Source of the DNA: Zygaena filipendulae
Taxonomy: Eukaryota > Arthropoda > Insecta > Lepidoptera > Zygaenidae
Length of the DNA: 64,000 nucleotides
Assembly: GCA_907165275.2 (NCBI GenBank)
Contig: OU015670.1
Location: 6,227,501-6,291,500 of the forward strand
Reading direction: 5' to 3'
A program made the translations under genes and the position numbers. The notes beneath the pieces were generated by a model that did not search any database, had not been told where the DNA came from, and was given only the letters and a program-made list of their open reading frames with translations. Below are positions 1 through 64,000 of the stretch, one piece after another. How positions within the stretch are numbered: the first letter of the stretch is position 1; each line of letters begins with the position of its first letter.

Positions 1-147
1 ACGATCCAGGAGTGGTGCGAGCTGCTCGCCGACCTCACGTGGAGCACGCGCCAGCAGGTCGGCAACGTGGCGCGCATCAGCGGCAAGACCATCGTCGAGC
101 TGCAGCAGGCGCACATCCGCGACATGCTCGACGACCTCAACAAGCAG
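1..147 (+). CDS. STAT: STAT exon, end of coiled-coil domain (5' side cut by window)
   Basis: Open from base 1 in frame 1, 49 codons starting [14 protein letters not shown], ending CAG|GTGAGA in phase 0. Helical, Gln/Leu-rich; matches the last coiled-coil helix of STATs. Confidence 0.9.
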
Positions 148-3100
148 GTGAGACCGCGCGCCGGGGCGAGGCGTGGTGTGGATTAAGGCTCTAGAGGAAG
201 GCGGGGGGCAGACTGTAGCCATGGGGAGGCGCGGGGTGGACTGTTGCTGTAGTAATGAATCCGGGCCTTTGAGATGTAAATTAATCATTGGTTCGCCACC
301 CGTCAGGTGACCAGCTTGCTGTCAACGCTCGTGACGTCGACCTTCGTCATCGAGAAGCAGCCGCCGCAAGTGATGAAGACCAACACGCGGTGAGCGGACG
401 CGTTTGATTGATTTGTATTAAGTAATTTGATTTATTTGCTGATTGATCACAGACTTCCACCAGCCGAAATTACTGAAGTTTTGAAATACAAAATTTGGGA
501 CAAGGTATCCTTTTGTAATGTAAACAATCACTAAGAAAGGATTTTCGGAAATTCAATTTCTAACAGATAAGAGGAGGGTGAAAAAACTTATGAAGCTAGA
601 GTTATGGATATCGGTATTTCTTCTTCTATACTAATATTATAAAGAGGTAAACATTATGAATTGTGACTTTGTAGGGGGTAGTTTCTGGATCTACTGAACC
701 GATTAACCGACAGGAAGTTACGGTAGTCCTGAGTGACATAAGGTACTTTTTATCCCGAAGTTCCCACGGGAACTCCGAAATTACCGCGGCCAGCTAGTTT
801 GAAATAAAGAAACATGTATTTAAAGTTTTTGTTGACTCAAAACTGTTGTTGAGTTATAAATCAAACTGGTTTTCGCTATTCTTTCAATGTACCCATACCA
901 ATATTTTTAAAAGCAGTGTCAAGCTATATTCTGTACCAAAACCGGCGCACGGTATTCAAATACTCTGTACCTTTCTGTGTCACCCCTGTATTTATGAGTG
1001 TGTGCTGAACTGTTCCCGTCTGCCCCGTGACAGCTTCACGGCCACCGTCCGCCTGCTGGTGGGCGGGCAACTCAACGTGCACATGAACCCACCCCGCGTC
1101 TCGGTGAGTGCAAACTGACACGACATACCCACACACACACACACACACGCACACGCTCACATACGCACACACACACACACGCACACACACACACACACGC
1201 ACACACACACACACACACACACGCGCACGCACACACACACGCACACGCGCTAACACACACACACACACACAAAAGACTAGCCTTTTTGATGGTTGTGAGT
1301 ATGTAGGAAGGTCCGTTATGCGTGAAAAGTGACAGAAATACGAACTCACTGTGAAAAAAATGACAGTTGCTTTGTTTTTCCGCAAGACAGCTGATTAGAT
1401 AGGTTTGGTTTTGGTAACCACGTTATGAAATAGCGCAATCGAACCTTAGAAAAAAAATAAGCAGTGCGTGTTATAAGTAAACTCAGTTGTCAGGTACCCA
1501 CAGTGCAAGCTCTGCTTAGTTGGGGCAGATCAGGCCGTATGTGGAGAATTTCCATGCATTTTATTATTATTATTATTATTACTATTATTATTATTATTTG
1601 TATGCAGGTGGTGATAATATCCGAGCAGCAAGCGCAACAGTTGCTCAAGAACGAGAGTCAGCACGGGCGCGGCAAGCAGCCCGCCGAGTGCGGGGACATC
1701 CTCAACAACACCGGCACCATGGAGTACCAGCCCACCACGCGCCAGCTGAGCGTCAGCTTCCGGTGAGCGCGGGGGCGGGGTAAAGTTGAGGCACCTCGGG
1801 TAACGTTTGGGCACGGTGGGTAAAGTTTGGGCACGGCGGGTAATGTTTGAGCACGATAGGTAAAGTTTCGTTATAAAGGATAGAGGGAATGATTGGTCAA
1901 GCTTGGGCATGGCGGGGAAGAAGTTCATAATGAAACGACGCTATGGAAAGTTTAGTGGTGACCGGAAAAGATTGGGAGATGAGGCATTGTGAGTACCTAA
2001 AGTTTAGGTACATTTTTCTCAAACATTTGTTGGTACTTCATAAGTTTATATATTTAGTTATAATGATATTATTTGAGGAATAAGTTTATTATATATAATA
2101 TTATAATGTAATTTCTAGAAACATGCAACTGCGCAAGATCAAACGCGCCGAGAAAAAAGGCACCGAAAGTGTGATGGATGAGAAACTGACGTTGTACTTC
2201 CAGTCCGAGTTCAGCGTCGGCGGCGGGGAGCTCGTGTTCCATGTGAGTTGGACTTGGAGATTATTACTGACCCTCCTCAAAAAAAGCAAGCAAAAGTTAG
2301 CGTAATTTAATAGGTGACTGAAGAAACACGGAACTCGGTATTCGTGCTAGAAAATGACCCGGAATATCAGTTTTCCGGTTGTTCTCAGTTTGGGACCAGT
2401 CCCCTTAGCCAAGTTGCCAAAGCCAAAACTAGACAACTTGGTTATATATGACGGGATCACAAAAAAATCGTCCAATCAGTCGTTCAATTTTGCGTGTACC
2501 ACGTGACCGAGGACGATAACGATTAAAGATTGTCAACTTGGCTAAGGGGGCTGGTGGCTCTGCGTGATAACATCCAACCGTGACTATTTCTACACTAATA
2601 TTATAAAGGGGAAAGATTAGATTTTTTGTTTACTACTACTAAATGGACCGATTTAAAAAATTCATTCACCATTAGAAAGCTACATTATCCCTGAGTAACA
2701 TAGGCTATATTGTAATCCGGAATTCCCGCGGGAACGCCGAAATAACCGCGGGTGGAACCGCGTGGGTCAGCTAGTATGATAATAAAAGCGTGGTGGTGTT
2801 CGTTTGCGGCAGGTGTGGACCCTCTCGCTGCCGGTGGTGGTGATCGTGCACGGCAACCAGGAGCCGCACGGCTGGGCGACCGTCACGTGGGACAACGCCT
2901 TCAGCCCCTCGGGCCGGGTGCCCTTCACCGTGCCCGACAAGGTATTGGAAACCAACTCCACCCAAATGCGTATACGAGCGACCCTCGCCGCCGTCCCCCC
3001 CCCCCCCGCGCGCCGCAACTTTTAAGGTCCGTTTATATCTTTCCGTTATTAAGGTAATGCTATCAGTGCCGAAAAAATGAAAGCTTAAACGCTTAAGGCG

Positions 3101-6100
3101 TATGTAAAAAACCTTACAAAAAACTCACACTCCTGTGAAAGATATTCGTTGGGAGAATACGTTTTCTTGATGGTTAAAATACAGTTATTTTGATGATAAT
3201 TCTGCTGCAGACGAAGTATAATAAAAGTTTTATCGATAGTCGAAAATTCTCCTATCGATTTATTTATAAACGCAATATTTTCGAAGTTATAGTGAGTGGC
3301 GCTAGTTTGACCCCCTTAATACAAGTCTCCTGTTTGTTCGTATAATATAATATTTTATAACTAGCTGTGCCCCGCGGTTTCACCCGCGTGAAAGGTTTTT
3401 ATAAAACAACTTTTTTCCCGACATCCGATTTTAATGAAACAGAGCCTATATGTAGCTCCAGGCTGAGCTTAATCTACCTGTGAAAACCGCATGACAATCC
3501 GTTCAGTAGATTCAGAGATTATTGCGAACAGACAGACAGACTAGAAAAGATTTTAAAAAACCTTTTTTTTGTGCTTGGTTACTCTTCGTTTATCGTCCCC
3601 TGTCAATTTTAGTTAAAAATGTTCAATGTACAAAATCGCGGATTCTACTCTTTTATTATAGTATAGATATGTTGTGTGGGATGGTGTTGAAGTGTGTGTG
3701 TGTGTGTGTGTTGTGTGCAGGTGTTGTGGCCGCAACTGGCGGAGACGCTGCGCATCAAGTTTTTCTCGGCCACCGGAGGCGACCTGTCCGAGGACAACTT
3801 GAGATTTCTTGCGGGGAAAATATTCAGGTAGCTTAAAGTTACTAGCTGACCCCCGCGTTTTCACCCGCGGTAATTTCAGAGTTCCCGCGGGAATTCCGAG
3901 ATAAAAAGTACCTTATGTCACTATGTCACTCAAAATCACTTTAGCTTCCTATAAGTGAAAGAATTTTCAAAATTAACCTCACAAACTCCGGAGTTCCCGC
4001 GCGAATTCTGGGATAAAAAGTACCTCTCTGTGCCTCTGACGACGTGTACAAAAAATTTCACTACGATAGCTGAGTGAGTAGTTAAGCCGTGAGATAGGGT
4101 AATTTCTATTCCAAATTCTAAATCTGATCTAAAAATCATTTCTGCGCAGCCAAGGCGTTATTAGCTCAACTAGTTTGCTGGCTACTATAAAATAGGATGT
4201 AAAATTTAAATTAAAAAAAAAATGACACAACAAACAAAAATTACAAAGCACGTGAACAAACGAGTGTAAGTAGATTATTATGGGTCCGCTTCCCAACCAC
4301 CAAACATACGATTTTATTAAATCTCGCCCCCTTTTCTCGGTCAATATCCAAGACCCTATGTAGACTTAGTAAGCAATGCATACTCTTATACATGCAGAAC
4401 GAACCAGCCGCTCAGCTCGCTGGAGCTGGAGACGATGGCGGTGAGCTGGACGCAGTTCTGCAAGGATGCGCTGCCCGAAAGGAACTTCACCTTCTGGGAG
4501 TGGTTCTATATGGTCGTCAAGATCAACAAGGACTATCTGCGGATGCTGTGGAACGACGGGTGAGTCGCCTCTATGGATCCATGGAGCCCGGAGCGCTGAG
4601 TGTTCAAGAGGCTATGTTGAAAAAAATATGAAGGTTAAAAAAAATAATAACATGCTTTTTGTTTACTGATGACTGATGGATTGAATATAAACAAAATTTT
4701 AACAAAAAAATTAAAACCGACTTCCAAAAACACAAAACTAAAAAGCTAAAAATAAAAAGCTAATAATGACAAAATACCGATTTAATCCTGAAGATAAAAA
4801 CACACGTAATATTATTATTGGTTTGAGCTACCACTGATCGGTTTGAATTCGGTGACAAGCCGAAGCGGTGATAAGTTAAATAGGTTTCTGTCTTGGAATA
4901 GAAGATGTGGGGCATTCATCCTCATGTAGAGTTCCTGTGGGAATTCCAAAATTGACGCGTGTGGAAACCGCGGACGGACCAGCTATCTTCATTATAATGG
5001 GCTAGATGACTTACCGCCGCACTCAGAGTCAACTTTAATGATTACTTAGTTAAGTATAGATTTTTAAAACAAAACTGCCGCAATCAGACAAGTTTAATAA
5101 ATTAATGTTAATTGGCATTTAACTAATTAAGTTACATCTCATTAAATGTCAACTAACATTAATTTACTGAACGTCTCTGATTGCAGCAGTTTTGTTCTAA
5201 AAATCTATACTTAACTAAGTAGTCATTAAAGTCGACTCTGAGTGCGGCGGTTAATTTTTAGTCCGCCTTGTATGTAGATTAATGATAGAATATCACTTCA
5301 GGTAAGTTCGTTTAATCATAAATTATACTGCAGCTTTGTGCTCGAGATTAGAGTATACTATTGTAGATTTTGAAAGACTGCGTGTGACTGCATGGAATAT
5401 TATTGAAACACCTAAAAAATATTGGACACATATTTTCCTTTTTTTACGTAACCAAAAAATAACGGCAATACTTTTAGTGGAAATTTCGTGTGCCGTACCT
5501 AGGTGGTACTTGGTTATGACGTCACGAGCTCCCACTCCTGAAATCTAAATGCGTTTTATCTAAGTATTTTTTTAATAAGAATTTGAAAAAATAAAATATT
5601 ATAGGTATGTTGTGTCTATTATTTTTTTACATGTAACTGACGGACTACATGTAAGTTTGGTTTTAACATCATGTCATTATCCCCATTGTCTTCTTTTCCA
5701 GCCTTATAATGGGCTTCATCCAGAAGAAGCAAGCGGAGGAGATGCTCTCCAAGTGTCCTCAGGGCACGTTCCTTCTGCGCTTTTCCGATTCTGAGCTGGG
5801 AGGCATCACCATCGCTTGGATTGGCGGTAAGCGGCGGCACACTGGGCCTTTAGCCCATTTTTAGAGTTCCGCCTTATACTATTTGGGTACGGAACAAAAA
5901 TTTGAAAATTTGGTGCAATTATATGGTGAAGGTAAAGGTGATTTATGCGCGTAAACCCACGGTTTTTGTTAAGTTTTCTCGTGAAAACTAGTGCCATCTA
6001 CTTTATATAGGTATTTCAATTAAAAAGAAATGGATATGTAGAACAGGGTAAATACCCATATCTGATGATTGTCCTTGTAGTATTGCAACTTATTAATTTA

Positions 6101-9100
6101 TTATAACAAAAGGTTTTATTGAAAACTACTAAAAGAGGCCCTTTTTGGTACTTTTTGTTTAAAATTATTGGTATCACTTGTAAAAGCTGAATCAAAAGTT
6201 TTATTCTACGTATATATTTCATTTTTAATTAATTATTTTAGACGATATTTATAACGGGTGGTGCCTAGTTTAGCACTAGAAGACATTCTGATTATTTTCT
6301 TAGCGGGCGGCTCTAGTCTAGTTTCACTCGTGTAAAGTCTTCAAGGTTGTCTGTCTGTGTGGTATATCTCCCTACCTCCCTCCACCCACAGACGGCAACG
6401 AAGTGTTCAGCCTGCAGCCGTTCACCGCCCGCGACCTGATGCTGCGGCCGCTCGCCGACCGCGTGCTCGACCTGCCCCAGCTGCAGTACCTCTACCCGAG
6501 CGTGCCCAAGGACGACGTGTTCGCCAAGCACTACACCAAGCCCGGTGAGCGCAAGCACAGACACACACACACACATACACACATACACACACACACACGC
6601 ACGCACGCACGCACGCACGCACATGCACAAATACAGACACACGCATGTACCCACTCTCGCATGTACGTACACACATGCAGACACACAAACATACACACAT
6701 ACACACACGTACTCACTCACATTCTCTCTCTCTCTTTCTCTCTCTCTCTCACACACACAGACATTTAATTTGAAATTTCTTTTAGTTGAAAAATTTTATA
6801 CTATACTAGTAATACTCGTATACTATAAAATAAATTAATAATGTCTGGGCTATCGAGCTTCGCTCGTAACGCCATCTGTTGTTAAGTAGAAAAGCAGTAC
6901 CAAACACTCTTTTTTCATTGCCTGAAAACACGGATAAAACGAAGTTTTCCATAAATGAAACCGGGCTAGATTGATTAATCGCCTCCGAAACCCCCTGCAT
7001 ACTAAATTTCATGAAAATCGTTGGTGCCGTTTCAGATTATATACATATATATACTAGCTGTCCCGCGCGGTTTCACCCGCGATAATTTCGAAGTTCTCGC
7101 TGAACTGTTCCATACAAACTTTGCAACCTCTTTTCTTTTCATCTCTTTAGGGTTTAAATTTTCAATGCCTAAGTCATATATGTACAAAAAACACTCCCTC
7201 CAAGTTTCAGGTCTCTTCGATCAGCTGTTTCGACTGTGCGTTGATCCATCAGTCATTCAGGACAAAGGATTTTATAGGATATAGGATTTTATATGTATAG
7301 ATTTACATATACATACAACAATTGCTCGTTTAAAAGATAATACAGTCGTAATATACTTTCATGGGTTGAACAAACTTATTTATCTCTCTCTCTCTCTCTT
7401 ATATCCCCGTGCAGAGAACGAGATGCAGAAGAACGGTTACGTGAAGCCGGTGCTGGTGACGACGCTCCCGCCGTACATGTCGCCGTCGCCGTCGTACGCG
7501 CACTCGCCCGACTCGCAGCGGAACACGCCCAGCGTGCAGAGCAGGTAACGTGCCGTGTCGATACTACGGGCAGCCCGTACTACTGTGGCCGGGGTGGGAA
7601 AAACTTAATTATATATTTTAGTCCGTCGGTTAGATAATGGAAAAATAATAGCCACGTAAATTTTGCTACTAGCTGTTCCCCGCGGCTTCAGCCGCTTTAA
7701 TTTCGGCGGTCCCGCGGGTATTCCGAGATAAAAGTACTCTAGTGTAGTATGCAAAATTTAGTGTAATTTCAGAGTTACCTTGTGAAATCCGGGATAAAAA
7801 GTACCCTATATGTCCTCCTGAAAACGTGCATGCAAAATGTCATGATGATCAGTTGAGCCGTTAAGGCGTGAAAGCGTAACAAACAAACGATCTCTTTCGC
7901 ATTTATAATAGTCGCGTCAATGTTTAGGAGTGGGGGCTCGTAACGTTCGAATTAGGTACCTATAAACTGTAGCAAATTGTAACGTCACACGACATTCCTA
8001 CTCAATGTACCGCCGTTATTTTTTTTAATTAAATAAAAAAGGCAAAACTACGTGTCCATTGTCCAATATTTTTTATAAATCTACACGACGGACTAAAAAC
8101 TAGGCGAGCGACGGAATTTGAGTTTGGAAAAGTTGATATCCGACACACACAGTAGCAACAGCCTACGCCGCGTCGCTGTCACCTCTAGGCTCGCCGCTAC
8201 GTTGCGGCGGGGTGCGGGCGGGCTAAAAGTTGGTGGGGGGCGGAACGTATGTGTAATATAATATTCGACGTCATGATGTTTTGAACGAAGAGAACCATGG
8301 AAACTGCTCTTGATAATAGCACAGTTCAAACAAAATGATAAGGTCGACTTTTGCTTGTATGTACGGTATACGCACAGTTAAAATTCGACCTTATTATTTT
8401 AAATTTGCAGTTCGAATCGTTGAACTCGTTCGAGTATTACTTGCTTGGGTTTATGTTGGATCATGATATTCTAGTGCAAAGCGCCAAGTTCCACGTTTAA
8501 GGTTCACTTTGTATTTATCTGCATATTACTATGTATATTGTATATGCAATGAAAGATTTTATAAGTACACATGCAGTATTTTTTTAAAATGACACTATTG
8601 AATTTTTTTTGTTTATTTTATTTAATATTTTGTTTTTTTCCTTTTCCATTTTTAGGTACATGATCGATTTCTCTTGAAGATGTCATTGTATTTTTACGAT
8701 GTTTTTTAATAAGAGATTTATATTTTAAGATTTACTATTATTATCTATATTTACTTAGATTTTTTTAATAGTCACATCCTAAGTTTTATTAAATTAGTTT
8801 TGGTGGGTTATTTTCATATATTTTATTTCAAGATAAAATTGGCCAACAAATTTTTATTCGTATTATGTTTGCTTAAGTGCCTTTTTAGACCCAGTGATAA
8901 TTAATTTTATGGTATTGTAATGTATTGTAATTTAAATTTTTTATTTTTAAGTGACCTTTTTTCTATCATTGAAAATATAATATTTACCACGTTCGCTCAG
9001 TTTTCACGATGCAAGCTTTATGGCTTAGTGTGGGATCAAATAGATACGTGTTAAATATTATTATTAGATTTAATTTAAAATGTTTCCATGACAATAAAAC

Positions 9101-12100
9101 GCGTATAGGTAAGCTTTTTGCAATAAGAACTAAGTGCTTATTGAATAAGTAACGTGTTATATTAAAAAAAAAAATTAAATTAATCTAGTAATTATTTCTA
9201 GCTGTGGCACGACAATCCTGCAACTGTAAACAGGAGTTATTGGAGCGCACATAAACGAACATACAATAAAAATGGTTTTAATACTTGTTCCCAAATATTA
9301 TAAAATAATTGTTGTCTTTAAGAGAAAAAAAAAAATTGAATTTGTATTTATTTCAAGTAGCTATTATTATACTATCCAAAAATGAATTTAGATAGGTTAA
9401 ATGTTTAAAATTTAGATATTCGTATACAAGATGTTAATGTTACAAATAAAATAATTCGTTTGAGAGTTAAAATATACATGACTTAAAATTTGTATTTTTA
9501 CTTTGCGAAAGAGTATGCATATATGTATAACTTAATGGGTGTAAAAGTTAGTTTTAATTTAGATAGTACTTATAAAAAAATACAACAATACTTGTAACTT
9601 CGAAACATAATATTTAATAATTATTCGTCTTTTGGCTACATAAAACTCGTCTAGATAAACGACTCATTCGTCATTTACCTAATGAAATTAAAACTAAAAC
9701 TCGCAACTCAGTTCAAGTGAAATCTCTTTGCGCCAGAATCCTTTCGTTTATAAAAGTTTCATTTATTCGACTTTTAAATTTTAAGCTCCTAAGAAAATGT
9801 CACTAAAAAGCGTCTACGACACGTATTATTCCCATGGAGGGTTGCCAAACATGGCTTTTTACGAACGTATCCAGCAAAATATTTTCTCGTTCGGCCTGTC
9901 CAGCTTTTTTCAGGCTTTTGTCTGGCTGCCGCGCGAGTCGAAAGTACAGCCGTACAGCCGTACTTGCGCTCGACTTTCGACTACCCCTAGTGCTTGTTAC
10001 TTATGTGATGAATGAGGGCATAGTAAAATAATTAAATAAGTAATTGTTTTTTTAGCATGAAAGTAATAATTGTTCTTTTATCATAAAATAGTTCGGCTTA
10101 TAAAACATATGCCCGGATAAAACATATGTATGTCCGGCTTTAAAAAAGCTACGATTAGCTATTTAAAAAGGTATGTCCGGCCAAATTCAGCGCCGAGGCC
10201 GGCTTTTGTGGTTTTTTACCTGACCACCCTATTCCCATGTGAAGGACTAACTTGATACTGTCCTTCATATCTTCATTAGATTTTCATCGCATCATCGTAC
10301 GTTTAAAGAAGTGAAATAAGAAAAACCGGTAAATAGAATACCGTCTATGTCAAATTATCAAATAAATTACATACTGTAGTTTTTATTAAAAAAATGTGTA
10401 TAAATTCGAAAGTTGTTTACTGTAATAATCCTAATAAGGACTTAATGCTATAGTCGGGTTGTCTGGTTGATTATGTATATGAATGTCAGTTATTCGATGA
10501 AATAGGTGTTTTTGTGGAAAGAAAACGTCAGGAGAAATATTTTTAATGTTTGTATTACAAGTTTTCAGTATTATCTTTGTTAAGAGTTAGGCAAATATAA
10601 CATCGTGATAAATTACTCAAATAAATAAATAACTGCCAGTTAGTTTCTTTTCCATTTTGTTCGGACCAAAGCTTTCAATTAGGTACATTAAAACAAGCGG
10701 TTGGTAAAAAAATCTAGTGAAAAAATTTCACGTTACGGTGCAGGGTTCCAAACGAATTTAGTTTTAGTAGGTATTAAAAAAAGAAGTCTCGACTGAACAG
10801 TTATTATAATTAGATAAAAATCCAATACATTTGTCAATTATTATTATCAATGACTATACCTATCAAACTGAACCAAATCTTTATTTACAACTTTTCATTA
10901 TCAATAAAAAAATAATATTAAACAAAATTATTTAGAGTCGAGTTTTTTAGGGCTTAAAAGTTAAAAGCCATTATAATCTCAACTACTACTCTACTTTCTC
11001 ATGTTCCTAAAGTCAGTTCTATACCGAGATATTCAAATTTGAACTTTAGAGACGGAAGAAAGAGAACTGAAACAAAATAACTTTGTTCACTCCCTAACTC
11101 AGGCAACTGATTCTCAGAAAACAACCCACGTGGTTGGTTCGGGAGCAAATATCACTAAAAAAATAATATGTCACATTGGCAAAATAATTGCATGACCGCT
11201 ATAGAATGTCATCATAAAGAATGTCGTTGTTAGATATTTTATTAGTGTCTTGGTTTTAAGCGCTATTTTTTCGGTGATAAAATGTGTTATTAGATGAGAA
11301 ATATTTGATTGTAAATATCGGCACGATATTGTTAACAAAGGTTTTTGATCAAGATATTTTGTCAAAAACACTTACTATTGTTTGAAAAAAAAAACAATAA
11401 AAATATTCCATGATGCGAATGAGGACCAAACAAATTTTACTTCTCCTATTTAACCGACTTTTTATCTTAATTGTTTTTATAACCTCTAGGGTTGACTCAA
11501 TTTGAAATATCCTTTATTAAGAATATTAAATAATCTCAAAGTCTGATGAATTTTTTGCAAAGTTATCATTTAAGAATATAATTGTGTCGTATTTGGTTGA
11601 AGGTCACAGTAGTAAATTACGCCACCCGTTATACGAAAATCGTATTATCTTTTAAGATATTTCAACTATAAATGCTCTTGTTCAATAGTTAGCTGAATTC
11701 TATACCGTCCCGTTGAAAAAAAAAAAACAATAATATGTATTAAAAGTAAACCGCGAGAAGCGATTTTGTATATTAATTGTAAGAACTAATTAGATGATTA
11801 AATTATATCGTTGTGAGCTTAACTTTTTCCTACCCTTGGGTCCAGTTTATAGCATTTAGTTTATTTTATACAACTTTTAATTAATAATAATAATATAATC
11901 ATAAAAAATATCGTGAGAATTTAAAATGACTGTGTCCGTCATCTTAAAACCTTCTTAAACAAAATATGCTTGTTTTTTTTATACTTTTCCACATAATCAT
12001 AACGTACCTAGGTATTATAAGAACTTTTTGTCACAATTTTTTCTATTTTAATATTAAATAAATATACAACACAATTTTTTGAAACTGATGTGATTATTCC

Positions 12101-15100
12101 TAAGTATTGACTTTATGGTAATTTTAGAATTCGGTGCTTGTTTAGTTTTCGATATAATTTATTATGATAAAGGGCGTTCGGCAAAACGGACCGATACAAT
12201 TTTCTCGTTTGCTAATTTGCAACAACAGATCTTAAGCGTCACAGTGTTTTTTTAAATAGTCGAAATTGCGACTCAAATTGTTATGACTCTTTTTACTTTT
12301 CTACTGTATTTTTTTTTATTTAGTATTATATAACAACAACTGAAAGCTATGACGACTTAAGGGGCTATGTCGAAAAATAAATATGCGTCGTCGGGAAGAC
12401 ACTGGTATCTAAGCTAGGGAAAGTGATGTCTGCTTGTGCGCGTGACAAAAAAAAAAAACAAAAAGCAACTAAAATAGCTTTATCAATATTCAGAATGTAT
12501 CAATCCTTCTGTAATGAGCCTCGATTTTTTTTAAATCAGTGGTGCCCAACTGAAATTTGCTCCAAGGGCTATTTTGAAAACCCCGATACGCCACGCGGGC
12601 ACCGCCAAGTTGATAAAAAACATAAGTGATATAAAGGAAACTACATTATACAATTACACCACTTTTTATTTATTATGTTAATATGACACACTTACTACAC
12701 TTCAAACATACTATCTGTTATACAGGATATTTTGACGTGTTCCTTAACCGATTTTGTTTGTGGGCGCCTAGAAAACAGGCCGCGGGCTACCAGGCGCCCG
12801 CGAGCTACCGGTTGGGCATCACTGCTTTAAATCATCATTTAGAAGTTAAAAGTATTCTGCAATAAAAACTGAAGTTACTTTAGATTTTTTCATTTGATAT
12901 AATATAAGACTTAATTTTCACATATATCGCAAAATGTTAAGGTACTAGTCTAAGCAATTTATAATATCAGATTTATAAGAACCAAATTTTTCGCATAGCC
13001 TTTTGGGCCGTTACAAAATACGACAAGCAAAATCTTATATCAATTACTGTGATTTTAGTACTTATAGTTCTATGGGTGAAACAAGAATAACAATCGGTCC
13101 ATGCACCGAACGCCTGCGTGCTATTTACAAAAAGAGAGTTATAATATGAGCTTGAGTGAAGATCGGAAAGCACTGAAAGTATACTAGAATGGCTGCAATA
13201 AATATTATATTATTAGTATTGCTAGTAGGTACCCGCCTACTTCATTGCCAAAAATAAAATAATATGGCATATTTTTTTATTTCCTAGCAGTGGAAAAGTA
13301 ACGGTGGAATGTTTTACAGTATTCATCTCTATTATTTTGTATGTGGTTATGATTAGATTAAGTGTCTTAAAAGCGCATTTTGAATTATTCGACCTAGAAA
13401 TAATCCTAAAGAACGGAAAACAAATCGGCTGCTCCATTTTAAAACCCAGTAAGGAACATTTTTCTCAAAATCAGTTTTTTTTTATTTAAATTGACTTAAA
13501 ATTAAAGTGCCTACAAGATGTAAAGACATAAATCGCATTATCACACTAAACACCAAAAAAACACGCACCTCAATACCTAGTAAGTACACTTGATTTTCTT
13601 TTTTACCAATATGTAAACCTAGTAAATAACTTTGACCATTTTAAAACATAGTAAGTAGATGGACTTACTAGGATTTTAAAATGGTCAGTGTGCCTTACTA
13701 GTAGGAAATTTACGAACTATTAAAATTACCTACCGACAATAAATACCAAGTAAGAGGGGAAGGGATTAGTAAGGGGCATAAAACATGCAATAATATTCAA
13801 ATAAATTGAAATATTTATTCCTGAAAATATAGTTCAATTAATAATCTTCAAAATAAATATTAAATATTTTAAAAATATTCTAGTATCTTATCAGAGCAAA
13901 CTAAAATATGTTATTTCGCTCTCCTGTAAAATTTGCTGTACTGCACTTATTGGGTTTTAAAATGGAGCAGCCGAAATGGAGAAGATACTTATATTACGTG
14001 TTTGAATTACAATAACAGCTAAAACGATTGTTTAAATTGTTAATGAAAAATTCACCTTCGCATAAAATTTTAAAATAAACGTAGTTAGCGACAGTTATGT
14101 TGATAAATCGAAATTTATTATACAGGATGTCCCGTAAATCGACGTCAAGCCAGAATCGGGTGATAGTCATAACGCAAAAAATTATTTTTCAAATTTATAA
14201 AAATTTACACCCTGCGACGGTTCTGTAACTCCTGTTGCTATAAACCTTAACTTTATTTGCAATTTTCTTCTTATTGTGTAATCCTGATAGTGTTTCTGAA
14301 AACTACTGCTTAAAATTTAAGTTTTTGCCAATGAAGTTTTCAAAATTATTGCTTTCGTCAGTTTTTAATGACTGTCCTTTTTTTTAAATAGGTATATATA
14401 TTTTTATATTTTTCTGTTAACAGCTGCTATGACCTTAGCCTATCACGGTTCTGGCTTGACGTCGATTTACGGGACACCCGTATATATTGCGTGCGTCGTG
14501 TATTGTTGAATGTTTCACATTATCTCTGCTCACTTGTTTATAATGTAAAAATGGATGTGACTATTACGCAATTATTTTGTGTATTCGACCAAAAGGTGGC
14601 ATCATATTAAGCCATTGACGATCCATGCCCTCTGCCAAAATTACGAGAGCGCGGCTCATACCCGGCCGCGTGTTGACTTGTGTTCAATTTGACCTTTACC
14701 TACGCGACCCGAGTTAAAACTTAAAATTACGGAATATTTTTTTCGCCACATTGCGCCTATGGCGTCTCCTTGGTTATTAAACTCAAATAATATTAATGCA
14801 CAAATAATAAACAAAGACGAGAAATACCTAAATAGTCATTTTGGACTAGCCTATTATATAAGTACTTTATTTTCAGCGACAGCATAAAAAGTTCACAGCT
14901 ACGAATTATTTCGTAAAAACATTTATATGATTATTATTTTAGTTTTTTTTTTCAATGTCTCCCCTGCACTGATTAAAATGGTAAAATTTCGCGATTCAAT
15001 CTGGAAATATGCATTTATCAAGATTTCTTTATTATTCTTCGTTTATGTTGAAAAATCAAACAGATTTTTTACTACTACCTACATACCTACTTGTAGAAAA

Positions 15101-18100
15101 ACTGATTATTCTTCTGAGTTCACATGACGATATTAAATGTTATTATTATAAAATCAAAATGTCAATGTATTTTGATTGTTCCGAAGTGGCCTAAATAAAC
15201 TACGTTAAGAGTGAAAAACATTGGCAGCGGGTACAGATCGAGTCTTACGGGTGTTCGGCACTGCTCTAAAAAATAACTGATCAAATCGAGTTGTGAAGAT
15301 TTTAAAAATATTTGAAGAAAAAAATAACGCTCAGTTTGCGTTGAAAATTTGACTATAGTACTAAAGGGTCTTTCAATAAGGACGGGTCGATTTTGACATG
15401 AAATAAAAAAGGCCGTGTGTGAGATTTTAACGATTTTTTTTTTTATTTGAAAGAGCTATATATGCCATTATGTGTGGAAAATCACATCGTTTAAATGTCC
15501 GCCGCGGCTTCTCACGGTGGCACGAATTCGAGTTGTCCAATGTTCAACAACTCTGCCGCATAGTTCGGGTTGAATTTCAGCGATAGCCTGAGCTATGTTG
15601 ACTTTAAGGGCATCGGTCGATTGTGGCTTATTGGTATAGACCTGCGACTTAAGAAAACCCCACAAAAAAAAGTCTAAAGGTGATAAGTCGCAGGATCTCG
15701 GTGGCCAATTCACAATTCAATTTGAAGGACCACCTCGTCTGCCGTAAAATGGGCGCAATGCACGTAACGTTTGCACTAACGAACACTCATTTTGGTAATA
15801 CATTTTTAACATTTGGACGTGTTGCTCAACCGTGTAACTTGCCATGGTGATTTGGCATTACTAACTGAATAAAAAAATATAGGTTAGAAAGACGACGTTA
15901 AAACAACATGGCCGCCACAGGCTGCCAACATCGACCCGTCCCTATTGAAAGACCCTTTAGTATAGTATTATATTATCTGTGACTATAGTTTCAAGGGTAG
16001 GCGAGCATTGTGGCCGATTGTAGTAGTTTGTCAATTAGCTAATCCACGGCCGTAAGGGGCGCGCCTACCCTAGGGAAGTGCATTGTTGGTATACGCAGGT
16101 ATAGAAAGGTCATAAGTTTTATAACCCAGACATTTTATGCCGTCTTAAATTCAAAATTCTTAAATTCCATTAGTTTATAAGTGATGCACATGCAAATTGA
16201 CCAAAATTACTCCCAATTTCCAATCACACATTTTACCTCGTTCCAAAGATTTTTTTGTCATAGAAATATCCGCATCATTGATGTATTAAATACCATTTTT
16301 TTAACCGACTTCAAAAAGGAAGAGGTTATCAATTCGGATTTTTATATAAGTAGGTACATATTTTTTTATGTAAGTTCGGGATAAATATATAAAATATATA
16401 AATACTCCGTCATAAATAGACGGATTTGCAATAGTACATTGTTATCCTAGGGGTGAAAGTAACCCCTAGGTAGCGAGGGCGCCAATAGATCGAGGGACTA
16501 AATAAGTCTTTCTCCCCTAGGATAACAATGTACTATTTTTGTTCGAAAAAGATTTGTTCCGAAATGGTCCCATTTTTTCATAAAGATTTATGATGAGTTT
16601 CGGAGACAGACAACGGAACTCTTGAAGTCGGTTGAATTTTTTTACATCAATGATCCGCATTCGCACATGTTTGTCTGTTTGTCATTGATGAAACGAACGA
16701 GTTCCATACATTTTTTCAATGTAAAATGTGTCTAATTGGTAAACTCGACTTCGTTTTAGATGTGGTTATATAGCTAATAATTCAAGGGATCTCATTAAAA
16801 ATAGCAAAATCTGAAAAATGTGATTGACAAATTCTGCCAGTCTATCTGTATGTTTGTGTGCGCATCACGCGAGAACTGCTGAACGGAAACAAATGGGATT
16901 TTCACGAAATGCCTTCCTCGTAATTTAAGTTATAAAATAGGCATTATTTCACCGAAATCGGTTCATGAAGAGAGGTGTTATGGCAATTCTAGAGACGCAG
17001 CAGTGAAATAGTAGTAAAATAGTTCATTTTACATAATATATTTATGAGGCATTGTTCCCTAGCCTGGTATCAGATTTTGTCCAAAATTTTTAATACCTTT
17101 GAGATTTCCAACAATGCATCTTTTTTTTCGAATCTTTAAAATTAATGTAATTACATATTACGTATACATAAACATAACTTATACTTATGTCTACATATGT
17201 TAAGTGTTCGAATGGATGTATGTATGTATGTTTTGATGGATCAACTAATTATTAACTATATTATATGTAAATTTTAAAAATATATATCTGGTGTTATTTA
17301 TTTTGTTGGAAATAAAGAATCGTCTCATTTTTACTACAGATTTAGTCTTTAATGTTTTCGAACTGTTTTAATAATAATTCTACTAAATATAGTCTTGACT
17401 CTTGTTCTATGTTACCAATATTCAGAGACAATTCTTGGTTCTCAATAACCAATTACGTCCAGCGCGAAAATGCAACACAGACGGTCGTTCTAAATTTTTA
17501 TTTTTTTTATTTTACAAAACATTGTTCTACAAATGTAATACAAATATTAAAAATTGCGAGTTTTCATTTAAAATAATTTCGGGGATATTTTTGTATCTTT
17601 TTTGCCTGTATTTTTTTGTCTGTGCTGACATTTTGGCGATGTTATTTTTTTTTAATATTAGTGGAAATTTTTGTTTGTTTCATTTTGTTTTTGGTTTTGT
17701 AATTTTCATTTCCACTTCAAATTCTCACAACGACCGTCTTCATCAATATGAATTAACGTGTTGCATTTTCTCTTTTCTTTCCCGATCCCATGATGACGCT
17801 ACATCGACGACGCCGCAACGACATTTCGCCGGCAAACAACAAATTTACATATGCACACAACAAAACCGACATAACACCACCTAAAACCAACACAACACCA
17901 CCTAAAACCAACACAACATCATCTAAAACTAACACAACAACACCTAATACTCACACAAAAACACCTAATACTGACACAAAAATACCTTATATCTACACAA
18001 CAACATGTGAAACTTACACATCCCCTAAAACCAAAATAACAACACGTAATACTGACACAACAACACCTAAAACTGACATAAAAATACCTTACAACTACAC

Positions 18101-18407
18101 AACGACATGTAAAACTTACACAACATCACCTAAAAACGAAACAAAATCACCTAAAACCCAAACCAAAATATTAACACAAAACCCAAATATTAACACAACA
18201 CCTAAAACTGACACAAAAACACCCAATATCAACACAACAACACCTAAAATCAACCGTCAACCTAACAACAACAGTTACCTAAGCTCTTCGGCTCACACAA
18301 TGATGGACAGCAGCAGTTTCATGGACAGTGATCTATTTGAACAGATCCGCGCGTTCGAGCCCGAAGGACTGGAGTTTGACTTTTGCGGCAATGTAGCCAT
18401 GAAGTAA
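1..18407 (+). CDS. STAT: STAT transcription factor, 3' part of gene with two alternative C-termini
   Basis: Latent cytoplasmic transcription factor of the JAK/STAT pathway: phosphorylated on one tyrosine, it dimerises through SH2 and enters the nucleus. Exons seen: 1-147, 307-389, 1034-1103, 1608-1762, 2119-2242, 2813-2941, 3721-3827, 4398-4559, 5702-5826, 6392-6544, 7415-7544, then either 8656-8677 (short) or 18275-18407 (long). All have GT-AG borders and phases agree throughout. The window holds 468 residues (short) or 505 (long). In order they are: end of coiled coil, DNA-binding domain ([17 protein letters not shown]), linker ([12 protein letters not shown]), SH2 ([14 protein letters not shown]), phosphotyrosine site (NGYVKP), short transactivation tail. 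The N-terminal domain and most of the coiled coil lie upstream of the window. I recall that silkworm STAT has two isoforms differing by 44 versus 7 C-terminal residues; that is exactly the difference here. Family call is certain; isoform structure is inferred. Confidence 0.95.
307..389 (+). CDS. STAT: STAT exon, coiled coil to DNA-binding junction
   Basis: Acceptor CCCGTCAG before GTGACC, donor CG|GTGAGC. Encodes [20 protein letters not shown] then QVMKTNTR, the usual entry to the STAT DNA-binding domain. Ends with two bases of a split Arg codon. Confidence 0.92.
626..805 (-). repeat. Lepidopteran CCCGCGG element in STAT intron
   Basis: TCTATACTAATATTATAAAG at one end, TACCGCGGCCAGCTAGTTTG at the other. 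Confidence 0.8.
1034..1103 (+). CDS. STAT: STAT exon, start of DNA-binding domain
   Basis: Acceptor GTGACAG, donor TCG|GTGAGT. Encodes [20 protein letters not shown] then RVS, a strongly conserved STAT beta-barrel segment. A (CA)n tract starts about 20 bases past the donor. Confidence 0.95.
1124..1271 (+). repeat. (CA)n microsatellite in STAT intron
   Basis: Imperfect ACACAC/ACGCAC run starting about 20 bases after the donor at 1104. ORFs across it on both strands are artefacts of the repeat. Confidence 0.95.
1558..1600 (+). repeat. (ATT)n microsatellite
   Basis: TTATTATTATT tract serving as the T-rich region before the acceptor at 1607. Confidence 0.9.
1608..1762 (+). CDS. STAT: STAT exon, DNA-binding domain
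   Basis: Acceptor TATGCAG directly after an (ATT)n tract, donor CCG|GTGAGC. Encodes [15 protein letters not shown] followed by [20 protein letters not shown]. Ends in phase 2. Confidence 0.95.
2119..2242 (+). CDS. STAT: STAT exon, DNA-binding domain
   Basis: Acceptor ATTTCTAG, donor CAT|GTGAGT. Encodes [20 protein letters not shown] and then [21 protein letters not shown], with the basic loop typical of the STAT DNA-contact region. Confidence 0.95.
2401..2550 (+). mobile_element. MITE with CCCCTTAGCCAAGTTG inverted ends
   Basis: Left end CCCCTTAGCCAAGTTG and right end CAACTTGGCTAAGGGG are exact inverted copies. Same family as the element at 60374-60465. Confidence 0.8.
2590..2777 (-). repeat. 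Lepidopteran CCCGCGG element just upstream of a STAT exon
   Basis: TACACTAATATTATAAAGGG at one end, ACCGCGTGGGTCAGCTAGTA at the other; ends about 35 bases before the exon at 2813. Confidence 0.8.
2813..2941 (+). CDS. STAT: STAT exon, end of DNA-binding domain
   Basis: Acceptor GCGGCAG, donor AAG|GTATTG, 43 codons. Encodes [18 protein letters not shown] and then [11 protein letters not shown], the conserved SLPVVVI(V)HGNQ block. An interspersed element ends about 35 bases before the exon. Confidence 0.96.
3360..3665 (+). repeat. Lepidopteran CCCGCGG element in STAT intron
   Basis: CTAGCTGTGCCCCGCGGTTT start, then AAACAGAGCCTATATGTAGC. Confidence 0.75.
3721..3827 (+). CDS. STAT: STAT exon, linker domain start
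   Basis: Acceptor TGTGCAG after a (TG)n run, donor CAG|GTAGCT, ends in phase 2. Encodes [19 protein letters not shown] and then [15 protein letters not shown]. The next interspersed element starts only 13 bases after the donor. Confidence 0.93.
3841..4130 (+). repeat. Lepidopteran CCCGCGG element 13 bases after a STAT donor
   Basis: ACTAGCTGACCCCCGCGTTT start, TTCCCGCGGGAATTCCGAGA, with a second partial block at about 3990. Confidence 0.75.
4398..4559 (+). CDS. STAT: STAT exon, linker domain
   Basis: Acceptor CATGCAG, donor GG|GTGAGT. Encodes [22 protein letters not shown] text and [15 protein letters not shown], ending LWNDG. This is the highly conserved STAT linker (TFWEWF, WNDG). Confidence 0.96.
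4683..4860 (+). repeat. Left-arm fragment of the AACCGACTTCCAAAAA family
   Basis: AAACCGACTTCCAAAAACAC and GATCGGTTTGAATTCGGTGA match copies at 40880 and 58870. Confidence 0.8.
5014..5250 (+). mobile_element. Foldback MITE, near-palindromic, TTA target duplication
   Basis: CCGCCGCACTCAGAGTC at the left recurs inverted at the right and the two arms (about 115 bases each) match almost throughout. TTA flanks both sides, as for PIF/Harbinger elements. Lies in a STAT intron. Confidence 0.85.
5702..5826 (+). CDS. STAT: STAT exon, SH2 domain with phosphotyrosine-binding Arg
   Basis: Acceptor CTTTTCCAG, donor G|GTAAGC. Encodes [18 protein letters not shown] and then [19 protein letters not shown]. 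The Arg of FLLRFS (codon 5778-5780) is the invariant SH2 residue that binds phosphotyrosine. Confidence 0.97.
6392..6544 (+). CDS. STAT: STAT exon, SH2 domain end
   Basis: Acceptor CACCCACAG, donor CCCG|GTGAGC. Encodes [20 protein letters not shown], then [20 protein letters not shown] and [11 protein letters not shown], the C-terminal SH2 half (LADRI-type and YLYP motifs). A (CA)n/(CT)n tract starts about 10 bases after the donor. Confidence 0.96.
6555..6757 (+). repeat. (CA)n, (GCAC)n and (CT)n microsatellites in STAT intron
   Basis: ACACAC, then GCACGCAC, then a TCTCTC run, starting about 10 bases after the donor at 6545. Confidence 0.93.
7053..7295 (+). repeat. Diverged lepidopteran CCCGCGG element in STAT intron
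   Basis: ACTAGCTGTCCCGCGCGGTT start, GATAATTTCGAAGTTCTCG. Confidence 0.65.
7415..7544 (+). CDS. STAT: STAT exon with tyrosine phosphorylation site
   Basis: Acceptor CCGTGCAG, donor AGCAG|GTAACG. Encodes [20 protein letters not shown] and a Ser/Pro-rich run ([15 protein letters not shown]). Tyr in NGYVKP (codon 7438-7440) matches the single activating tyrosine of STATs, closest in context to the STAT5 type. Last exon shared by both isoforms; ends on two bases of a split codon. Confidence 0.95.
7671..7912 (+). repeat. Lepidopteran CCCGCGG element in STAT last intron
   Basis: ACTAGCTGTTCCCCGCGGCT start, AGTACCCTATATGTCC, GCATTTATAATAGT end. Confidence 0.8.
8656..8677 (+). CDS. STAT: STAT terminal exon, short isoform
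   Basis: Strong acceptor (T-rich tract, CCATTTTTAG). Completes the split codon as Arg and adds YMIDFS before TGA at 8675-8677, so the short isoform has 7 unique residues. The 3' UTR follows; AATAAA signals occur at 9093-9098 and 9265-9270. Confidence 0.8.
9837..10231 (+). mobile_element. hAT-type non-autonomous element
   Basis: Flanked by the 8-base direct repeat TTCCCATG (9829-9836 and 10232-10239). Ends GAGGGTTGCC and inverted TAGGGTGGTC. Lies in the long-isoform STAT intron. Confidence 0.7.
10240..12528. other. AT-rich STAT-L intron sequence, no feature seen
   Basis: Only short chance ORFs; no repeat structure recognised by eye. Confidence 0.5.
12537..12824 (+). mobile_element. hAT-type non-autonomous element
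   Basis: Ends CAGTGGTGCCCAAC and inverted CAGTGATGCCCAAC. Flanks TTTTAAAT and CTTTAAAT agree at 7 of 8 bases, as expected for an old 8-base hAT target duplication. Confidence 0.75.
13426..13973 (+). mobile_element. MITE with 28-base inverted ends
   Basis: CGGCTGCTCCATTTTAAAAC at the left is repeated inverted at the right. A second inverted pair (CCATTTTAAAACATAGTAAG and its near-complement) lies inside near 13640-13685. Confidence 0.75.
14123..14480 (+). mobile_element. Tc1/mariner-type MITE
   Basis: TGTCCCGTAAATCGACGTCA occurs at the left and inverted at the right; TA flanks both ends. About 358 bases with no coding content. Confidence 0.8.
15361..15960 (-). mobile_element. Deleted Tc1/mariner-superfamily transposon with transposase remnant
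   Basis: Ends CTAAAGGGTCTTTCAATA are inverted copies. A - strand ORF (15713-15468, 81 residues) starts [20 protein letters not shown] and includes [16 protein letters not shown], the C-terminal DDE region of IS630/Tc1/mariner transposases including the D of the SPLDF block. The rest of the transposase is missing. Both flanks read TATAGTA. Confidence 0.88.
15468..15713 (-). pseudogene. Transposase C-terminal fragment
   Basis: 81 residues of a usual ~340-residue transposase, with no start of its own. Contains [17 protein letters not shown] and ends [10 protein letters not shown]. Non-functional remnant inside the 15361-15960 element. Confidence 0.85.
16303..16645 (+). mobile_element. Element with AACCGACTTCAA ends carrying a nested MITE
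   Basis: AACCGACTTCAAAAAGGAAG at the left and CTTGAAGTCGGTT at the right are inverted. The palindromic MITE at 16430-16537 sits inside. Confidence 0.55.
16430..16537 (+). mobile_element. Short palindromic MITE
   Basis: AATAGTACATTGTTATCCTA at the left and its exact complement at the right. A diverged relative lies at 21808-21947. Confidence 0.8.
17662..18274 (+). promoter_or_regulatory. AG exclusion zone and candidate distant branch point before STAT long-isoform exon
   Basis: From the AG at 17660-17661 to the acceptor AG at 18273-18274 there is no AG on the sense strand, although about 39 G residues occur in this A-rich stretch. TTAAC at 17753-17757 resembles a branch point and is followed by a pyrimidine tract at about 17764-17783. 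Scanning from there, the first AG is the STAT acceptor. Known splicing logic: an AG-free gap marks use of a remote branch point. A closer CTAAC at 18262-18266 is a competing candidate. Confidence 0.6.
17860..18256 (+). repeat. 21-bp AG-free minisatellite
   Basis: Units like CACCTAAAACTGACACAACA recur with 21-base spacing (unit marks at 17881, 17902, 17923, 17944, 17965, 17986, 18007, then 18025, 18046, 18067, 18088, 18109, 18130, 18151, 18202, 18223, 18244). Because 21 is a multiple of 3 one frame stays open (TPKTNTT-like heptads) and joins the STAT tail in frame. With no internal AG no exon can begin inside it, so I regard it as intronic. Confidence 0.85.
18275..18407 (+). CDS. STAT: STAT terminal exon, long isoform transactivation tail
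   Basis: Acceptor CAACAACAG; the first base completes the codon left at 7544 as Ser. The exon encodes 44 unique residues beginning [15 protein letters not shown] and ending [11 protein letters not shown], then TAA. The acidic, hydrophobic [20 protein letters not shown] stretch looks like a transactivation motif. Phase fits exactly. The acceptor has almost no pyrimidine tract next to it; a candidate one lies about 500 bases upstream (see regulatory entry). AATAAA at 19274-19279 could end the transcript. Confidence 0.78.
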
Positions 18408-18599
18408 TCGAGGTAAGAGCTCGTACGCCAGTACAAAGTCACGGGACCAATTTTTTTTTTTTTTTTTTTATTATTATTTTTTTTTTTTTATTTACTTCAC
18501 AACACACTGATCTACTTGATCCCACACTAAGCTATAAGCTTGTGTCGTGGAAACCAAGCAAACGTGGTATATACTACACATATTATTACATATATATTA

Positions 18600-18748
18600 T
18601 ACTATAGATATATATATATATACACACCCAGACTGGAAAATGGAACCCTGTGTTCATCACACAAAGTCCACCCCCACCGGGAATCGAACCCGGAACCTCT
18701 TGATTAGCGGGCAGGCATGGTGACCATTGCGCCAATCGGGTCGTCAAT
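18600..18748 (-). repeat. tRNA-derived SINE
   Basis: On the - strand: A-box-like TTGGCGCAATGGTCACC, B box GGTTCGATTCC, then TGTGATGAACAC and CCAGTCTGGGTGTG with a (TA)n tail. Related copies at 33101-33234 and 40073-40200. Confidence 0.75.
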
Positions 18749-18814
18749 TATATAAAGTATTTGTTCCCCGCCGTTTCACCCGCGTTAATTTCGGAATTCA
18801 CACCCAATCTATAC

Positions 18815-19125
18815 TTCTATACTAATAATATAAAGAGGTAGTTTGTGTTTGTGACGTTGCGTTGTAGGGTAATCCCTAGATCTACTAGAACGATTTTGTA
18901 AATACCTTCACTTATAGGAAACCACAGTGATCCTTAATTGACATAGGGCACTTTTTAGCCCGGAATTCCCGCGGGAACTCCCGGAGTTTGTGAGGTTGTA
19001 ATCTCTGGATCTACTTCAACCGATTTTGAAAATTCTTTCACATATAGGAAGCTACAGTGATTTTGAGTGACATAGGGTACTTTTTATCCATAAATTCCCG
19101 CGGGAACTCCGAAAATATAGTTCCG
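18815..19125 (-). repeat. Two tandem partial copies of the lepidopteran CCCGCGG element
   Basis: Starts TCTATACTAATAATATAAAG and carries two blocks each ending TCCCGCGGGAACTCC, so two fragments head to tail. Confidence 0.65.
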
Positions 19126-19785
19126 ATGGTATATTTTTATCATAGTTTTTAAGTGTACCTTCGTTTACGTTTTTCGGTTAACCTATTTTGTACAATTAAC
19201 AGATAGACATAATAATAATTATTTATTATTATACATATATTTTGATTATCATTTCCAGATTGGAGGGAGTCAAAATAAAGCTACAATTATTATTGCATCA
19301 GATTTTAATTTTATAAATTCATTATATGTATCATTTTATTGATTAGGTTTTATTTTTTCTATCAATATCAACTTTTTGGGGCGCCCAGATATAGATACTA
19401 TTTTCGATTGTGCCATAAATCATAGTTTTTAATTTTGTTTTTAAAATCTGAACAAACTGCACATGGCAATAAAACTAGTTTCTAATTACAAACTAATTAC
19501 GTACCTATATCTAAATATTTCTATTAAGTCATGCAATAATTATTACGTAAATTGCTATAGAAGTGCCATTTAAAAAAAATATTGTGTTACCTTACCAGTT
19601 TATATCGTTTTTATCACAGAAGAAAATGGGGCACAGAACGACAGTGAGTGTAAGAAGAGTAATGTTTTTTTTTTAAATCGCGCTAAAGGGTACGTCGTAT
19701 GTGGAGGGTATCTGGGGGTAATTTCGTCAATTATGGATATCTCCCTCTATGATCTAAAGAAATCTAAAAATATTAATGGTCATAG

Positions 19786-20020
19786 CAGGTGCGGTCGGTC
19801 GCAGCCTGAAATTTTGGAGGGGTCACTAACTGGTTTTGGAGGGGTCACTAACTGGTTTTGGAGGGGTCACTAACTGGTTTTGGAGGGGGTCACTAATAAT
19901 AAAATATGTCGACATTATTGCACAATACACAATTTTATTGCACACTTTATAAAACAAATGAATTTTGCGGGAGTCATATCCCCCGTGACCCCTTCCCCCC
20001 GGGGCTTCGGACCGCGCCTG
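19786..20020 (+). mobile_element. Possible hAT-like MITE with internal tandem repeat
   Basis: Ends CAGGTGCGGTCGGTCGCAG and inverted CAGGCGCGGTCCGAAG. Flanks share GTCAT only. Contains the 22-base tandem repeat at 19816-19896. Confidence 0.5.
19816..19896 (+). repeat. 22-bp tandem repeat, about 3.7 units
   Basis: GGAGGGGTCACTAACTGGTT plus TT repeats at 19816, 19838, 19860 and 19882. Confidence 0.95.
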
Positions 20021-20420
20021 AGTCATTAAGCATTTATATGAAAATCCGTTTATAGACCATCATAGATTGCGGGGGATGGTATCTATTATTTCCCCAAGTC
20101 CGAAATCTATGTATTCGTAGCCGTTCCACGCACTCATCGATTGGTCTAGATGCCTCTATGGCTTCTTGGTTAATTGGTTTTATGTTTCAATTAAGATTGA
20201 ATTTGGAAATAAAACTATCTACATACATACTTTATTATAGTGTCTTTATAAATTTTACATCTTTTATTTACGAATTTTAATTAAAGTTTTTATTTGTAAG
20301 TAAAGGTAAAACTAAAATGTTTTTTTATATTGTATTTAAACATTTTTAATGTTTATATGTAGTAGCAATTTTTATTTCAGTTGTGTAATGTTTAACATTT
20401 ATAATATTATTCTAATGCTA

Positions 20421-20562
20421 CTGCTCCACCTGCGTTAACGTTAACGTTGATGTTAATGTCTAACGTGGTAATGTTAATAAGTTAACTCGTTAAAATGTTG
20501 GCTACATCTACGTAATGCCTAAATTAGCGCACTAATTTACGCGTTAACACGCAGGTGGAGCA
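20421..20562 (+). mobile_element. Small MITE
   Basis: TGCTCCACCTGCGTTAACG at the left and an inverted GCGTTAACACGCAGGTGGAG at the right. Confidence 0.6.
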
Positions 20563-21807
20563 TAATTGTTATTGTGCTTCGGGCATTTATTATTAATTAA
20601 AAATGAATTTTGCTATAAACATAGTGGCGGTTCTGCCTGTATCACTCGTAATCTACATTATTTTTAACCTTAAGGACAATCCTTTGGTTTTAAGAACGCT
20701 CACTAAATTAAATGCTAAAGCATAAGTAGATATGAGAAATAATAACGTATTAAAGAGAACAAATAAAAAAATACTAAATTCGAATTTCATTTCAGTGCTG
20801 ATTTTTTTTTAGATTTAAACTGTAACAGACAGAATCGGTTTTCTATATTTTAATGAATTATTCCTAAGTCGATTTAAAAACACTGGTGATTGTATAATTT
20901 TGAATTAGTGATACTGGCCTATAATAGTAGATTATGCACCGAGGGAGTAAAGCACTGTCTTACGTCACTGGCGGCATATTGAATCCTGAGCGTAACGATG
21001 GATTCTAGAGTTAAGGTTTAAGCTGCCCGTGACGAAGACAGGCTTTATCCTCGAGGTGCATTACTCTACTTTTCATACCTACTGCGAGACATAAACCCTC
21101 TTTACACGGGCAGACTGTTTATTCGAAAATAGAACTGGCCACCACAGACAGATCACATAAAAAGAAAACAAAACGCTAAGAATTTTCCAACAAATAACGT
21201 TCCAAACTCAAATGGGGAGTTTCATACAACATTACCTCCCTCTCTTGGGTTGGGATGTAATGCCTTGCTTTACGTTGAGATTGCGTGATATGTAGTTGGA
21301 CATTATCTTGCAGGTGGTATGAAAATATACTTTTCATTACTCATGCTCGGAAAGTAGGTCTGAAGTTGCCTGAGAAGCGGGTTGAAAGTAGCCCTTTTCA
21401 GCCCTAGGGAGAATCGCTTTCAACTGACAACTGTCAAATTATTAAAAAAAAAACTAGGTCTATTTTCACATTTCTATTGAACCATGTTTCAACTTTCTAT
21501 ACAGCCAGCGCGATGTAAAATTGAAATAACGTAAAGTTTAAGTAGGTATTAATTAAAATAAAATTCACTCACTTTTTCTTAAGCTAATTCCTATTTATAT
21601 TTTTTTATTTTCTTTAATTAATACTTAATAATTAAAGAAAATATTTTTTTTAGGTCGCCACAATGTAAATAAAAAATACTGGCTGAATAGCTAGCCGGCC
21701 AAAGAAAAAGAAATACGTGGGAAAGTGTCAAGCGACTATCCGATCTTCACTCATTTTTTCTTTAGCTAATTCCTATTTTTATTTTGACTTTCCTTGCATT
21801 CGTAATG

Positions 21808-21947
21808 AAAAGCACAGTGTTACCCTCGGGAGAAAGTAACTTATTTAGTGCCTCGAACTATTGGCGCCCTCGCTACGCTCGGGCGCCAAACCCCGTCTCG
21901 GCACTAAATGAGTTACTTTCACCCCTTGGATAACAATGTACTATTTT
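21808..21947 (+). mobile_element. Short palindromic MITE, relative of 16430-16537
   Basis: Right end GGATAACAATGTACTATTTT matches the 16.4 kb element; the left end is diverged. Inner hairpin GGCGCCCTCGC/GCTCGGGCGCC. Confidence 0.65.
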
Positions 21948-22215
21948 TAATCAATTGTGAATCCGCACTTTCCTGCCGAAAAACTGCTCCTGAGTACATC
22001 GACAATATAGCCGTTCCCTATAAAGTCAATTAAAACTGGAACAAATGTAACAGCCATTTTTCTATTACGATAACGGGCAGTGGCCTCCTTGAAATCTCGT
22101 TTCATGAAATAGTGGTGAAAACGCGATACTCTCCAAATCCCGAGAATCCAAATAAGTTTATGATTTATGCCTTGATAGGTATACATGCTTATATGATAAA
22201 CATTGCGGTTGTTAA

Positions 22216-22467
22216 CCCTTTTACCGCCATGCCCGTAATATCACGATCTACGAAAGACGTGCTCCTGGGGTCAGAAGCGTAATATTACGTTACTAACAAA
22301 CCACTGGACTGACTTTTATATTTATTGGATAAAATGATAGATTAATATCTTTCTTAAGCTTTCCAAACACTAGGAGAAATCATGCCTAAAGCGTGTAGTC
22401 TGGAGGTAATGGCCAAAATTTTGTAGCCGTAACTTATTAAAGCTACTTAAACGTGGCGGTCTAAGGG
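22216..22467 (+). mobile_element. piggyBac-like MITE
   Basis: Ends CCCTTTTACCGCCATG and inverted CCCTTAGACCGCCACG. Left flank TTAA, right flank TTAG (one change from the TTAA target). Confidence 0.7.
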
Positions 22468-23033
22468 TTAGTAACAGATTTTCTCCAGTTCGATGCAGTA
22501 ACTAGTCTATACGGATATTTCCCGAATATAACATTTATTTTGTATTGTACTTTGTATATAAGTAGTCTACAATCGTATTAATTGAAAACAGATGTTTCGC
22601 TATATAACTGTGAAATAAAGTGAAGGGGGTACTTATCTAAAACTATGTATTGCTCCTCACATACAAAACTTAAATTGTTAAATTACTTAAAATGTTTAAA
22701 CGATATTAAATGACACGATTCACTAGACAAACTCTATCTACTATTGTAATTTTACACTAGTATAGTTGTCTATAGCTTGTATTGCACAACAGTGTCCGTT
22801 TCCATTCCCGTCCATTATCGAGCTATATGTATACCTACATAGCTTATAGGTACATACGCTTCAGTTGTAGAAGTTTCATATTTCTACTGTGACAACACAG
22901 GAATATGGATTTAAAAAAAAATTGTAAATTTTGGACTTAATGCTCTCATATTTTTAATATTACGTATATGTTAGCAGACAAATTGTGTAATTCGTCAGTT
23001 CACAAAGGGCGTCGCCGTTCAGTTCTTTCTACT

Positions 23034-23260
23034 AGAGCTTATCTAAACTAAAATGACGCGCCCCACTACTTCAATAGCAGTTTTAGATGTGCGAGATCAT
23101 GTATCAGATAATATCTATTTAAGTGTGAGTGCGGCGACAGTATTGCACACTTGTGATGAATAGACAGACCAGATTTATATGTGTCGTGTCAATATTTCAA
23201 TGGTTGTGCGTGTGCGTATACCCGATGGAGGGGCGCGTCATTTCAGCTTAGATGATCTCT
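23034..23260 (+). mobile_element. MITE with about 30-base inverted ends
   Basis: AATGACGCGCCCC block at the left (TCTAAACTAAAATGACGCG) and inverted at the right (GCGCGTCATTTCAGCTTAGA). Confidence 0.75.
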
Positions 23261-23699
23261 ACCACCGCTAATACCGCCAAATGGCAGAACTATCATAATA
23301 TTTAATGGGTAGTTCAATTTAGGCCCTTTTGTTACGATGCGATCTTTGTTTATTGATGCTAGAGTTGATGGAATTTGATCGTAATTCAACGCATCGATCG
23401 TATGATCAACACCTCCACCACAAATGGCAACCAGCTCTTTGATAGGTTTTCATTTACTAGAATTATAATTACTCTAAAGCTACTTAGTAAAAGACTGTAA
23501 TGGTTTTTTTAAACTCATCGTCACTTAACAAATTCGATTCTATTGTCAATCCTATGTTATATATGTGATATGTGGGGCCTTAAACATAAATTGAAAAATG
23601 TAAAAAAAAGCTTGTTCGTTGGTTAGATACTTTATTACCCGGTGTTGTAAAATAAACAAAATGGCGGTAAAGGTTGTTAAATTCTATTTACAAGAATAA

Positions 23700-26430
23700 T
23701 CAGTTGTGAAGTCTGGCATCCTTGCAATAATTACTCGGTTATGCGTGCATCTAGATGTCACCTGTAATTTACCCTAGTTTAAATAATTATACCCATTAGA
23801 TGATAAACACCGCTTTACCATGTCCACTGTATGTTCAAATGTCTAGTTATAAGAATGTCATTATTTGAATAAATATTGATTGTTAAATCGAGTTTTATTT
23901 GGAACCTCTTATGACAATAAAGGACTAACAGCTACTCCTCTCATGTAACCCGGTTGCGACGACAGATGGGTTTACTGCAGTGCAATGCGCTTGCGCATCC
24001 ATCAGCCTACTAAGGTAACTCATTATATGAGATTTTTGTTAGTTTACACGTCGTCGAAATTCGTCGCTCATTTTAATTAATTACATAACTAAATTAAGTT
24101 CATTTGTATGTATATTTAATAATTTCATTCAGATTGTAAATTGATCTACCATGGTTATAGAGTATATAGACCTGTGTAAAAAACGGGCACAGTACTCTAT
24201 CTACTAGTATCCGATGTAGGAGGACGCTATCGAAGCGAGAGCGATGCGGTATTGTTTTGCTTCATACAAATCAAATATATCTTCGATAGGTAAATTGGCC
24301 TTCGTTAGTGCGAACCCGGTTTCGAAAAATCAGGGGCGGTACTGTGAGAACAACGCTGCCCCTACACCATGGACCAATTAAACTAGATTAATTGGTCTAT
24401 GCCCTACACATACGTTCTAACTGATGAACATAACAAATAGAAGTGCGTTGGATCCTGCACAGGGGCGGATTTAGGATTTGGTTGAGTGGGGGCAATTTTG
24501 GTTGCACCACGAACCAGTGGGTATAGCTGGTGGAACCAAGGGTCGTGACTCGTGAGTCAAAAGGTATATGTATAAAATCAAAGAACCAAAAGTCTCATAC
24601 CATAATTACATTATATTTATTTCGCTAACTTTTTTTTTTACTTTTTACTCGTATCAATTAGTTATAATAATTATTATTATTTTGTGATATTATTACAACA
24701 ATAATCTCTAGCACACTATTAATTATTATAACTATAATAGTATCATATAGTAATAATTATTTTATTTGCAAACAATTTACTAACTAGTAATATACAGTCG
24801 CTTGTCCTAATGTTTATAATAAATTTCACACGACATTTCTAATGTCGGACAAAATAAAACGTCAATCAGTGGAAAAAAAATTGTTTACACAAAAACCCAT
24901 AATTACACAATTATTAAAAACAAATCTGTAACATACATCTAAATTACAACATCGGTGCAAGTAGGTAGGATAACATCAAAGACAAAAACACCAAAAACAG
25001 TTTTTTAAATTAAAATCAAAGTAGAAACGAGGTTTCAAAGCAAAGGTTTTCACATTTACTCGCATTCAACACAGCGAAGCGTTAAGTCTGCTTTGATATC
25101 GATAAAATTACACAAACGTAAACAATAACAGCATTACGTTACTTCTGCCATCAACGCCTCAGATATGTAACGAAAAATAAGCCCGATTTACAGTCTTACG
25201 AGGTTCAAATAAATCCGACCAGTCCCTCGAGAGTTCAATAACGTTTTATTAGATGCCACGTCAACCTCAAAACGAGCAATTAAAAAAATTCCATCTCTTT
25301 TGCCTAAATAACTTCCAAGTTGTAACCGCTCAGGGACTTAAATAAACTTTCAAAATGACCTCAAAATTATTATGACCCATGGTTCACTGAGCTTTTATAG
25401 CGAAACACATTTAACTCGTAAAACTGTAAGTAAATAATTTTATAACAAAACAATGTGTAGTTTAAAAGCAAATATAGGAGTAGGCACTTAAAGGGTATAT
25501 AATATAAGCATAATTTAAGGTAAGGGTAATCTAATATAAATACGATGGGACGCGCAATGTCGTAGCTATATAATATGTGACATAACAAACAAATTAATAA
25601 TAACTATCTCAAACTCATCAAGCAAATCTTAAGAGCTGACACGATTCTCAGTACCTACTATACCATTGGTTTTTCTTCGTTGGATCCGGTTCTAAGGTTT
25701 CTTTAGTGAAAGAGTCCTTATGCCAGTCGAATAAATTGATCATATCAATTAGGTACTGATTTAAAAAAATCTCACTTAAAATTATCTGAAGGCAAAATAA
25801 ATGATTCCCGGTTGCCTGGAAAAAATTGCTTTCGAACAATTTAGTCGCCCTTTGTCACGTCTATATTTTTATTTTTTAGTATTATTTTATGTTGCATTTC
25901 TTTTTGCTGATGATAATTTCTTACAGGGCTTCCATTGTAGGCAAGTACAACGTGAAAGAAGAAAGTAATGTTTACATAAAAAGACATTTTGTCCACTCTA
26001 CACGATATTAAAAAGGATCCAACGAGAGAAAAATCTCTAGATCCATGACGGATCCACCCAATGGATCTACAGAGAATGGATCTGGAATTGACTGGAACAT
26101 TAGTTTCAATGGACTGGCATTTGGCAGTGATCGTGGGTTTTCTATCGAAAATATCTTCAAGAATTTGTAAATTGTGACTGATGAATGGGAAAATTACACC
26201 AGGTGTAAGCATACGAACAAAATAGACGTAAAATTTTTGTATTCAGTTTTAATTTGGAACCGGTAACGATAGGTTTTTATCTTTATTTGTATCTATGATA
26301 TTGAAGAGGTGAATTAACGACGTAACTTTGTACAATATGAAAAAAAAAAAAGTTAGGCCTTTGTCAGCTACTCGATAATTTAAAAAAATACCCGCCCTAC
26401 CCACCCGCGTCCACAACACAAAAATAATCT
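23700..26430. other. Gene-free AT-rich interval
   Basis: Only short ORFs of unconvincing composition on either strand. Apart from the possible hAT end at 24461, nothing recognised. Confidence 0.5.
24461..24500 (+). mobile_element. Possible single hAT end
   Basis: CAGGGGCGGATTTAGGATTT resembles hAT terminal repeats; no partner end or target duplication found. Confidence 0.3.
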
Positions 26431-26434
26431 GTAA

Positions 26435-26903
26435 CCGGGTGTGCGTTCCGTGGATTTGGGCGCAGTTGTTCGGTTAAAATTTCACTCGTTTGAGTTGCAA
26501 CCAAGCCACAGAACGATCGAGTTGTTTTTATAACCTCAAAATATTTGAATTTCAGGCGCCATTTGTTTTCTCTCAACTCACATTGCAAATAAGACTGTTT
26601 TACATCTAAACTTTTTGTGACTACAACACCTCCCCTTTGTTCGTAAGAACTCCGATTAATTTCTTTTTCAACGAATCCGGTTTTTGGCGCAAACTTTGAC
26701 ACTTCTTAAACAATACATAGCTGTCAGAGTGAAAATTAACCTGCTTCGGATGGTTGTTTGGTTGCTGCACTCCGAGCCACGGAACGGGTGAAACTACGCT
26801 CTGACAGTTGTCAGAGTAAAATTTCACCAAGCCACAGAACGGGTTCAGAGCGCGCTCGAGCGCGTTCGAGTGCATTCGTGCGAAGCCACGGAACGCACAC
26901 CGG
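26435..26903 (+). mobile_element. MITE with GTGTGCGTTCCGTGG ends
   Basis: GGTGTGCGTTCCGTGG near the left end is repeated inverted at the right. Internal degenerate repeats of AGCCACRGAACG occur at about 26505, 26774, 26831 and 26884. Confidence 0.7.
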
Positions 26904-26909
26904 GCGCAA

Positions 26910-29140
26910 ATCGTACACTTCGAATGATGTACCTTTGATCTTATAACGTTCACTCCGCTGAATATATCTACCATATTCATGATATAACTTTTGTTTATTT
27001 CGTAGGATATTTTAAGCATTTTTTTTTTATTACTCTTTCTCATAACTGCCATTTCACAGATTATTCAATTTCGGAAAGTTCTCGTGTAACCATTTCGAAG
27101 TGATTTATTGCGCCCGATTGCGTATTTTGTATTTGAACGCCTAAGCTCTATTTAAAAATAGTAAATATAGTGATATACAGTATATGTTTACACGAAGGAC
27201 ATATTCAGGCTCTTAATAATTCATGTCTAGATGTATTTCATTATTTCTAGATAAATACTAATAAATCAAAACCTCAACAAAAAACGTGTGCTTGCGCACG
27301 ATTGACCTTTACATAATACATGTCGGCGCATCGGCGACGATACAAATGTAAGGGGCGTCGAATGACCCATAGGCATGATCCGTGGGCGCGTCGTCAGCAA
27401 CTTGCGCGCTCAGTTCTCATTACAATTATTTTTACGTAATAAATTATTATGTAATATCGCATTCTGTATATTTTAAACGTTTTTTACTGAATAATCCCGC
27501 CTTTTAATATGTCCGACGTTTAACCTTACATCCTTTATATATGTGTACAATAACATAACTTAAAAACCAAACATACATCATATTATTATTCTCCATTATT
27601 CAAAAATTAAAACTGGGGGCCCCTCTGTATGTCTGTCTGTTCGCAAATCAAGGACTATTTCAATCTACAGAAGCGCAATATACAGGTACCTATGATTAGA
27701 CGCCCTGAGTTTGTAGTTTTATCGAGTGAAGTGTTGAAGAGCAGACAGACCCTGAACAGGTTTTAACTGTATGAGAAAAGAATTTTGTAAATATCAGAAT
27801 ATTTTCATAAATTTTGCGCATCGTAATAACCAACATGAGATGTCGCCCCCAAAATATACGATTATATTATCAGCTAAAACGATAAATTTATAGTACTAAA
27901 ACTAATTAAAACTCAACATATTATATCATTTCCCTGATGAATTTTAAAAGCACGATTATTGAAAAGAAAAATATCGAAATTAAAATAATTACTAGCAAAT
28001 ATTAAAAAAAGGACTCGTGTATTTTTTTGCGATGGTAACATCGCTATGCTCTTGGCAATTTGTCTTTTGTTAGCGGGATTAATCTTCGCTTCTTTTATTA
28101 AAAAAGACTTAAACCTCTAGTTATTTTAATAGTGTGCTTAAATATTTTTATTTTTATTTATATTTATAGTATTATCACTACACAGAAAACAAAACGTGCA
28201 CTAAATTTATACTTTTTCATAATATTTTAATAATATTATTCACATTTTTTTTTCGCTAACTCGCTTCAGTAAATTTACATATTTTTTTTTGTGTACTATT
28301 TATATTTTCAATTATTTACTAAATCTAAGATCATAATCGAACTTTTTAAGGCTATCTTAAAGAAAATAATAACTACACTAATTACTATAACTAATTCATT
28401 TTTGCATTATTTGATGCAGATTTTAGAACAATGAATGAAATTTTATCTTCTATGTAAGTCGCAATGTGACCATGTATCTAAATTATATCAGGTGTTGCCA
28501 CATATTTTAAATAGCATTTCCACATACTACAAAGAAAAAAATGTTACACACTAGAACTTTAAAAAACTAATTCAACTTAAATATTCACATCCGATTAATA
28601 ATTAGCACTTTTATTTATTTATACAACATTTATTATTTTTATTATTTTTTTTTTCATTTCCCTCCCAAAATTAAACTGGAAAGATCAAATGCAAAATTTT
28701 TTTATAACTAAGTAACTACTAGTATGTAGTTAAAAAACCTTTATATCACATTAACTAGACATTATCAATAAATATTTAAAATTTAATATTTATCAAAAGA
28801 AAATCTATACACATTATATAGGTGAAGTATGAGAAAAAAAAGTGTCCACGCTTTATACACAACTTGCATAAGTAAACGAAAAATTTCACGTCCCGGTTCG
28901 CCGAACAACCAGTGCCGGGGATGACTGTTTCAAAAACACAAAATCTAAAACTTTTTACACGAGATTTTTTTTTGCGTACTCCAAAACGACACCTTAAATT
29001 TCAACATCCACATAATTATCCGTTAACTGTACATCATGTATCGACTTTGTTGACTCGCATAAGATCGCAATTTATGAAAAAAATTAAATACATTTTTTAC
29101 ACAAAAATAAACTTAGAGGCAAAGGCACTCGCGCCAGAAG
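26910..29140. other. AT-rich interval including presumed Paip2 3' UTR
   Basis: No convincing ORF. The part just below 29143 should be Paip2 3' UTR; TTTATT motifs (AATAAA on the - strand) cluster near 28610-28640. Confidence 0.4.
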
Positions 29141-29142
29141 AC

Positions 29143-29394
29143 TTACTTGGCGGAGTTCTTCCTCGGCAACGCCTTGTCGGTTTTTCCTGTGGGCTTATCG
29201 ATTTTGGGTTTCCTTTCGACTTTCTCGGCGGGTTTGGGCGCGGTTTTGGCGGGTGGCGCCCTCTCGGCGACGGCGACGGCGACGGGCGGCGACGTTGGTT
29301 TCTTGGGTTTGTTCGCCTTGGCCGCTGCCGCGTAGTTGATGGGCTTGTATTCGGGTATGACCGGGTTCGACTCCTCGACGGGCAATGCTTGGGG
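29143..29394 (-). CDS. Paip2: Paip2 last coding exon
   Basis: Acceptor TTCTTTTCAG; 83 codons then TAA (29145-29143). Starts PQALPVEESNPVIPEYKPIN, then YAAAAKANKPKKPTSPP and a basic C-terminus ending PRKNSAK. Function of this tail is unknown. The 3' UTR continues below 29143. Confidence 0.8.
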   Translation of the reverse strand, partial: PQALPVEESNPVIPEYKPINYAAAAKANKPKKPTSPPVAVAVAERAPPAKTAPKPAEKVERKPKIDKPTGKTDKALPRKNSAK

Positions 29395-32300
29395 CTGAAA
29401 AGAACACGCAATAATTAACTATTGCCAACGTGCCGGCCGTGTTACAACTGGTGCAACCTATCGCCTCTCTTGTTACACTGAATGGATATTCAAACTTGTA
29501 TAATATATCTATCGTCGACCGTCGTATGAGGCGTTACAGGAGTGTTGGCAGCTCTCGTCGTATGTGACGTTTATTATACACATGACACCCGTCAACACCA
29601 ATGGGAGTTTCACTAGAAGTGTTATCTGTCGCCTACCTATCCAAGGCGTCTGTTACCATATTGAAAAAAAGAAGAAGAAGAAGAAGTGTTGTCATTCGAT
29701 ACTGCCGATGGGGGGGTGGGGGGGATTTCCGTTGACAAAACCCATTTCTAGTCCTCACCTTAGCAGCGGGCAGGGCCTCCGCCACAGGCGCGGGCGCCGC
29801 AACCACAACGGGCTCTTGCTTCTCCTCGACCTGCGCTTCACTCCTCACAGACTTCACTTCCTTCTTCTTCGGCTGCACTTTGGTCTCGGACTTCACTTGG
29901 TTGGGCTGCGGCTTCGCCTTGGACTTGACCGGTTCCGGTTTGGGGACTTTCCTCGCCTCGACTCTCGGCTTTTGGTCTTTCTTCGGTGCTTCTTTGGACT
30001 TCTTCTCCGGCGTCTTCTCAGCGACGGGCTGGACGTCGGCGACGCTCACCTCGGGCGTCGTCTCGACGGGCGTCGGCTCTGATGCTGCATAAAATAATAC
30101 GTACGCGTAAATACATAATTACATACCGGTTGTTAAGATTAAAATATAAGGGCTTACGTAATATTTTGTCAACTTTGTAAGATGATATCAACATACAGAT
30201 GTATTATTATAGTAGCCTGCCTGTTGATGGTCCTAAATAAATAAATTAGTATTCGGTTCTCGACCAAAACATCTAAAAAACATAATACTGCTAATTTTTG
30301 ACGTACAATCTAAAATACTCATAAAACTGAGGAGCAAGAAATCGAGATTCGAGATGCACCTACGGACCATATATAAAGGTTGTTGAACCACGCTTTGTAA
30401 TTCTATTTTGGGAGGTATATGTTACTTCTTCAAAAATACACTTCGATTTTCATGTTATTTTTAGTGGAGTAACGTTCAAATGCATATACAAGCAGGTATT
30501 ATAAAGAGGTAAAGTTTGTGAGTTTGTGAGGATGTATAAGGGGTAATCCCTGGATCTACTGAACCTATTTTGAAAATTCTTTTACCAATAGAAAGCCACA
30601 TTATTTGTGAGTGTCATAGGCTATTTACTGCAACCTGCAATTCCCGCGGGAACTCCAAAATTACCGCGGCGGAACCGCTAGTATAAAATAAGAGGTGCGG
30701 AAATGAGTTTCAGTGTTTTAAAGAATCTATACACGCATTCTAGTGACATTTGCTAAAAAAACTACATGAAACTAGCTATGCCCCACGGTTTCAACCGCGG
30801 TAAAATCGGAGTTCCGCGGGAATTCCGGGATAAAAAGTACCCTATGTGTTAATCTGATGTATAAGCTATATTATTGTAGAGTTTCATTTAAATTCATTCA
30901 GTAGTTTTTGCATGAAAGAGTAACAAACATCCATCCATCCATACATACTTACAAACTTTCGCATTTATAATATTAGTATGAAATTAAACGAAATAATACA
31001 GTTTTATCACTATCAGTGATAGGATGGAGCCACTCAAGAGGTGTAAGGTAACGGTGAGCGTTCAGGCGAGACCTACCCTCAACCTTAGCGTCTGCAAGCG
31101 CAGGCGCGGCCTCCTCCGGCTGGGGGCAGGCGCCCTCGGGCGAGGGCGCGGGCGCGGGCGCGGGCGCCTCGGCCGGCGGCGCGCCCTCCGCGGGCGGGGG
31201 CGTCTCCCCCTTCGCCGGCTCCGCTGCTATCGTCGGTCGCGCTGGCTGCTCCTCTGCAATGAAAACCCCTTAATGTTACAAATGCGTATGAGTTTGTTAC
31301 GCTTACACGATTTAACGACTCAATTGCCACGTTGTCAGAGGTACAGTGAAGGATTTAGGGTACTTTTTATCCGGGGATTCCCGCGGGAACTTGAAATGAA
31401 ATAAATGAAATGAAATAAACTTTATTTGTTACGACAATCGTTAATATATGAAATAACATAAACAAGCACAACCAGCGTGTCGCAACAAAACGGCAACCAG
31501 CTCAGCATAAGTCGGAAACCGGGGGGCCCGACGCTGATCTTCCGCTGGTGCCGCACTTCGTAAGCAGGATCTCTTTATATCAGGATGACATTGCCCTATC
31601 TCCTATTCCGTAAATCACTTGAATTGAATTGAAAAAACTTTATTTGACACAACACAAAGATTTACAGCATATGTATACAACAACTAAACATATTATAACA
31701 AGTATCAGCTAATTTATTCGTAACTTTACACGATAGCCTAGGTATCCTATGCCCGTATGTGGGTTAGTAAGATTTTAATGTATCTTTAGTACATGATATC
31801 TGTAAAGGGACAAGAGGAGAAACTAAGGATATGTCAGAGCTATGGAAAGATCAATGCTTAAGATAACAAGGAAAGACGTAAGAAATGAAGTAATCAGGGA
31901 AAGAACAGCTGTCAGTGATGTAATAGAAGTGGCAAGAAAACTAAAATGGAATTGGCCTTGGATAACAGGTGGATACAGAATAGCAACAGAGTGGATAGGT
32001 ACCCAGAAATAGGGAAAGGAAAGCTGGCAGGCAAAGAACTAGTCTTAGTATGACATGCAATATCCTTTCAGTGATTGATCACCAGTACAGTCAACTGCAG
32101 AAATATGTATATACTTTTGAGTTATTGAATCTTATTGCAATAGTAACAGAGTTCAATACTGACCAAAATGTATACGTAATGGTGTTGGTGACTGTACATA
32201 GATTTTATGGATGTTGTGCACACATAAAGTGTACACTGTACAGCCAGTAATGATTCGAGTCTCACCTAGGGGTGCCACCCATACCTAATATATATAAATC

Positions 32301-35300
32301 ACGTGTCACGTTGTTTGTCCGCGATGGACTCCGAAACTACTAAACGGATTTGGATAAAATTTTGTAAACATAAAAGACCAACTTAAAAGATAGGATAGTT
32401 TTTATCCCAGACTCGGGAACTGAAGGACATAGAGTATTTTTTCCCGCAACCTCCGCGGGAACTCCGAAATTACCGCGGATGAAATCGCGGGGGAAAGCTA
32501 GTTGTATATATATTACTTAGTTGCTATATATTATAGAAAATGATATAGTACGAAAAATACTATATTTTTATCCCCAATTCAACTGACGCGCTTTTTTATA
32601 TTAACTGTGGCTGGTCTGGAACGCACCCGCAGCGCAGCACGGGGAATTTTAGAACGAAATGCAAATGCATATATACCTACGCGGCAAAAAAACATCAACT
32701 GTCAAAAATGCTGCCTGATACTTAATGATTAAAAAAATAGGTACTTTTTTTTCCCTGCATTTCCCAAAAGTACTATATTTTTGCACCTTTTTTCGGAAAA
32801 ATACTATATTTTTTCCAAAAAAAGGTAAAAGGCAACCCTTGTCTCACCTGTGGTCTGAGTCGGCTGTCTGACACGAGTGGGCACAAACTCTGCTGCCAGC
32901 GGGTTCAGTGTGGACCTTGAAACCGTCTCCTCTAGTGACAGTGATGAGCTACCATTGCTCGTTCTGGGAATAAAATAATAATGCTTGAATATTATTATCA
33001 AGCTGCGTTTAAGCCCGATAAAAGACCGTAGAGGGCTAGCTTTTATCGGGTTTAAACCCAAGCACCGGGTTGATTACCTTAGATAGGTACCTATGATACA
33101 TACTATACACCCAGACTCTGAATAAACGCCAATGTTCATCACATGAATGCTTACCGCGTCTAATATGGGGATCGAAACCACGACAACTGACCTTGTCGTT
33201 AGTTACCTTACCACTACACCAATGGTGCTGTCAATAAAATACACTATAGAATATTCTCCCTCTTTCTCTTTTCTTGTTTTTTTAAATTCCTAGAGTTGAA
33301 TCTTTGGGTTTCTGCCAGGGGAGCAAGTGTATGTCGTCGCGGCACTCACGTGGGATGGTGGTAATGGCGCGGCGCATGGGCGTGGGCGTGGGCGGGGTTG
33401 TGTGCGTGGGCGTGGTTCCCGTTTGCTACGGGTCGGTGGTGCCTCTCGCGCTGCTCGTCCTCTAGCATCGCCTCTATGCACTGTTCCATCAGTGCCTCCT
33501 CCTCCAGCTGCTGCATCACCTGCAAAACGCGACAGTTGAGGCGGTGCGATATGCGAGTTCATACATACATAATACATACGACAAAACAATAATAACATAG
33601 ACATAGCTACCAGTAGTCTGACAGAAATGCTTTAGTGACAAGTTCACACTTTGTGAGTGGTTTACTTCCATTAGTTTATTGCTATTTCTAGTTTTTGTGG
33701 TCACATAATTTAGTGTGGCACACACTGTATTCACTAAAAAAAATATATATAAAAAGAAACAAATTTAAGATGAATACACTTTACTTGATGCAACATTAAG
33801 CTATAATAGTGTGTGGTGAAAACAAAGCAAATTATTCATTGCACTATTTATCGTGAATGGGTGTGGATACTGTGGATATCCAAATTTGGACCTACAAAGA
33901 ATGCTCAAAGGAGCTCAAGGCTGATTTAGATAAAAACTAAATATCTATAAATTTCTTATCTTTCTTTCTGTACAAAGGGAAAGAACCCAGTGATTTTGAA
34001 AGAAAAGTTATCCTGTATTATTGTGGCATGGCACTGGCAAAGTAAGTTTTCATTTGTAGCAAAATGACTATTTTACACAAATCATTCCCATGTTGTGAAC
34101 AACTGAATAACAAAAAAATAATATTAAATTTAACTTTCCTTTCCCAGAATTTGATCCCTATAAGATCCTATTTGTTACACCTGGGAATCCCAAATTTCAC
34201 GAATATAGAACCACATGAACCAACTATTTCTTGTAGAGCTATGGTCTTTGGCTATGGAAAGGAGATAGGATACTTTCTAACCTGACATAAAATACTAGTA
34301 GTGTATATGTGTGACAAAGTACACAATAGTACTCCTCATCATTCATTCATGTGGGTTGTTCCGTTTCAATTCTTCTTTTTCTGATCTTCGCAAACTCACC
34401 CCATAGTTGTTAACTCTAGTTGCCATCACCTGCTTATCAAACTCCTCGAGGTTCTCCATCCACATGTAGTCGGCGAAGTCGTCCTGAGGCGCGGGCGGCA
34501 CGGGTGCGTACGGCGCCCCGGGGGGGTAGTACGCCCCCGCCACCATGTAGCCAGCTGGGGGACAGCAGATAGACTGTGATCAGCGCAAGAGTATACAAAT
34601 GGAAGACGCAGCTTGGGTAGGCCCGATAACCTGGCGAAGGTCGCAGGACGCAACTGGATGCGGAAAGCGCAGGACCCGTCGTTGTGGTGACCCATAGGGG
34701 ACGCCTATGTCCAGCAATGGACATCTTTCAGCTGATATGATGATGATAAAAAGGATAAAAACTAAAACACTGCCAATTTAGAGTTTATAATGCAGACTTA
34801 AGGTGAAATCGAAACTGTATTAGCACTTTCTTACATACTTGAGCAAATGCTCATTATCTCCCAAAACTTTCTTCAATATTCCATACCTTCACTTTCATAA
34901 AAGCCTGCTGCATTAGTTCTGTGATAAAGACAATGTGCAAGAAAGATGTTTGGCCAATTTAAATTTAAATTCTCTTTCAAGTCATATAAATAAAAAATAA
35001 GCTCTATGGCTGACTAGAATTCGGGTCTTGTTTTCAAAATGTTTTTAATGAATGAAATGCATTATAGACTCACCAGGAATGTGTCCCCTGTGTATATGCA
35101 CAGGGTAGACTGGTGGGCGATGGAGCCCAGCATCACCACTGCCCACAACTCCTCCGCCCACACCGCTATCGATTATTACGCCGTTAGCCTGTACATTATA
35201 TTCATATTTCATAAATCCATAAAACGTCTTTTCTCACAGACACACCTATAGAGATTTGGGTACATAAATTATTGTCACTTTATAAATTACTAGCTGCGCC

Positions 35301-36640
35301 CCGCAGTTTCACCCGCGTGAGTTTCGGAATTCCCGCAGGAACTCCCTTTAGGGGGATGAAAAATAGATGTTCTCTGATTCTCAGACATACTGAATATGCA
35401 TACAAAATTTCATAAAAATCGGTCAAGCCGTTTTGGAGGAGTATGGGAACGAACATTGTGACACGAGAATTTTATATATTAGATAAACCAACCCAGTTAA
35501 AAGCGAAAATCAAATAAAAATTTTAACAAAAAAATTAAAACCGACTTCAAAACACAAAAATGCACTACACTAAAAAGTAAAAAATACCATACTACTGATC
35601 GGTTTGAAGTCTATGCTAAGCTCACTAGTGTCTGCAATGTGGTGGTAGCGGACTTAGTCTATCTACCTATTACCTATTTGGGTTTATGCCAACTTCGAAA
35701 CTATCATCAAACATCAGGTTGGTTTTTACTTTTTAGTGTAGTATTTGTGTGTTTTGAAGTCGGTTTTTAATTTTTTTTTTGTTAAAACTCATCAAGGATC
35801 ATAGAAAACCATGTTGGTTAGTCAACAATTTTGTAAATGAAGGAAAGCTTGGGCCACTCAAGACTTAGGAAGATTGTTGTATTACATTGGTTTTATTGAA
35901 TCTACTACTTAATGTCTTAGGGGCTCCTTGGATAATACTATACTGATTCAGAATCTGTATAATCTGAAAAAAGCATAATAATATGTTTATGCAATGAGAG
36001 CAAAAATAGCTATTTGCCTATTGGCTGCTGCATCATAAAAAGCTTCTTAAGGGCTAAGGTGTAAGATAATATTGTGTCATAAATGGATAACTATAGCCAA
36101 AACATTTAAATACAAACAGTCATCTGGTCAATAAGTGTGCTATCTTTCCCAAACAACAGATTTGTTGGTTAGACAGGCTGTAAAGTTTAACTAAAGATAT
36201 ATTGGAGGAGAGTTTTCAGTTTTGTTCAATGTCCCTTTTTCTCTAAAATGTAAAGGTCATTTACCCATATAAATCATTGTTTTGTTATGAATTAACACTC
36301 ATCTCAACTTAATTTTAAGAACCTACTGACGCCAAGTGATTGTACCTACGATCCTAAGTAATAAATTTTGAATTTGAATTTGTTTTCTGTAATTTATGAG
36401 TTTTTTTTGTTTATTTTATGTAAAGCAAAAATTTGTGAGGTCTTAAATATGTCTCTAATAAATATGTTTATTCTTACAACCCTATATACTACTACTTTAA
36501 GAGCTGGAGCTTCATATTTTATTAAGGAAAAAAAAATGGTTTTAATAATTAATGTAGTAAGTACTAACCTGCCACTGTCCATTATTCTCTTCATTCCCAT
36601 AATAAGCACCGATATTGGCAGATGTCTCCGGAATCTTCAT
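29143..36640 (-). CDS. Paip2: Paip2, poly(A)-binding protein-interacting protein 2
   Basis: Translation repressor that binds PABP and displaces it from poly(A) and eIF4G. Coding exons, 5' to 3': 36640-36569, 35188-35074, 34554-34430, 33519-33350, 32963-32848, 31253-31077, 30084-29759, 29394-29143; all phases agree and give about 450 residues. Residues ~87-128 form the acidic PAM1 region (DDFADYMWMENLEEFDKQ, VMQQLEEEALMEQCIEAMLE). Residues 178-189 are the PAM2 motif STLNPLAAEFVP, which binds the MLLE domain of PABP. Vertebrate Paip2 is about 127 residues and ends soon after PAM2; here about 260 Ala/Pro/Lys/Glu-rich residues follow. An (HA)-rich run lies between PAM1 and PAM2. Identity is firm; that the tail is always included is inferred. 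Confidence 0.92.
29759..30084 (-). CDS. Paip2: Paip2 coding exon 7, Lys/Pro/Glu tail
   Basis: Acceptor TTTTATGCAG, donor AAG|GTGAGG, 108 codons plus a split Ala. Starts SEPTPVETTPEVSVADVQPV; contains many KP, KK and EK pairs (KKDQKPRVEARKVPKPEPVK). Disordered, highly charged; no known domain recognised. Confidence 0.78.
30497..30686 (-). repeat. Lepidopteran CCCGCGG element in Paip2 intron
   Basis: TATTATAAAGAGGTAAAGTT at one end and TTCCCGCGGGAACTCC then GCTAGT at the other. Confidence 0.75.
30772..30982 (+). repeat. Lepidopteran CCCGCGG element, complete copy
   Basis: Starts ACTAGCTATGCCCCACGG, has GGGATAAAAAGTACCCTATG, and ends CATTTATAATATTAGTATG. Confidence 0.85.
31077..31253 (-). CDS. 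Paip2: Paip2 coding exon 6, Ala/Pro/Glu tail
   Basis: Acceptor TTCATTGCAG, donor GAGG|GTAGGT. Encodes EEQPARPTIAAEPAKGETPP followed by repeated PA and PAP units and PEEAAPALADAKVE. Low complexity; real because phases join exons 5 and 7 exactly. Confidence 0.75.
31383..31760 (-). repeat. Two retroelement 3' ends with simple-repeat tails
   Basis: On the - strand, sequences end in AAATAAAGTTTATTTCATTT-type and TTCAATTCAATTC-type tails, as for SINE or LINE 3' ends. Family not identified. Confidence 0.45.
31830..32045 (+). pseudogene. LINE reverse-transcriptase C-terminal relic
   Basis: Reading MERSMLKITRKDVRNEVIRE then RTAVSDVIEVARKLKWNWPW and a stop. This RAMER..R..IR..T.V.D...R..KLKW.W pattern is the C-terminus of insect endonuclease-reverse transcriptases. 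Only 57 codons remain. Confidence 0.75.
32283..32503 (-). repeat. Lepidopteran CCCGCGG element in Paip2 intron
   Basis: Carries TTTGTCCGCGATGGACTCCG, then CTCCGCGGGAACTCCG and GGGGGAAAGCTAGTT at its start end. Confidence 0.75.
32848..32963 (-). CDS. Paip2: Paip2 coding exon 5, PAM2 motif
   Basis: Acceptor TTCCCAG, donor ACAG|GTGAGA. Encodes TSNGSSSLSLEETVSRSTLN then PLAAEFVPTRVRQPTQTT. LNPxAxEFVP is the PABP MLLE-binding consensus. Reading through the donor would add 14 residues (GETRVAFYLFLEKI) and stop, giving a vertebrate-like short Paip2. Confidence 0.92.
33101..33234 (-). repeat. tRNA-derived SINE in Paip2 intron
   Basis: On the - strand: CACCATTGGTGTAGTGGTAA (A box), GGTTTCGATCCCC (B box), TGTGATGAACATTGG, then GAGTCTGGGTGTATAG. 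Confidence 0.75.
33350..33519 (-). CDS. Paip2: Paip2 coding exon 4, PAM1 end and His-Ala run
   Basis: Acceptor TTTTGCAG, donor CCAC|GTGAGT. Encodes VMQQLEEEALMEQCIEAMLE then DEQRERHHRPVANGNHAHAH and a further (HA)n stretch ending RHYHHP. The His-Ala repeat comes from a GC-rich GTGGGC-like simple repeat on the + strand. Confidence 0.85.
34430..34554 (-). CDS. Paip2: Paip2 coding exon 3, PAM1 start
   Basis: Acceptor TGTCCCCCAG, with a LINE-like repeat ending close upstream. Encodes GYMVAGAYYPPGAPYAPVPP then APQDDFADYMWMENLEEFDKQ. I end it at CAG|GTGATG because the next exon then continues the family's acidic helix without a gap. A second in-frame donor GGG|GTGAGT lies 30 bases on. Confidence 0.85.
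34565..34745 (-). repeat. LINE 3'-end repeat abutting Paip2 exon 3
   Basis: On the - strand: ATCATATCAGCTGAAAGATG, TCCATTGCTGGACATAGGCG, then CTACCCAAGCTGCGTCTTCC, a well-known lepidopteran LINE 3' sequence. It ends just before the exon acceptor at 34555. Confidence 0.7.
35074..35188 (-). CDS. Paip2: Paip2 coding exon 2
   Basis: Acceptor AATGTACAG, donor CCTG|GTGAGT. Encodes ANGVIIDSGVGGGVVGSGDA then GLHRPPVYPVHIHRGHIP. Too short to stand out as an ORF; supported by both splice sites and by phase with its neighbours. Confidence 0.78.
35291..35482 (+). repeat. Lepidopteran CCCGCGG element in Paip2 intron
   Basis: ACTAGCTGCGCCCCGCAG start and CCCGCAGGAACTCCC block. Confidence 0.75.
35510..35790 (+). 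repeat. Short foldback copy of the AACCGACTTC element family
   Basis: AAAATTAAAACCGACTTC at the left and GAAGTCGGTTTTTAATTTTT at the right, inverted. Confidence 0.7.
36569..36640 (-). CDS. Paip2: Paip2 coding exon 1 (start codon)
   Basis: ATG at 36640-36638 in context AATAAATATG; encodes MKIPETSANIGAYYGNEENN then GQWQ; donor CAG|GTTAGT, phase 0. A 5' UTR intron probably precedes it. Confidence 0.8.
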
Positions 36641-38291
36641 ATTTATTAATCACTTACAAATAATTTATATAAACTCAAAGCATACACCAGCTATTCATAA
36701 ACCACACTTGATAAAAAGATCTGCTTACGTATTTAAAAATTAAAAAAGGAAAATACTGGAACAATATTCAGTAATTTACAACTTGAACTGTAGGAAAAAT
36801 AAAAGAAATAATATTTATTCGTTCTGCGAATGGAGTGCAGTTAATTGTTGTATTTATCAGGCACTACTGGTGTAAACTATTTTAATGTTGATTGGTTGAG
36901 GTTTACTGTCTATCTTCATTTCTGGTGTTCTCGGCAACTGGAATAAAAAGTTATGTTAACAAGCTATTTTACTTAATCGAATCACTTTCATGGTAAAGTG
37001 ACTATTAAGTATTAGCATTTAGTAACACTATGTAAAGTCTCCACAGAAACATGTTATCACTTAAGACTGATTTTTTTTTTACATATTTCTGCCTCTGACT
37101 GTACCATATAGGTAGTGGTCTGTTCTGTGGGTGATTTAGGATTCTCAGAGTAATATTTATACATATAGATATCTGTGGTATTTCGTGCCGATTGCTATTC
37201 AAGAACAACACTAAAACCTAAGTGTCATTTTTACCAATAATGGGTTTATTACACAATGGCATAGAATAATCATAATCCTTTCAGGCCATACTTGATAAAA
37301 CTCGTTCCTTTTTATTTAAAACTGATTGGAAGTATATTTAACTATTATATTGAAAAGCTCATAGATTTCAAACAACAACACATTTCCTTAATTTTCTCAA
37401 AACTTTTGTGCCCTATATTACTCTGATTCCATTGTCGTCAAATTGGCTTATAAATATTATCCCATAGGCCACAAAACTTATAACTTTGTTATAACATCAA
37501 ACATGACTAAACAGCAACACCATAATTGTGCTTACGGTAAAGTCCAACATGTTAGTAGTTAAGCAAAGTAAAAATATTTTAATCTCAATGTTATGATATT
37601 GTTATTTTAACACATGTTTACTTTGAAATATTTTTGATACAGTGATTAAAGAATTCTGTATAATAGTAATTCAATATACTTAGTTTCCTTTGTTTGGAGA
37701 ATTTGCAGCTTGTGTATCAGTTTAAATGCAATCTTTGATTAACATACTGCAAAATATGTATAAACAGAGAAACAACAAATGCACAAATTAGACTAGATTA
37801 ACTGCATTCAGGCAAAACGAATTTCATTGTGATTGATTGCAGACGTTCGCTATCCGATAATGTTATGAAATCGTGAATGTCAACATATGAAAGGTGCCCT
37901 GATTTTTTGTATTTAAAATATACCACTTTCTATTCTGCCATGTCTCGCAAAAATGCAAGCCATTGCATAGGTACAAGTATGTCGGCTGTCGTTGAGATGA
38001 ATAATTTGCTGATATGCGATTCAAAAAGCAATTATCAGATTTGCACTGACCACTGTACCTACGACAGCCAAGGCCCATAAATAACTCACCTAGAAACCGA
38101 AATAACAATAAATTGACCGACATTTTATACCAAGCACACAGTGAATAATGTTCGCGGTAGATTAAGGTGCAAAGTCTACGTAAAATTATGCACCAGCTAC
38201 GTAAAAAAGTCATTTGATAGACGTAATACTAAACCATATATTTTAACACACGTGTTCTATTAGTAACATATCAATAAAACATATTACTTAC

Positions 38292-38460
38292 ACATTGCCT
38301 GCAATTTTCGTATTTATGTCGTATATTTTCTTATAATACGGTACCCCGAGAATATATCCAACAATTATATTGCACTACGAACTATTTATTTCACTTCAGT
38401 AACCTATATTCCCACAATTCACACACAATACGAACCGACTCCACTAGCTTTCGTGGCGAA
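38292..38460 (-). other. Candidate Paip2 5' UTR exon and promoter region
   Basis: On the - strand a good donor (AATGT|GTAAGT) ends a non-coding stretch at 38292, and GC content rises near 38430-38480. A transcript starting here and spliced to the exon holding the 36640 start codon would be a normal insect layout. Upstream limit is a guess. Confidence 0.3.
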
Positions 38461-39906
38461 AATGGCGACTGCATTGAAGCTCGTTCGGAAATAGTTGCCT
38501 ACTGCGAAATGTGTATCTAGGTACTATCAACTTCGTTCCAGTCATTTTTCTAATTTTACTAATATATCGACAATTTTAGAAAAAAATGAAGGAGAAAATC
38601 AAAGTAAATTACCTTTCTAAGAGAAGTTCATACTCTTGTAAATTTAGCTGAGCCAAAATAGATGTCAATCAAAAAAACGACTAGCTGGTTCCTTTTTTGT
38701 TTAAAAAAAAATGTGCTGTATTATTTTTTGGACAGTGTTAGAACAAAAATGAAGTTAAAATAGTTTGTATTTCTTTGTACTTACGTAATTTTAAACAGTA
38801 TATTTAGTATAATAGTATATTTCTTAGAAAAATTAAAAAATAATGCCCATTTTTCTTTTAGCCTTTTGCGAGCATACTATTTGAATCATCATCAAACATC
38901 ATAACGTTATCCAATGTTTGAACAAATAATTTAATATTGCGATATTACCTAAACAATGCATTTCAGGAAATTGAAAATGAAATTGAAATTGAAATATTGA
39001 AATGCACTGTACATACTCAATCAATAATCATTCCTGTTTTCCAAATATAGAGCATAATGCGACTTAAGCAAAACTTTTTATAAAAGAAAATAATACTCTT
39101 TTTTTATGTTACTTCATTTTTTTTTCCGTTTATCCGATCCAGGAGCCCATGCTGCGTTCTCTGAAAATGTATTTCACGAAAAAAAAAATTACGTCAATAC
39201 CTCAAAAGAATAACTTAGAAGAATATAGTTATTCTTCTGAGAAGAATAACTAATATTGTTCTGAGGTCAATACATTAGGCATGGGCATGTCAGTTTACAA
39301 AAAAAAAAAATCATCCCTTGTCAGCTGTCACTTCTCAGACTTTTGGCGGGATTTCTAGAAGAGTGGACGTCAGTTTTATTTCTTTGTTTTGCAAATTAGT
39401 TTATCGTGATTAATATTGTGTGAATATGGTGGATTTTGCATAATGGTGGTCCATTAGTGATGAACAGTGTGCGGAAACAGTGAAATAAGATGAAATAGGG
39501 CGTTCATCGGGAGGTTTGCGTTTTACCATACAACTTCCCGCAGAGCGTCCTATTAAGTTTCAACTGTGAAGATTTGCTGCTAAAAGTTCCGGTAAAGCAT
39601 CGAAATGCATCTCACCAATGCATTTTGATGTAAATAACTTCAGAAGAAGAAAAGTACTAATGAATTGGCTATATGGACTAAGTTTCCTTCTGCCTTCCCT
39701 TTACTAGATATCTGTGCTTCCCCGAGAGGGGTAAACTTCACCTAAAAAAAAAAAAATGTCACTTCTCAGTTGTCAAGTTAACCTTTGTCAAAAAAAAGAA
39801 ATAAACAATAAACAATAGTATTTTTCATGGTTTTTGTTATTTTATTAATTATTGACCGAAAAAGTCCATTCCGTTGACTTTTCGTCTTATATTATTTGAA
39901 TGAAAA

Positions 39907-40050
39907 ATGTCCGCACCGTATACTAAATTAGCAAAACCTATAAGTGATTATGCACTATTATGTCGCGGTTGTTTAGCCGAGTCTGGTGAAATGAAGAACA
40001 TGTTTGAATGGGGTTTGTCCGAGGATTTCATGAAATTCACTGATGTACAG
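39907..40050 (+). CDS. ASCIZ: ASCIZ-like exon 1, first half of ZAD
   Basis: ATG 39907-39909, 48 codons starting MSAPYTKLAKPISDYALLCR, donor CAG|GTTTGT. Contains the first ZAD Cys pair (CRGC). A tRNA-derived SINE begins about 22 bases past the donor. Confidence 0.85.
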
Positions 40051-41819
40051 GTTTGTATAAATTTGAGGTTATCGAAGTCCCGTTGGTCTAGTGGTAAGCG
40101 AACTTGACTGTTACGCTAGGTGTCGTCGGTTCGATTCTCGCATCAGGGGATACATTTATGTGATGAACATCAAATTTGTTTTTACTCTGAGTGTCTAGAT
40201 CAGCCATACTCAACCTTTTTTTTATAAGGGCCACAAATACGTTATCGTTTCGGTGCTGCGGGCCACAAAATTATAAAAAACGCAATTTATTTTAATCGCT
40301 TATTTGACTCATAAAAGAGATAAAAATTTCACAATTAATCTGGACAAGGTCATCTTGCAGCCATATGCGATATTGATAAAGTTTCGTTTTGGTGCTGCGG
40401 ACCACAAAATTATAAAAAAACGCAATTTATTTTAATTGCTTATTTGACTCATAAAAGAGATAAAAATTTCACAATTAATCTGGACAAGGTCATCTTGCAG
40501 CCATATGCGATATTGATAAAGTTATCTAAGAATTATTAAAAATCTATCTAATCTTTCTCTGGATGCGCTCAAAATTTAAAGTATTTGACAACTTGACTAA
40601 GTACTATTCCTGGTGGGCAAAGTGGGCCACTCATAAAAGCTCGGTGGGCCGTTTGTGGTCCAAGGGCCCCAAATTGAGTATAGCTGTAATAAAAGTATGT
40701 ATTTACAAAAGCATTGTATTATAAATCTGTTGTCTAGTAGGTACTCATAGTACCTACAAACTGTTTATTTTGGAACCAGGTGGCACTGTGTGATAATGTT
40801 GAAGTATTCTAATTATAGTTAGTTTTGGTAAAAATAGTGATGTTTTTGTGATGCCACCTTTCAAACTTAAATAGGCATAAACAAAATTTTAACAAAAAAA
40901 TTAAAACCGACTTCCAAAAACACAAAACTAAAAAACTGAAAATAAAAAGCTAAAAATAACAAAATACCGATTTAATCCAAAAAACAAAAACACACGTAAT
41001 ATTATTATTGGTTTGTGCTACCACTGATCGGTTTGAATTCGGTGACAAGCCCGCTGGTGTCTGCCCACTTGGGTTGTTCTGCTCACGAAGAGCTGGTGGC
41101 GGGAGTCGACTTAGCCCATCTTCCCCCTCCATATTTGGCTTGTCACCGACTTCATACCGATCAGTGGTAGCACAAACCAATAATAATATTACGTGTGTTT
41201 TTGTTTTTTGGATTAAATCGGTATTTTGTTATTTTTAGCTTTTTATTTTCAGTTTTTTAGTTTTGTGTTTTTGGAAGTCGGTTTTAATTTTTTTGTTAAA
41301 ATTTTGTTTATTTCTCGCTTTTAAGTGACTTAGTTCGTAATTTTCTCTAAGTTACAATAGCCTAATGTCAACTGCTCATCACCTTTTACAAAATATTGCT
41401 TTTCCCGACGCAGGGACGTTAATTGTTGAGGAGTTCTCCTAGTATATCACCATCAGTTCCACTTCACCATATACATTGTGACGGGCATAAATTGTTTAGA
41501 AACCATATTAAAGTTAACGATTCGGAACTCGTGAAATACGTATTATTTTTGAGTTGTTCCGATGACCACCTGTGGTCTTCATCATCAGTTCCACTTCTTT
41601 AAATTTTGCTTTCCGAAAGCAAATGAACGATTTACTATCAAAAATACCCAAATCGCTATAGGTGTGCCTATAATTTTTGAAGAGTTCCCTCGATTTCTCC
41701 AAGATCCCATCATCAGATCCCAACTTGGTGGCAATGGGACCTAATTGGGAGTAAACCCTTTCAAACAAAAAAAGAATTTTTCAAATCGGTCCAACCGTCT
41801 TCGAGTAATCGGTGAACAT

Positions 41820-41867
<48 letters not shown>

Positions 41868-44748
41868 AAACATACAATCGAACATAGAACCTCCTCCTTT
41901 TTGGAAGTCGGTTAAAAAGTGGGGAAAGTTTAAGTCATCTATATCCAAAAGTTATTTCATTAATTCATACACTCTAATTGGTTTTTCTTTGGTTGGTTGG
42001 TTTTTCTTCTCCATTTTCACTCGTACTGCTTTTAGCCAGATTCAGGTTACAATACAAATATATTTTTCTGTTTGCCTTGGATGGTTCTGGTTTGAAATTT
42101 CAGTTGTTGGTGCTACTGCCCATAAAATCTCATCAAATCCAAAAAAAAATTTTTAATAGTCTTATCTAATTTATCTAATATATGTATATAAAAATGAATC
42201 CCTATTTCCTTTGGTCATGGCATCACAAATGACCGGCTGAACTAATTTTTTGTTGTGTTTGTTATTTTAAGGAGAAGGATTATAAAAAAAAAAAAAAAAT
42301 AAGGAGTAAATTAGGCTACTTTGGTTACTTTCCTACAGGAATTCCGAAACAGCGAGTGGGGCCCAGCTCTAGCTCTAGTATAAAATAGAAACTTCTATTT
42401 AATCAGGGGCGTCTCAACCATATGCAGCGCCCGAGTGCGAAATTGTAGTTGGGCAAGGTAAGTAGGTAGGTAGGTAATATCTACAATCATATTAATTCAG
42501 AAGTTGATCGCCTGGCCCGGCTGGCGCCTGGGTGCGGCCGCACCCAGCGCTCCTATGGGAAAGACGCCTCTGTATTTAATATCCTCTTTTACATGTCATA
42601 CTACCTTACAATCAATTTATATAACGTGCCCATACCAAATACAGTATGTAGTACATACTCTGTGGTCTATTTGTAGAGTGTTGTGTTTCACACATGTGCA
42701 AGAATCCAAATTTTAGCATTGGAAATTATACATAAATGGTGACAAAATCCTCACCATTTATGTACAATTTCCAACGTATTTTCTTAGCTAAATGACATTG
42801 GCAGGACAACCTGTGCCAGTATAACGAACACATTTTTTGTTAATTATTGTATTAAAATTAACTATAAAATAAATAAATAAATAATCTGTGACAACACAAT
42901 AGTTGCCAATCCATAAAACAAAACTGTGACACGAGATTTTTATATAATATGTATTAGATGAAATTACTTATGGATATATTGTTTGGTATTCATAAAAAAA
43001 TTGTCTTATATGTATATATGTCTAAATTGTCTTAAACATAAAACGCATGGTTTAGTCTATCGATAGCTAGTTTTTGTTTAGACCTCCCTTTATTATTCGC
43101 CCTGTGTCGGTGTGTAGTCAAGAAAGAATTCTACTGATTGTTTGATGCTTTTGTTCTAGGTGAATCGATCAGAAATGATATCGCAGTTGATCTGCACAGA
43201 CTGTGAGGGCTCACTCGTCAAGTGCAAGACGTTCAGGGACCAGTGTCGGCAATCCGATGTGTTCCTCACTACTAGCATTAAGGTAAAATATAATCAAGAA
43301 TGTGTATGATGATAGTCAGAGTCTCAATTATACTTACACAAGACACAACTCCGCTCGATAAGGGTCTCCCCACGTAATAATTATATCGGAATTTAGCTCA
43401 TCGGCCGTCACAACGCTGGGGGTGTATAATTTTTATCGAAGCAGGTAGTCATTTAAAGTTTTAGTGTGTATATTTTTATTTATCCATGTATGTGTGCTAG
43501 CTACCCTGAAATTTTTTTCACTTTTTAAACCGTATTAAAATAGATAATGACATAATATTTTATCCCTTGTTCTAGGAAACTTGCAAGTCGATGGGTGAAT
43601 CATCTGATTTAGTTGCATCTCTAGACGAGGTCATCGACGTAAATGATACGCATGAAACCTACGAAAACATGATATCGACCATATTGCTGGAAAAAAAGTT
43701 GCTGGTCAGCATAACAGCACCCGATATGAAGTCCAGAATACATATGCCATGCCCTTACGTCACTCAATTTAATTGTAAAGAAAAATTTTTAAAAAGAAAA
43801 AACTTGATGGGACACCTTATCAAAGTCCATGGGGTCGATGAAAACGATTTCAATATAGAAATAAACTTTTACTGTGCCGTCGACGGTTGCTATTACAATT
43901 CCAAAACTGGCAAGAACAGGTATTTTAGTGAGCGAAAATTCCTCAATCAGCATATAAATAAAGTGCACAAAGCTAAAGATCTGTGTTGTGAAAATTGCGA
44001 TTTCAAATGTTCGACCAAAGTTGAATTCGAGAGACATTTGAAAACTTGCAACGTAATCTACAAATGCGACCTGTGTAATGTGCACTATAAAAAAAACGAG
44101 AGATTGTTGGTGCATTTGATGAGAAAGCATCCGGTGTTGCACGAACAGTATAAGAGAGACAGAAAAACGAGAAAAAGATTGTCCGAAACATGTGTTGAAA
44201 CGAAGAAATCCAAACTGGACGTCTCCGATTACACGTGCGATAGCCCAAAGAGATCATTTGCCACTCAAACCTTAGAACATATAAAAAACGATGTATCATT
44301 ATCGTGGAATCTCAAAAACGACTCGTACGAGACAAAAACCGATGAGATATCGACGCAAACGGTCTTCGAAGATCTGTTATCGTTGAAATCGCAGACGAGC
44401 GAGGACGATATGTACTTCCCGGAGACAGTTTCGCTATCAGACATCCAAACGCAAACGTTCCCAATCGAGTTCGGCCTGCACAGATCTAATAAGCAAACCA
44501 TAACGTCGGAGACCCAATCGCCGGATTTGAGTATGAAGGAAACGCAGACTTGCGTTTGCTTGTACGACTCGCCTAGGGACAACTTTAAGCTGTTCGATAG
44601 CGTTTCCTCGAGTCCTTCTAGCCTAAATTTGGCGTCCGCACAGACGCAAACTGCTGATGTCAGACCTAACATAAGATCTGACGTGATGTTGTCATTCAAT
44701 TCCACAGAGACACAGACATGTTTCGAGAGCAGCAGTGAGAGTTTGTGA
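39907..44748 (+). CDS. ASCIZ: ZAD + C2H2 zinc-finger protein with TQT cluster, ASCIZ/ATMIN-like
   Basis: Exons 39907-40050, 43160-43282, 43576-44748, all phase 0, 479 residues. Residues 17-85 form a zinc-finger-associated domain with four Cys (C19, C22, C60, C63) and the FRDQCRQSD helix. Residues ~148-274 hold four atypical C2H2/C2HC fingers (C148..H174, C189/C194..H215/H220, C227/C230..H243/C247, C253/C256..H269/H274). Residues 316-470 carry six TQT motifs (319, 349, 381, 412, 446, 468) plus SQT and ETQS. Known: ASCIZ/ATMIN has four N-terminal fingers and a C-terminal TQT array that binds dynein light chain LC8 and drives its transcription. Finger spacing and TQT array fit that family; an N-terminal ZAD is not part of vertebrate ASCIZ. 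Nuclear, likely self-limiting activator of the LC8 gene (inference). Confidence 0.85.
40073..40200 (+). repeat. tRNA-derived SINE in ASCIZ-like intron 1
   Basis: A box GTTGGTCTAGTGGTAAGCG, B box GGTTCGATTC, then TGTGATGAACATC and CTGAGTGTCTAG. It directly abuts the hAT element at 40201. Confidence 0.8.
40201..40686 (+). mobile_element. hAT-type non-autonomous element with internal duplication
   Basis: Ends CAGCCATACTCAA and inverted CAGCTATACTCAA. A unit of about 140 bases (GGTGCTGCGG..GATATTGATAAAG) is present twice in tandem (about 40241-40384 and 40386-40521). No clear 8-base target duplication. Confidence 0.75.
40880..41918 (+). mobile_element. Foldback element, AACCGACTTCCAAAAA family, copy 1
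   Basis: AACCGACTTCCAAAAA at the left and TTTTTGGAAGTCGGTT at the right. The first 430 bases form a near-perfect palindrome; the body carries a 43-A run at 41824-41866. ORFs seen on both strands here are mirror images of the palindrome. Confidence 0.85.
42170..42380 (-). repeat. Diverged lepidopteran CCCGCGG-type element
   Basis: ATCTAATATATGTATATAAA at one end, GGAATTCCGAAA and CCCAGCTCTAGCTCTAGT at the other. Confidence 0.5.
42404..42572 (+). mobile_element. hAT MITE with perfect target duplication
   Basis: Exact 8-base repeat TATTTAAT at 42396-42403 and 42573-42580. Ends CAGGGGCGTCT and inverted CAGAGGCGTCT. 169 bases. Confidence 0.9.
43160..43282 (+). CDS. ASCIZ: ASCIZ-like exon 2, second half of ZAD
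   Basis: Acceptor TTGTTCTAG, donor AAG|GTAAAA, 41 codons: VNRSEMISQLICTDCEGSLV then KCKTFRDQCRQSDVFLTTSI. ICTDC plus FRDQCRQSD is classical ZAD sequence. Confidence 0.88.
43576..44748 (+). CDS. ASCIZ: ASCIZ-like exon 3, zinc fingers and TQT cluster
   Basis: Acceptor TTGTTCTAG; 390 codons then TGA at 44746-44748. Starts ETCKSMGESSDLVASLDEVI. All four fingers and every TQT motif are here. Confidence 0.93.
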   Translation, partial: ETCKSMGESSDLVASLDEVIDVNDTHETYENMISTILLEKKLLVSITAPDMKSRIHMPCPYVTQFNCKEKFLKRKNLMGHLIKVHGVDENDFNIEINFYCAVDGCYYNSKTGKNRYFSERKFLNQHINKVHKAKDLCCENCDFKCSTKVEFERHLKTCNVIYKCDLCNVHYKKNERLLVHLMRKHPVLHEQYKRDRKTRKRLSETCVETKKSKLDVSDYTCDSPKRSFATQTLEHIKNDVSLSWNLKNDSYETKTDEISTQTVFEDLLSLKSQTSEDDMYFPETVSLSDIQTQTFPIEFGLHRSNKQTITSETQSPDLSMKETQTCVCLYDSPRDNFKLFDSVSSSPSSLNLASAQTQTADVRPNIRSDVMLSFNSTETQTCFESSSESL

Positions 44749-44990
44749 CATTGGCATTGGTAAACCAACCTATGGGGCTTTGGATCTATGCACCAATCAA
44801 AACGGCACAAAACACAGGCTTTACGATGGCGGAAAACCTTATTTGTAAGACAATCTGCACACGGCAGCAGTTCGTGCTTGTGTGTGCGCGAGCCTGGTAG
44901 CACTGTGCCACGGTAGTGGGGACATTCATGATTCAAAAGGCTGATTATACCCATTGGTATGCTTAAATGCTAAGTGTCAACCGTACTGTT

Positions 44991-45490
44991 AATATACACC
45001 TCGGCAGAATTAGCGGAACATAAAAAGGCAAAGTATAGAAATAATAACATATTTATATTAAAACAAATAATAATTAGACGTGAAGTAATAAATTAATATA
45101 CATCTTTTAACACTTTAAAAGTTTGTAATTAAATTATTAAATTTTATTTAAAATAATAATTAAAAAAAAAAACACTTTTTCTCTAATTTGTGGGCACACA
45201 CACAAATAATGTTGCAAATTAAAGATTACTGTGATTTTAACACTAAATCGTGTGTTTCCCCTTCGTGATACAACTTTTATTTGCAACATTGTCTGTGTTC
45301 TCACAAACTAGTTTTTTTTTTTTTTTTATTACTTTTAATAAAATTTAACTAAAAACTTCTTAAAGTCGTTGTTAAAAGATGTATATTAATTTATTACTTC
45401 ACGTCTAATTATTATTTGTTTTAATATATATACGTAATTATTTCTCTACTCTGCCTTTTTATGTTCCGCTAATTCTGCCGGTGTGTATAT
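44991..45490 (+). mobile_element. 500-bp foldback MITE in presumed ASCIZ-like 3' UTR
   Basis: GGCAGAATTAGCGGAACATA at the left is repeated inverted at the right; pairing continues (TTAGACGTGAAGTAATAAAT, then ATGTTGCAAAT) to near the centre, arms about 220 bases. Starts about 240 bases after the stop codon. An AATAAA at 45087-45092 lies in the left arm. Confidence 0.85.
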
Positions 45491-46264
45491 TAGTGATATT
45501 TTATATATTTATTGCTTTTTTTGTAATAAAATACGGAAATTCTTTCATAAAATAAACCATATACTTGAGCATTCTGTTTTTATTTTATAATACTAATTTT
45601 GCCCATAGATCCGGTGGCCTTGAGAGTACTATGGGGGAAATCTAATTATTATTTAGCAAGTGTCGATTTTAAAGATAGTTACAAAATTCGTCAAATGTAA
45701 CAAATGGTATCGTGTTAAGAACTTTCGTTTAGGTAATTCATGCTAGTTTATGCTTGCTTGTGGGATACTGTACAGTACAGAGTCTACTATTTTTTGAGGT
45801 CGGTTAAAAAATTTAAATCAACATGTCTATGTTGATTTTAACGCTACTATCTAAATATGAATACAATTTTAATTCCAGGCACAGGAATTTCCTTTTGTTT
45901 TTTTTTTTCATTCTGTTTTGTCATGTTTCCGTACGCCTATAAGTGTGAAGCAGCAAATAGTGAATGCACGTAATGGTTATGAACTCTTTGAGTGAATGTA
46001 GCCTTTCGGTCGATGCTTTGTTTATTAACTTGTTTCTAGGGAGAGACGAGACGATTTATCGTCTGGTAAAAATAAATGTTACTTTATAGTTACCGTAGAT
46101 TGCGAATGTCACGAAATCAGTGAAAGTGTGATTATAATGTTTGTACCTAGAGCCAGGCGTCCCACACGCAGTAGGAAGCGATGGCAACGACCACACGACG
46201 CATTGTTAAAACGGCTGAGGTTGTGTATGTAGGTACCTATTTTATTTCGATCATAACAGCATAA

Positions 46265-46432
46265 ATTTTTTTTCTGTCTGTCTGTTTGTTCCGGCTAATC
46301 TCTGAAACAGCTGGACCGATTTTGACGGAACTTTCACTCGCAGATAGAGTAACGTAGGCTTCTTTTTATCCCGGAATTCTCGCGAGAACTCCGAAATTAA
46401 CGCGGATGAAACCGCGGAAAACAGCTAGTGGT
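46265..46432 (-). repeat. Lepidopteran CCCGCGG element
   Basis: GTCTGTTTGTTCCGGCTAAT, then ATCCCGGAATTCTCGCGAG and GCGGAAAACAGCTAGT. Confidence 0.75.
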
Positions 46433-46927
46433 GAATAAAATATAGGTACTCCACTAGGAACAGTGATTCGATACCATGTAGGTAGGTATAAAATATTCGT
46501 CCCATCCCTTGTGCAGATTGACGTTTTGTTTTGTCATATTGATCCCGACTACTGCGCAAACTCGATCAACTATATTCCAGCAGGCGTTCAGTTAACTCGC
46601 ACATAACGGAACTCGCTGTGCAGAGAAGATTTTTGACGAATTGTACACTTTATAAACATAAAATAGTGCCAAACCGAAATTATAACAAAATATTGGCATA
46701 TAATAAACAAAAAAAAATAACATTAAAAATGTTAGCCGCAAACGCGCCGTAATTTTTCAATCCGCTCAGGATATTTTTTTCCGGAAGCAACCGGAGACAA
46801 GAAGTCACAGGAAGGATAAATTTATTGTTAATTTAAGGAAAAATTATTATTTTTTTTTAAATATAAAAAGGGGTTTTGCAAATTACAAAAACGGCTCCGA
46901 CAAGAGTTTTCGAGTTTAAAAAACAAA

Positions 46928-47081
46928 TGCATTATACGGCGTTTGCCGTTTTTGCTCAAAATAGAGGCGTGAAATTAGAATCTACAGAGTCTGAGGACGT
47001 GTTTAAAAGCAACGGTACCCTCCCCGCCCCCCCGGATATTTTGGAGTCATGTCATTGCCGAGAGAGTTCAGTTTTAACCAA
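46928..47081 (+). CDS. Possible isolated coding exon
   Basis: ATG at 46928 opens MHYTAFAVFAQNRGVKLEST and runs to a good donor, ACCAA|GTAAGT. Composition is less AT-rich than its surroundings and a TATAAAAAG lies at about 46863. It ends in phase 2, so it cannot join 57567 (phase 0) directly. It may be a 5' exon of the transporter with a further unseen exon, or chance. Confidence 0.25.
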
Positions 47082-47567
47082 GTAAGTTCTTGCAAACTTA
47101 TATATTTTTTACTTATAAGTAGTAGTTCCCTCTTTCTTATACATCTGCCTAGCTAGCCTATTTACCAGCGGCGAAGGGTGAAATATTGAGAGAGGGAAGC
47201 CAAAAATCTACTTTAATTTCAACTTATTAAACTATTAACTGTTCCCCGCGGTTTCACTTGCGATAGGTTCAGGAGTTCCCGCTGGAATTCCGGTATAAAA
47301 AGTCCTTCCCTGTATCCCTGACAACGTTCTCAATTACGGAGAGAGATGTTGCGTCTGAAGGGAAGCCGGTGGGAATCGGCTTCTATGGTACCTTCGCCAC
47401 TGCTATTTACTTATCTTAAATTAAACATAGATACATAGTACATAGTACATCAAATAGAAGGAACCTTGAAAGAACAACAGCTAGCAACTACTTTCCTACT
47501 TTTTTCTATAGTGAAGGCCGCCCGTCCTTTACCTAGTACCTATTCTAGGGCAATTTTTATAATAGTA

Positions 47568-47756
47568 CTAGCTGTCCCCCGCGATTTCATCCGCGGTAAT
47601 TTCGGAGTTCCCGCGGGAATTCCGGGATAAAAACTATCCTATCTTTTAAGTTGGACCAAATACAACATAATGACCTAATTTCATCATGATCGATTCAGTA
47701 GTTTCGGAGTCCATCGCGGACAAACAACGTGACACGTGATTTATATATATTAGATT
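47568..47756 (+). repeat. Lepidopteran CCCGCGG element, complete copy
   Basis: ACTAGCTGTCCCCCGCGAT start, TTCCCGCGGGAATTCCGGGA, and end ACGTGATTTATATATATTAG. Confidence 0.85.
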
Positions 47757-47867
47757 TTTCTAACCATAATAAGTATAGCTACATATAAAAGCAAAATACC
47801 AAAATAGGATCGTCGATAGAATCTATTATCTACAGTAATTAAATAATATACTGGTACACTTAATCCT

Positions 47868-48078
47868 TACTAATACTATAAATGCGAAACTGAGTTTGCT
47901 TGTTTGTTGGTTTGTTTGTTTGTTACGCTTTCACGCCTTAACGGCTCAACCGACCATCATGTAATTTTGCATGCACGTTGTCAGGAGTACAGAGAAGGAC
48001 ATAGGGTACTTTTTATTCCGAAATTCCAGCGGAAACTCCGAAATTACCGCGGTTGAAACCGAGGGGAACAGCTAGTAA
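47868..48078 (-). repeat. Lepidopteran CCCGCGG element, complete copy
   Basis: TACTAATACTATAAATGCGA at one end, ACCGAGGGGAACAGCTAGT at the other. Confidence 0.85.
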
Positions 48079-48380
48079 CCAATATATCACGAAAACTACT
48101 TGACCTTTAAAACTGGGAGTAGGTGGGCGTCAGACGTCAGCTAAGGTACTTAATCACAGACTTCCTACAAATCACACGAATCACAAAGAAATTCAGAAAT
48201 TCTCTCTGAAACCATGGAGAACAGGCCGGAGAATACCTACATTACAATAGTCGTTATGTCTGTAATTTCAAGTTATTTGAAGAAGAAGAAGAAAGTACAT
48301 TTATTTCAGCACAACACACAATAAAAAGAAACAAACATAAACAGTAGATAATTAATATAAAATATGTAGACATAATAATA

Positions 48381-48417
48381 TTAGAATAGAATAGAATAGA
48401 ATAGAATAGAATAGAAT
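48381..48417 (+). repeat. (GAATA)n microsatellite, 7 units
   Basis: TAGAATAGAATAGAATAGAA run at the end of a retroelement-like fragment that continues to about 48680. Confidence 0.9.
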
Positions 48418-48726
48418 CATTTATTTCACATTATCAATTTCATAGTTATATTACTCATAAAAATGTCAGAGGATAATATGATCGTCAATAATAAAATAAT
48501 AATAATAAAAGTATCATAATAAGAATGTCAATAATTATAAAAATAATAAAAATGTCATTAAGATATCTCTTGCATGCTCTGCCGAAAGGGACACCAACTC
48601 AGCATTAGCTAGGTGCAGGCAGATACACCTAGCGCTGGTTTTCAGTTGGCAGCCCGTTGTCACGCACGGACGGGGGTAACAAAAGAAGAGGCAAAAATAA
48701 TTATACTATCATACTTGTTTTGAATC

Positions 48727-49016
48727 TAATATATAAAATTCTCGTGTCACAATGTTTGTTCCCATACTCCTCCGAAACGGCTTGACCGATTCTCATAAAA
48801 ATTTTTATGCATATTCAGTAGGTCTGAGAATCGGCTACTATCTATTTTTCATCCCGGAATTCCCGCGGGCCGCGGCAATTAATGCGGGGAACAGCTAATC
48901 ACCGTAAACTGTAAGGGGTACAAAGAAGGACGTAGAGTAGCTACCTACTTTTTTCCCGCAACCTCCGCGGGAACTCTGAAATTACTGCGGATGAAATCGC
49001 GGGGGACAGCTAGTAA
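48727..49016 (-). repeat. Two adjacent lepidopteran CCCGCGG elements
   Basis: One copy ends CGGGGAACAGCTAAT near 48899; a second partial copy ends GCGGGGGACAGCTAGT at 49014. Confidence 0.7.
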
Positions 49017-49976
49017 AATATATAAATGTAAATAAACCAACTTAAAATAAAAAAATGTAATAGATAAATTATAGTAAAAATATATAGTAAAAATAGACAT
49101 TAAATAATTATTAGAAAAATAGACATTAACATTTAAAATAAATAAATACTGTAGTTCTCCCTTAATACACTACTTACAATATAATTACCTACTATACAAT
49201 ACTTGGACATAGATAAGCAATAGTGTGTTAACCCACACTGGAGAAATTTTGAGTAAATCGTATTTTAAAAGTAGGAGCGCCATTTTTTGTCAACATTTTT
49301 TATGTTCAATATTTAGTTACATATTTACACAATGTAATAAGGTAAACACATAATTAAAAAACGTTCCCCAAGTCTCAATAAATGCTTCTGAATCAATAAC
49401 TTAATTTTGTGGGTTAACATGTTATTGCTTATCTGCGTCCACTTGTACTACAAGGAAACTAAATTAAGAATAAATGTAATAATAGAATAATTAAATCAAC
49501 AATATATTTGCGTATCACTACTGACCTAAATAATAGTACAGAAAATATATAGCAAATAAAAAAGACTGTCATCGACCACCTCGTCACAATCAAGTTCCAA
49601 ATGCAACAGACGCCAATGTAATAAATCTCCGCCTGAAGACGGTGGGCACATTTACTAAACAAAAAAAAATTAAAATTATATTTTTTTTATTTAAATAATA
49701 CGAAAGTGAAACATTGTACATTATAGTGTCTGAATATATTTGCATGTTAGATAAACAAGCATTACTATTTTTATCAGCCTGTTCGTCTGACTTAATTAAT
49801 CTTCTGATATCTGAACGGATTTTAAAATTTGCTAGAAAGTTTGTATCTATCGGCCAAACGGATTTGGATGGAATTTGGCATGCACGTTGCAGATAATAAT
49901 TAAGATTAGTTCCAAGCAAGAAGACAAGTTACACAGATTTTCATCGCTACATTTCCACTATTGGATTGTAATGTAT

Positions 49977-50178
49977 ACTAGCTGTGCTCCGCGGTTTCAC
50001 CCGCGGTAATTTCGGAGTTCCCGCGGGAATTCCGGGATAAAAAGTACCCTATGTCCTTTTCTGTGCCCCTGACAACGTGCATGTCAAATTTCATCCAAAT
50101 CCGTTCAGCCGTTTTTGCGTGATTGAGTAACAAACATCCAAACATCCACACTTTCACATAATAGGTATTAGTAGGATA
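49977..50178 (+). repeat. Best-preserved lepidopteran CCCGCGG element
   Basis: Full order seen here: ACTAGCTGTGCTCCGCGG, CACCCGCGGTAATTTCGGAG, TTCCCGCGGGAATTCCGGGA, AAAGTACCCTATGTCC, CCAAATCCGTTCAGCCG, AACAAACATCCA, TATTAGTAGGAT. Probably a LINE 3' end or related SINE; no coding capacity. Confidence 0.85.
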
Positions 50179-52079
50179 TTTGTTTATGATTTTGCATCCT
50201 AAACTTTAGAAAAGAAAAGAACGTTGTTAATGTCAACGGGACTATATAATCAAAGTGTTAACGTAAAAAAAAGTTCATTGATACTTATCTATCTTTTAAA
50301 GGTAATCTAACTTTTATCAGCTCCGGTAGCCCCCTACATGACTTTCAATTGACCTAGATAAGGTTCACAGCAAATGTATACCTAGCCGGGTCGCTTATAC
50401 CCACAATATAAGGTGCATTGCGTAATTTTGCTTTCAGAGAAATTACACCTACGCTTCCTAGAACGTAACGGTGTTACGGCAGTTCGACAAAATGTTCCTA
50501 TTAGTGGGGAAATTCATCGAGAAAATGCTACGTATAGGTGAAGTTACTTCGGTTTTACGCTCCAAAGATTATTCAAGAGTCTATAATAATTAGTGATCGG
50601 TGTAGGTAGAGTGATTTTATGTACTTAGTAAGTACATGATAATTTGTCTATGATATCTTAATATAGACATTCCTTTTTCCGGAATATAATTAAAATGTAC
50701 CTGCCTACCTAAAGTTCTGAAATTTAAAATAATACCGTTCCGTTAATGTGGTCTTGTCATGCATGCGTAGGTATATAATATTCGCTCGCACGCTACATGT
50801 CTATACCTATCTTCATAAAACTAGAATCATATTAATTACAATTTAAATATTTTTGAAATCTCAGAGGCGTATTCATATTAACATATGGCGTGGTAATTGG
50901 TACTTACATTAATTTTCCGGAATTACTCTACCCAAAGATATGGAAAGAGAATAGATAGACAATACGCTCGGCCGCTAAGCTTTCCCCTTGAACCACGCAG
51001 CGGTCAAATGATCTCATGCTAACAAAATGCCGTTAGCTAGCAGAGACTTTTGTCTATAGATATCTACCACTTGGCGGAAAGCGATGTCATTGGCTATTTG
51101 AAATGTACTTTGTGGTGACTGGTATTTGATTGCGTCGCAACGATGTGATTGGTTTTTATTTTGATCATTCCGCCCGCAAAAATTGGCTGACGTGGATTAC
51201 ATAGTAAGTTTGTATTGTTTGTCTATTCTCTTATAATGTCTTTGGTTGGAACGATAAATCCCTTGATCGTTAAATGTACTGTCTACTCACTACTGCAGTG
51301 GGCACAAATTAAGTGCATGAATGTTATAACGAATTAAATAAAATCAAATTAAAGTCCGTCGAGGCGTATGAGCCATGACTCATCACGATTTCCAAGAATT
51401 GTGGATTCATTCTAACTTTTACTTAATAGTAACTAGTTAATACTAGCTGTTTAATGTCCCCATAGTTGTGTAATGGGGTCGCTGTGAATACCTTACCTTC
51501 TTGTCTAGACATGAACCATGCGATACCAGTCTGACTATGAAATATCACTTGAGACTAGGAAATACAATGTAGGTATGCCTTACGTATACAACGTGTTAAT
51601 GAATTAACTGAAAACTAGAAAGTAGCTTGCTCAGAATCGACTAACGAATCGATCACACTATGTTTTAATATAGGTTATAATTTTTTATTTTTACCAGCCC
51701 ATGTCTAAATTATCTAAGTATAACACAATATTAGGCGCGAACGCCGCCCGCAGCATAAATATTCGAAGCGGTAGGCGCGGGCGTAGCGCTTGGAATTTCG
51801 TAGATAGGTCACCTCCAAACTAATGTTGGATAACTTTCAAAGTATAAATTTTTTCGACATAAAATATATTTTAATCATATTATTGTTTATTTTTTTAAAT
51901 GGTGTGTATCAGGTTTTCAGTTAATTCATTAACACGTTGTATTAATGAAAATCATAGTCAGCCTTGCAGCTGAGCAAAGACAGTTGCAAAGCTCGGTACT
52001 CACCAGCATAAACTGCTTCTAATACCTACTGCGTGTTGTGCTGAAAAATGTATTTTATTTCTTTCTTTCTTTTCTTTAT

Positions 52080-52290
52080 ACAAACCGTAGCAGTTCCCCG
52101 CAGTTTCATTATCGTAAATTTCGGAGTTCTCGAGGGAATTAACCCTCGGGATAAAAATACCCTATGTTCTTTTCTGTACCCCTGAAAACGCGTGTACCTA
52201 TGCAAAATTTCACGATGATCGGTTGAACCGTCAAAGCGTGAAAGCATAACAGACAGATAGAGTTACTTTCCCATTCATAATATTAATAGT
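52080..52290 (+). repeat. Diverged lepidopteran CCCGCGG element
   Basis: AGCAGTTCCCCGCAGTTTCA then GGGATAAAAATACCCTATGT and ATTCATAATATTAATAGTA. Confidence 0.7.
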
Positions 52291-53975
52291 AAGGACGTTA
52301 TACTAGTCGTAAAACAAAAGCTAGTGTGTTATAACGCATAATAACTCGCGAGTGTTTTAACAGCTGCTTTATATATTATCTAAAACCAGTGAGTTTAGAT
52401 GTTTTTTATGAAAGACTGTGTTGAAAAATTAATTCTTTGTGGGCGTGAACAATCACAGTGCCAGATTGATAAGAGTAAAGTTCCCGTAGTGACGAAGGAT
52501 AAATAATTCAACGAAAGCCCAAGCACAGATAATACGTATCTATATTATATAATACTATACTGTGCGAGCAATAAGGAATGAGGACAAAGCCTTTGCCCTG
52601 GCGCGGGCAGTAAAGATTTTATTGATCGAACTTTTCAGTTAGGTAGGTAAGATCCGTACCCGATGGTGCCTGTCTATGCCGTTTGTAAAACCGACTTCTA
52701 ATTTAGCTTTAGTATTTGAATCATAATTATGAACCATGGATTGATAATATTCAATCCGAAAATGATTTTCATTCGGATAGCGAAGTACCGACAGGCACAG
52801 CGCATATTTAACATTTTGCAAAATGAGAATCTATAGGTCAATTCTGTACATTGAATAAGTATATATTCAAAATTAATATTGGAGGATGAATAGTGATCGA
52901 TACTGATGCCAAAAATGCAATCAGTAAATTTTTTCTCTGTCTATCTGTCTGTCTGTCTGTATACGAATATGGGTCAAAAACTACTGCAGGGATTTTAACC
53001 AAACTTGGTAGGATTGTAGTCCATACTCTTGGGCAGGTTATAGGCTATATAATATAACGCTAAGACACATAGGAGCTGAGCAGTGACGATAAATTTGAAG
53101 CAAGTCGGATGAAATTGCGCTTTCGAGCTCTTATCCTCGCATACGTTGATCATACACCAAAAGTATGTATTACCTCAGAGTAATAAATATACTACGTACT
53201 AAGATGATGGAATAATGAATGATGGATATCACGGAATTCCCGCGGGATCTCCGACATTAACGCGGCTGAAACCGCGGGGCACAGCTAATATTATAATATT
53301 ATCTGTGACCTAAGTAATGAAAGGTTTTATCACATGTGTCTCGGGATTCCCTTTTGGTTTTCGTGTTGTGTAAAAGTATCGCAATTTTAATTCAGGACAT
53401 TAAACAGCTATATGTCAAGTCAAGATTTATTCAAACGCTTTTAGTTGTATTATGTAGTTATGTAGGTATCTAGACCTACTACACAATGCACATTCAGACA
53501 AATCTACAAAAAGATATGTCTAATAAATTTTCCAAATGAATTCTAAGCAGCATTTAACAAAATCCACCTATTTTTAATAAGCTTCACTTTTAACTAAAAC
53601 AAACGATGTAATAAAATCGTAGAAGTCAATTTTAACCTACTCCTTATTGTCTTATCGAAATGAAACTGTACATTATGAATGTGCAGCACAGAGTACTTTT
53701 TTTAATATCTGCAGTTATGACAATGCGATATTATCATGAAATGGAGATGTGATGATGGGCTCTTCTGGCTCGGAAGATCGCCATTCGCCATGGGAACTAT
53801 CTTTAATTAAACGATGCAACCAGGTCCTGGCCTAGATGATTACGATTAAGAGTAAACTCTTAAAGCGTATGTTTAGTTTTTTAAACTGCAATGTTGGAAT
53901 TATTTAATACTAGCTGTTCCCCGCTGTTTCACCCGCGTTAATTTTGGAAATCCCGAGGGAATTCCAGGTTAAATA

Positions 53976-54746
53976 CAGTGAAACCTGGTTAAGTGAGACA
54001 TCAAGGGACCTGCAATGTCGTTTCACTTATAGAGGTATTCCACTTACCAAGTGTCTCAGATATACAGGTATAAATAAATATCTGTCTCATTTACAGAGGG
54101 TTCCATTAATAGAGGTGAGAATACAGGTTATTTCAGTTATACAGGTGCGATCATTAAATAAAATAACGTGTTATGTATGTGTTTTTCACGTAATGATAAC
54201 GATTGTAGCTTTCGTTTTGACATTTTTCAAATAAACATCTGTATGATAGTAAAGCGAAACTAAAACTGAAGGTAATTGAAGCTCAAAATTTACTTACGTA
54301 CTTGGAATTACGTGTGGAATTTGTGGGTAGAATAAGAATGAGTAAACAAACAATGTTATCTATGATGATAAATCGAAAGAACAAATCCCAGATATAGAGG
54401 TTTACCTCGTCCCACTAACAGAGGTAATTCAGTGTCAAAGTGTTGGGACCTCAGCATGAGTTCCAGTTATGGAGGTTTCTCACTTATCCAGTGGAGCTAG
54501 GATGCGCAACATGATAAAATTTTATCGAGCCATTTTGTCGATCCTCGTCGACATAATATATCGTTTTGTCTACCAGTGGTAAAAAATGTTTAACCGAATC
54601 TAGTCTTTACTCAATACCCCACTACTGCACTTTTTTGCTTGGACGCCCACAAATATTTGTCGTGTCGACAATTTTATCTTTCGTTCGATAAACATATCAT
54701 GTTGCGCATCCTAGCTCCGCAGGTCCCACTTAACCAAGTTTCACTG
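53976..54746 (+). mobile_element. pogo/Tigger-like non-autonomous DNA transposon
   Basis: Ends CAGTGAAACCTGGTTAAGTG and inverted CAGTGAAACTTGGTTAAGTG, TA on both sides. Internal repeats of TTATAGAGGT/TACAGGT type. No transposase. Confidence 0.88.
54493..54718 (+). mobile_element. MITE nested inside the pogo/Tigger-like element
   Basis: GGAGCTAGGATGCGCAACAT at the left is repeated exactly inverted at the right (24-base ends). CAG lies close to both sides. Confidence 0.8.
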
Positions 54747-56278
54747 TAGTATCCTATGTCCTTTTCTGTACCCCTGGTAACATGTAAACATTTCATGATC
54801 ATCGGTTGATAACAGACAGACAGACAGACAAAGTTACTTTCGCATTTATTTTTGTTATAATAATTATTATAATAATAACCATATGTAGTATGTTATAATA
54901 TATTATAATATTGATTTCCAATGTACCTATCTCATATCTATACCTTGGACACACAAGTCTATAGTTTCATAGATAGATCAAAGACACTTTGATACTGTTC
55001 GGCCTGAAATCCCCCTTTCTGAGTTACGTTGTATGGTGACTAGAAACTTTGTATTTTAGTAGGTTTTCGTATCCACTCAAAGAGTTGTTCTGTCCCCAGC
55101 GGGAAATGAACTCTCAACATCTGGCAAGCACGTCGTGTATCGATCGGCTGTCGGTCTATTTAAAGCTTCACGTTAGGTGACTGTCTCTGGTACAGATAGC
55201 ATCAAAAATAATATTGTTAAAATAATCTATCTAATATAATAAATCATAGGTACATGCAGTGCTAGACTATGGGTAAGAACAACCAATAGGTACTACAGGG
55301 TGTAAAGTTACACCAGGGGCCGTATTTTTGAATCGCTCGAACTACTTTCACAGACGGAATCGCGAATTCACATGCGAATGCTCATACATTTTTAAAGCAT
55401 TCACACGTGAATCTTGCAATTCCGTGTGCAAAATTTTATTCAAGTGATTCAAAAATACGACCCCAGGAACGTATTGAATGAAGGAAAGAGTTTTGTTGAA
55501 TAATTCACGAAAACAGAGCGCGCAAGTTGCCAACGCGCTGACAAATCATATACCCTAACGCAATGATATTATAAATAATCATAGCTAGGGCGTTCAATGC
55601 TTATTTATTTAACAATTAATGCACACAAGGACAGCATAAAAAAAGAAAGAAGGTATAAAAGGAATCATGTACAAGGGTCATGCTTATTCCATGTGGAATT
55701 TCTTCCAGCAGACCGCAACAGGAATAGAGATAAGAATTCTTTCTTCTGTATCGCCAATTCGTCACTGTCACGCCGTCAAATTAAATGTGATGTAAAGGGC
55801 GTATACCCACACTAGTCCAGGTTTTTACTTGAGGTTTTCTCTGGGATTTACGAGTGTTTTTCTAGCATATCTAGCATGAACTATCAAGGGTTTGAATAAG
55901 TCCCTTTTTTCAAATTTAAGCTTATATACTTATTTTTATTAATATATACGTTTAATAGATATAAAAAGAAAAAATATACACACGATGCAATTATTTAAGT
56001 CGATGATAAAATAAGATATACCTACTTACATTAAAAATAAAAACCCAAAAAAACGCAGGTGAACGACTTTTAGGTGTTATATAGTAGTTATGTTACGCAT
56101 TCTGTTTTCATAACTCCGGAAATAATTATCTTATTTATCTATTTATTCAATCCAAAAGTTCCATAACATGCTTAGACAAAATTCTATCTTGTTATATTTA
56201 AAGATACTACATAATATAATGCTGAATAGTCTGAATACACACTCTTTTGTCTCAGTTGAAACAATTCAGCTAATTTAA

Positions 56279-57268
56279 CACTCTCAACGCGTTACGGGAA
56301 GTATTTTGCCGTATTTGAGTTTCGGCCTGTGCGGCAGTGCACTGTCCTTGTTTTACTCTAGGCGCGGGAGTAGTTTTGCTAACTTCCCGTTATCGGAAAA
56401 AAGAGATACCTACATTTCCGACATCCTTACTTCAAATGGATTAATTTTTATAAATAAAAATGTACGGGAAGTATTTTTGCGTAACGCACTGAAATTAACT
56501 TTTTTTCGTCTGGTGCGGCACGGGAACTATTTAGCCGTACACTGCCACCCCGTACCGCGCTGGCGTGCGCGCACACGACGCTTTAGTTTGCCTTAGTGAT
56601 GTGCGCAGTGCAATCGTGTTTTCACCGCGCTACTCGTCACTTTTCAAAATGAAAAAGTCACGTAACTTTGTTAACATTCTTGGAGTCTATAATTCAATCT
56701 GCAATGCAGAAATCTTTTACCGACGCAAATAATAATGAACAAAAAAAGCAAATATCTCGCACTTTAAGCAAAGCCAAAAGTTTAAAAAGTGTCATTCGTG
56801 CTATTAAGATTTAAGAAAAGAATTTAGCAGCCGTGAGACTGACAATATAGTTAGCACTAAGCAGATTACATTGTGTTGATTATGCATGACAATAAATATT
56901 ATTTGAAATTTAAAAAGATGTTTCCTATTTTATGAGCACATCCCATCACTAGCGTTGTATCTTTTCTATGCGGCTCGGGAAGCAATTTCCCGTAAAATTA
57001 TCAATTTTGAAAAATGTCTATAACTATTAAAATATCGCATGGAACCCCGGGCGACTGCAGCTGTATATACACAAGGATATAATCTATTGATTAGATTAAA
57101 AATTTTAGACAACCGAAGGGTTTCCATGTCTTGAAAGACCTTTGAAGTCAGGTCCTGATACGGGAAAATAGAAGCCGTAACGCATAGCGGGTATTATTGA
57201 TACGGGAAATATTTGACTCGTACAGCACTGGAAGTAAGTTTTGTTTTATCGCTACCGCGTTGAGAGTG
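56279..57268 (+). mobile_element. piggyBac-like non-autonomous element
   Basis: Perfect TTAA at 56275-56278 and 57269-57272; ends CACTCTCAACGCG exact inverted. Internal repeats of ACGGGAAGTATTTT type. No transposase ORF. Confidence 0.85.
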
Positions 57269-57566
57269 TTAACGATTGTCGGATATGTTTTTGATATTGA
57301 CTGTACAGTATTGATTTTGCCGTGAACTCTACTGGAGGACACCCGATGATTCACACCGACTCATGGTGACGTGTGTAGGTACTAAGTGCAAAAACTTGTC
57401 TCTCAAGTGTTCTCTAGGGCACATTTTTGACGGAGAATATAACTGGTAGTCTATCTCTTCTAACATCTTCCATTGTTTTCTACCTCTAGCAACTCTTCGC
57501 CAGTTTGGACCCGTCGCGTTGTTTGATTTATATCATCCTCCCATCCTCTCAATGATCCGTTTGCAG

Positions 57567-57671
57567 GAACTGTCAAAGTTTGACAGCCAGCTGCTTGGCT
57601 CGTCAGCCCCGCCGACGACTACTGCCCCTCTCTCATGCTCCATCGACCTACCCACGGATACCATGGCTGAG
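57567..57671 (+). CDS. Transporter exon, N-terminal cytoplasmic region
   Basis: Acceptor TTTGCAG after a C/T-rich tract, donor GAG|GTAAGC, 35 codons: ELSKFDSQLLGSSAPPTTTA then PLSCSIDLPTDTMAE. Could instead be a first exon starting at ATG 57519 or 57552. Confidence 0.6.
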
Positions 57672-60061
57672 GTAAGCTTGTTAAATTATTTCTTAATTTT
57701 TTCAAATTAATGATACATGTCACCTAAAGCAAAACTTTGGGCATGGACAATGGCGTAGGTATATCAATGTGTACCTACTTGTAATTCGCAAGAAGCAAAG
57801 AGCTTTAATAACTATATTGGAGACAAGAAGTGACTAATTTTTCATTTGTAGTTTTTTTTTTAATTTAAACTTCTGTTATGAAAAAAAATGTGTATTTAGT
57901 GCAGAGATTCACTTTTTGCGCGTATTTCTTTTATGTAAGGTTTTCGCGTTTAACGTTGATTTTGATTACTTTCTACTAATATTTATTAGTCGAAACTTTT
58001 GGTGAAGGAGAGGTAAGTAACCTTGTCACCTCTCATTTCATTTAATTTAATTTTATTTATTTGCTTGCTTTAAACATGGTTACAATGGTCGCCAAAAGTA
58101 GCGGAGTTTTTCATTCGGATTCCAACTTTGACGTTTTCTTGGTTAAACACTCTAAGGATTTTAAGTTTTAACAATGATGCTTTCCGCATCCTCATTGGGC
58201 TGCCCCAATGGTGCAGCGCGTCGGGTATTATTATTAATGGTCGTGGTATTGAACAGGCGACCCTCGCCCCTGACGCGGCAGGCTCCCTGCTGTCGGTCCA
58301 GTCCGCGCCGCCGGAGCCCCGTGAGCGACCCGTCAGCCTCATGCTCGAACTGCCGCTAGCCACTGTAAGTATCACAAGGTACATTGAGATCCCTACGGTA
58401 TTTAAATTGTCACCATTCAGTGTAGGAAAGTACCTAGATATATCTTCTGAGATATTTTACTAAAGGTCAAGTATTTTATATATGTAGATTGTTGCTAATC
58501 CAAATTTAATGTTATAAATCCGAAAATAACTCTGTCTGTTACCATTTCACGCCTTAAGTTGGGTATTCAAAAGGATAAAATTTTGCATAGTTAGGTACGT
58601 TATATCAGAAGAGTAAAGGACACAATATTGTTCATTTTATTCCGTAATTCCCATGGGAACTCGGAAATTGAAACCGCACAGTAGTGTAAATTGAGCGAAT
58701 GAATGTAAACTACAATTTTAAGTACTTACTATGATTTGAAAAAAAAAAACTTCACAATCTAAATTAATTTTATCACGGTGAAACAAAATTAATTAAACAT
58801 GTACCTCAATAGGTACCTTATAGATATAAGTACAAGCGTATTGTGTATGTCGGTTTATTTATTAAGATTAACAAAAAAATTAAAACCGACTTCCAAAAAC
58901 ACAAAACTAAAAATCTTAAAAATAAAACGCTAAAAATAACAACATACCGATTTAATCCAAAAGACAAAAACACACGTAATATTATTATTGGTTTGTGCTA
59001 CTACTAATCGGTTTGAATTCGGTGACAAGCCCGCTGGTGTCTGCCCACTTGGGTTGTCCTGCTCACGAAGAGCTGGTGGCGGGAGTCGACGTAGCCCATC
59101 TACCTCCTCCATATTTGGCTTGTCACCGACTTCATACCGATTAGTAGTAGCACAAACCAATAACGTGTGTTTTTGTCTTTTGGATTAAATCGGTATGTTG
59201 TTATTTTTAGCGTTTTATTTTTAAGATTTTTAGTTTTGTGTTTTTGGAAGTCGGTTTTAATTTTTTTGTTAAAAATTTGTTTATTTCTCGCTTTTAAGTG
59301 ACTTAGTTCGTAATTTCTCTAAGTTGCAATAGCCTTATGTCAACTGCTCATCACCTTTTACTAAATATTGCTTTTCCCGACGCAGGGACGTTAATTATTG
59401 AGGAGTTCTCCTGGTACATCATCATCAGTTCCACTTCACCATATACATTGTGACGAGCATAAATTGTTTAGAAACCATATTAAAGTTAATGAATCGGAAT
59501 CTGTGAAATACCTATTATTTAGTAGTTCTGATGACCATCTGTGGTCTTCATCATCAGTTCCACTTCTTCAAATTTTACTTTCCAAAAGCAAATAAACGAT
59601 TTACTATAAAAAATCTAAAAATCGCTATAGGTGTACCTATTATTTTTGAAGAGTTCCCTCGATTACTCCAAGATCCCATCATCAGATCTCGACTTGGTGA
59701 CAATGGAATAAATTTGGGAGTATCTCCTTTCAAACAAAAAAACAATTTTTGAAATCGCTCCAATCGGAATCCGTGAAATACGTATTATTGTTGAGTAGTT
59801 CCGATGACCATCTGTGGTCTTCATCATCAGTTCCACTTCTTCAAATTTAACTTTTCAAAAGCAAATGAACGATTTACTATAAAAAATACCCAAATCGCTA
59901 TAGGTGTGCCTATAAATTTTGAAGAGTTCCCTCGATTTCTCCAAGATTCCATCATCAGATCTGGACTTGGTGGCAATGGGACCTAATTGGGAGTATACCC
60001 TTTCAAACAAAAAAAGAATTTTTCAAATCGGTCCAACCGTCTTCGAGTAATCGGTGAACAT

Positions 60062-60109
<48 letters not shown>

Positions 60110-63100
60110 ATACATACAATCGAACATAGAACCTCCTCCTTTTTGGAAGTCGGTTAAAAACTGGTGTCGATAGCGGTGTATAGCGGTTACTGCTGTGTGT
60201 GTTGGACAATGTCGACTTAAATTTTGAACTCAAACTCCATCGTTCGACGCGTCCCGGCGCGAGTCCTACGACACACGCACACACATGCACGTGTGCACAC
60301 AAGCCAGGTGCCTATAGTAGTGGGGAGGTAAATCGGTTCGCTTGTACTGGCGTGGTACAACTTCTCTCACCTGCCCCGTTAGCCAAGTTGAAAATATTTA
60401 GTCGGAATCGCAATAGAAAATTAAGTTAGGTGGACACGTTAAGGACTGTCAACTTGGCTAAGCGGGATGTCCTGTTCGCAGCAGGTGGGTGCGTACCTAT
60501 CAGCGATGTCCCCGACGGAGCAGGAAGAGGACTCTCTGCTGACCCTCTCGTCGGTAACGGGGCGGCCTCTGCTCGCCGTCTCCCGGACCCTAAGGCAGCC
60601 CTCCGAGTCCGCAACTGAGTAAGAACCTTTTTTATTCATTTACTAGCTGTTCTCCAGCGGTTTCCCCTGCGTGATTTTCGGGACTCCCTCGGGAACTCCA
60701 AAATCTAAAAAGGCCGGTGCCACTCCAGGATAATCTAACTTCCTATTGGTGAAAGAATTTTTAGAATCGATTTAGTAGTTCTAGAATACCCCTTACATTC
60801 AAACTTACCAACTTTACCTCTTTATAACTATAATATTAGTACTTATAGGTTTATATAAATCAAGTTATCCTTTTCCTTAAAAAAGTCAAAGAACTAAAAT
60901 TATTTATTTATAACATAAATCCGTGGTTTCACTCGCTTGTAAATTTCGGGATTCCCTCGATGATTATTATTATTGTTATGTTTTTTGATTTTTTTTAAAT
61001 TCTACTCGTCTAGAAAAGCCGGTATCAATTGATAGCCACGGGCCAAAGCCAAGTGGTTTCAATTTTTTATTTGATCATCGATCGTTTAGAAATTTTCTGA
61101 CTGTTCGGCATGTATTAAGTATAACTGCCTTCTGCATTGTGATGTATGTGTACTTAGGTAATTGTAGGGTAGTGAGAGATTGATGCAGTTGGTGAGGAAT
61201 TACTCCGATTGATGACAGTACAACAGGGATAATGGTGACACTCTGTAGTTTCCACATTTTGGCTATTTCATTTTTGAGGTCAATATATTTTGTAAGTTTC
61301 TCAGATATTGTGCTCTGTAAGTTGTGGGTATTGGGGATAGCTTAGTACGTATAGTATATTTACTCTGAGGCTATATCAATTAACTGTGCTCTTTTATTAC
61401 TTTTGTCTACTAGCGTTATATCTGGTCTATTGTAGTGTGTTGTTCTATCTGTTAATATAGCTCTATCTTATTATTATTATTATTATGTTAACGTAGCGTA
61501 GCGTAGTCACTAGTCGTACTTTCCATCTACACTTATTTTTTTTTATTAATACTCGTAGCTGCAGGCCCGTAGCGGACGTCTACCGTTTTCCGTAGCACGT
61601 CTGCTACACTAAACCGTGACTAAACGTAGCAGATGGGTAGTGGCTACGAGCTACGCCGCGTACCTGCTACGCGGCACAGAAGATCCATAATGCTACCACT
61701 GACTGTAGCTACGTCGCCCATCATAGCACATCTGCACGGTGTTTCTAATGTCTATAAGTAGCAAAATTTATTGTGTACTAGCTGTGCCCCACGGTTTCAC
61801 CCGCGGGCGTTTTCGAAATTCCCGCAGGAACTCCAAAGGAAAGTAGCCTAATTTACTCCTAATAACATCAGCTAATTTTTTATCAATGGAAATCCCGTCA
61901 AAATCGGTCCAACCGTTTCGGGGATTCGGAATTCCCGCAGGAACTCCAATATTAATTTATTCTTCTCCTTACAATAACAAACACAAAATATTTTATATTT
62001 ATTTGTGTATTTATTTGTGTATTTTTGATGAATACATTGTTTTTTGTTAAATAAATAAACACATTATACACTATATGTAGACTTTAGCACATAGATACAT
62101 GAATACCTGCATTATATTGTCTAGCACCAGCAGTCCAACAGACGGCGGCTACGGCTGGGTGGTGGTATTCGGCGCGTTCATGGTCCAGTTCTGGGTGGCT
62201 GGCCTATTCAAGTCCTACGGAGTCCTGTATGTGGAGATCATGGAGACGTTCCCGGACTCGTCCGAGTCGGTCGCCTCCTGGATACCAGCTGCTTTGTCCA
62301 CCCTGTGTCTGGCGCTTGGTGAGTTGTGAATCTACTTCTGTATGTTTATTCCGATTACTATAATTGTTGCCCGTGGTTTCCCCAACGGTAATTTCGGAGT
62401 TGCCGCGGGAATTCCGGGATAAAAGTACCCTATGTCTTATTCCAGACTATAATCTATATCTGTGCTAAATTCCATACAATTCCGTTAAGCCGTTCTGGCG
62501 TGACTGAGTAACAAACATCCATCCATCAATCCAAACTTTCTCATCTACAACATTAGTATCTAAGCATCAATTTATTACGCTCGCAGCGCCGCTCTCGTCA
62601 GCGTTGTGTGAGAAGTACTCCTGCCGCCTGGTCGTCTTCATTGGCGGCCTATTCTGCGCCACCGGCCTCGCCCTGTCGTTCTTCAGCACTGGCCTGCTGC
62701 ATCTGCTGCTAAGCTTCGGGGTTATGACTGGTGATTATTGTGATTTTTTTTTATTCCAAATGCAAGTTCAAATTAGCTGGCCATCCGCGCTGATTTAGCG
62801 AAATCCGTAACTCGTTTTGTCGTTTTATATTTTCCTAGGTATCGGTGGAGGGCTCTCGACCACGCCCGGCATAGTCATCGTGTCTCAATATTTCGACAAA
62901 CACAGGTAAAAACCAAATCAACCATCGTTTTATATTATACATATTGTATCACATGATTTTTAAATAAAAAGTATTTATTTACTTATTGTTTTATCGGTAA
63001 GGAAGAGAACCAGATTGTCCAGATTACTCCTATATCTACCTACTGATAAAATCATACTCCAAATATACTCTATATTTTTCTAGAGCACTGGCTAATGGTA

Positions 63101-64000
63101 TATGTGTGAGCGGGACGGCTGCCGGCAGCTTCGTGTTTCCAATGCTGATCGAGAAACTGGTCGACATGTACGGGCTGCACGGAACCGTTCTGCTTCTAGG
63201 TACAAATTTAAAAATTATTAGGTACCTAGGTACAAATTTTTTTTCCCTCAGCTGCTGTAAAAGTTCTTGTAATAAGGGCATCATCACTCACCACTCCAAC
63301 CGAAGGACTTTTATATCGTAATTCCTGCGGAAACTCCGAAATAAAGCGTCAATCATAATTTTGGCCACATCTTCCATCACAATTTTCTTCTGCTACCATT
63401 CTGAATTCATTTTGTCCTCATATTTATTCTCACCGCTTACCACTGAAGACTGATCGCACACCTTCTCGTGTTACCCACCAGTCACCACTCGGCTCGCATC
63501 TTCTCCTTAAGGTCCATTCATATCTAAAGTCATTGAGCGTGCCAGACACGTGCCAAAAAAAATGTGGGCAAAAATCAACATGCACCGTTTATTTACAAAA
63601 GACGTCTGCACGGTTCCGATGCTCTTTTCATATACTGCTCGACATTGTAGTCACAGACACGAATAGAAATGAACCGCTTGACAAAATATTCTTCCCGCGC
63701 ATTCGCGCCCGTGTCTGTCCGCGTTTGCGCAGTCGTGTTATGATACAATAGATGGGAATACGTTAATACGCACTGTATAGGAGAGTACCTATTATTTTGT
63801 CTGCGACGGAACGTGACTGGCACGCTCAATATCTGTAGATATAAATGGACCTTTACACTATAACTGCTCACTGTCTACCACAGCAGACGGCGGGAGGCTA
63901 CACTCACTTGAACTCACAGTTACTCTTGCTATCCAGCAGTATGATCTCATCTCCTCGCACTAACTGCTCACCGCCCACCCCTGCAGGCGGCGGCATGCTG
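57567..64000 (+). CDS. SLC16-type monocarboxylate transporter, 5' part (cut by window end)
   Basis: Major-facilitator protein of the plasma membrane, moving lactate-type monocarboxylates, usually with protons. Exons: 57567-57671, 58257-58364, 60485-60618, 62125-62318, 62587-62730, 62839-62905, 63084-63199, 63987-64000+. Phases agree throughout. The family signature DGGYGWVVVFGAFM opens membrane segment 1. Segment 5 region reads SQYFDKHRALANGICVSGTA, matching the second SLC16 motif. About five membrane segments are visible; the central loop and C-terminal half lie beyond the window. About 116 Ser/Pro/Thr-rich residues precede segment 1, longer than in typical MCTs. The start codon is not certain: the first exon has an acceptor (TTTGCAG) but also in-frame ATGs at 57519 and 57552. 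The exact substrate cannot be read from the sequence. Confidence 0.88.
58257..58364 (+). CDS. Transporter exon, N-terminal cytoplasmic region
   Basis: Acceptor TTGAACAG, donor ACT|GTAAGT, 36 codons: ATLAPDAAGSLLSVQSAPPE then PRERPVSLMLELPLAT. Phase 0 at both ends, so it could be skipped without a frameshift. Confidence 0.65.
58505..58690 (-). repeat. Diverged lepidopteran CCCGCGG element in transporter intron
   Basis: CCATTTCACGCCTTAAGTTG at one end, TAATTCCCATGGGAACTCGG near the other. Confidence 0.6.
58870..60160 (+). mobile_element. Foldback element, AACCGACTTCCAAAAA family, copy 2
   Basis: Same ends and palindromic first part as copy 1 at 40880. About 271 bases of the body are duplicated in tandem (starts at about 59494 and 59765). 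43-A run at 60066-60108. Lies in the transporter intron before 60485. Confidence 0.85.
60374..60465 (+). mobile_element. MITE ending 19 bases before a transporter exon
   Basis: CCCCGTTAGCCAAGTTG at the left, CAACTTGGCTAAGCGGG at the right; same family as 2401-2550. Confidence 0.75.
60485..60618 (+). CDS. Transporter exon, N-terminal cytoplasmic region
   Basis: Acceptor TTCGCAGCAG, donor ACTGA|GTAAGA, ends in phase 2. Encodes VGAYLSAMSPTEQEEDSLLT then LSSVTGRPLLAVSRTLRQPS. A small MITE ends 19 bases before the exon. Confidence 0.75.
60642..60842 (+). repeat. Diverged lepidopteran CCCGCGG element
   Basis: ACTAGCTGTTCTCCAGCGG start, CCCTCGGGAACTCC block, ends ACTATAATATTAGTA. Confidence 0.7.
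61550..61745 (+). repeat. GTAGC-rich degenerate repeat
   Basis: CGTAGC/GCTACG motifs recur on both strands (CCGTAGCACGTCTGCTAC, GTGGCTACGAGCTACG). Possibly a decayed MITE; ends unclear. Confidence 0.4.
61778..61935 (+). repeat. Lepidopteran CCCGCGG element in transporter intron
   Basis: ACTAGCTGTGCCCCACGGTT start, TTCCCGCAGGAACTCC block twice. Confidence 0.75.
62125..62318 (+). CDS. Transporter exon, membrane segments 1-2
   Basis: Acceptor ATTGTCTAG, donor CTTG|GTGAGT. Encodes TSSPTDGGYGWVVVFGAFMV then QFWVAGLFKSYGVLYVEIME and SWIPAALSTLCLAL. Two further in-frame AG sites (62130, 62133) follow the acceptor. Confidence 0.93.
62587..62730 (+). CDS. Transporter exon, membrane segments 2-4
   Basis: Acceptor CGCTCGCAG, donor ACTG|GTGATT. 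Encodes PLSSALCEKYSCRLVVFIGG then LFCATGLALSFFSTGLLHLL. Confidence 0.92.
62839..62905 (+). CDS. Transporter exon, membrane segment 4 end
   Basis: Acceptor TTTTCCTAG, donor CACAG|GTAAAA. Encodes IGGGLSTTPGIVIVSQYFDK, the conserved GxGxG and YFxKxR region. Confidence 0.92.
63084..63199 (+). CDS. Transporter exon, membrane segment 5
   Basis: Acceptor TTTTTCTAG, donor CTAG|GTACAA. Encodes ALANGICVSGTAAGSFVFPM then LIEKLVDMYGLHGTVLLL. Confidence 0.92.
63510..63852 (+). mobile_element. MITE with TTA target duplication in transporter intron
   Basis: TTA at 63507-63509 and 63853-63855. Ends AGGTCCATTCATATCTAAAG and inverted AGGTCCATTTATATCTACAG, both reaching ATTGAGCGTGCCA. PIF/Harbinger type likely. 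Confidence 0.85.
63987..64000 (+). CDS. Transporter exon, start only
   Basis: Acceptor CCCCTGCAG; the split codon completes as Gly, then GGML before the window ends. Matches the start of membrane segment 6. Confidence 0.7.

Follow-up and report, generated by a model that had tools for sequence, protein, structure and literature searches.

The 64,000 nucleotides of Zygaena filipendulae DNA analysed here (contig OU015670.1, positions 6,227,501 to 6,291,500; hereafter the window) contain on the + strand the 3' half of a lepidopteran STAT gene, recognised by the Pfam domains STAT_bind, STAT_linker and SH2. Exons were placed by homology and by their GT/AG boundaries. The last exon common to all isoforms was located at 7415..7544 (+ strand, as all features below), followed by the donor AG|GTAACG at 7545. 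This donor is in phase with three acceptors, at 8655, 9201 and 18274. The acceptor at 8655 (AG 8654-55) is a textbook site with a strong tract and opens the short-form exon, the coding part of which (8656..8677) produces the end SVQS-RYMIDFS*. Acceptor 9201 opens a second short-form exon with the coding part (S)CGTTILQL* at 9202..9229. The third acceptor (AG 18273..18274) leads to the exon of the long isoform, STAT-L, and adds a tail of 44 residues beginning with SYLSSS, joined after SVQS at a conserved junction. Its phase and tail match the orthologues, which supports the preliminary description of this DNA, where the exon had been assigned to the long isoform of STAT. The tails obtained via 8655 and 18274 equal in length the printed ends of the two silkworm splice forms, BmSTAT-S with 7 and BmSTAT-L with 44 amino acids (PMC11537930). 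Retention of the intron after 7544 would give an immediate end (SVQSR*), since the donor reads AGGTAA.

The junction was compared among the first 82 of 120 relatives listed, out of 1435 in all; the entries are clusters, with several per species. The long-form tail was present in 58 of these 82, and 56 of the 58 long-form models listed start with S-Y or S-C right after the common part. The other two are P0068, which starts with S-D, and P0078 from Tuta absoluta, which displays an insert. Short ends in the same 82 entries were of the RYMIDF type (14), TILQL (4) or other (6, including flea P0079 and beetle P0081). Conservation of the tail junction in the listed orthologues implies that acceptor 18274 is orthologous and that the region 17662-18272 is the end of an intron; by homology, this region is the 3' end of the 10.7-kb intron preceding the STAT long-isoform exon. 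The STAT-L exon (18275..18412) would measure 138 nt with AG|GTAAGAG at 18413 as its donor. This donor lies after the stop codon TAA (18405-07), and AGGTAAGA is found twice in the window against 1.9 expected occurrences. With this donor, the STAT-L exon is probably internal, with 138 nt, and accessible to exon definition. About 80 nt past the donor, a dispersed repeat was detected (approximately 18494-18751), with at least 39 further copies, 94-100% identical and about 250-310 nt long. By eye it shows a tRNA-like T-arm on the - strand and is SINE-like, and ARAGORN calls no tRNA in it.

Between the AG at 17660-61 and the acceptor AG at 18273-74, not a single AG occurs over 611 nt (17662..18272). 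The zone is composed of A265 C175 G39 T132 (43% A), and all 39 G are preceded by T (19), C (17) or G (3), none by A. The coordinates of this stretch given in the preliminary description were all confirmed, as were those of the motifs TTAAC (17753-57) and CTAAC (18262-66) discussed below. The zone is the longest AG gap on the + strand of the window (next, 239 nt) and exceeds any on the - strand (194 nt). Before the acceptors of the STAT gene, 19 in all, the next-longest AG-free stretch measures 109 nt. AG is present upstream of the zone, if somewhat low nearby, with densities per 100 nt of 2.2 in the 500 nt before it, 3.4 in the 1000 nt before it and 4.4 in the intron up to the zone. A search of 16500-19500 revealed no known RNA family at gathering cut-offs.

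The depletion was evaluated against shuffled sequences and against the genome. Composition-matched (mononucleotide) shuffles of the zone gave 16.9 expected AG, with an exact P(0) of 9e-11, which confirmed the avoidance of AG. As control, twenty 10-kb stretches of the same genome were taken at preset positions and read on both strands (400 kb strand-bases); the control windows overlap and were drawn from these 200 kb and from the remainder of the window. Two longer AG-free gaps were found in this control (1159 and 1039 nt), both of them TTCTA/TTCTG simple repeats. The long AG-free runs of the control are also devoid of GA, whereas the zone contains 17 GA and no AG. The GA count was therefore used as an internal control, the AG/GA ratio in the genome sample being 0.987. 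Among overlapping 611-nt control windows, none of the 19,826 with at least 10 GA was AG-free, against 39 of the 78 with fewer than 10.

Parts of the zone were evaluated in the same way. AG-free windows numbered 0 of 7,357 for the stretch of 516 nt that follows TTAAC (GA 14-20) and 47 of 22,594 for the 105 nt that separate TTAAC from the repeat array described below (GA 6-12). The 200 nt before the array gave P(0)=1.8e-4 by shuffling, and were equalled by 0 of 30,084 GA-matched windows (GA 9-15) and by 2 of 829 windows when these were matched more loosely, on their A and G content. For the array alone, with the observed substitutions placed at random, P(0) was 0.0024 if the substitutions of every copy are taken as independent and 0.063 when each site and state is counted once. 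Since its unit has no AG, the array is weaker evidence of AG avoidance. Among 411-nt genome windows, 36 had G<=25 and A>=150; none of these was AG-free, yet the lowest of them hold a single AG. The absence of AG in the zone is not explained by composition. The length of the zone by itself is not exceptional, and the use of that word in the preliminary description was too strong in view of the two longer genomic gaps and of published zones, 590 nt long for Fugu PTB exon 11 and 1126 nt long for human PTP sigma (PMC1431707).

The array, identified by repeat analysis and genome matches, is a degenerate 21-bp (42/102-bp) A/C-rich minisatellite without AG, located at 17862..18249. A genome repeat search, which passes over simple repeats and very common words, returned the locus itself and one match of 70% over about 160 nt on C12. 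With these matches alone, the idea of a dispersed repeat was rejected. The C12 match (near 9536984) is a Thr/Pro-rich coding repeat that is AG-free over 307 nt with 5 GA, which indicates that codon choice can yield AG-free DNA with some GA; by eye, its reading frame with the long Thr/Pro repeat is mucin-like. At the STAT locus, the frame of the STAT-L exon is open from 17757 to 18407 (216 codons) and reads as a Thr/Pro/Lys/Asn repeat, while the other two frames contain many stops. Neither this open frame nor the competing short-form acceptors had been pointed out in the preliminary description. Folding of the zone was no better than that of shuffled sequences (z of -0.50 with 20 shuffles and -1.43 with 100), and 90 of 100 shuffled arrays paired at least as well with the GU-rich start of the zone. 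A pairing that loops out the array was rejected on these grounds, and with weak structure and no special pairing, no fold was found that shortens the distance from the proposed branch to the acceptor.

Acceptor 18274 was compared with the 18 other acceptors of the STAT gene. It shows the lowest T content of all 19 over 40 nt (0.10; next 0.23) and a tied lowest one over 20 nt (0.10); the tied acceptor, some 58 nt beyond the left edge of the window, carries TACTGAC at -30. The pyrimidine share of 18274 is 0.45 over 20 nt, the second lowest of 19, and again 0.45 over 40 nt, the fifth lowest. The earlier statement that this site has almost no adjacent pyrimidines thus holds for U and to a lesser degree for C+U, for which 4 of the 18 others are lower over 40 nt. 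Its longest pyrimidine run is 3, and 6 of the 18 others have 3 or less. The best branch score at -20 to -60, calculated with weights chosen by the analyst, is 9.0 for 18274 and 8.5-11.7 for the others, one of which is lower and one equal. The 11-mer CCGTCAACCTA (18254-18264) lies just upstream of two STAT acceptors and is absent from the 400 kb of control strand-bases; its presence at both may be due to chance.

A candidate distant branch motif, TTAAC (17753..17757), would place the branch A at 17756 and the G of the acceptor 518 nt downstream of it. It is followed by an uninterrupted run of 18 pyrimidines (17766..17783). Motif and run lie 95 nt into the zone, toward its upstream side, as had been described, and the run proved to be the longest of the intron. 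The intron (7545-18274) contains 11 pyrimidine runs of at least 10 nt; the next AG is 489 nt away from this one, and within 0-73 nt of the other ten. In the genome, a run of at least 18 occurs once per 25 kb of strand-bases, yTnAy followed by a run of at least 14 once per 11.4 kb, and with at least 18 once per 80 kb, the thresholds having been set after the candidate had been seen. Directly behind the tract, a GC-rich stretch was observed (17783-17833; 0.61 against 0.32 in the intron), in which splicing enhancers could be located.

The favoured reading, with a probability of roughly 0.55, is that the branch point lies at or near 17756, about 518 nt upstream, and that it is followed by an AG search of some 500 nt through the AG-free minisatellite. 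U2AF and U2 snRNP would assemble on TTAAC and the 18-nt run, and the first step of splicing would take place there without an AG. In the second step, a 5' to 3' search would extend over about 500 nt of mostly weakly structured A/C-rich repeat, and the first AG met, 18273-74, would be used. Any intervening AG would become a splice site and lead to inserted or frameshifted sequence, and such harm is proposed to have purged AG from the zone. An array with an AG-less unit could be accommodated in this search zone, and the donor GTAAGAG at 18413 would help exon definition. As 18274 competes with the strong acceptor 8655, the zone could set the ratio between STAT-L and STAT-S.

The distant branch is favoured for several reasons. 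AG is absent against 17 GA, and the 200 nt of unique sequence that precede the array share in the exclusion. A yTnAy motif is followed by the longest pyrimidine run of the intron, and this run by the long AG-free interval. Finally, 18274 has the least T of the 19 acceptors and a low score for nearby branch points. The three acceptors that share donor 7544 also fit the printed link between long AG exclusion zones and alternative splicing (PMC1431707). An additional idea, that an AG just after the tract had been lost, was dropped by reasoning alone, as the phase of donor 7544 misfits an acceptor located directly there.

The main alternative, considered less probable, is that the branch point is located within the array or close to the exon. 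Candidates are TATTAAC at -81 and -100, AACTGAC at -63 and ACCTAAA at -27. In such a case, the repeats would provide redundant motifs, the strong donor would aid exon definition and the AG-less unit would make the zone long. The abundance of branch-like motifs in the array, with 14 yTnAy (9.1 expected) and 7 CTRAY (1.3 expected), which are repeat copies and so not independent, speaks for it and against the distant branch, and so do the weak tracts that are common among the STAT acceptors. A precedent has been reported, a 369-nt zone that derives from an AG-less repeat and has a branch candidate at -17 (PMC1431707), and with distinct events counted the probability of an AG-free array rises to 0.063. 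The distant branch, moreover, does not need the 95 nt upstream of TTAAC to be AG-free, which they are. However, none of the candidate sites in the array or near the exon is accompanied by a pyrimidine tract; the 25 nt downstream of the array sites have a pyrimidine share of 0.32-0.52 and a T content of 0.04-0.28. Nor would a branch there account for the intron's strongest tract or for the lack of AG in the 200 nt that precede the array. A view on the origin of the array, extending the distant branch, is offered tentatively and is rather unlikely to hold: the minisatellite would have been born locally and grown between branch and acceptor, tolerated only because its unit has no AG, so that the search became a slide of more than 500 nt and the copy number tunes the STAT-L/STAT-S ratio.

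It is highly improbable that the array is, or once was, coding as part of an extended Thr/Pro/Lys/Asn-rich STAT-L exon and lacks AG through its codon make-up. The frame of the exon is indeed open from 17757 to the stop, the sole other genomic match is the AG-free coding repeat on C12, and the Tuta absoluta gene model P0078 carries a Thr/Asn/Gln/His-rich insert at the same junction, just before the long-form tail. Yet the open frame holds no AG that could serve as acceptor and is closed upstream by TAA at 17754-56. The insert is absent from 57 of the 58 long-form models among those listed, divergence among 14 repeat units is equal across codon positions (0.25/0.25/0.24), and a Pfam search of the frame gave no match. 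The Tuta absoluta insert may indicate that A/C-rich DNA precedes this exon in a second moth family, with an AG some 90 nt upstream. Barely credible, finally, is a branch at CTAAC (18262..18266) adjoining the exon, despite its perfect match to yTnAy. Its A (18265) is only 8-9 nt from the AG and thus probably too close, at or under the distance for which bypass of an AG is possible, given as below about 8-12 nt (PMC7969005) or below 12-15 nt (PMC1431707) from the branch. With the branch so close, the AG at 18282-83 would be favoured, whereas the S-Y or S-C start of the 56 listed tails matches 18274 and not 18283.

If the branch is at 17756, its distance of 518 nt, in an insect gene, exceeds the 100-400 nt of the mapped cases in PMC1431707, and the intron would offer a natural substrate for studying over what distance, and across what kind of sequence, an AG can be sought in the second step of splicing. 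It would also provide a concrete cis-element for the choice between STAT-S and STAT-L, for which no mechanism is described in the literature searched, including the excerpts of PMC11537930. The locus further suggests that splicing may act as a filter on repeat arrays, where AG-free units alone survive in such a place. Should the copy-number reading be true, the length of the array would work as a dial for the immune signalling of an insect.

Several exons with distant branch points have been described, namely PTBP1 exon 11, PTBP2, GABBR1 exon 23 and alpha-tropomyosin (Gooding et al., 2006; PMC1431707). The STAT-L exon resembles them in a zone that reaches the exon, in a branch motif and tract toward the 5' side of the zone and in alternative splicing; it differs by its occurrence in an insect gene and by a zone that consists mostly of a degenerate minisatellite. 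Against the 100-400 nt mapped there, 566 nt were predicted for Fugu PTB exon 11, next to the 518 nt predicted here. As for insects, the Drosophila branch sites named in excerpts of PMC8559932 lie at -16 to -54, and among the titles and abstracts surveyed, none reported a branch point farther than 400 nt from an insect exon. For Bombyx mori, BmSTAT-S and BmSTAT-L derive from the same gene, with the corresponding 7- and 44-residue tails, and the excerpts of PMC11537930 mention neither a branch point nor the end of the intron. OGDH exon 4b is similar in that an AG exclusion zone separates distant branch points from an alternative exon. In OGDH, 25-41 nt separate the upstream donor from the branch points, and the gap is occupied by a long pyrimidine tract (PMC7969005), whereas STAT-L has its donor at a distance of 10 kb and an A/C-rich gap. 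As in IDB1079466.8106, the zone is long because of a repeat without AG. That intron has a good branch motif at -17 and widely spaced upstream AGs (PMC1431707), while STAT-L has no tract-supported motif near the exon and its unique flank is AG-free as well. Exons with an AG exclusion zone are known from vertebrates, and the form displayed by STAT-L, in an insect and filled by an array, is an unusual one.
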